Shown: positions 1 to 27,316 of the stretch, piece by piece
How the letters are laid out: the number at the start of each line of letters is the position of its first letter
How positions within the stretch are numbered: the stretch's first letter is position 1
Virus record (IMG/VR): IMGVR_UViG_3300028025_004775
Location: 1 to 27,316 of that record
Direction: 5' to 3' (one strand)
DNA length: 27,316 nucleotides
Source: a virus
Notes under the pieces: generated by a model
The model's database searches: none
What the model was told of the DNA's origin: nothing
The model's input: the letters and a program-made list of their open reading frames with translations, nothing else
Translations under genes and position numbers: made by a program

Positions 1-1630
1 CTTTATTTTAGATGAAGCACACGAATGGTATTTTGCAAAAGTAAAAGGTAAAAATGAAAGTTCTTTAACTAAAATAATTAAACATATACAACCCAAAAAA
101 CAATTATTATTGACGGGTACTCCATCAAAGTTTAATGCAAATGCTGATAAGTTTAATTTTCAGTATGTTCCTGTAATGGATTTATATGATGAAGGATTAG
201 TAAGTAATGTTAAAATGGAAATTGTATCATCAACATATGATTTCAAAGCAAATGATTGGCAAGGTAATTATGGTAATCTTAAATTAACAAAAACAAACTC
301 AAAAAAACAAGCAGAAGAAGCTTTAATTGCGGTTTGTAATGAAATGATTAATAAACTTAAAAATCCATTAAAAGAATGGTATAACATAAATAATGTTACT
401 AAAAATAGTATTGGTAAGTTATTTAGTTATTTAGATAAAACTATTATTTACACACATAGTTTATCACAGGCAGATAAATTCTATGAAATATTAAATTCTA
501 AAAAAGAATTAAAAGGAAAAGTTTTATGTTCTCATAGTGAAAATGATCCTGATAGTATTGATTTTAATAAATTTAAAACTGATAGTAAATTTAATATTTT
601 AATTGCAGTAGATAGAGGTAGAATTGGATTTGATATGCCAGAATTGTTTAACATTGTAGATTTTACTTTAACACAAAATTTAGATATGTTACTTCAAATG
701 TATGGTAGATTATTAAGAATTTCAAATAACCAACCAAAGAAACAAAAGATTTATTTTAAAGTAGCTACTAAAAATACGGCAGATTACTTTGTTGATTTAA
801 TGACAGCAATGTTATGTTTAACACATATTGATTGGTATTCTAAATACAATGGTAAAAATATGGGTGGTATTCTTATTCCAAAAGTATTAACTAAATCAAT
901 CCGAAATAAAACATATACAAATAACCAACAAAATAAAAAATCTAATAAAGTAAAACCTTATGTTTCTTTAACTGAATTGGGTATTCCATTAGATTTAAAC
1001 TTTTTCAGACAAAGTATATTACATACTTCTAATAGTAAGTTCAATACAATTGCAGAAACTACTTTAGATGATGTTCGTAGAGAGTTTTTTGGATTAACAT
1101 CATGGCAAGAAAAATGGAACAAAGATACAGTAAAAGAAGAAGCATTAAAATATAATACAAAAATTGAATTTCAAAAATCTAATCAATCTGCTTATAATGC
1201 TGCAAAACGTTTAGGTATTTTAGATAATGTAACTAAACATATGATTAAACGATTTTTTGTTAATGAAGAATATACTAAAAAAGTAGCAAAACAATGTAAA
1301 ACAATTGGTGAGTTTTTAAAGAACCATCAAGGAGCTTATGTTTTTGCTAAAAAAAATAATATATTTGATGAAATAACTGAACATATGGAAGGGAAAAAAA
1401 CTATATGGGATAAGGAAAGTATAATAAATGAAGCAAAAAAATATAATTCATATTATGACTTTAGAAGTTCATCTTCAGCATTTAGAAAAGCTAGAAGATT
1501 AAATATGTTAAATAAACTTTTTCCAGGTTATAAAAAATTACCAAAAGGAATGAAAAGAGAAGATATAAGAGAAAAATTAAGTAAATCAATTACTGAATGG
1601 CATAAGAGTAGAAAAAATATAAATAAATAA
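1..1630 (+). CDS. SF2 DEAH-box helicase, 5' end cut by window
   Basis: An open frame enters from the left edge in frame 2 and runs 542 codons to TAA at 1628-1630. The first codons read FILDEAHEWYF, a Walker B/DEAH box (motif II), and LLTGTP at about residues 35-41 fits motif III. A second RecA-like lobe follows, with AVDRGRIGFD near residues 202-211 (motif V) and QMYGRLLR at 232-239 (motif VI, arginine finger type). The Walker A lobe lies outside the window. Such phage helicases unwind DNA with ATP during replication, recombination or transcription. Downstream of the motor, from about residue 366, come three copies of a degenerate helical repeat (aromatic-x-x-E/K, then A-K-K/Q-Y/C, F, S/N, A-Y/F, A-K/R, then H-M in the first two), which probably bind nucleic acid. 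No valid start is visible: the TTG at 110 is internal. Family call is confident; the exact role is not known. Confidence 0.85.
   Translation, partial: FILDEAHEWYFAKVKGKNESSLTKIIKHIQPKKQLLLTGTPSKFNANADKFNFQYVPVMDLYDEGLVSNVKMEIVSSTYDFKANDWQGNYGNLKLTKTNSKKQAEEALIAVCNEMINKLKNPLKEWYNINNVTKNSIGKLFSYLDKTIIYTHSLSQADKFYEILNSKKELKGKVLCSHSENDPDSIDFNKFKTDSKFNILIAVDRGRIGFDMPELFNIVDFTLTQNLDMLLQMYGRLLRISNNQPKKQKIYFKVATKNTADYFVDLMTAMLCLTHIDWYSKYNGKNMGGILIPKVLTKSIRNKTYTNNQQNKKSNKVKPYVSLTELGIPLDLNFFRQSILHTSNSKFNTIAETTLDDVRREFFGLTSWQEKWNKDTVKEEALKYNTKIEFQKSNQSAYNAAKRLGILDNVTKHMIKRFFVNEEYTKKVAKQCKTIGEFLKNHQGAYVFAKKNNIFDEITEHMEGKKTIWDKESIINEAKKYNSYYDFRSSSSAFRKARRLNMLNKLFPGYKKLPKGMKREDIREKLSKSITEWHKSRKNINK
1102..1520 (+). 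repeat. Three degenerate repeats at helicase C terminus
   Basis: Protein-level repeats at roughly nt 1102-1248, 1258-1386 and 1399-1520. Each has an N-terminal helix rich in E and K, then a pattern like A-x-K-Y-x-[TS]-x-x-[ED]-F, a small residue run with A-Y or A-F, A-[KR], and a closing hydrophobic segment; copies one and two end in HM. They are diverged at DNA level. Similar short helical modules accompany phage nucleases in my recollection, so DNA binding is the likely role, by inference only. Confidence 0.6.
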
Positions 1631-1657
1631 TTTCGTTTACTAAATTTGGCTGATACT

Positions 1658-1665
1658 TATATTTG
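1658..1665 (+). promoter_or_regulatory. Possible -7 element upstream of replication gene
   Basis: TATATTTG fits the Bacteroidetes -7 consensus TAnnTTTG perfectly, 60 bases before the next start codon. A second exact match, TAAATTTG, is at 1641-1648. Neither has a TTTG about 20 bases upstream, so the promoter call is weak. The gap 1631-1725 is otherwise AT-rich with no other structure that I see. Confidence 0.35.
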
Positions 1666-1725
1666 TTGTATCTTTAAGATATGATAAACATATTAATAAC
1701 ATAAACAAAACAAAAAGAAAACACA

Positions 1726-2193
1726 ATGGCAAAAGACCCAGCAGTATTGTTTTATACGCAAGATTTCTTAGTAGGAACAATCACAATGACAAATGAGCAG
1801 AGAGGTAAATATATTACTTTACTTTGTTTACAACATCAGAAACAAAAACTGACACTTAAAGATTTACAAATGTATCTTACTGATGAAGATATTGAAGTAG
1901 CAGAGAAGTTTCCTATTCAATCTGATGGTTACTATTATAATTTAAGAATGTTTGAAGAAGCAACTAAAAGAAAAAATTATACTGAAAGTAGAAGAAATAA
2001 TAGAAAAAAGAAAGATGAAGTAGATATATCTTTATTATCTAAATCATATGTTAATCGTATGGAAAATGAAAATGAAGATGTAAATGTAAATGTAAATACA
2101 CTTGTAAATAAAAATGAAAATAAAAATGTAAATGTAATTGTAGATGAAAGTGTAAGTTCCTTATTTGATGATTGGAATAATACTGAAGATTAA
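1726..2193 (+). CDS. Replication initiation-type protein (DUF1376-like N terminus)
   Basis: 155 residues. The N-terminal 85 residues (MAKDPAVLFYTQDFL..., GT, MTNEQRGKYITLL, L-Q, then a region with DLQMYL) match the pattern I know from DUF1376-type domains: a winged-helix module at the start of phage replisome-organiser or DnaD/O-like proteins in Bacteroidetes phages. A basic segment (residues about 81-96, RKNYTES followed by RR-N-RKKK) could contact DNA. The C-terminal third is low-complexity, rich in N, V, E and K, built from AAATGT-like hexamers at DNA level. It is shorter than typical organisers, which carry a second helicase-loader domain, so this may be a stand-alone DNA-binding form. 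The downstream neighbour is a non-coding block. Role is inferred from the N-terminal pattern. Confidence 0.6.
   Translation: MAKDPAVLFYTQDFLVGTITMTNEQRGKYITLLCLQHQKQKLTLKDLQMYLTDEDIEVAEKFPIQSDGYYYNLRMFEEATKRKNYTESRRNNRKKKDEVDISLLSKSYVNRMENENEDVNVNVNTLVNKNENKNVNVIVDESVSSLFDDWNNTED
2077..2155 (+). repeat. AAATGT-type hexamer repeats inside CDS
   Basis: Imperfect tandem hexamers (gtaaat, aaaatg and related) encode alternating Asn-Val and Asn-Glu/Lys residues at the C terminus of the replication-type protein. Gains or losses of whole hexamers keep the reading frame, so copy number may vary among relatives without inactivating the gene. Confidence 0.6.
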
Positions 2194-2203
2194 TTATAAT
2201 TTA

Positions 2204-2241
2204 TTTGGTATTTAATAAAAAATAAAGTATATTTGTTAATA
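2204..2241 (+). promoter_or_regulatory. Bacteroidetes-type promoter driving candidate small RNA
   Basis: TTTG at 2204-2207, a 20-base spacer, then TATATTTG at 2228-2235: an exact match to the Bacteroidetes -33/-7 consensus TTTG-N(about 20)-TAnnTTTG. The -7 element runs directly into TTAATACATA, the same sequence type found in the gap motif elsewhere in the window. Transcription would start at about 2241-2243. Confidence 0.7.
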
Positions 2242-2348
2242 CATAAGAGTCAGTGAGGATAGTGCCATTTCCAATATCTGACCTCCTTACTATATTGAGA
2301 GGAAAATAATACTCTCACATCCCTATCGGTTCTCGGTAGGGATTTTTT
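2241..2348 (+). ncRNA. Candidate phage small RNA with own terminator
   Basis: A non-coding block of about 105 bases sits between a consensus promoter and a strong intrinsic terminator. I can pair three stems by eye. Stem 1 is 2252-2259 with 2284-2291, eight pairs including one G-U. Stem 2 is 2296-2301 with 2312-2317, six pairs (TGAGAG/CTCTCA). Stem 3 is the ten-pair terminator 2319-2328 with 2334-2343. A competing pairing is GTCAG 2249-2253 with CTGAC 2278-2282. There is no convincing ORF. The GIY-YIG gene downstream has a separate promoter, so this unit need not be its leader. It does not resemble tRNA, 6S or tmRNA to me. Alternatives are an attenuator leader for the next gene, or an intron-like remnant. 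Confidence 0.55.
2319..2348 (+). terminator. Strong intrinsic terminator
   Basis: Stem ATCCCTATCG (2319-2328), loop GTTCT, stem CGGTAGGGAT (2334-2343), followed by a T tract to 2348. Ten pairs with one G-U. This is the best terminator in the window and closes the candidate small-RNA unit. Confidence 0.85.
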
Positions 2349-2359
2349 ATGTCAAAATA

Positions 2360-2391
2360 TTTGTTCGTTTGGCAAAAATGGAGTATATTTA
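2360..2391 (+). promoter_or_regulatory. Bacteroidetes-type promoter for GIY-YIG gene
   Basis: TTTG at 2360-2363, a 20-base spacer, then TATATTTA at 2384-2391 (seven of the eight consensus positions including wildcards). It begins only 12 bases after the terminator T tract and lies 33 bases upstream of the start at 2425, so the endonuclease can be transcribed on its own. Confidence 0.6.
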
Positions 2392-2424
2392 TATACATAC
2401 ACTAACTAAATAAATGGCACAATT

Positions 2425-2928
2425 ATGAAAAAATGTACAAAATGTATGGAGATTAAACCATACGAATCATTCTCCAAATTAAATAGAGCAAAAGATGGTT
2501 ACCAATACCATTGTAAAACTTGCAATAACAAAGATAATCAAAGATTCAGAGATGAGATAGACCCAACTTATATGAGTAGATGGTTCAGTACCCATAAAAA
2601 CGAATGGAAAACGTATATGAACGATTACACTAAAGTTAGTAATACAAACACTATCTATTCAATTACAGCTCCTAATGGGGATGTATATATCGGTTTTACA
2701 CAAAGAAAGAAATACCTTAGATTATCAGAACATAAGAAATACTATAAATTAAGAGTTAAAAATAAAATACCACTTCTTTGGGAATCATTCGACAGGTATG
2801 GTATAGATAATCATCAGTTTGATATCTTAAAACAATTTGAAGGAACTAAATCAGAAGGATTAGAAATAGAAGGAAAATTAATTCAGTTCTATAAATCTAT
2901 TAATAAATCATTAAACGTAAAAGATTAG
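2425..2928 (+). CDS. GIY-YIG endonuclease with N-terminal zinc finger
   Basis: 167 residues. The N terminus has C4-x2-C7 and C30-x2-C33, a probable zinc-binding finger for DNA contact. The GIY-YIG nuclease domain covers about residues 76-167: IYS at 77-79 in the GIY position, VYIGFT at 87-92 (Y88-I89-G90), R99 and H103 in LRLSEH, an acidic pair E147/E149 in EIEGKL as the metal-binding glutamate, and N164 in the final SLN. These are the expected catalytic positions of GIY-YIG enzymes, which nick or cut DNA with a divalent metal. The gene stands alone behind its own promoter and terminator, typical of a mobile homing endonuclease in a phage, though a repair or host-DNA-degrading role cannot be excluded. 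Its stop TAG is followed after one base by the next start. Confidence 0.85.
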   Translation: MKKCTKCMEIKPYESFSKLNRAKDGYQYHCKTCNNKDNQRFRDEIDPTYMSRWFSTHKNEWKTYMNDYTKVSNTNTIYSITAPNGDVYIGFTQRKKYLRLSEHKKYYKLRVKNKIPLLWESFDRYGIDNHQFDILKQFEGTKSEGLEIEGKLIQFYKSINKSLNVKD

Positions 2929-2929
2929 T

Positions 2930-3115
2930 ATGTGTATCATTAAATTAGGAAACATTGTAGAGGGGTTAATTAACGTAGTGACATTGGGTTGGGGTAAAGA
3001 TATCGCGAGTTGGATTGCATCGAAATTTGGGTATGCCAGCTGTGGTTGTGAGGAACGTAGAGTATATCTCAATGAACTATGTGGTTGTAAAGAGAAACAA
3101 ATAAAATTATTTTAA
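2930..3115 (+). CDS. Small Cys-rich phage protein
   Basis: 61 residues. A hydrophobic N-terminal half (LGNIVEGLINVVTLGWGKDIASWIA) precedes C38-G-C40 with EER-x-x-LN, and then C51-G-C53. The pattern hydrophobic helix, CGC-[DE]-x-R, LN resembles a small protein often seen in Bacteroidetes phages; no function is known to me. The cysteines could bind a metal. Its start is one base after the stop of the endonuclease gene (TAGTATG), and its stop overlaps the next start (TAATG), so it is translationally coupled on both sides. Confidence 0.7.
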   Translation: MCIIKLGNIVEGLINVVTLGWGKDIASWIASKFGYASCGCEERRVYLNELCGCKEKQIKLF

Positions 3116-3486
3116 TGGGATATAAAAAAGAATCTTCAAAATGTTGTGTAAAATGTGGAATAGAATGGTTAGCGGATTTAAGTAATAAAATAAAAAAGAG
3201 AGCATTATGTTTAGAGTGCATGAAAGTAGAATATGAGGAAAGAAAAGAACAATATAACAAAAACAAATTTAAAAGAGGACAAAATAGACACGACAAATAT
3301 AAACCATTTAAAATTTCAAATAGAAAACATATCCACAAAGCGGTAAACTTAGAATTAAGAGGATTAAACGATAGAACTGAAATAAGAGAGTTCCTAAGAA
3401 AAAGATTTGATGAGTTATTAGAAGATAAGGCATTATGGAATTATATAAACGATACAGATATAGAAAATAAAAACAAAACAATATGA
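3115..3486 (+). CDS. Small zinc-finger protein, unknown
   Basis: 123 residues. C11-x2-C14 and C32-x2-C35 form a likely zinc knuckle, followed by a long stretch rich in K, R and E (residues 36-75) and a charged helical C terminus (about 85-112). Basic character suggests nucleic-acid binding. I do not recognise the family. The start overlaps the previous stop (TAATG) and its TGA overlaps the next start by four bases (ATGA type), so it sits inside a tightly coupled early cluster. Confidence 0.65.
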   Translation: MGYKKESSKCCVKCGIEWLADLSNKIKKRALCLECMKVEYEERKEQYNKNKFKRGQNRHDKYKPFKISNRKHIHKAVNLELRGLNDRTEIREFLRKRFDELLEDKALWNYINDTDIENKNKTI

Positions 3487-3728
3487 TAGAAGTAAAGAGT
3501 ACATTAACAGGTACAACAAAGGAAATTAAAGAAGACCACGCATACTTAGTGGATTTCAGTAAACTAACATCGGTAAATGATTTGATTATGGTCCTTTCGG
3601 CAATGGGTATTTCATTCCCTGGTAATCATCCGTTCATACAACAAATTAAACCATTTCTTAATTTAGATAATCCATTTCCAATGCAAGAACCTAAACAAAA
3701 AGAATTTATACCATTAAAAAATGATTAA
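3483..3728 (+). CDS. Hypothetical small phage protein
   Basis: 81 residues, no cysteines, no membrane segment. The N terminus (IEVKSTLTGTTKEIKEDHAYLVDFSKLTSVNDLIMVLSAMG in outline) looks like a small alpha/beta fold, and the C terminus is rich in P and K. I do not recognise it. It overlaps the upstream gene by four bases and is followed one base later by the next start, so its reality is supported mainly by tiling and coding character. Confidence 0.6.
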   Translation: MIEVKSTLTGTTKEIKEDHAYLVDFSKLTSVNDLIMVLSAMGISFPGNHPFIQQIKPFLNLDNPFPMQEPKQKEFIPLKND

Positions 3729-3729
3729 T

Positions 3730-3960
3730 ATGGAACAAACAAAGTTTACAGCAGAAGAATACCAAAAATTAAAAGATAGTATTAAAGAAGTAAAAGATTA
3801 TCTACCTGAGAATTTACTTCCGTATATATGGGATAACTATCGTATCATTAGTGGTAATATAGAAGAAGGTAGACCGTGTAGTTGTGGTAGTGCAGCGGGG
3901 TTATGGAAAAAAGCGGTAGATACGATAAAGAATTATATTGCAGAGGTAGAATCAAACTAA
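3730..3960 (+). CDS. Small CxC phage protein, unknown
   Basis: 76 residues from the ATG at 3730. An in-frame ATG at 3721 would overlap the previous gene by eight bases; I prefer 3730 because it recreates the TAATATG junction used at several other gene boundaries here. Features are a helical N terminus (EEYQKLKDSIKEVKDYL), a turn with C50-S-C52-G-S, and a helix with W59-K-K-A-V. A CxC followed by a W-x-x-A-V helix is a pattern I associate with small Bacteroidetes phage proteins of unknown role. It abuts the sigma-like gene directly (TAAATG) and may be co-expressed with it. Confidence 0.65.
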   Translation: MEQTKFTAEEYQKLKDSIKEVKDYLPENLLPYIWDNYRIISGNIEEGRPCSCGSAAGLWKKAVDTIKNYIAEVESN

Positions 3961-4518
3961 ATGAATAACGAAGTAACACAGAGTATGCAGACAGAATGTA
4001 ATCAAAGATTAGATACTCTATATAGAATGCATGGAGAGTGGATAAACAATATCACACTCAATATGTGTAAAAATAAAGGGGTTACAGAAGAAGTAGTAAG
4101 TGATTTATATCTTTACTTAGCAGAGAAATGTAATCCTAAACTATTTTATAAAGAGAGTTACAACTTACATTATGTTTATATGTTCTTAAAGACGAGAGCA
4201 TTGAATATGTTAAAGAGAAACGGAAAGGTACAAACACTACCGGAGAATTGGGATTTGGTTGATAATGATTATGATATAGAATACGATAATAGAATAGAGA
4301 AAGCATACTCAGATGTAAAAGAAGAATTAGAAAGTATGAAGAAAAGAAAGGGATGGAGTAGTGCAGTAATCTATTCACATTATTATTTTAGTGATAAAAC
4401 ATTAGATGAAGTAAGTAAAGATATCGGTATTAGTAAATCAACCACATTCTTAGCAGTTAAGAAAACAAAATTACATTTAAAAAATAATATAGAAAACCCA
4501 TTTGAAAATGACAAATAA
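3961..4518 (+). CDS. Sigma-70-like (ECF-type) RNA polymerase sigma factor
   Basis: 185 residues. Residues about 20-90 form helices with the spacing of sigma region 2 (W27-I-N-N-I, L49-Y-L-Y-L-A-E, F75-L-K-T-R-A-L-N). An acidic linker follows (98-112), and residues 146-172 (KTLDEVSKDIGISKSTTF...) make a helix-turn-helix like region 4. Such small sigma-like proteins are common in Bacteroidetes phages and probably direct host RNA polymerase to phage promoters, although -35 and -10 contacts cannot be read from sequence. The recurring gap motif in the structural region is a candidate target. The start is directly after the previous stop; the 3' end overlaps the next small ORF by 11 bases. Confidence 0.65.
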   Translation: MNNEVTQSMQTECNQRLDTLYRMHGEWINNITLNMCKNKGVTEEVVSDLYLYLAEKCNPKLFYKESYNLHYVYMFLKTRALNMLKRNGKVQTLPENWDLVDNDYDIEYDNRIEKAYSDVKEELESMKKRKGWSSAVIYSHYYFSDKTLDEVSKDIGISKSTTFLAVKKTKLHLKNNIENPFENDK

Positions 4519-4669
4519 CGAAAAACTAAACGAACAAATTAAAGAGATTGCAGAAATGTTTAAAGCAAGTTTCACTAAAGAAGAAATCCAAAAATTAGAA
4601 AAAGATTTTGAAGAGTTCCAAAAGAGAATGTTGGAACAAAAGGATACATCAACTACAAACGAAGCCTAA
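4508..4669 (+). CDS. Small coiled-coil protein, 53 aa
   Basis: A short ORF from ATG 4508 to TAA 4667-4669, overlapping the end of the sigma-like gene by 11 bases. The product is highly charged, about 53 residues, and almost wholly helical with heptad-like spacing (NEKLNEQIKEIAEMF, EEIQKLEKDFEEFQKRM). It fills an otherwise empty 150 bases between the sigma-like gene and the terminase region, and coding bias matches neighbours. Function unknown; possibly a small regulator or structural helper. Confidence 0.6.
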   Translation: MTNNEKLNEQIKEIAEMFKASFTKEEIQKLEKDFEEFQKRMLEQKDTSTTNEA

Positions 4670-4720
4670 ATGGTTATATATATAGATATACAAAATTATT
4701 TATAAATACAATAAGAAACA

Positions 4721-5026
4721 ATGCCATTCGTAAAAGGTGATAATAGAATAAATAAAAACGGAAGACCGGTAGGAGCAATCAATAGGTCTACCGAACAAAT
4801 GAAACTTACTTTAGCAAGAGCAGCAAATAAAACTTTGGATACTATTTCAGAAGATTTAGAAAAGATAAGAAAAGAGAATCCTGAGAAAGCAATACAACTC
4901 GCTCTACAATTGATGGAGTATGTAATGCCTAAGTTAAGTAGAACAGAAATGAAAGCTGAGATTAATCAAAGAATACAGCAGATAAATGTAAACGTAAACC
5001 GAACAGGTAGTGAACTTAGAGATTAA
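4721..5026 (+). CDS. Terminase small subunit-like protein
   Basis: 101 residues. It opens with FVKGDNRINKNGRP-x-GAINR, the basic Asn-Gly-Arg-Pro motif seen in DUF5681-type and small-terminase-like phage proteins. Residues 25-80 are helical with leucines spaced for oligomerisation. The small subunit recognises the packaging site and feeds DNA to the large subunit. Its end overlaps the large terminase start by 17 bases, which supports the assignment. The 51 bases upstream are AT-rich (TATATATATAGATATAC) with no clear consensus promoter. Confidence 0.7.
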   Translation: MPFVKGDNRINKNGRPVGAINRSTEQMKLTLARAANKTLDTISEDLEKIRKENPEKAIQLALQLMEYVMPKLSRTEMKAEINQRIQQINVNVNRTGSELRD

Positions 5027-6176
5027 CACAACGATTACCTTTGAACACCTATTAGATGCAAAGAGTAGAATCACTCAGCACATTGGTGGAACGAGAAGTG
5101 GTAAAACATACGCAATACTACAATGGATAATAGTTCAGGCATTAGAATCTCCACAAACCGTTACAATAGTAAGAAAAACAATTCCCTCACTTAAAAGAAC
5201 TGTGATAAAAGATTTCACAGATATTCTTAAATCAATTGATATTTGGCAAGATGAAAACTTTAATATTACTGATAGGGTCTATAAGTTGTACGATAGTTCT
5301 ATTCAATTCCTCTCTACTGATGATGCCGATAAGTTACGTGGTATTAAATCTGATATACTTTTTATTGATGAAGCAAGTGAAGTGGATGAAGAAAGTTATT
5401 TTCAGTTATCTATCAGAACTACTAATCGTATCATACTCGCATACAACCCTACCATCTCTCCCTATCATTGGATTAGACAGATGCAGGATTGTGAAAGATT
5501 TATAACAACATACAGAGATAATCCTTATTTAGAAAAAGAAATTATTAAAGCGATTGAGGATTTAGAATTTACAAATAAAAAGAAATGGTTAATATATGGT
5601 AAAGGAGAGTTTGCAGCAAATGATAAAGCGATATTCCAATTTGATATTGTTGATTCTTATGATGCCGATTTTGTTGGGTTCGGTATTGATTTTGGTTTTA
5701 GTTCAGACCCTACTGCGTTGGTTGCTGTTTACAAAAGTGGAGAGAACTTATATTTGGAAGAACTTATTTATGAAAAAGGTTTAGTTACATCAGATATAGT
5801 AGATAAGTTAAAGAAGTTAGATATAACAAAGAGTGAAGAGATATGGGGTGATTCAGCAGAACCTCGTCTTATAGAAGAAATATATAGAAGTGGATTTAAT
5901 ATTAAGCCGGTAGTAAAAGGAAAGGATAGTATTAAGTTTGGTATATCAGTAATGCAGAATCATAAGATACACATATTAAAACAATCACAGAATCTTATCA
6001 ATGAGATGTATGGGTATCAATACGCAACTGATAAGCATGGTTATGTAACTGATACACCTGAAGGAGGATTAGACCACTTAATAGATGCGGCAAGATATTG
6101 TTGTATGATGAAGTTAAGTGAGAAAGCAAAACAAAAAGGTAAATACGCGATTACAATAGGTAAAATAAAATATTAA
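5010..6176 (+). CDS. terL: Terminase large subunit (TerL)
   Basis: 388 residues. ATPase lobe: Walker A GGTRSGKT at 26-33, Walker B ILFIDE at 116-121 (D120, E121), and a coupling-type AYNPT at 144-148. Nuclease lobe of RNase H fold: D227 in GIDFG, D281 in WGDSAEP, and D355/D359 in GLDHLIDA. All key residues are present, so the enzyme should be active: it pumps DNA into the prohead and cuts the concatemer. The start is GTG at 5010; no later in-frame ATG precedes the Walker A motif. The overlap with the small-subunit gene suggests coupled translation. Length is a little short of the usual 400-550 residues but complete by motif. Confidence 0.95.
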   Translation: MNLEINTTITFEHLLDAKSRITQHIGGTRSGKTYAILQWIIVQALESPQTVTIVRKTIPSLKRTVIKDFTDILKSIDIWQDENFNITDRVYKLYDSSIQFLSTDDADKLRGIKSDILFIDEASEVDEESYFQLSIRTTNRIILAYNPTISPYHWIRQMQDCERFITTYRDNPYLEKEIIKAIEDLEFTNKKKWLIYGKGEFAANDKAIFQFDIVDSYDADFVGFGIDFGFSSDPTALVAVYKSGENLYLEELIYEKGLVTSDIVDKLKKLDITKSEEIWGDSAEPRLIEEIYRSGFNIKPVVKGKDSIKFGISVMQNHKIHILKQSQNLINEMYGYQYATDKHGYVTDTPEGGLDHLIDAARYCCMMKLSEKAKQKGKYAITIGKIKY

Positions 6177-6177
6177 T

Positions 6178-6405
6178 ATGAAAGCAAACGATACAATAGA
6201 AATCGGTGATAAGATATTCACAGCAGAAGAAATAATGAAACTGATAGAGTTAGTAACTGAATTGGTAGATATCAATAGTGATTTAAATGCAGCTATAATA
6301 GCAATGAATGCAAAATTAGAAAACGAAGAAAAGAAAGTAGTTAACTTATCACAAAGATTAGCACAGATGAGTTTAATGTTCACAAATAAAACATACACAG
6401 CATAA
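6178..6405 (+). CDS. Small coiled-coil protein, unknown
   Basis: 75 residues, mostly one long helix: residues 18-70 alternate hydrophobic and charged positions (EEIMKLIELVTELVDI, then LENEEKKVVNLSQRLAQM). It lies between TerL and the chaperone-like gene, with TAATATG junctions on both sides. No family recognised. Confidence 0.65.
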   Translation: MKANDTIEIGDKIFTAEEIMKLIELVTELVDINSDLNAAIIAMNAKLENEEKKVVNLSQRLAQMSLMFTNKTYTA

Positions 6406-6406
6406 T

Positions 6407-7027
6407 ATGAAAAAACAAATTGAAATAGTAGTACCTAATAACTGGTCCGCTATACCATTAAGAAAATACATTCAGTTATCTAAAGATTTAAAAAACTTTG
6501 AAGATGATGAAGAAGCACAAACAGCAGCATTATTCTTTTACTTATGTGATTTAGAACCAAACATATTACCTAAGTTAGATGCAGAAACATTTTTGAGAAT
6601 TAAAGATGATTTATATTCTTTCTTATCAGATAACCAATTGCCTTTACAACAAACGATAGTGGTTAATGGTGTTGAGTATGGGTTCTATCCTAACTTATCT
6701 AAGATTGAGTATGGAGCATATGTGGATATCAGTAAGTACAATGAAATGGAATTAGATGAGAAGTGGGCAGAGGTAATGAGTATTCTATATCGTCCTATTA
6801 CAAAAAAAGTTGGAAAGTTATATGAGGTAGAACCGTATAGTGGAAAGATAGATAGGGAGATGTGGTTAGGGGTTACAATGGATGTTCACTTTGGTGCATG
6901 GTTTTTTTTTATCAATTTGTCAAAGGAATTGTTGAAAGGTATCCTGAACTCTACGAAGGAGGAGGGGTTTCCTCCGAACATCAAATCAATTTTGGAAAGA
7001 AGTGGGGAAATTATACAGGCATTGTAG
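6407..7027 (+). CDS. Conserved Bacteroidetes phage protein, tail-chaperone candidate (0 frame)
   Basis: 206 residues in the zero frame. Conserved-looking stations include VPNNW-x-x-IPLRKYI near the N terminus, an acidic DDEE, IVVNGVEYGFYPNLS at about 85-99, YGAYVDISKY, SILYRPI, and TMDVHFGAWFFF at about 157-168. This order matches a protein I know from Bacteroidetes phages without a proven role. Three consecutive TTT codons (residues 166-168) make a T9 run; a -1 slip there replaces the last 38 residues with 86 residues in the other frame. Frameshifted pairs of this kind are typical of tail assembly chaperones (lambda G/GT type), and no other candidate chaperone is visible between tail tube and tape measure. 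The position after TerL is unusual for that role, so the functional name is tentative. Confidence 0.55.
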   Translation: MKKQIEIVVPNNWSAIPLRKYIQLSKDLKNFEDDEEAQTAALFFYLCDLEPNILPKLDAETFLRIKDDLYSFLSDNQLPLQQTIVVNGVEYGFYPNLSKIEYGAYVDISKYNEMELDEKWAEVMSILYRPITKKVGKLYEVEPYSGKIDREMWLGVTMDVHFGAWFFFINLSKELLKGILNSTKEEGFPPNIKSILERSGEIIQAL

Positions 7028-7170
7028 ATTTAGCTAATGGTGATGTTAGATACATCGATGAAGTAGTTAAAGAGCCATTAGAGAAGTGTTTATTACTCTT
7101 AGCATTCAAAGCAGATAAGAATCAGTTAGAAGATTTAGTTCATAGAGAAGCAATGAAGAAGCATAGTTAA
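6898..7170 (+). CDS. -1 frame extension or overlapping small gene
   Basis: An open frame in the -1 phase overlaps the end of the preceding gene and continues to TAA at 7168-7170. After the T9 run it encodes 86 residues with good protein character, including WGNYTGIVDLANGDV-x-Y-IDEVV, PLEKCLLLLAFKADKNQLE. The segment W-x-x-Y, LANGD, EV, L, FL-x-x-K-x-D resembles a short conserved phage module I have seen downstream of similar genes. It can be expressed as a 254-residue fusion by -1 slippage at 6902-6910, or from an internal ATG at 6898 or a GTG at 6862. Neither internal start has a ribosome-binding site. I favour the fusion. Confidence 0.6.
   Translation: MVFFYQFVKGIVERYPELYEGGGVSSEHQINFGKKWGNYTGIVDLANGDVRYIDEVVKEPLEKCLLLLAFKADKNQLEDLVHREAMKKHS
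6902..6910 (+). other. T9 slippery run, candidate -1 frameshift site
   Basis: Nine T in the phase TTT TTT TTT. A -1 slip by ribosome or polymerase enters an 86-codon open frame; a +1 slip meets TGA within eight codons. A stem about 40 bases downstream is suggested by GGAGGAGGGG (6959-6966 region) and CCTCC (6971-6975), which could act as a stimulator. Confidence 0.5.
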
Positions 7171-7172
7171 TC

Positions 7173-7204
7173 TTTGGTAATGTAAAATATTTTTCGTATA
7201 TTGT
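7173..7204 (+). promoter_or_regulatory. Bacteroidetes-type promoter for HNH gene
   Basis: TTTG at 7173-7176, a 20-base spacer, and TATATTGT at 7197-7204, close to TAnnTTTG. It ends four bases before the ATG at 7208, so the transcript would be leaderless or nearly so. The same 20-base spacing occurs at 2204 and 2360. Confidence 0.5.
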
Positions 7205-7207
7205 AGT

Positions 7208-7531
7208 ATGGAATGGAAAGAAATAATAGGATACGAAGGATTATATGAAGTAAGTAATACAGGCTTAGTTAAATGTGCAAAAGGAATACGCAAATTAAGA
7301 GAAAGAGATTATGTATCAATTACTTTAATTAAAAACGGAATATTTAAAACACATAATGTTCACCGTTTAGTAGCTACTGCATTTATAGAAAATCCAAATA
7401 ATTATCCTCTCGTAATGCATAAAGATAATAACACTCATAATAATTGTGTAGATAATTTACAATGGGGAACATATCATATGAATAATAAACAAACTGTCTT
7501 AGATGGAAGATGGAAAAATGGATATTCATAA
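7208..7531 (+). CDS. HNH homing endonuclease (NUMOD4 + HNH)
   Basis: 107 residues. The N terminus (EWKEIIGYEGLYEVSNTG at 2-19) is a NUMOD4 motif, a DNA-binding module of homing endonucleases. From about residue 55 comes an HNH_3-type nuclease: VHRLVATAFI, a central MHKDNN with H, N and D, then NCVDNLQWGT. The enzyme should make double-strand breaks or nicks with a single divalent metal and promote its own spread by repair. It is a free-standing gene with its own promoter, inserted between the chaperone-like gene and a conserved small phage gene; no flanking intron structure is evident. All expected catalytic positions appear intact. Confidence 0.9.
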   Translation: MEWKEIIGYEGLYEVSNTGLVKCAKGIRKLRERDYVSITLIKNGIFKTHNVHRLVATAFIENPNNYPLVMHKDNNTHNNCVDNLQWGTYHMNNKQTVLDGRWKNGYS

Positions 7532-7541
7532 TCATATTTAC

Positions 7542-7565
7542 TATCTTAGTTGTTAATAGTAAAAC
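7542..7565 (+). promoter_or_regulatory. Gap motif copy, TTGTTAATAG type
   Basis: TATCTTAG (7542-7549, close to TAnnTTTG) overlaps TTGTTAATAG at 7550-7559. It lies 15 bases before the start at 7575. It is a degenerate member of the recurrent TTGTTAATATCATAT motif, and may restart transcription for the small Cys protein and fibre gene after the HNH insertion. Confidence 0.45.
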
Positions 7566-7574
7566 ATAACCATA

Positions 7575-7859
7575 ATGAGTAGATGGTCAAATAGTAGAAA
7601 CGGTAATTTAAGGTTTAGTGTGAATAGAGAGAATAACTCAGGCATTTACATTGGACCTACACAAGGATTAAGTTCACCTAAAAATAGTAGGAGAGGTTGT
7701 CTTTGTTTACACGCTGATATCTACCACGTTGATTGTTGTAATGGAGCATTGATGGAGCAAGGTATTGGTGTGATAGAAGCACCTGCAAGATTTGCAACAA
7801 GAGGAGCATTCAATTATGGTTTCTCAGATGGTTTTGATATTGGAACAGTAGTATACTAA
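7575..7859 (+). CDS. Small conserved Cys-rich phage protein
   Basis: 94 residues. The middle reads RRGCLCLHADIYHVDCCNG-x-LMEQGIG: two cysteine pairs in a GCLC...CC arrangement followed by QGIG. I recognise this spacing (G-C-L-C, Y, C-C-x-G, Q-G-I-G) as a recurrent small protein in Bacteroidetes phages, commonly next to tail-fibre genes; its role is unknown. It may be a virion or fibre-associated protein stabilised by metal or disulfides. It starts after a gap motif and is followed by the fibre gene within 18 bases. Confidence 0.7.
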   Translation: MSRWSNSRNGNLRFSVNRENNSGIYIGPTQGLSSPKNSRRGCLCLHADIYHVDCCNGALMEQGIGVIEAPARFATRGAFNYGFSDGFDIGTVVY

Positions 7860-7877
7860 AAATAAATTAATATAGAC

Positions 7878-10811
7878 ATGGCTTTAACTAAACAACAATT
7901 ACTAGCACTTAATAATAGTTCATTCCCAAATAACAATGCGGGATTTATTACGCCAGAATTATTAAGAACATATAATAGTTCTTCAATCGGTGCATTCGTA
8001 GATGAGATTGATTATACAATAGATAGTGCATCATTTAATAGTAGAATAATAAACAGTACTGTAAACACAGGAAGTTTAGTAACTACTGCATCATTTAACG
8101 CATACACTGCATCACAAGATTTTAAGAATACAACCTTTGCAACAACAGGTTCAAATACTTTTATTGGTAATCAAATTATAACAGGTTCATTAGGAGTAAG
8201 TAGTTCAATAACAGCTAATGTAGGTATAATATTACCTAATAGTACATTTGGACAAACAATTGTAGACCAAAGAACACGTGGAATAAGAATTTATAATACT
8301 GAGAATTTTTCTGAAACCTATTTACAATTAGGTCAGAATAGTCCTGCTGGTGGTGTTGTTTTATCACAACAAAGTGGCAGGTTGTTAGTTAATGTAAGTG
8401 CATCATTTACAGGTGATGTAAGTGCGAGTGGTGGTATAAGTTCATCTACAATTAATGGATTAGGAAATGCAACTTTATTTAGTGCAAGTGTTAATAGTAG
8501 AATTTTAGCAATAACAGGTAGTGGTGGTAATGTAGATACAAGTTCATTAGTAACTACTGCATCTTTTAACGAATATACAGCATCACAAGATTTTAAGAAT
8601 ACTACATTTGCAACTACATCATCAGTAAATAGTTTAAGTGCAAGTATATTCTCAACAGATGCAACACAGAGTAATAACATAGCAAGTAATAGTTCTTCAA
8701 TAGGATTATTACAAACATTTAGTGCAAGTTCAGATAGTAGATATGTACAAAACTCACAGACAAGTTCAATGGCCGTTAGTTCATCTACATATGCAGTTAC
8801 AGCATCTTACGCATTGAACGCACAAACAGCAAGTGAAGCAAGAAATGTAGTTATAGTAGCTAGAAATGGTAACCAATCTACATTAGGTGCAGGAACAGTA
8901 GTAAGAATAACAGGAGCAACGGGTGATAATCCAATATTCAACTCTTCATCTTATACAACAGAAGCACTTTCATCAAATACATTAGGTATATTAAGAACTT
9001 CAATAGCAAGTGGAGCAGATGGTGAAGTTGTGGTTAATGGTATTGTATATGGAGTAAACACAGACCCTGCAAACGGATATGTAGCAGGTGATGTAATTTA
9101 TTTATCAGCATCAGGTCAGTTCACAAGAACACAACCACAGGCTCCTGAACAAACAGTAACATTGGGTGAAGTCCTTCGAGCACAACAAAATAATGGTTCA
9201 ATATACGTTAACATAAGTAATGGTTGGGAATTAAATGAACTACACAATGTTCAAATTAATACTCCATTAACAAATGATTTATTAGCATACGAAAGTTCTT
9301 CTTATGGATTATGGAAAAATAAATCTTTTAGTTCATTAGGATTAGCAACTACTTCATCTGTAAATTCAATATCAACATCAGTAGGTTTATTACAAACATT
9401 CTCTGGCTCTCAATACAAAGCAGATTCTGCATCATTTGATACAAGGATTAACGCAGCCGGTGGACAACCACAAGTACAAGATGAAGGAACGATATTAGGA
9501 AATGTTAGTTCATTTAATTTTATAGGTGCTGGTGTAACTGCATCAGTAAGTAGTGGAACAGCATCAGTAACAATTACGGGTGGTGGTTCAATAGATACTT
9601 CATCATTAGCAACAACAGGTAGTAATACTTTTGTTGGAAATCAGATTATAAGTGGTAATGTAGAGTTATCAGAAAATTCTAATTTAACAGTAAATAATGG
9701 TGGAATAACTAAGTTAGAAAACACTTGGGTTAAGGCATTAATTACAACATCATCTGTAACAATTAATGCAGGTGGATTAATTTCTACTGGTTCAATAGTT
9801 ACTACAAATGATGTAACTGCATTGGGAAGTATAAGTGCAAGTGGAAACGTAATAGGTGCAAACATATTAACATTTGCAACAACGGGTTCAAATACATTTA
9901 CTGGTCAACAAACAATAAGTGGAAGTAACTTAAATTTCTCTGTAACTGGTTCTATATCTACTAATGGTGTACAATTTCCAAATTCAAAGATATATCAAAA
10001 TAATTTCTTAAACTTTGAAGCAAATAATATTGGTGTAGATATGGTTGTTGCAGGAACTACTTCAGGAACAAATCTTAACTTTAGAAATACATCTACATCT
10101 GGTCAAATACAATTTACAGCAGATAGTGGTGCTGTTTCAATAATATCAAATAATAGTACAGTTTCATTAAGTGGAAGTGCAGTTAATCTTAATGGTGTAG
10201 ATTTTATTCCATTTAGTTCTTCAGTAAATAGTAGATTATTAGTATCAACAATAAATACATCTTCATTCGCAACAACAGGTTCTAATACATTTATAGGTAA
10301 CCAAACTATAACTGGTAGTGTAACAATATCAGGAAGTGCAACATCAGATTTAACGGTTGTAGGACAGGTGTTTATTTCTTCATCTGCAACAGGTGCAACA
10401 ACACAACCAAGAATAACTGTATCTGGCTCAGCAGGAACTACTACAATCAATAGAAATAGTATTACTACTAGAAATGCAACTAATCAAGCAGCATTAAATC
10501 CTCTAGCAATATATGCTACTAACCTTACAACTTCAGATGAAATTGGTTTCTCTGTTGACCCTTCAGGTTTTCCTAACTGGTCATTTGGACCTGGTATATA
10601 TGTTAACGATGCAACGGATAGTTATCCAGTTGTATTCGGTTTTCAAGATAAAGCAAACTATACAGATGGTACAGTAACAGTATTACCTCCATTAGCATTA
10701 TTCCCACAAGGAGCACCTACATCGCCGGAAAGTGGTAGTTTATATTTCAGTAGTGCGGATTCACATTTCTACGGATGGAATGGTATCGCATGGAAACAAT
10801 TAGATAACTAA
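7878..10811 (+). CDS. Long repetitive tail fibre protein
   Basis: 977 residues, very rich in S, T, N and G. It contains several copies of a module centred on FATTGSNTFxGNQxIxGS, each followed by a short beta-rich stretch with ASG/SGS turns, and S-x-x-Y-x-ADSASF units also found in the fibre at 16549. A non-repetitive domain at about residues 322-460 (VVIVARNGNQSTLGAGTVVRITGAT, then VYLSASGQ-like strands and NGWELNELHNV) looks like a conserved fibre knob. The C terminus ends PESGSLYFSSADSHFYGWNGIAWKQLDN-like, typical of phage fibre and tail-associated beta structures. It likely forms a trimeric shaft for host binding. The start is ATG 7878, preceded by an AT-rich gap without an obvious ribosome site. 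Its place upstream of the capsid genes is unusual. Confidence 0.8.
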   Translation: MALTKQQLLALNNSSFPNNNAGFITPELLRTYNSSSIGAFVDEIDYTIDSASFNSRIINSTVNTGSLVTTASFNAYTASQDFKNTTFATTGSNTFIGNQIITGSLGVSSSITANVGIILPNSTFGQTIVDQRTRGIRIYNTENFSETYLQLGQNSPAGGVVLSQQSGRLLVNVSASFTGDVSASGGISSSTINGLGNATLFSASVNSRILAITGSGGNVDTSSLVTTASFNEYTASQDFKNTTFATTSSVNSLSASIFSTDATQSNNIASNSSSIGLLQTFSASSDSRYVQNSQTSSMAVSSSTYAVTASYALNAQTASEARNVVIVARNGNQSTLGAGTVVRITGATGDNPIFNSSSYTTEALSSNTLGILRTSIASGADGEVVVNGIVYGVNTDPANGYVAGDVIYLSASGQFTRTQPQAPEQTVTLGEVLRAQQNNGSIYVNISNGWELNELHNVQINTPLTNDLLAYESSSYGLWKNKSFSSLGLATTSSVNSISTSVGLLQTFSGSQYKADSASFDTRINAAGGQPQVQDEGTILGNVSSFNFIGAGVTASVSSGTASVTITGGGSIDTSSLATTGSNTFVGNQIISGNVELSENSNLTVNNGGITKLENTWVKALITTSSVTINAGGLISTGSIVTTNDVTALGSISASGNVIGANILTFATTGSNTFTGQQTISGSNLNFSVTGSISTNGVQFPNSKIYQNNFLNFEANNIGVDMVVAGTTSGTNLNFRNTSTSGQIQFTADSGAVSIISNNSTVSLSGSAVNLNGVDFIPFSSSVNSRLLVSTINTSSFATTGSNTFIGNQTITGSVTISGSATSDLTVVGQVFISSSATGATTQPRITVSGSAGTTTINRNSITTRNATNQAALNPLAIYATNLTTSDEIGFSVDPSGFPNWSFGPGIYVNDATDSYPVVFGFQDKANYTDGTVTVLPPLALFPQGAPTSPESGSLYFSSADSHFYGWNGIAWKQLDN
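8074..8189 (+). repeat. Fibre DNA repeat, copy A (TASQDFKNTTFATT unit)
   Basis: This unit encodes LVTTASFNAYTASQDF, then KNTTFATTGSNTF and GNQIITGS. A shorter near-copy is at 8550-8622, and a close cousin at 17611-17695 in another fibre gene. DNA identity by eye is high over the core ATCACAAGATTTTAAGAATAC. Confidence 0.75.
9601..9655 (+). repeat. Fibre repeat, copy B (ATTGSNTFVGNQIISG)
   Basis: A second class of unit in the same gene, lacking the TASQDFKN prefix. Further copies lie at 9873-9923 (FTGQQTISG) and 10266-10318 (FIGNQTITG). Each marks the start of a shaft segment that then diverges. Confidence 0.7.
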
Positions 10812-10815
10812 TAAT

Positions 10816-10992
10816 ATGAATGAGAATACTGCAATATATGAAGTAATGTTGGAGTTAGCAGAAGAAGAAAACTCTGAATTAAAAGCAGAGAATGATGCTA
10901 TGTGGGGTTATATTATGTATCTACAAAACAAAAATAAAGAATTGTTGGAAGAATATGATAACCTAACATCAATAGATAAAAGATTAAACTAA
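10816..10992 (+). CDS. Small coiled-coil protein, 58 aa
   Basis: ATG 10816 to TAA 10990-10992, 58 residues, starting after a TAATAATATG junction five bases past the fibre stop. Acidic and helical throughout (MLELAEEENSELKAENDAM, then LQNKNKELLEEYDNL), with clear heptads. Function unknown; by position it could be a fibre chaperone, which is inference only. Confidence 0.6.
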   Translation: MNENTAIYEVMLELAEEENSELKAENDAMWGYIMYLQNKNKELLEEYDNLTSIDKRLN

Positions 10993-11012
10993 AAAATAAT
11001 GATTTTTATAAA

Positions 11013-11032
11013 TCAAATTGTTAATATTAAAT
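11013..11032 (+). promoter_or_regulatory. Gap motif copy before scaffold gene
   Basis: TCAAATTG (11013-11020) followed by TTAATATTAAAT. It is 13 bases upstream of the true scaffold start at 11045. The TTG at 11018 could be misread as a start codon but belongs to this motif. Confidence 0.5.
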
Positions 11033-11044
11033 AAAAGAATAATT

Positions 11045-11776
11045 ATGAACGCAAAACAAGTATTAAGTAAAGTTGCAAAACTTTTGAATTTAGAATCAGA
11101 AGTAGAATTAACTTACGCAAAATTAGCGGATGGAACAATAGTTGAATCAGCAACATTTGATGTTGGTGAAGACCTATTTGTTGTATCAGAAGATGGAACT
11201 AAAACTCCAGCACCTAATGGAACACATGAACTTATGTTGAAAGATACAGAAGGAAATGAAACTCTTTTGAAAGTTATCACAGAAGATGGTAAGATTGTAG
11301 AAAGAGAAAATGTTGAGTTAGAAGCAGAAACAAAAGATACTGAAAAGTTACCAGGTGACCCAACAGCAGTAAATGATGTTGTAGAAGAAAAAACAGCAGG
11401 TGAAGAAGTTAAAAACTTAAAACCATCATCTATGTTATCAGAAGTGGAATTAGGTGAAACTCCAATGGAAGAAACCGAAACAGCAGAAACTATTCCAGCT
11501 GATGATGATAAAGAAGAAATGGGTATGCCAGAAATGTTAAAGAAATTCGAAGATATGGCATATAGAATCGAAGAGATGGAAAAGAAAATTGCTAAGATGG
11601 CAGAAATTGAAATCGAAGTAAAAGAAGAGAAAGAAGTTGAAGATGAAGAGTTACCTAAATTAGATGGTGCTCCGATTGAAGAAGGTTTCAAATTCTCAGC
11701 AGAACAAAACAATAAAAGATTTGGTAAGAAAGTGGATACTCCTCAGAATTCATTCTTATCTAAATTATACAAATAA
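11045..11776 (+). CDS. Probable capsid scaffold protein
   Basis: 243 residues from ATG 11045. The frame is open further upstream to a TTG at 11018, but that codon lies within the gap motif, so I reject it. The N-terminal 80 residues form a small beta-rich region (LADGTIVESATF, GTKTPAPNG). The middle is extremely acidic (E, D, T-rich, residues 75-160), and residues 165-205 form a coiled coil (MLKKFEDMAYRIEEMEKKIAKMAEIE). The last residues are basic and hydrophobic (SFLSKLYK), as expected for a capsid-binding tail of a scaffold. It directly precedes the major capsid gene by 21 bases. An acidic protein with a coiled coil and a basic C terminus next to the capsid gene is typical for scaffolds. 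No protease motif is seen. Confidence 0.65.
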   Translation: MNAKQVLSKVAKLLNLESEVELTYAKLADGTIVESATFDVGEDLFVVSEDGTKTPAPNGTHELMLKDTEGNETLLKVITEDGKIVERENVELEAETKDTEKLPGDPTAVNDVVEEKTAGEEVKNLKPSSMLSEVELGETPMEETETAETIPADDDKEEMGMPEMLKKFEDMAYRIEEMEKKIAKMAEIEIEVKEEKEVEDEELPKLDGAPIEEGFKFSAEQNNKRFGKKVDTPQNSFLSKLYK

Positions 11777-11797
11777 TTAAATAAAAAATTCAAAGAA

Positions 11798-12727
11798 ATG
11801 AAAAAAATTCAAAAATTCGCTGAACCTACAATTACTTCTACCTACGCAGGTGAGTTTGCAGGTCAATACATCGCAGCAGCGTTGTTATCAGCAAAAACAT
11901 TGGATAACAAATACATTACGATTTTACCAAACGTAAAGTATAAGCAAGTTATTCAAAAATTAGCAGTAGCTAATATCGTAAACGATGCAAGTTGTGATTT
12001 TACAACTTCAGGTTCAGTTGCATTAACTGAGCAAGTTATCACTCCAAAAGAATTACAAGTTAACTTACAATTATGTAAGCAAGAGTTTGTAGATTCATGG
12101 GAATCGCTTCAATTGGGCTACTCGGCTTTTGATACTATCCCTGCTAACTTTACAGATTATTTAATCTCTTATGTTGGTGGTGTTGTAGCTCAAGCAACTG
12201 AAACTTCTATTTGGCAAGGTGTTGAAGCGACTAACGGTCAATTCGGTGGTTTGTTCGGTAAGATTTCTGGTTCAGCAGCAATCACATCTTCTGCAAGTGG
12301 TTCTATCACTTCAGCGAATGTATTAGCAGATTTAGAAGCATTAGTAAACGCAATCCCTAACACAGTTTATGGTAAAGAAGATTTAATGATCTACGCTCCA
12401 ACAAACGTTGTTAAGGCTTACCAACAAGCTTTAGCTGGTGGTGCACAAGGTGCTAATGGATGGAACAACCAATTAAACGTAGGTGAAAAACCATTGAACT
12501 TCAACGGTATAGAAATCGCGTTTTGTCCTGGTATGGCTTCTTCTACAATGGTAGCAGCACAAAAATCAAACTTATTCTTCGGTACAGGTTTATTATCTGA
12601 TTACAATGAAGTAAGAGTATTGGATATGGCTAACTTAGATGGTTCTCAAAACTTTAGAATCATTATGAGATATACAGCTGGTACACAAATCGGTATCGCA
12701 TCTGATATCGCTTATCACTTAGCTTAA
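11798..12727 (+). CDS. Major capsid protein, HK97-fold type
   Basis: 309 residues. A short helical N terminus is followed by an extended arm with GEFAGQYIAAALLSAKTL, a beta-rich middle, a spine-helix-like region near ANVLADLEALVNAIPNTVYG (about 172-191), and a C-terminal core with LMIYAPTNV-x-KAYQQ, then FNGIEIAFCPGM and RIIMRYTAGTQIG. The order spine helix, P-domain strands, T-G-x-Q-I-G end is characteristic of capsid proteins in this class of Bacteroidetes phages. Codon use differs from neighbours: more C-ending codons (AAC, TAC, TTC, ATC), fitting very high expression. It follows the scaffold candidate and is followed by a terminator. Confidence 0.85.
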   Translation: MKKIQKFAEPTITSTYAGEFAGQYIAAALLSAKTLDNKYITILPNVKYKQVIQKLAVANIVNDASCDFTTSGSVALTEQVITPKELQVNLQLCKQEFVDSWESLQLGYSAFDTIPANFTDYLISYVGGVVAQATETSIWQGVEATNGQFGGLFGKISGSAAITSSASGSITSANVLADLEALVNAIPNTVYGKEDLMIYAPTNVVKAYQQALAGGAQGANGWNNQLNVGEKPLNFNGIEIAFCPGMASSTMVAAQKSNLFFGTGLLSDYNEVRVLDMANLDGSQNFRIIMRYTAGTQIGIASDIAYHLA

Positions 12728-12741
12728 TCAACCAACTAATT

Positions 12742-12782
12742 AAAGGGTGGGGAGTATCGTAGAACAGAAACTCACCCTTTTT
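12742..12782 (+). terminator. Intrinsic terminator after major capsid gene
   Basis: Stem AAAGGGTG (12742-12749) pairs with CACCCTTT (12773-12780), then T to 12782. The loop is 23 bases and contains AGT/ACT that can extend the stem past a bulge. It may be partial, lowering transcription into the tail-tube gene. Confidence 0.7.
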
Positions 12783-12807
12783 AACAAAAACAAAAAAACT
12801 AATCATT

Positions 12808-13344
12808 ATGAGTTGTAACTTATCACAAGGAAGACAAGAAGTTTGTAAAGAAAGTATTGGTGGTTTAGCAGGTGTATACTTCCTAAACTATACAACATCT
12901 TCATTTACAAAAAATGGTAGTGGCCAAGTAACTGCACTTCCATCTGGCTCAACTGTATATTATTACGAGTTGAAAGGTACATCGGCTTATACTGAAACAG
13001 TTAACTCAAGTAGAGAAAATGGTACTACATTCTTTAATCAAGAATTAACACTAAATCTTAAGAAATTGACAAACGAAATGACTACTCAATTAAAGCTTAT
13101 GGCTTATGGTAGACCTCAAATCATACTTTGGACAATGAACGGAGATGCTCTATTAGTTGGTGAAAGAGAAGGTGCAGATGTAACAGCAGGTACAATTCAA
13201 ACAGGTGGAGCATTGGGTGACCTTTACGGTTATTCAGTAACATTCACTGGTCAAGAACAATTACCAGCCGCTTTCTTATCCGGTTCAACAACAGCTAATC
13301 CATTCGCTGGATTATCTACACAACCAACTATCGTTTATAACTAA
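12808..13344 (+). CDS. Probable major tail tube protein
   Basis: 178 residues. The N terminus SCNLSQGR-x-EVCKESIGGLAGVYF and centre ELKGTSAYTETVNSSRENGTTFFNQ-like with LTLNLKKL match a structural protein family I know from Bacteroidetes phages, usually between the capsid and portal/neck genes and most likely the tail tube. The pattern KGTS, E-x-T-x-NSSR-x-NGTTFF-x-Q, LT-x-KKL, AYGRP, LGDLYGY-x-VTF-TG is distinctive. Size, beta-rich composition and strong flanking terminators suit a highly expressed tube. The name rests on position and family memory, not on a solved fold; a capsid decoration protein is the alternative. Confidence 0.65.
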   Translation: MSCNLSQGRQEVCKESIGGLAGVYFLNYTTSSFTKNGSGQVTALPSGSTVYYYELKGTSAYTETVNSSRENGTTFFNQELTLNLKKLTNEMTTQLKLMAYGRPQIILWTMNGDALLVGEREGADVTAGTIQTGGALGDLYGYSVTFTGQEQLPAAFLSGSTTANPFAGLSTQPTIVYN

Positions 13345-13369
13345 TCAGATAGGTTGAATACAAAATATT

Positions 13370-13403
13370 AAAGGTAGAATTCTTTGGAGTTCTACCTTTT
13401 TTT
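13370..13403 (+). terminator. Intrinsic terminator after tail tube gene
   Basis: Stem AGGTAGAATTC (13372-13382) with GAGTTCTACCT (13387-13397), loop TTTG, then T tract to 13403. Eleven pairs including one G-U. With the terminator at 12742-12782 it makes the tail-tube gene a nearly isolated unit. Confidence 0.8.
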
Positions 13404-13414
13404 ATGTATCTTAG
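13383..13414 (+). promoter_or_regulatory. Possible promoter overlapping the terminator
   Basis: TTTG in the terminator loop (13383-13386), a 20-base spacer and TATCTTAG (13407-13414, seven of eight to TAnnTTTG). The spacing equals that of the three better promoters, but overlap with a hairpin may be chance. Confidence 0.35.
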
Positions 13415-13427
13415 TTATATTCTCTTA

Positions 13428-13450
13428 CTTAATTGTTAATATCATATAAA
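13428..13450 (+). promoter_or_regulatory. Gap motif copy, exact core TTGTTAATATCATAT
   Basis: The 15-base core at 13433-13447 is identical at 23724-23738 and 25497-25511. It lies 12 bases before the start at 13460. It is either the -7/start region of a phage promoter or a leader element for translation. Confidence 0.6.
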
Positions 13451-13459
13451 CAATAGATA

Positions 13460-13819
13460 ATGCTAAGTTATTACCTTAATAATACTAACTCATACACAAT
13501 TAGAACAGAGAATACCTCATCTAATCAATATACAATGTCTTTGCAAGATATGGTAACACAAACAAATAGTACTGCGAGTTTGGTATCATCTTCTTTTACA
13601 TCATATGAAAACTTATTAGCATTCACTGCAAGTATAAGTGGGGCATATACAGGACAAGAATTTAGAGTAAGGATTTTAAATAGTGGTAGTACTGAACCTA
13701 TATGGCATGGTTCTTTGCAAGTTTATCAATCACAATCAGTAGATAAGGCAGTATATAAAACACAAAACACTCAGTATATCTCACATGAGAGTACTAATGA
13801 ATTTATCATAATGAATTAA
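13460..13819 (+). CDS. Conserved virion-associated protein, unknown
   Basis: 119 residues, beta-rich, high in S, T, N and Y. Stations such as YYLNNTNSYTIRTEN, QYTMSLQDM, a central TASISG, EFRVRI-x-NSGSTEPIWHGSLQVYQSQ and QNTQYISHESTNEFIIMN recall a small protein that precedes portal genes in Bacteroidetes phages. The ending Q-N-T-x-Y-I-S-x-x-S-x-N-E-[YF]-I-I-M is the strongest mark. Role unknown; an Ig-like or head-decoration fold would fit composition. It begins a new cluster after a terminator and gap motif, and is coupled to the portal gene by TAATATG. Confidence 0.65.
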   Translation: MLSYYLNNTNSYTIRTENTSSNQYTMSLQDMVTQTNSTASLVSSSFTSYENLLAFTASISGAYTGQEFRVRILNSGSTEPIWHGSLQVYQSQSVDKAVYKTQNTQYISHESTNEFIIMN

Positions 13820-13820
13820 T

Positions 13821-15131
13821 ATGAAGCAAACAACAAAATTTAGTATTGTAAACGTTCAAAATAATGGGTTACCAATGGTAAGTGAGGATACAAAATCTCG
13901 CTATCAATGGGTTCCTTTCGGTGCATACGGACAAGATGATTTCTTTGGTGCAGTAACAACTGCATATAATTGTAGTACAACAAACGCAGCATGTATTGAA
14001 GGATTAGCAGATTTAATCTTTGGTAAAGGATTATATAGTAAAGATGAAAACTTTAATGAGATTCTATCTAAAGTAATTCCACAAGAAGAAACAAAGAGAG
14101 TATCATTTGATTTGAAACTATATGGTAATGCAGCATATCAAGTTTATTGGAATGATGAACATACTAAGATTATAAAAATGTATCACATACCTGTTCAAAA
14201 CTTAAGAGCAGAGAAGTTATACAATGAACCAAAAATAAAAACGTATTACTATTGTACAGATTGGAACGATAATAAAGCAGTAAAGAATAAAAAATCTATT
14301 CCTGCTTTTGGAACTTCTAAAGATAAAATGGAAATCCTTTATATTAAACATTATACACCAGGTTTGTATTACTATTCTCTACCTGATTGGATTTCAGCAT
14401 TACAATTTGGTTTAAGTGAAGGAGAAATCTCTAACTTACATTACAACAATATTACAAATGGTTTCTTACCTTCAGTAATGATTAACTTCAACAATGGAGT
14501 TCCAGCACCTGAAGAAAGACAAACAATAGAGGATTTATTACAGGCTAAGTTCACAGGAACGGATAACGCGGGTAGATTTATGGTATCGTTTAATGATGAT
14601 GCAGCAAATAAACCTACATTAGATATAATCGATATCAGTAACTTACATGAGAAATATCAGTATGTTGCAGAATATATACAAGATAGAATATTGGTGGCAC
14701 ATAGAGTAACATCACCTTTATTATTTGGTATCAGAGATAAAGGAAATGGTTTCAGTTCTCAATCAGAGGAAATGAAAACTGCATTCAGTATCTTACAAAC
14801 AATGACAATTGCACCTTTCCAAAACATTATCTTAAACGCATTAGATATGGCATTAACAGAAGGTGGATATAATAATTTAGAATTATACTTTGACCAGTTA
14901 ACTCCATTAGTAATTCTTTCAGAAACAGCAGAAGAAACGGGTCAAACTATTGAAGAAGTTCAACAAGATACAAATGAAAGTATGGAAAATCCTTCAACAG
15001 TAGAAGAAGATAAAGGTGCAACAATAGATGATGGGAGTGTAGAAACAGATAACGAAATTACTTCAACACCTGAAGCATTTGTTAAACCAACTTTCTTTGA
15101 ACAAGAATACGAAATAATAAAACAAAAATAA
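13821..15131 (+). CDS. Portal protein
   Basis: 436 residues. The N-terminal half contains AACIEGLADLIFGKGLY (helix and wing entry), FDLKLYGNAAYQVYW, HIPVQNLRAEK and the short beta motifs usual in portal wings. The central part has LPDWISALQFGLSEGEISNLHYNNI-x-NGFLPSV, a stem-like helix, and EYIQDRILVAHRVTSPLLFGI followed by GNGFSSQSEEMKTAF, the clip/crown order seen in PBSX- and SPP1-like portals. It ends with an acidic, low-complexity tail (residues about 370-420). The portal forms the dodecameric channel for DNA entry and head-tail joining. It lies downstream of the capsid gene rather than next to TerL. Confidence 0.85.
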   Translation: MKQTTKFSIVNVQNNGLPMVSEDTKSRYQWVPFGAYGQDDFFGAVTTAYNCSTTNAACIEGLADLIFGKGLYSKDENFNEILSKVIPQEETKRVSFDLKLYGNAAYQVYWNDEHTKIIKMYHIPVQNLRAEKLYNEPKIKTYYYCTDWNDNKAVKNKKSIPAFGTSKDKMEILYIKHYTPGLYYYSLPDWISALQFGLSEGEISNLHYNNITNGFLPSVMINFNNGVPAPEERQTIEDLLQAKFTGTDNAGRFMVSFNDDAANKPTLDIIDISNLHEKYQYVAEYIQDRILVAHRVTSPLLFGIRDKGNGFSSQSEEMKTAFSILQTMTIAPFQNIILNALDMALTEGGYNNLELYFDQLTPLVILSETAEETGQTIEEVQQDTNESMENPSTVEEDKGATIDDGSVETDNEITSTPEAFVKPTFFEQEYEIIKQK

Positions 15132-15134
15132 GAT

Positions 15135-15653
15135 ATGGCTTACGCTCTTTTTATAACAAGAAACGATATCATAAAGAACTCACCATTGCAAGGAGCAATC
15201 GATGCAGATGCTTTGTTACCCTTTATGAGAACTGCACAAGATAAGTACTTAAAGAATTTATTAGGAACAGTTTTATTTGAATTTTTACAAGATAGAATCA
15301 CTGCAAATACAGTTAGTACTTTATCGGTATATTATCAAGACCTTTTAAATGATTATATTAAGAATTCATTAATATGGTATGGTTGTGTAGAATATATTCC
15401 ATTCAGTTCAATTCAATTTAAATCTAATGGTGCAGTTAAACAACAAAGTGAACAAGCAGTAACACCATCAAAGAGTGAGATTGATTATCTTTTGAATAAA
15501 GCATTGAATAACGCAGATTATTACGCATTGAGATTACAAAACTATTTGATAGCATATTCAAATGAGATACCTCAATACTTAGAATCAGTTGGTAACCAAA
15601 CACAAATATATCCTGACCAAACGAATCAATACTTTGGTGGAATACAATTATAA
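15135..15653 (+). CDS. Head-tail connector (DUF6712-like adaptor)
   Basis: 172 residues, mostly helical. It begins FITRNDIIKNSPLQGAIDADALLPFMRTAQDKYLKNLLG in outline, which matches the DUF6712-type neck proteins of Bacteroidetes phages and the general shape of gp6/gp15 adaptors: N-terminal helices that bind the portal, and a middle LLNDYIKNSLIWYGCVEYIPF helix. The C terminus, NQTQIYPDQTNQYFGGIQL, is extended. Position three bases after the portal gene supports a connector role at the portal ring. Confidence 0.7.
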   Translation: MAYALFITRNDIIKNSPLQGAIDADALLPFMRTAQDKYLKNLLGTVLFEFLQDRITANTVSTLSVYYQDLLNDYIKNSLIWYGCVEYIPFSSIQFKSNGAVKQQSEQAVTPSKSEIDYLLNKALNNADYYALRLQNYLIAYSNEIPQYLESVGNQTQIYPDQTNQYFGGIQL

Positions 15654-15658
15654 TAACT

Positions 15659-16528
15659 ATGAGTCAACAAATTGTTCATAATACCGGTATAAATTATACA
15701 CTATACTACAACATTCTTAATTATTTTAGAACAATACTTAAGAATCATCCTTCTATTGGAGTTGCAACATATGGTGATTTAACTGATTTTGATACAAAGG
15801 AATTTCCGGCATATCCTGTTGGGAATGTATTGATTACTAATTCTGAATTTGGTACTAATGTAACAACATATACAGTTCAGTTAACGGTAGCAGATAAAAT
15901 TAAAAATAAGAATAACGAATCATCAGGTTCTCTTAATCAACAAAGTATAGATTACTTCAAAGGTGTAGATGATACAATTGATATACACAATAACACATTG
16001 GGTATCCTAAACGATTTAACATCATATACACAAAGAGGAGTAGCAGGGTTTGAGATAGATGGAGAAATCAGTTGTGTTCCGTTCTCAGATAGGTTTAACA
16101 ACGGTCTGGCGGGATGGGTGGCAACCTTTAGCCTAACTACTCACAATGATAAAAATCGTTGTCTTTTTTTTTTAGTTAATCCTTCCGGTAGTGGTTATGT
16201 AATTGAAGAGTGTGAGACGGGTGATAGATATAAAGCGGTATTGAATGAGAGTGGGAGTATAGGACAGGTATTTAGTAGTAAGTATACTTTGGATTCAAAT
16301 GGTGGAACAACTTCGTATGATAACTTAAAGTGTTATACGATTTTAGAACAAATAAATGATACTGATGATTGGGATTTTGTTAACTTAAAAGTATTAGCAT
16401 TACCATTCACTAATTATGGAACGTGTGAAGTGTGTGAGTTGTGGATTTCACCAAAGATATGGAGTACAACACCACAAACATGGAATAGTGGTTCAAACGT
16501 AGTAACGAGGACATGGTCACAAAATTAA
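15659..16528 (+). CDS. Neck or tail-terminator protein with extra C-terminal domain
   Basis: 289 residues in two parts. Residues 1-168 look like a complete neck/tail-completion protein: ILNYFRTILKNHPSIG, FPAYPVGNVLITNSEFGTN, TYTVQLTVADKIKNKN, LGILNDLTSYTQ and a last strand GWVATFSLTTHNDKNRC. Then comes a T10 run (16164-16173). The zero frame reads through into 115 residues of a cysteine-bearing beta-rich domain (YVIEECETGDRY, GQVFSSKY, KCYTILE, YGTCEVCELW). A -1 slip gives stop after F-S and a +1 slip gives stop at once, so slippage would make a short form of 171-173 residues, close to the ordinary size of this family. The extra domain resembles Cys-flanked decoration modules of phage tails. 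Family call moderate; two-form model is inference. Confidence 0.7.
   Translation: MSQQIVHNTGINYTLYYNILNYFRTILKNHPSIGVATYGDLTDFDTKEFPAYPVGNVLITNSEFGTNVTTYTVQLTVADKIKNKNNESSGSLNQQSIDYFKGVDDTIDIHNNTLGILNDLTSYTQRGVAGFEIDGEISCVPFSDRFNNGLAGWVATFSLTTHNDKNRCLFFLVNPSGSGYVIEECETGDRYKAVLNESGSIGQVFSSKYTLDSNGGTTSYDNLKCYTILEQINDTDDWDFVNLKVLALPFTNYGTCEVCELWISPKIWSTTPQTWNSGSNVVTRTWSQN
16164..16173 (+). other. T10 slippery run at domain boundary
   Basis: Ten T in the phase C-TT TTT TTT TT-A. Only the unshifted frame is open; TAG (16173-16175) and AGT TAA (16174-16179) close the two others immediately. It lies exactly between the conserved core and the added domain. Confidence 0.55.
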
Positions 16529-16548
16529 AATATAAAAAACGAATATAA

Positions 16549-18081
16549 ATGGGAAGTTTAAGTAATTTATACATATCACAGAGTTTCATATCTCTATTAC
16601 ACTTAGGGAGTGATAACACTGCTAGTTCTACACTAACTGCAATTCAGGATGGTTTAGGAAATAGTATTGGTGTATCAGTTAATACAGCAGGTGATGTTGC
16701 ATTAGCAGGAACATTAAATATTAAAAGAGGTTTAGATATAACTGGCTCTGTTAAAATAAATACAGCGGTAACAGCATCTACTCAACAATTTGTAAATAGT
16801 GGTAATCAATTTACTGATAACATTATTAGAATTACAGGTTCTTATGATAGTGGTAGTACGGCAAATCCAGGTGTATATCAAATACAAAATGGTTGGAAGT
16901 GTTACGGACCAGGTTTAGGTGATGATGGTGCAACGGTAATAGCAAATGATTATGTTCCAGCAACAGGTTGGAGATTTACAATAGATAAGAATACGGCAGT
17001 ATGGTTTGGTTTATATAACTTTACTGACCCTAATGTTCAATATTATAATTTCGCAGTGAGTGGAAGTGAAGATATTACAGGTTCATTGTGGGTAAGAGAT
17101 AAAATAACTGCAACAGATATAAGTGCAAGTAATAGTATAAGTGCAAGTAACTTATATGTTAGAGGTAGAATATCAGCATACGAATTAGATGTAACAATAG
17201 AAAGTTCTTCTATTATCTTTACAAGTGGTTCTAATATATTAGGTGATGAAGCAAATGTAGATACACAAACCCTAATAGGTAGAGTTATAGTAAGTGGCAG
17301 TTTAGAAGTAACAGGAAGTACAAGAATCAATGGTAACGTAGATAGTACAGGTTCATTAAAAGTAACATCTGATATTAGTTCTTCAACAATTAGTGGTATC
17401 GGTAATGTAACTTTATATTCTCAATCAGTAGATAGTAGATTAGATTTATTAGAAAACTTTAGTTCATCTCAATATAAAGCAGATAGTGCAAGTTTCCAAT
17501 CACAGATTACAACTAATAGTGCATCATTTGCAGCATATAGTTCTTCATTAGTAGCAACATTTGCAACTAACGCATATGTAAATTCAGTATCTCAATCATT
17601 AAATACATTTACTGCATCTCAAGATTTTAAGAATACTACATTTGCAACTACTGGTTCAAATTCATTTAATGGTAATCAAATAATCAGCGGCAGTTTATTT
17701 TTATCATCATCTTCAACAACAGAATTAACTGTAATAGGAAATTCAATATTTAGTGGGTCTGTTAATGGTGTAGTTATCCCTATAACGATAAGTTCAAATA
17801 CAGCAAGTATGGATTGTACTTTAGGAAATTTCTTTACATTACAATTACCAAATACAGGTTCTACTTTCTTAAATCCAACAAATATAAGACCAGGAGAAAC
17901 AATTTCATTAAGAATTACACAAGGTACAAATATTACTTCTGTTACATATCCAACAACAATTAAATTTCCATTTGGATTTCCATATGGTGCAACGGCTGTA
18001 ACTAGTTCAGTTGATATTTTAACTTTTATATCTTATGATAGTTCATCATTGTATGGTGTAGCAGTTAATAGATTAGTATAA
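16549..18081 (+). CDS. Second tail fibre protein with shared repeats
   Basis: 510 residues. The N terminus SLSNLYISQSFISLLHLGSDN may anchor to the tail. A beta-rich region with VYQIQNGWKCYGPGLGDD and DNIIRITGSYDSGS follows, then shaft units with ISASN, SGS, TGS turns, SSQYKADSASF and the block TASQDFKNTTFATTGSN (about residues 355-371) nearly identical to the fibre at 7878. The C terminus (ISSNTASMDCTLGNFFTLQLPNTGSTF, then GETISLRITQG, then a beta end with FPFGFPYGATAVTSS) is the type found at the tips of many marine and Bacteroidetes phage fibres. Likely a side or central fibre. Start ATG 16549, 20 bases after the previous stop. Confidence 0.75.
   Translation: MGSLSNLYISQSFISLLHLGSDNTASSTLTAIQDGLGNSIGVSVNTAGDVALAGTLNIKRGLDITGSVKINTAVTASTQQFVNSGNQFTDNIIRITGSYDSGSTANPGVYQIQNGWKCYGPGLGDDGATVIANDYVPATGWRFTIDKNTAVWFGLYNFTDPNVQYYNFAVSGSEDITGSLWVRDKITATDISASNSISASNLYVRGRISAYELDVTIESSSIIFTSGSNILGDEANVDTQTLIGRVIVSGSLEVTGSTRINGNVDSTGSLKVTSDISSSTISGIGNVTLYSQSVDSRLDLLENFSSSQYKADSASFQSQITTNSASFAAYSSSLVATFATNAYVNSVSQSLNTFTASQDFKNTTFATTGSNSFNGNQIISGSLFLSSSSTTELTVIGNSIFSGSVNGVVIPITISSNTASMDCTLGNFFTLQLPNTGSTFLNPTNIRPGETISLRITQGTNITSVTYPTTIKFPFGFPYGATAVTSSVDILTFISYDSSSLYGVAVNRLV
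17611..17695 (+). repeat. Fibre DNA repeat shared with gene at 7878
   Basis: Encodes TASQDFKNTTFATTGSN, with F-x-GNQIISGS after it, and shares long identical runs with 8106-8189 and 8577-8622 (for example AAGATTTTAAGAATACTACA). The distance of about 9 kb between copies could allow recombination between fibre genes. Confidence 0.75.
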
Positions 18082-18096
18082 TAAAATAAATTAATT

Positions 18097-19608
18097 ATGT
18101 ATATACCTTTTGGATTTGAAGAAAATATTGGTAGTTGTATTACAGCAGTTGGTGGTGATTATATTGGTACGTTTGTATCAGGTGGTATTACTTATAAGTT
18201 TCATGAATTTATTCAACCAGGTACGAGTTCATTTCAAGTATTAAATGGTTCGGTTAGTAATGCAAATATATTATTAATTGCAGCTGGTGGAGCCGGTGGA
18301 AGTTCAAGTGTAGCAAATAGTAGGTTTGGTGGTGGTGGAGGAGCTGGTGAAGTATTTTATACATCATCTGTTTCATTAACATATGGTTCTGTATATACAA
18401 TAAGAGTAGGGGATATGGCGATTAACAATGGAACAAGAGGACAAGACAGTGTAATAAATGGTCCAAGTTTAAGTAATATTACAGTATTAGGTGGTGGTTT
18501 TGGTGGTTCTGATGGAAGTGCAAATGGTAAAAATGGAGGTAGTGGTGGTGGTGGAATTGGAGCAGGTTCCTCAGGTGGTTCTCATATAGGAAGTTATATA
18601 GGAAAAAATGGTGCAGGTGGTGTTACCATATCAACTACACAATATGGTGCAGGAGGAGGAGGAGCTGGACAAAATGCTGGTACAAATGGTCTTTATACTG
18701 GAGGAGATGGATTAGTATTTAATATGACAGGTGATAATAGATATTATGCAGGTGGTGCAGGAGGACTATTAGCTTTACCTTCAATTCGAAATGGAGAAGG
18801 TCAAGAATGGTTTGGTGGTGGTGGTACACCAGCACAAGGTGCAATGGGACCGCCAAACCAATTTGCTGGCGGTAGGGGTAAAAATGGATGTTGCATAATT
18901 ACATATCCATATAGTACAGAGTGTCAATCTCAACCTATTCCAACAGATGTTGTTAGAAGTGGATTAATTATTTATAATGCTAGTTCATCATTTAGTGCAA
19001 GTACATGGTACGATATTAGTGGAAATGGTAATGATGCATTAGTAAGTGGTTCAACAATGAGCTCATCTGGATCATTAGGATGGGAATTTAATGGAACTGA
19101 TAATTTTATAACTTATCCAAACCCTGTTTTATTTAGTTCAGCATCAATTCCACCAGCAAATGTTTTTACATTGCAATGGTATGGTTCAATGTATAATGAT
19201 GGTATTACTAGATTTTTATTTACTAAAAGAGATGGACTTGGATGGGATACACTATGGTCAGCAGGTGCAGGAGCCATTATATATAGAGGTCCTGGTGGAC
19301 TTGATAAAGAAATATATGGTATAGGAAATGTATCAGAAAAAACATTATGGACATTAATAGTATATGATCTAGCTGGAATAAGTGGTGAAGTTGTGTATTT
19401 ATATAAAAATGGAAGTTATGTTGGTGAATTAAGTGGGGGATTTACTAATAATTTTGATTATAATTCAACCATACCACTTACATTTGGTTGGAATGCAAAT
19501 ACAGATGCAACTTATTTCAAAGGAGCTATATCTGATTTATTAGTATATAATAGACCACTATCACAAGTAGAAATAGCTAATAATTATTTATATTTAAGTT
19601 CTTTATAG
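18097..19608 (+). CDS. Adhesin: glycine-rich domain plus LamG-like domain
   Basis: 503 residues. Residues about 60-270 form a glycine-rich region with many GGGG, GGAGG and NGG clusters separated by short hydrophobic strands (ILLIAAGGAGGSS, FGGGGGAGEVFY, CCIITYPY at the end). This resembles the polyglycine sandwich of phage fibre-tip adhesins such as T-even gp38. Residues about 285-500 match a concanavalin/laminin-G-like fold: GLIIYNASSSFSASTWYDISGNGNDA, WEFNGTDNFITY, LQWYGSMYNDG, VYLYKNG, and a final GAISDLLVYNRPLSQVEIANNY. Both domains bind surface sugars in other systems, so this is the best receptor-binding candidate. Its stop TAG shares one base with the GTG start of the next gene. Confidence 0.8.
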   Translation: MYIPFGFEENIGSCITAVGGDYIGTFVSGGITYKFHEFIQPGTSSFQVLNGSVSNANILLIAAGGAGGSSSVANSRFGGGGGAGEVFYTSSVSLTYGSVYTIRVGDMAINNGTRGQDSVINGPSLSNITVLGGGFGGSDGSANGKNGGSGGGGIGAGSSGGSHIGSYIGKNGAGGVTISTTQYGAGGGGAGQNAGTNGLYTGGDGLVFNMTGDNRYYAGGAGGLLALPSIRNGEGQEWFGGGGTPAQGAMGPPNQFAGGRGKNGCCIITYPYSTECQSQPIPTDVVRSGLIIYNASSSFSASTWYDISGNGNDALVSGSTMSSSGSLGWEFNGTDNFITYPNPVLFSSASIPPANVFTLQWYGSMYNDGITRFLFTKRDGLGWDTLWSAGAGAIIYRGPGGLDKEIYGIGNVSEKTLWTLIVYDLAGISGEVVYLYKNGSYVGELSGGFTNNFDYNSTIPLTFGWNANTDATYFKGAISDLLVYNRPLSQVEIANNYLYLSSL

Positions 19609-19973
19609 TGGCAACCTTAAACCAAATATCAACCACCCTCAAAAACTTAGCACAACTAAATGTGCAAAGAGGACCTACTCGCGCAGTTAAGACGGGTAAG
19701 TTAAGAGATTCAATAAATGTAAAGTATAATAAGATTGGTGATTTCGGTGCAGTGTTTGATTTGAATTCAGTTGATTATGGTGTGTATGTAAACTTTGGTA
19801 CATTCAGAATGGCAGCAAGGCCTTTTGCAACGAATGCGGCAAACGCAGATGAGTTCAAAGCATTAGTTGATGATTATGTTAACAAAACAGTTGTAGTTAC
19901 CGTATTGGATACTGCAATGAATAGAATTAATAAATCTATGAAAGGATTTAGTACACCTTCAAATACTTTTTAA
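19608..19973 (+). CDS. HK97 gp10-like head-tail joining protein
   Basis: 121 residues beginning at GTG 19608, which overlaps the previous TAG by one base. Helical N terminus (LNQISTTLKNLAQLN), then GKLRDSINVKYNKIGDFGAVFDLNSVDYGVYVNFGTFRMAARPF in outline. The beta segment S-I-x-V, Y-x-x-Y-V-x-FGT, A-x-PF is the signature of HK97 gp10/neck-type proteins, which cap the tube and join it to the head. It is separated from the other neck genes by two fibre genes, so fibre genes may have been inserted into the neck block. Confidence 0.75.
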   Translation: MATLNQISTTLKNLAQLNVQRGPTRAVKTGKLRDSINVKYNKIGDFGAVFDLNSVDYGVYVNFGTFRMAARPFATNAANADEFKALVDDYVNKTVVVTVLDTAMNRINKSMKGFSTPSNTF

Positions 19974-19975
19974 GT

Positions 19976-19998
19976 TTCAATGGTTAATATCTATATAA
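19976..19998 (+). promoter_or_regulatory. Gap motif copy, diverged
   Basis: TTCAATGG (19976-19983) followed by TTAATATCTATATAAAC, 13 bases before the start at 20012. It matches the copy at 13433 through TTAATATC, with an inserted T, and keeps ATATAAACAA. Confidence 0.5.
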
Positions 19999-20011
19999 AC
20001 AAAGTATATAG

Positions 20012-21175
20012 ATGTCAATTTCAATAACACAAAATCCGGCGGCGGTTTCTTTAGCACAATCACCGATAATTTTTACGGTTGCAGAAAGTAATGGTGCATT
20101 AATTACCTCATCTTCTTTTCAATATGTTGGTGAATTATATTATTGGACAGGTTCTGCGAGTAGTAGTGGTAGTGCAGATTATACAATAAGTAAATTTCCA
20201 AATACAGCAACGGTTGGTATCTTTGATTTGAATAGAATCATTAACTCAACACTTACAGATTTATTAATACAAAATACTTCTAATGTAGTATATTTCAACG
20301 TATGGTTTTATACTCAATACTATAATGGTAGTTCATTTGTAACAGGTAGTAATGTTCAATCATCTACTTATAAAGCATTAGATGGATATGGTATATTTCC
20401 TGAACCAATAGGACAAGAACTTTATGCTAAAAGTATTCATTTCCCTTTATTAACAGATGCACCTACAACACAAAGTGTATTAATTGAAGATGGAGGTTAT
20501 AGTGGATTATATATTGGTTCAGCAGGAAGTGCAACTGTTCCAACTAAATTAGTTTATACATCTAACTTAGGTACAGCAGAAACTTATTTTACAGCATCAA
20601 CTGCAACATCAGGTCAAATAGTAACTTATGGAAGTGCACCAACAGCTGGTCAATTTCCTATTTCTATATACGGACCTAATTTAGAATATTATACAATTCA
20701 AGCATACTCAGGTTCAATTCCATTAAGTATACCAACAAGATATGAAGTAGTTTGTAAACAAAAATATCCAAACGTAAGAATAAGTTGGAAAAATAGATAC
20801 GGACAATTTGATTGGTATTCATTCTATATGGTAAATAGAAAATCATTTCAAACAACTAAGAAAACATATCAACCACAATTAGGAACATGGGAAGGGGCAA
20901 CTCTTAGTTATCAATCATATGATAGTTCAAATTTAAACTATATTGTAGATAGTTCACAAACACTGCAAGTAAATAGTTGGTGGTTAACGGATGATTATAA
21001 TGATTGGTTAAAACAATTGATGGTAAGTGATGAAATATATTGGTGGGATACTATTGGAGCAAGACCTTTAACTATTGCAACTTCAAATATACAATTTAAG
21101 ACCGGTGTGAATGATAAATTAATACAATATCAATTTGATTTCAACTTAGGTCAGAACTATAAACTTATAATGTAA
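20012..21175 (+). CDS. Tail protein, baseplate or distal-tail type
   Basis: 387 residues. Beta-rich N terminus (SISITQNPAAVSLAQSPIIFTV) of a type common to Bacteroidetes phage tail proteins; the centre has NVWFYTQYYNGSSF; and the C-terminal part reads RYEVVCKQKYPNVRISWKNRYGQFDWYSFYMVNRKSF in outline. The segment YP-x-[VI]-R-I-x-W-x-N-x-[YF]-G-x-[FW]-D is the most conserved mark and occurs in a tail protein placed upstream of a large tail protein in related genomes as I recall. Function within the tail tip is inferred. It begins after a gap motif and is coupled to the next gene by TAATATG. Confidence 0.65.
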   Translation: MSISITQNPAAVSLAQSPIIFTVAESNGALITSSSFQYVGELYYWTGSASSSGSADYTISKFPNTATVGIFDLNRIINSTLTDLLIQNTSNVVYFNVWFYTQYYNGSSFVTGSNVQSSTYKALDGYGIFPEPIGQELYAKSIHFPLLTDAPTTQSVLIEDGGYSGLYIGSAGSATVPTKLVYTSNLGTAETYFTASTATSGQIVTYGSAPTAGQFPISIYGPNLEYYTIQAYSGSIPLSIPTRYEVVCKQKYPNVRISWKNRYGQFDWYSFYMVNRKSFQTTKKTYQPQLGTWEGATLSYQSYDSSNLNYIVDSSQTLQVNSWWLTDDYNDWLKQLMVSDEIYWWDTIGARPLTIATSNIQFKTGVNDKLIQYQFDFNLGQNYKLIM

Positions 21176-21176
21176 T

Positions 21177-23165
21177 ATGGGTATAATTTCTACTCAAGCG
21201 TTTACCTTTAGGTTATTGGCAGGAGAACCTTATCAACAATTAGATATATTTGAGGATGAGGATATTAAGATGTCTAATAATGTTACTGGTCTTTTTGATA
21301 TCGGTGTATTACCATCAGATTTCACTCGTCAGATAACACTACCTGGAACGAAAGTAAACAACGCATTTTTCGAACATGTTTACGATATAAGTATTGATTC
21401 CCCATTTCTATTTGCAACCAATATAAAGGTTCCAGCATACTTTGATTTTGATTCTGTGTATCTTTCACAAGGATACTTACAATTAAACAGAGTAAATGTA
21501 ATTGCAAATAAATTTATTGATTCATATGAGGTAACTATTTACGGAACTCTTTCATCATTTGGTAGAGAAATTAATAGATTATACCTAACAGATTTAACAA
21601 CTTTACAGGCATTAAATCATACTTCATCTTACGCAAATATAACAAGTAGTTGGGCTGGTGGTTTATTCAATGGTGATATCGTTTACCCGTGGGCAGATTA
21701 TGGTAGTGGTTGGCAATATACTAGTGGAGATTCTTTCTTTGGAGTAGATGATAACTATGGTGGATTATCAGTTCAAGATTATAAACCAGCAATTAGAGTT
21801 AAAAAAGTTTGGGATGCAATATTTGAACAAACAGGTTATACCTACTCATCATCATTTTGGCAACAAAGTTGGTTAGATGATGTATATATGATTTGTAATA
21901 ATTCATTAAAATATCCTGAATATAGTGGTGTAGATTTAGAAACATTTGGTGTAATAAAATTATCAGCAGTATCCGGAAGTGGTATGACTGATTTAAATAT
22001 TCCAAATAATACATTTACAACTTTACCTTGGTTTAATGAATTAATTGATCCAGGAGGATTTTTAAATAATGGTGCATATACAGTAACTAAAAAAACTAAT
22101 TTAACGGGTGTATTAAACTTAAATTTAAGGGTTAGTTCTTCTAACGGAAATGTTCCAGGTCAATTTTGGTTAAGAATGATTGATACAGGAAGTGGAGCAG
22201 TAGTTGGAGAAAGTACAATTGTAAATTTTAATCAATTTTTTACACAACTTGCACAAAGTAGACCATTTGGTGATAGTATAAATCAAACATATGAATTACA
22301 ATCGCCAGTTCCATTTCAGAATGTACCAGCTGGTACATATTATTTTCAAATAAAAATAAATGAATATTATGTAGCAGCAGACCCAACATATACATTGGAT
22401 CCAGGTGGTACAACAAAATCATATATAGAAATAAAGAAAGTAAATCAGGCTGCAGATGGTAGAGTTTTAGATATACCTTCTAATATGCCTTATGGAACGA
22501 GTGGTATTAAATTAGTAGATTTCTTAATGGGTATACAAAAGAAATTTAATTTGGTAATATATGCAGATAAAACTAAACCAAATCAATTTATAGTAGAAAC
22601 ATTTAATGATTGGTATAATAAAGGTCAAGTAAAAGATTTTAATAAATACATTAACTTAGATGAAAAAATATCAGTAACTCCGGCGAATAACTTTGCAGTA
22701 AATCAATTAAACTTTGGAGATACTTTAGACCAAGATTATGTTTCTCAACAATTTGCAAAAGGTGCAAATAGAGAATATAGTAAGATATATTATACAGATA
22801 CAACAAACTTTTTCTCACAAGGAACATTTGAAGTTAAAACAACATTTGCTTCATCTCCTTTACTTAGAATGACAGGAACAGGTTTATCTGGTAGTATCGG
22901 TGGAATTACTGGTCCTATTACACAATATAGTGCAGGTACTTGGAGTTTCACAGCAGGTGGAGCATTATCTGCTTGTGAATCATCAACTAGAATACAAATA
23001 TATACTGCAAATGGTTTATTAACAGCAGGGCAAGTTGCGTATAGAGACCAATACGGAACTACACCAATAACAGGATATACTTATTTTAGTAATGGACTTT
23101 TAATTTACGGAATCAATTCATCAACAGGAGTAATATCAGTTTCATCAGCAAGATGTGGTAGATAA
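21177..23165 (+). CDS. Large tail protein, possibly N-terminal part of split gene
   Basis: 662 residues. N-terminal stations LDIFEDEDIKMSNNVTGLFDIGVLPSDFTRQITLPGTKVNNAFFEHVYD in outline match a family of tail proteins in Bacteroidetes phages (sequence order D-E-x-I, S-D-F-T-R, LPGT-x-x-N). The centre contains a conserved LVDFLMGIQKKFNLVIYADKTKPNQFIVETFNDWYNKGQ, typical of a tail-hub or spike-like core. At about residues 575-662 there is a separate small domain with C600 and C660 flanking beta strands (SACESSTRIQIYTANG, GYTYFSNGLLIYGINSSTGVI) that does not continue the core. The next gene appears to supply the missing end of the core. Likely a tail-tip hub or baseplate protein. Confidence 0.65.
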   Translation: MGIISTQAFTFRLLAGEPYQQLDIFEDEDIKMSNNVTGLFDIGVLPSDFTRQITLPGTKVNNAFFEHVYDISIDSPFLFATNIKVPAYFDFDSVYLSQGYLQLNRVNVIANKFIDSYEVTIYGTLSSFGREINRLYLTDLTTLQALNHTSSYANITSSWAGGLFNGDIVYPWADYGSGWQYTSGDSFFGVDDNYGGLSVQDYKPAIRVKKVWDAIFEQTGYTYSSSFWQQSWLDDVYMICNNSLKYPEYSGVDLETFGVIKLSAVSGSGMTDLNIPNNTFTTLPWFNELIDPGGFLNNGAYTVTKKTNLTGVLNLNLRVSSSNGNVPGQFWLRMIDTGSGAVVGESTIVNFNQFFTQLAQSRPFGDSINQTYELQSPVPFQNVPAGTYYFQIKINEYYVAADPTYTLDPGGTTKSYIEIKKVNQAADGRVLDIPSNMPYGTSGIKLVDFLMGIQKKFNLVIYADKTKPNQFIVETFNDWYNKGQVKDFNKYINLDEKISVTPANNFAVNQLNFGDTLDQDYVSQQFAKGANREYSKIYYTDTTNFFSQGTFEVKTTFASSPLLRMTGTGLSGSIGGITGPITQYSAGTWSFTAGGALSACESSTRIQIYTANGLLTAGQVAYRDQYGTTPITGYTYFSNGLLIYGINSSTGVISVSSARCGR

Positions 23166-23175
23166 AAAATAACTT

Positions 23176-23697
23176 ATGAGTCAAATTATACCAATATACA
23201 TACCAACCTATATTAACTCAGCACAATATTCTCCTGCTAGAGTTTTACCTCGTTTATTTTTTTACAATGGATTATTAGATTGTGAAAAATATTATATAGA
23301 AGAAGCTGATGCAACATATGGTGGAATATCAATGCAACAATTTGCATTTCCTTATTTTGATAACTACAATGTAGTAAGTGGTAGTTTTCCTACCCCAGAT
23401 AGTAGAACATTACTATTCAATAATGAGAATGCTGCATATGGTGAAGTACCAACACAAACTTTATATTCAGAATATTGGGAAAAATATATAAGTTTACTAT
23501 ATAATCCAAAGACAAGATTATTAGAATGTAGTGCAATTATACCATTAGCAGATTATGTTAATATGGAATTGAATGATATTGTAAACTTTAGAGGTTCGTA
23601 TTATCACCTAAGAGCAATTAATGAATACTCACTTAAAACAGGTGAATGTATTTTACAATTGTTAGGTCCTATCATACCTGATTCATTATCATCATAA
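23176..23697 (+). CDS. Tail protein, possible C-terminal part of split gene
   Basis: 173 residues. It begins SQIIPIYIPTYINSAQYSPARVLPRLFFYNGLLDCEKYY, then FPYFDNYN, SRTLLFNNENAAYGEVPTQTLYSEYWEKYISLLYNPKTRLLECSAIIPL in outline. In related phages, as I remember them, this P-R-[IL]-x-F-Y-N-G, P-x-x-x-Y, YW-x-x-Y-I, T-R-L-x-x-C-x-x-L region is the continuous C-terminal end of the protein encoded upstream. Here it has its own ATG 11 bases after the upstream stop. Either the tail-hub gene was split by insertion of a domain with a new stop and start, or the two chains assemble together. Confidence 0.6.
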   Translation: MSQIIPIYIPTYINSAQYSPARVLPRLFFYNGLLDCEKYYIEEADATYGGISMQQFAFPYFDNYNVVSGSFPTPDSRTLLFNNENAAYGEVPTQTLYSEYWEKYISLLYNPKTRLLECSAIIPLADYVNMELNDIVNFRGSYYHLRAINEYSLKTGECILQLLGPIIPDSLSS

Positions 23698-23718
23698 CTT
23701 ATCACTAATTTAATTAAA

Positions 23719-23739
23719 TACTTTTGTTAATATCATATG
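23719..23739 (+). promoter_or_regulatory. Gap motif copy with exact core
   Basis: TACTTTTG (23719-23726), a perfect TAnnTTTG element, flows into TTAATATCATAT; the last bases contain the start codon of the small gene at 23737. No TTTG lies 18-21 bases upstream. Confidence 0.6.
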
Positions 23740-23886
23740 ATTACTAATATAATTGATTTACTAAATACAATGGATTTTTATGGTGTATCAAACAATGTTG
23801 ATATAGCAAAAGGAATTAATGGAATACCTACATCATTTGGTGATGCTAAAAAACAAATTAAAAGAATTTGGAAATCTAAAAAGTAA
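23737..23886 (+). CDS. Small ORF before tape measure, 49 aa
   Basis: ATG 23737-23739 to TAA 23884-23886, 49 residues: MITNIIDLLNTMDFYGVSN, then a basic C-terminal end (AKKQIKRIWKSKK). The stop overlaps the tape-measure start (TAATG), which strongly suggests coupled translation. No family recognised. A small basic protein directly before a tape measure could be a tail assembly factor or the start of a chaperone remnant; both are guesses. Confidence 0.6.
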   Translation: MITNIIDLLNTMDFYGVSNNVDIAKGINGIPTSFGDAKKQIKRIWKSKK

Positions 23887-25478
23887 TGGCAGATAATACT
23901 ACAACATATAAAGCAGTAATTGAAACCGAAGTAAAAGGTAAAGGTGAGGTTGAAGGATTAGGTGAAGAAGCGGATAAGACCGGTGGTAAATTCAAATCAC
24001 TTAAATCTCAAATTAGAGAAACTACCGTTGAATTACAGAAGTTAGAAGACCAGGGTAAAACCAATACTAAAGAATTTAATAACTTAAAAAATAAGTTAGA
24101 TGATTTACAGGATGCTCAAGATAGAGTAAACTTTAAATCAAAACAATTCGGTGACCAGTTAGCATCATTACCTGGTCCTATTGGTAAGTTAGGTGGTGGA
24201 TTAAAATCTGCACAAGATTCAATAGCAACATTCGGAAAGAGTATTACAATTTCATTAGGAATAATTGGTTTAATTGTTGCCGCATTTATGGCAATGAAGG
24301 AAGCATTGAGTAAAACTACCGAAGGACAAGAAGCAATGAAGAAAGTAACGGATGCATTATCTAAGGTAATGGCTCCACTATTCGCATTGATTTCTAAAGT
24401 AGGTATACCGGTATTTGAAGGTATAGCAACAGTAATTAGTAAAGTAGCAGAAGGATTTGAATTTGTAGCTAAGAAATTAGGATTAACAACAGATGAAGTT
24501 AAGAAGTTTGATACAGCAGCACAAGATGCAGCTAAAAACTTAGCAAACCAATTTCAGGAAGATTTGGATAATATGGCTAAGGTTATAGCGTATCAGAAAC
24601 AATTAGATGAAAAAGCAGCTGCAGAAAGGAAGGCAAGAAGAGAGAAAGAATTAAGAGAAAAAGCTGAAAGAGAAGCAGAAGCATTAAGAGAAGAGCAAGA
24701 GAGATTAGATGGTATATTAAAAGAGTTTGAAGCAAGAAAGAAAGAAAGAGCAAAATTAGATGCTGGTATCATTAAACAAGATACTTTACAAACTCAAATA
24801 GATAAAAACTTAGCAGAAGAAGAAGCTGAAAAAGCATTTGCAGAAAAGATTAAAAATCTAAGGATTAATACTATTGAAGAACAAACCAATGCAATAAAAA
24901 CTATTGGTACTCCTCAAATAATACAAGAATTACAGAAGCAAGAAGATTTCTATAAGAAAAGTAAAGAAGCAGAAAAACAATTTGTTGAACTTACCGAAGC
25001 AGATAAGTTAAGTATTGTTTCAGATGGTATAGGTGCAATAGCAAGTTTAGTAGGTGAGAATACGGCAGCAGGTAAAGCATTAGCAGTAGCGCAAGCAGGT
25101 ATTGATACATATGCAGGTGCGAACAAAGCATTAGCAGCATATCCACCTCCATTTGGTGCAATTGCAGCAGGAACAGTTATTATAGCAGGTTTATTAAATG
25201 TTAAGAAAATCTTATCAACTAAGTTACCTAAGATGCCAGGAGCAACGAGTGCACCATCAGCGGGAGGTTCAGTACCGGCTCCTACATTACCATCAATAGC
25301 ATCATTCCAAGCACCACAAATAACAACGACGGGTGGTAACAATCCTACAACACAATTAGCACAAACTCTATCAAATTCTAAATCTCTTATTAAAGCATAT
25401 GTGGTTAGTACGGATGTAACAAATAATCAGGCATTAGATAGAAGAACTAATAGAGCAGCAACTTTAAGTGGTGGATAA
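23886..25478 (+). CDS. Tape measure protein
   Basis: 530 residues. N-terminal coiled coil (residues about 35-85, KFKSLKSQIRETTVELQKLEDQ and NLKNKLDDLQDAQDR), glycine-rich bend, then a hydrophobic helix at 118-137 (KSITISLGIIGLIVAAFMAM) that may pass the host inner membrane during DNA entry, a long charged coiled coil (230-320, AAAERKARREKELREKAERE and so on), and a C-terminal region with GKALAVAQAGIDTYAGANKALAAYPPPFGA, a segment typical of Bacteroidetes phage tape measures. At about 0.15 nm per residue the tail would be near 80 nm, short for a siphovirus. No lytic domain is seen. Start overlaps the previous stop by one base. Confidence 0.85.
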   Translation: MADNTTTYKAVIETEVKGKGEVEGLGEEADKTGGKFKSLKSQIRETTVELQKLEDQGKTNTKEFNNLKNKLDDLQDAQDRVNFKSKQFGDQLASLPGPIGKLGGGLKSAQDSIATFGKSITISLGIIGLIVAAFMAMKEALSKTTEGQEAMKKVTDALSKVMAPLFALISKVGIPVFEGIATVISKVAEGFEFVAKKLGLTTDEVKKFDTAAQDAAKNLANQFQEDLDNMAKVIAYQKQLDEKAAAERKARREKELREKAEREAEALREEQERLDGILKEFEARKKERAKLDAGIIKQDTLQTQIDKNLAEEEAEKAFAEKIKNLRINTIEEQTNAIKTIGTPQIIQELQKQEDFYKKSKEAEKQFVELTEADKLSIVSDGIGAIASLVGENTAAGKALAVAQAGIDTYAGANKALAAYPPPFGAIAAGTVIIAGLLNVKKILSTKLPKMPGATSAPSAGGSVPAPTLPSIASFQAPQITTTGGNNPTTQLAQTLSNSKSLIKAYVVSTDVTNNQALDRRTNRAATLSGG

Positions 25479-25491
25479 CCATTTTACTTAA

Positions 25492-25512
25492 TAAAATTGT
25501 TAATATCATATG
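25492..25512 (+). promoter_or_regulatory. Gap motif copy overlapping protease start
   Basis: TAAAATTG (25492-25499) followed by TTAATATCATATG; the final ATG is the protease start codon at 25510. The start lies only 11 bases from the TTG, leaving no room for a Shine-Dalgarno sequence. Confidence 0.6.
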
Positions 25513-26559
25513 GAAAAAGAATTACTATACGAATTAATTTTAGTGGATGAAGAAGATGGTGTATTTGCAAATTCATTTGTAGATACTCCGGCAATTGAAA
25601 GAGATTTCGTATTTTTTGGAAAAGAAATAAACTTCCAATCAGTATCAGATGAAAAGAGATTGGTTGCAGGTCCTTTATTAATTCCAAATAAGAAAATATT
25701 AAGATTGCAAGGTGATGGTACTCCTTATTATGTATTTTTCAAACCTGAAACTATTGATGCAATATCAAGAAAGTTTATGAAGAACAAATACAATAGTGAA
25801 GTAACTGTTGACCACGATAAAAAGGTTAGTGGTGTTTACTTAACTGAAAGTTGGATTATTGAATCATCAGCAAAAGATAAATCTAATATATACGGATATA
25901 CATTACCAAAAGGTACATGGTTCGGTATATATAAAGTAGAGAACGAAGATGTTTGGAAGAAGGTTAAGAACGGTACTTTCAAAGGATTTAGTATAGAAGG
26001 ATTATTTGAACATAAAGTTTCAACTATAAAATTATCAATGGAAAAATCTATTGATGAACTTACAGAAGATGAAGCAGAATTATTTTTATCAGAAATAAAA
26101 GCATTAATCAAAAAAGATAAAAGATACAAATCTAAACAAAGAATAGAAATGGAATCTTATACTGATTATCCTGAAGCAGTTAGTAATAACGCACAAAAGG
26201 GAATTGATTATAATTTATTGAATGGTAACAAATGTGCAACTCCGGTAGGAAAGATAAGAGCACAACAATTAGCACAAAGAAAACCAATATCATTAGAAAC
26301 AATACAGAGAATGTATTCGTATCTAAGTAGAGCAGAAACATATTACACAGGTGCAGATAAAAATGATTGTGGATATATTAGTTTTATGTTATGGGGTGGT
26401 CTAGCTGGCAAAAGATGGGCAGAAAGTAAACTAAGAGAATTAGGTGTACTAAGAGAAGGAAAGAATGTTGCAGAAGAATTAGAAGGTACACAACCATCAA
26501 TCAGTTCAACATATCCTGGTGAAGTAGCTAAAAAGAAAAAGAAAGATGTATCCAAATAA
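25510..26559 (+). CDS. Prohead protease, XkdF-like, with extra C-terminal domain
   Basis: 349 residues. Residues 1-200 follow the XkdF pattern: FANSFVDTPAIERDF, RLVAGPLLIPNKKILR at 50-65, YYVFFKPETID, VTVDH at 98-102 (H102 a likely catalytic histidine), YLTESWIIE (S114), PKGTWFGI at 133-140 and GTFKGFSIEG at 155-164 (S161). Such enzymes cleave scaffold and capsid N termini during maturation; catalytic assignments are from family memory. Residues about 215-320 are a second conserved phage domain: DYPEAVSNNAQKGIDY, CATPVGKIRAQQLA, SLETIQRMYSYLSRAE, and WGGLAGKRWAESKL. This module is often fused to or encoded near prohead proteases. The gene lies after the tape measure, 13 kb from the capsid gene, which is unusual. 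Confidence 0.8.
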   Translation: MEKELLYELILVDEEDGVFANSFVDTPAIERDFVFFGKEINFQSVSDEKRLVAGPLLIPNKKILRLQGDGTPYYVFFKPETIDAISRKFMKNKYNSEVTVDHDKKVSGVYLTESWIIESSAKDKSNIYGYTLPKGTWFGIYKVENEDVWKKVKNGTFKGFSIEGLFEHKVSTIKLSMEKSIDELTEDEAELFLSEIKALIKKDKRYKSKQRIEMESYTDYPEAVSNNAQKGIDYNLLNGNKCATPVGKIRAQQLAQRKPISLETIQRMYSYLSRAETYYTGADKNDCGYISFMLWGGLAGKRWAESKLRELGVLREGKNVAEELEGTQPSISSTYPGEVAKKKKKDVSK

Positions 26560-26869
26560 AGTACATAAGAATTTAGAAAAGTTTGCATTACCATCAGTAA
26601 CCTTTGGTGAATTTTATCAAATGTTACAATCAACGAATAGTAATAATACAATGTTCATTAAGTGGAGAACATCAGTTTCTCCTACACATAGAGCATCTTA
26701 CGATATGTATTGGGGACAATTTTATTCAAACTCAGACCAATCAGTCACAAAATCAGAAGAGGGTATGGTAAATTTAGTAGCCCCTACTACAATCGAAGGA
26801 TGGAGAACATTAACATACGATAACATATCATCATTTCAATATGATGGTAAAACATATACAATTAGATAA
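26546..26869 (+). CDS. Small unknown phage protein
   Basis: 107 residues, beginning within the last 14 bases of the protease gene. N-terminal half has aromatic and S/T rich segments (FGEFYQMLQST, TMFIKWRTSVSPTHRASYDMYWGQFY); the C terminus TIEGWRTLTYDNISSFQYDGKTYTIR looks like a small beta barrel. I do not recognise the family. Overlap with the previous gene suggests co-translation, so a role with the protease or head assembly is possible. Confidence 0.65.
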   Translation: MYPNKVHKNLEKFALPSVTFGEFYQMLQSTNSNNTMFIKWRTSVSPTHRASYDMYWGQFYSNSDQSVTKSEEGMVNLVAPTTIEGWRTLTYDNISSFQYDGKTYTIR

Positions 26870-26880
26870 AATAAATAATT

Positions 26881-27180
26881 ATGCCAATACCAAAACCAAA
26901 AGCTTCAGAAACCGAAGAACAATATGTAAGTAGATGCATCGGTGAATTATACGATGAATACGGACAAGAGCAAGGTGCTGCAATCTGTTATAACACTTAT
27001 AGAACAGAAATGAAAATGAGTGGTGATAGATTAGTTGCAAGTAAGATTAATCAATTAACTAAATATAAAGGTATTTATTTAGGTGAAGGATTAGAAGATG
27101 CATGTTGGGAAGGATACGAAGCCATCGGAACAAAGATGTTAGATGGTAGAGAAGTTCCTAATTGTGTACCTGTAAAATAA
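26881..27180 (+). CDS. Small conserved phage protein, PKP...CVP motif
   Basis: 99 residues. Begins MPIPKPKASETEEQYVSRCIGELYDEYGQEQGAAICYNTY in outline: P-x-P-K, E-x-E-x-x-[FY]-[IV], R-C-[IM], E-Y, A-x-C pattern, familiar from small proteins near prohead proteases in Bacteroidetes phages. The C terminus CWEGYEAIGTKMLDGREVPNCVPVK contains the G-Y-E-A-I-G-x-K, DGR-x-VPNCVP motif that recurs at the ends of several phage head proteins. The two halves may be joined from two modules. Function unknown, probably virion assembly. Confidence 0.7.
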   Translation: MPIPKPKASETEEQYVSRCIGELYDEYGQEQGAAICYNTYRTEMKMSGDRLVASKINQLTKYKGIYLGEGLEDACWEGYEAIGTKMLDGREVPNCVPVK

Positions 27181-27187
27181 TAAGGAA

Positions 27188-27316
27188 ATGAATTACAATA
27201 ATAAATTTATTCAGAAACTACAAGAAACTACTTGTCCACCTGCAACACAGGATATCAAAATCAATATTGCAAATAGACAATATGCAATTGATAATGTTAT
27301 GTATGGTCCTTTGGAT
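27188..27316 (+). CDS. Conserved phage protein, 3' end cut by window
   Basis: The frame opens at ATG 27188 and is still open at the window end after 43 codons. It starts MNYNNKFIQKLQETTCPPAT, then QDIKINIANRQYAIDNV-x-YGPLD. The pattern CPPATQD, N-x-x-N-R, A-I, YGPL is one I recall from hypothetical proteins of marine and Bacteroidetes phages, where a Cys-rich domain follows; that part is outside the window. An AAGGAA just before the ATG (27182-27187) is one of the few purine-rich start contexts here. Confidence 0.65.
   Translation, partial: MNYNNKFIQKLQETTCPPATQDIKINIANRQYAIDNVMYGPLD

Follow-up and report, generated by a model that had tools for sequence, protein, structure and literature searches.

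A 27,316-base fragment of an uncultured phage (the window, meaning the whole stretch of DNA that was analysed) most likely carries, just upstream of a homing endonuclease gene (HEG), an independent gene for a structured small RNA of ~108 nt, as judged from its promoter, terminator and fold. Homing endonucleases are selfish DNA-cutting genes, which phages keep in check. The reading we favour, with a probability of roughly two in three, is that of a phage antisense small RNA acting in trans, and perhaps in cis as well, to block translation of the resident HEG. The RNA would probably silence or delay this neighbour; we infer transcription, pairing in the cell, the repressive direction of the effect and its benefit to the phage. 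Including a second RNA from sister phages, two new structured RNA classes were identified in uncultured Bacteroidetes-type phages, neither of which is in Rfam 15.

Organisation of the RNA locus

Terminase, portal, helicase and sigma-factor-like genes were recognised in the window. Its closest named relatives by terminase were Bacteroides phages (36% identity), and no named phage gave a DNA match to it. The RNA locus comprises the following features:

1726–2193 (+): upstream primosomal-like gene (MAKDPAV; PHROG 3992, E 4e-4), the usual left neighbour
2204–2235 (+): RNA promoter, Bacteroidetes-type TTTG-N20-TATATTTG (TTTG 2204–2207, N20, TATATTTG 2228–2235), exact match, kept in homologues
2240–2348 (+): small RNA transcript of ~108 nt with three hairpins and no ORF, ends predicted
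2249–2282 (+): hairpin 1, GUCAG 2249–2253/CUGAC 2278–2282, inner GGA 2257–2259/UCC 2270–2272, 10-nt loop UAGUGCCAUU 2260–2269 (also given as UANNGCCAUU)
2262–2270 (+): proposed antisense seed GUGCCAUUU
2296–2317 (+): hairpin 2, UGAGAG/CUCUCA (stem 2296–2301/2312–2317), conserved loop with AAAUAAUA
2319–2348 (+): intrinsic terminator, hairpin 2319–2343 (11 pairs) plus T-run
2360–2391 (+): second promoter, TTTG-N20-TATATTTA, for the homing endonuclease, kept in most relatives
2412–2420 (+): proposed target AAAUGGCAC around AUG 2414 of the MAQL leader ORF, complement of the hairpin 1 loop
2414–2428 (+): four-codon leader ORF ATGGCACAATTATGA (MAQL), its stop overlapping the HEG start codon; also present in contig L090
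2425–2928 (+): free-standing homing endonuclease (PHROG homing-endonuclease matches, E 2e-9 and 1.9e-8)

The initial annotation had described an exact promoter, an ORF-free transcript, an intrinsic terminator and a separate promoter for the next gene, and all four were recovered. The motif TTTG-N19-21-TATATTTG occurs once in the window, against a shuffled expectation of 0.08 per window on both strands. Because the −7 box sits at −12 to −5 (PMC9723704), the RNA would start at ~2240. Stops interrupt all six frames across the unit, and indels between RNA homologues rule out any common ORF. Two terminator-like sites were present in the scanned region versus 0.1 expected, and the fold of 2236–2352 had a z-score of −3.6.

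Of the three stems first drawn, hairpin 2 and the terminator stem stood unchanged, whereas the 8-pair stem 1 (AGUGAGGA/UCCUUACU) proved to be a competing single-sequence fold. The covarying stem is GUCAG/CUGAC, which single-sequence folding begun near the predicted transcript start also favours. An outer helix joining the RNA 5′ end to the linker was predicted for some sequences and set aside; it uses bases at or before the predicted start. Classical attenuation of the next gene, another early suggestion, is unlikely because a complete promoter separates the terminator from the gene; what survives of it is a possible cis effect on read-through transcripts.

Conservation and covariation of the RNA

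RNA homologues were found in no fewer than 15 distinct contigs of related phages. They lay at the same place in seven lineages when relatives fetched by helicase and terminase were compared by blastn, and a three-part motif scan of IMG/VR supplied further ones. Both the RNA promoter and the terminator were conserved among them. A covariance model recovered the known loci, the incomplete locus L013 and later L187, L188 and L177; its match to window positions 2244–2348 scored 70.9 bits, the window sequence itself being part of the model. Less certain are four distant candidates (L089, L005, L035 and L081), which share only hairpin 1 with a GCCAU loop and the terminator. Phage ribosomal protein bS21 genes (PF01165) lie directly before a GCCAUU-loop hairpin and terminator at L154:3748-3984 and L005:5045-5281; a link between bS21 and the RNA was rejected, the gene preceding the RNA in these two contigs only.

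Base pairs were counted on a hand alignment of 13 distinct sequences, padded with N, MAFFT having misaligned hairpin 1. Across 24 pairs in three helices, 96.5% of cells were paired and 13 of the 24 pairs had changed on both sides, giving a covariation score of 0.500 compared with 0.191 in shuffled alignments and no more than 0.111 when the register was slid. Two-sided changes affected 5/9 pairs in helix 1, 3/6 in helix 2 (98.7% of cells paired) and 5/9 in the terminator helix. The stems of the homologues thus covaried and did not admit indels freely, the reverse of the pattern named at the outset as speaking against a functional RNA. Together with the conserved promoter, terminator and second promoter, and the persistence of the unit while its neighbours change, this supports the original proposal of an independent structured RNA.

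The RNA had initially been matched to no known family, and Rfam 15 likewise returned no match for the window. The best weak scores, for L10_leader and PyrG_leader, were 21.3 bits (threshold 65) and 19.1 bits (threshold 44), below gathering. Other members of the class and the sister class, searched against the same release, yielded solely a tRNA elsewhere in contig L064 (a tRNA gene of a related phage, L064:5590-5660). Judged by these searches, the RNA class is not in Rfam 15.

A role as a mimic of a host RNA or as an anti-defence decoy had also been raised; it found no positive evidence, and no host copy passed. The RNA pattern was sought in 85,000 bacterial species, where 32 matches were obtained, none above chance by the covariance model, and in 395 Flavobacteriales genomes, where five weak matches resembled ordinary gene-end terminators. 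On one Flavobacteriales chromosome (L164:1501-1609, minus strand), the 3′ end of a gene has 18 nt (CAGTTCTTTAATGCCATT) in common with one homologue, and a terminator comes after it; this was judged to be chance.

Complementarity of the hairpin 1 loop to the endonuclease start

The loop sequence GUGCCAUUU (2262–2270) is perfectly complementary over 9 nt to AAAUGGCAC (2412–2420). As a target of the loop, the HEG start ranks first of the 35 ORF starts in the window (−13.4 kcal/mol; median −4.3). These observations support the early suggestion that the RNA regulates a phage mRNA and narrow the target down to the neighbouring HEG start. Hairpin 1 would expose its 10-nt loop for pairing with this start; the pairing would span the start codon and block initiation, and HEG made from its own promoter at 2360 would be silenced or delayed. 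The small RNA would act in trans, and in a transcript reading past the terminator the same loop would fold back onto the start in cis. In the window, blocking the AUG of the MAQL leader ORF should also stop the coupled HEG, because the leader ORF overlaps the HEG start. In relatives, the HEG itself begins at the ATGGC equivalent to the leader-ORF start; the sequence suggests that a lesion converted the old HEG start into the MAQL leader peptide.

The same complementarity could serve a cis leader, in which a leaky terminator lets the loop silence read-through transcripts only, the second promoter gives a translatable mRNA in the manner of I-TevI and the short RNA is a by-product. The predicted best fold of 2240–2440 does join the hairpin 1 loop and the HEG start over 9 bp, the RNA usually lies within 70–105 nt of the HEG start plus its own length, and T4 endonucleases have been shown to have their promoters in the same order (PMC2988022). 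Yet an exact dedicated promoter and a strong terminator are conserved, as are covarying hairpins not needed for the pairing. In the L005 contig, moreover, 3 kb and two genes (helicase and primosomal-like) separate the RNA from the HEG, yet loop and HEG start still match over 10 nt (GCCAUUGGAA/UUCCAAUGGC). Trans action is favoured because of the dedicated promoter and terminator, the extra conserved hairpins and this distant 10-nt match, and we consider a purely cis-acting leader unlikely.

It is also conceivable that the RNA regulates other phage or host mRNAs in trans, or binds a protein, through its GCCAUU loop, the HEG match being a side effect of AUGGC. The GCCAUU core is near-invariant in the window's class while the stems covary, and of the 271 ORFs counted in seven of the phages, 51 begin with AUGGC. 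Within the window's class alone, loop/start specificity fell short of significance (p about 0.37 for the run, about 0.06 for the energy), because nearly all of its starts are AUGGC, and a U-U mismatch at −1 interrupts the match in 6/15 members. The class also conserves loop-2 and linker sequence, both of which the antisense model leaves unexplained. Against this reading stand the first rank of the HEG start in the window and the sister-class loop, which follows changes in the HEG start (see below); we hold it to be rather improbable. A search for targets among all phage gene starts, leaving the HEG idea aside, turned up no single recurring non-HEG target. An anti-Shine-Dalgarno role of the linker CCUCCUUA found no support: only CCUUA is well kept, and partners in start regions did not recur.

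The HEGs of L165, L184 and L168 have no adjacent RNA; a matching RNA predicted elsewhere in the contig was not found. Two of these contigs carry another hairpin (L165:2985-3062 and L184:3690-3764, loops UUAUUAGCCAAAUUGU and CUUAGCCAUAUUGU) with an identical terminator before the MAKDPAV gene, and neither loop matches the HEG start of its contig.

A sister RNA class whose loop changes with the endonuclease start

Sister phages, with terminases about 75–80% identical, carry a different promoter-RNA-terminator unit in the same slot. At L034:3225-3420 this sister RNA consists of P1, an A-rich bulge, P2, a GCU/AGC mini-helix and the terminator. The slot was likewise occupied in L036, L020, L085, L027, L038, L023, L067, L053, L048 and L073, and in L170, L171, L174, L175, L180, L192, L196, L216 and L221, the revealing loci having been fetched through the upstream gene. 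Its hairpins covaried as well when counted in Python, with 98% paired and 9/14 pairs changed on both sides (0/500 shuffles as good); Rfam gave no match.

Here it is the terminator loop that carries the anti-start sequence, which tracks the HEG start as the start changes. Loop and start changed together as GUCAU/AUGAC, GCCAUCGGUU/AACCGAUGGC, GCCAUCUU/AAGAUGGC and GUCAUAUU/AAUAUGAC, and individual loci paired as follows:

L034, L048: loop UUUGUCAUU with HEG start AAUGACAAA
L027, L023: loop UGCCAUCGGUU with HEG start AACCGAUGGCA
L038: loop UGCCAUCUU with HEG start AAGAUGGCA
L175: loop AGUGCCAUCUU with HEG start AAGAUGGCACU
L170: loop GUCAUAUU with HEG start AAUAUGAC
L180: loop UUGUCAUACU with HEG start AGUAUGAUAA
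L171: loop UAGUCAUU with HEG start AAUGACUA

Sister loci L201 and L174 lacked a loop/start match.

Taking the two RNA classes together, loop and HEG start co-change. Over 33 distinct pairs, mean energies were −10.1 kcal/mol for own and −7.1 kcal/mol for swapped loop/start pairs, with mean complementary runs of 7.5 and 6.3, respectively. None of 20,000 permutations was as good as own pairing, nor was any in the sister class alone (0/20,000), the permutations ignoring relatedness (loop and start may have switched independently some 4 to 6 times) and the loop windows having been picked after the pattern was noticed. Positions −1 and +4 each covary between loop and start (0/20,000 for both), and the HEG start was the best target of its own sequence in 15/36 loci, with 2.2 expected. 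The co-change signal survived reduction to 16 representatives as well as removal of the five strongest pairs, and five contigs found afterwards through a motif in another part of the sister RNA gave p = 0.011. An automatic comparison of full units again picked loop and start in most loci; several gave other best sites. Co-change of this kind between a separate small RNA and the HEG start would be an unusually clear case of RNA-target co-evolution, readable from sequence. We regard the chances as evenly balanced that these phages encode a trans-acting RNA family dedicated to silencing resident HEGs, the loop being re-tuned upon each new endonuclease start; this would represent RNA-based control of a genomic parasite within a virus.

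No specific loop/start complementarity was detected in a third clade (L257–L304; p 0.23), where a terminator lies 24–57 nt before an HNH-like ORF, many with CAUU in the loop.

Exchange of neighbouring genes

The window HEG combines an N-terminal zinc-ribbon/endonuclease VII-like part with a GIY-YIG part. In complete loci of the window's RNA class, the next gene is always a HEG or HEG-like ORF of varying family: about five unrelated types of nuclease-like ORF occur on the right, followed by a small conserved ORF (MCIIKLGN). Several of these match HNH_3 or homing-endonuclease profiles, while the L098- and L027-type ORFs have no Pfam match and are nuclease-like by sequence resemblance alone. On the left, the usual MAKDPAV gene is replaced in some loci by an HNH, GIY-YIG or other ORF. 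As neighbours change while the RNA stays, the RNA is not tied to one downstream protein.

This exchange bears on a further possibility: the neighbouring nuclease might use the RNA as its cofactor or guide, as IscB does its omega-RNA (HEARO), or the RNA might be an RNA antitoxin. As such a role would have it, every complete locus of the class places a structured RNA beside a nuclease-like ORF, but the same RNA precedes several unrelated nuclease types, the ORFs span 120–175 codons without an IscB or TnpB match, and Rfam yielded neither an omega-RNA/HEARO nor an abiF (RF03085) or type III toxin-antitoxin match, the neighbour in the window being a homing endonuclease and not Abi/ToxN. We consider this very improbable. 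Chance intergenic hairpins without RNA function, as might be expected in an AT-rich region where weak stems are common, are already refuted computationally: diverged phages retain the promoter, the terminator and, through compensatory changes, all three helices.

Comparison with known regulatory RNAs

The mechanisms described for T4 HEGs work either inside the endonuclease mRNA or at the promoter, and RNA hairpins silence I-TevI, I-TevII, I-TevIII and segB, as well as mobE of phage Aeh1 (PMC2988022). The antisense RNA proposed here shares with these hairpins an RNA structure covering the translation start of a phage HEG, and a promoter between inhibitory sequence and gene that yields unblocked mRNA (PMC2988022); in the window, the inhibitory sequence precedes the internal promoter at 2360 and can pair with the start in read-through. 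The T4-type inhibitor, however, belongs to the mRNA that it controls, where it masks the Shine-Dalgarno site (PMC2988022), whereas here the loop of a separate promoter-to-terminator RNA covers the start codon. A new form of HEG control would be provided by a separate small RNA whose loop covaries with the start codon of the gene.

The c4 RNA of phages P1 and P7 also directs a loop-borne antisense sequence against the region where ribosomes bind on the transcript of an adjacent phage gene (PMC12197685), and the loop in the window similarly complements the translation start region of its neighbour. The two differ in target (an endonuclease, not an antirepressor), structure and host group, and no antisense family in Rfam matched. 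Most likely, the RNA works like c4 and the T4 endonuclease hairpins while being a member of neither.

In its anatomy, the RNA has what trans-encoded small RNAs have: its own promoter and terminator, no ORF and a conserved structure. With Flavobacterium and Bacteroides small RNAs such as Rfp18 it shares the promoter type, short independent transcripts and predicted stem-loop/mRNA pairing (PMC9723704); those, however, are bacterial genes, whereas the window RNA was found in phage contigs only and has one neighbouring predicted target. The abiF RNA/RCd22 resembles it as a structured RNA with its own terminator directly before a potentially harmful phage-borne gene (PMC12373285). RCd22 binds the AbiF protein (PMC12373285), in contrast to the window RNA, whose nuclease neighbour varies and is linked to it by base complementarity.

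A protein encoded further downstream (3961–4518) weakly matches PHROG 1740 (phage RNA polymerase sigma factors, E 3e-7) and occurs throughout these phages; it might provide timed expression of the RNA region.

Follow-up and report, generated by a model that had tools for sequence, protein, structure and literature searches.

A conserved run of ten Ts in a predicted phage tail terminator gene is a probable slippage site for making plain and decorated proteins

INTRODUCTION

What role does an uninterrupted run of ten Ts have midway through a phage reading frame? The question is raised by the record of an uncultured virus of 27,316 bases, analysed here in full and referred to as the window, in which such a run lies within an ORF of 289 codons. 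An earlier note on this DNA proposed that the run switches a neck protein between a short and an extended form. A comparison of the locus with its relatives supports reading the T10 run as a device for short and extended forms. In our view the run is likely to act as a site of programmed slippage, at which RNA polymerase, aided by an RNA hairpin, would give a mixture of plain and decorated tail terminators.

MATERIALS AND METHODS

Relatives were collected from IMG/VR by two protein scans, from which the best 80 of 285 and the best 80 of 461 matches were used, and by a DNA scan, from which the matches listed were used. In order to avoid selecting for the run, a degenerate DNA pattern of the stretch before the run and an alignment of plain copies were employed. 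All relatives are assembled metagenome contigs. Counting silent changes on T10 copies alone would be circular; the tree for silent changes was instead based on the N-domain of all in-frame copies with the Cys domain described below, including those without T10. The protein was modelled with AlphaFold from 57 sequences, giving a model of moderate confidence (mean pLDDT 65), and matches were sought with Foldseek.

RESULTS

The T10 run and its predicted products

The gene, the run and the two stops behind it are located in the window as follows.

15659 to 16528, + strand: gene for the predicted decorated tail terminator, 289 aa in the unshifted frame (ORF translation and structure comparison)
16164 to 16173, + strand: T10 run, candidate slippery site, CTT TTT TTT TTA
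16173 to 16175, + strand: TAG stop, reached from a run that has lost one base (or gained two)
16177 to 16179, + strand: TAA stop, reached from a run that has gained one base (or lost two)

The four codons of the run encode Leu169-Phe-Phe-Leu172. When the product was recomputed for run lengths from 7 to 13, full-length protein (288-290 aa, 32.1-32.4 kDa) was obtained with 7, 10 and 13 Ts. With 9 or 12 Ts the frame closed immediately behind the run, giving 171-172 aa (19.1-19.3 kDa), and with 8 or 11 it closed one codon further on (172-173 aa, up to 19.4 kDa). These products bear out the earlier description of the run as lying in frame, with only the unshifted frame open and the other two stopping within three codons, and the computed masses of 19.1-19.4 and 32.1-32.4 kDa match the two sizes, about 19 and 32 kDa, that had been predicted. 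The two forms would be distinguished by their peptides, with predicted ends NRCLFF, LFFFS or LFFFN for the short form versus NRCLFFLVNPSG.

The only other run of at least nine Ts or As in the window is a T9 at 6902-6910. About 2.0 Mb of fetched loci contained 192 runs at the T10 site and only 17 other runs of at least nine Ts on either strand, about 10 of which represent a second conserved site. Because such runs are so rare elsewhere in the window and in these loci, the T10 run is not a chance feature.

The protein before and after the run

The run divides the protein into two parts.

15659 to 16171, + strand: N-terminal domain, residues 1-171, predicted tail-terminator fold
16172 to 16525, + strand: predicted removable C-terminal domain, residues 172-289, beta-rich, four invariant Cys

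Foldseek matched the model of the N-domain to the Mu terminator (E 9.8e-5), the R4C terminator, lambda gpU, T5 p142 and the pyocin collar. Terminators are its best matches in the PDB (E 1e-4 to 1e-3, probability 1.00, from a model of pLDDT 65), and among its predicted viral relatives are many terminators that have a large addition at the C-terminus. Portal and DUF6712 genes precede the gene and an HK97-gp10-like gene follows it, placing it in a head-tail junction cluster. Neither domain had a match in Pfam, and PHROGs gave no confident match. The protein is most likely a tail terminator, which refines its former description as a complete neck protein. Completeness itself is supported by the sequences, since the protein of stand-alone copies, 171-174 aa in length, stops where the run would be.

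The part after the run is a beta-rich, Cys-bearing domain, as had been proposed, although its length is 118 rather than 115 aa. Its four Cys (C14, C54, C85 and C88 of the domain) are invariant, and no fold match was found for it in the PDB. In five relatives (L095, L122, L090, L154 and L157) the T10 and a Cys-type domain are followed by far longer additions, giving proteins of 314-1092 aa. These additions carry Gly-rich or Lcl domains as well as Thr-rich linkers, features typical of surface display.

Relatives with and without the run

Every one of the 80 nearest IMG/VR relatives (63-96% identity, all full length), taken as the best 80 of a longer list of matches, has exactly ten Ts. The union of the scans contained 205 distinct copies among the matches listed: 119 long copies with T10, 10 long copies without it, 75 short copies without it and one with T9 (L153). 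Among these matches, T10 is present in 119 of the 124 copies that bear the Cys domain, and none of the copies without an extension has a T run. This comparison of homologues, which the earlier note had suggested, thus ties the run to the domain. The plain proteins, 171-174 aa in length, terminate at the same residue as the run position (...RCLFELYPN* and similar). Some plain copies occur alone (L084, L144, L159 and others), so that plain-only relatives exist, and others lie immediately 5' of a T10 copy as the first gene of a tandem pair; among the matches listed, the final set contains 26 such tandem short copies, none with a T run. Tandem pairs of plain and extended T10 terminators were seen in L026, L043, L096, L107, L112, L115, L139-L143, L155, L173, L174 and others, and the plain copy is often only about 50-60% alike to its extended neighbour.

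Of the 10 long copies without T10, four carry the Cys domain and six carry other extensions, of the Thr-linker or Gly-rich type (L205/L124, L220, L231, L239, L242 and L248). The latter six lack both the run and the hairpin described below; the run therefore goes with the Cys module and not with every decoration. An independent-pairs comparison of T10 with the Cys domain yielded few supported pairs. No relative was found among INPHARED phages or in GTDB genomes when the terminator protein and a portal alignment were used as queries.

Long homopolymers are hypermutable, and the length of the tract could in principle change during replication, turning the domain on or off in each genome. Such phase variation is what a genetic switch would amount to, and L153, a minus-strand copy starting at 7712, has T9 with the Cys domain out of frame. 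Among the matches listed, however, the run was T10 and in frame in 119 of 120 run-bearing copies and T11 in none, so that the variation in length expected of a phase-variable tract is not seen. Phase variation also gives the adjacent hairpin no role, and the second site described below needs a change of frame at a constant T9/T10. We regard phase variation as very improbable. The run would therefore not be a genetic switch, and any mixture of forms must arise during expression. In L153 the long form would itself need slippage; its T9 could be a true off form or an assembly error.

Silent-site conservation and guarding stops

If the run serves only to encode its amino acids, its silent positions should be as free as others. 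On the tree of in-frame copies with the Cys domain, codons 169, 170 and 171 had undergone 4, 2 and 2 silent changes, whereas 59 other conserved columns had a median of 19 such changes and never fewer than 5 (for example, 38 for Leu150, 32 for Leu159 and 19 for Phe142). Leu169 is CTT in every T10 copy, while CTT makes up 15% of Leu codons; TTT makes up 82% of Phe codons. In their N-domains the T10 copies are as much as about 1.35 changes per site apart, and the three wobble sites of the run are invariant among them. That the run merely encodes a required Leu-Phe-Phe-Leu linker is contradicted by this silent-site test. Two of the copies that lost the run, L139 and L192, do keep Leu-Phe-Phe-Leu, as a linker would require, but they spell it TTA/TTG TTC TTC TTA, showing that the protein needs no run; we consider the linker explanation almost certainly wrong. 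Judged by sequence, the TTC TTC spelling is how slippage would be killed.

The frames on either side are guarded by stops. A stop (TAA, TAG or TGA) lies at the run in the T9 frame of all 114 T10 copies, compared with 9% expected, the base after the run being A or G behind TTA and only A behind TTG. In the T11 frame a stop follows after two codons in 102 of the 114 copies, and within six codons in the remainder. Two features mark dnaX-like slippage: a run of at least nine As or Ts within an ORF whose silent positions are conserved in the run, and stops close by in each of the other two frames. The T10 gene shows both.

The junction at the run is also a place where modules are exchanged: N-domains that are 90-95% alike are joined to C-domains that are only 37-43% alike. 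Swapped N- and C-terminal parts were noted between L064/L059 and L092/L114 and between L116 and L163. The run could thus be part of a recombination boundary, a block kept alike by exchange of the C-terminal module and having no role in expression. Against this, silent positions just upstream of the run vary freely (Asn163 44%, Cys168 25%, Asp164 22%) while the T10 wobble sites do not among T10 copies. Homogenisation would not halt at the run, and the invariant stop in the T9 frame is unaccounted for. We find a mere recombination boundary very unlikely.

A hairpin beside the run and its joint loss

A predicted RNA structure adjoins the run on its 5' side.

16143 to 16162, + strand: RNA hairpin ACAAUGAU-AAAA-AUCGUUGU, -6.5 kcal/mol, one base 5' of the run

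The consensus of the hairpin is CAAYGAU-AAAA-AUCGUUG, and it ends one or two bases 5' of the run. Over 40 T10 copies the mean MFE was -6 and the mean z -4.6, compared with values near zero for 22-nt controls. Arg167 is encoded by CGN (CGT, CGC or CGG) in 119 of 119 T10 copies and by AGA in 10 of 10 extended copies without T10. The hairpin uses otherwise avoided codons, since only 15 of the 653 Arg codons elsewhere in T10 genes are CGT. Within the stem no compensatory (double) changes were found; 86% of cells are paired, and shuffles were uninformative. A hairpin with the rare CGT is also kept, without a T run, in 25 of the 26 tandem plain copies (for example, L043 at 4480-4992).

The four copies with the Cys domain but no T10 have a bearing on the function of the run, as homologues with the domain and no T run had been named in advance as evidence against the switch. 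They do exist, at 4 of 124 domain-bearing copies. On the best tree they are separate losses, each among T10 neighbours, two of the four being forced by supported branches. Hairpin and run vanished together in all four (L153 apart), and three of the four phages carry a separate plain gene. Loss of T10 was seen in 3 of 26 tandem phages versus 1 of 94 single ones (P = 0.03, a statistic that ignores relatedness), and 23 of the 26 phages with a separate plain gene still keep T10. These four copies imply that the mixture is not indispensable.

A hairpin directly 5' of the slippery tract is the hallmark of stem-loop-stimulated slippage by RNA polymerase, and its presence beside the run points to that mechanism. 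A hairpin followed by a U tract is also the geometry of an intrinsic terminator, and the element could act as a weak internal terminator or attenuator and so reduce expression of the downstream fibre gene. The hairpin is weak (-6 kcal/mol) and AU-rich, however, the run occurs only in genes that carry an extension, and attenuation would need neither frame-specific stops nor exactly ten Ts. Attenuation therefore seems to us highly improbable.

Alternatively, ribosomes may slip. Programmed -1 (or +1) frameshifting on U UUU UUU or U UUU UUA would lead to an immediate stop and the short form, following the logic of E. coli dnaX. Every T10 copy contains the heptamers U UUU UUU and U UUU UUA/G, which fit the X XXY YYZ pattern, and in 102 of 114 copies a ribosome in the -1 frame would reach a stop within two codons. 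Frameshifting is also common among phage structural proteins (PMC5009743). However, a heptamer needs seven bases, yet all ten are invariant, including those of the CTT codon, and the invariant stop lies in the T9 frame, a frame to which -1 slippage does not lead. Downstream of the run, where a stimulatory structure would be expected, no folding was detected (z about 0 over 60-80 nt) and codons vary freely; the sole structure lies upstream, where slippage by RNA polymerase needs it. Furthermore, U_UUU_UUA and U_UUU_UUU are only weakly shift-prone in E. coli (PMC5009743). We thus hold ribosomal frameshifting to be unlikely, and believe that the slipping agent is probably RNA polymerase, as in Thermus dnaX, aided here by the hairpin.

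A second conserved T run

The other long T run of the window lies in a gene near that for terminase (6407-7170).

6902 to 6910, + strand: second conserved T9 run, in ORF 6407-7027; the -1-frame ORF 6862-7170 opens here

This run is T9, or T10 in L099 and L112, and was kept in all 21 distinct relatives found. One additional T or a -1 shift would lead to a conserved tail of 88-92 aa (YPELYEGGG..., PLEKCLLLLAFKADKN), and the 0-frame tail is variable in length and sequence. Because only the -1-frame tail is conserved, a shift of frame appears to be needed to make the conserved protein. Slippage by RNA polymerase and a ribosomal shift fit this site equally well. A candidate hairpin at this site was too weak to claim (75% of cells paired; 44 of 500 shuffles as high). 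The same phages thus carry two putative recoding sites, one of which would add a protein part and the other remove one.

DISCUSSION

The observations at the T10 site are consistent with the following mechanism. As RNA polymerase transcribes the ten Ts, the nascent hairpin one base 5' of the U run would aid realignment of the U10:dA10 hybrid, and some mRNAs would then carry 8, 9, 11 or 12 Us. Messages with 10 (or 7 or 13) Us would be translated into the 32-kDa form, which includes the Cys-bearing outer domain, and those with other numbers of Us would stop at the run and give the plain 19-kDa terminator. The terminator ring of lambda gpU is hexameric, and we presume the same here. Both forms, in a ratio that slippage would set, may share this ring at the neck, so that only some subunits are decorated; we infer that having some plain subunits would reduce crowding among the decorations.

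The closest parallel is Thermus thermophilus dnaX (tau/gamma), in which the long product is likewise unshifted and slippage on an A/T homopolymer of at least nine gives the short form. In Thermus dnaX a homopolymer of nine is followed by stops in both other frames and the short product amounts to about 50% (PMC1088944, PMC5009743). The differences are that dnaX has A9, while the present gene encodes a phage virion protein and has U10 with a hairpin beside it. A nascent hairpin beside the tract stimulates slippage by RNA polymerase (PMC5009743), and for the E. coli enzyme T runs are more slippery than A runs (PMC6260861). A Roseiflexus insertion sequence (Penno 2015, as described in PMC5009743) has a nascent hairpin directly 5' of its slippery tract, as here; according to that description the tract is T5C5 and a strict one-base deletion gives the transposase, in contrast to the U10, weaker hairpin and shorter product of the phage gene. 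Slippage truncates parts of the secretion apparatus at about 15% in Shigella spa33 and mxiA (PMC5009743; efficiencies from PMC4256274), which are bacterial type III secretion genes and not phage genes.

In several phages a single gene supplies plain and decorated virion proteins, including the coat of T3/T7, the tail tube of SPP1 and of lactococcal 936 phages, and proteins of Listeria phages (PMC5009743, PMC6669499). There ribosomal frameshifting adds a domain to a capsid or tail-tube protein, whereas slippage here would remove one from a terminator. The terminators of Mu, lambda (gpU), R4C and T5 (p142) share the N-domain fold and gene neighbourhood, but those compared are plain, while the present protein has a C-terminal display domain; unlike them, some of its relatives add hundreds of residues of Gly-rich or Lcl domains. 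A literature search found no description of slippage or frameshifting for a tail terminator. Hairpin-stimulated slippage could be a general device of gene expression in these phages, a widespread and uncultured family, with U10 trimming terminators to set the mixture and U9/U10 making the conserved form of the second gene; we give this an even chance. Such a pair of slippage-controlled genes would, to our knowledge, be without precedent among phages.

Truncating slippage is hard to spot by comparison, as it adds no new coding sequence (dnaX; PMC1088944). At this locus it can be recognised from the conserved silent sites, the stops that guard the other frames, the natural losses and the relatives that have only the plain form, and the same comparative test can find further truncating sites. 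If the proposed mechanism is correct, the phage would control how many large decorations a small ring carries with no need for a second gene, and slippage by RNA polymerase would join the ways in which virions obtain mixed subunits.
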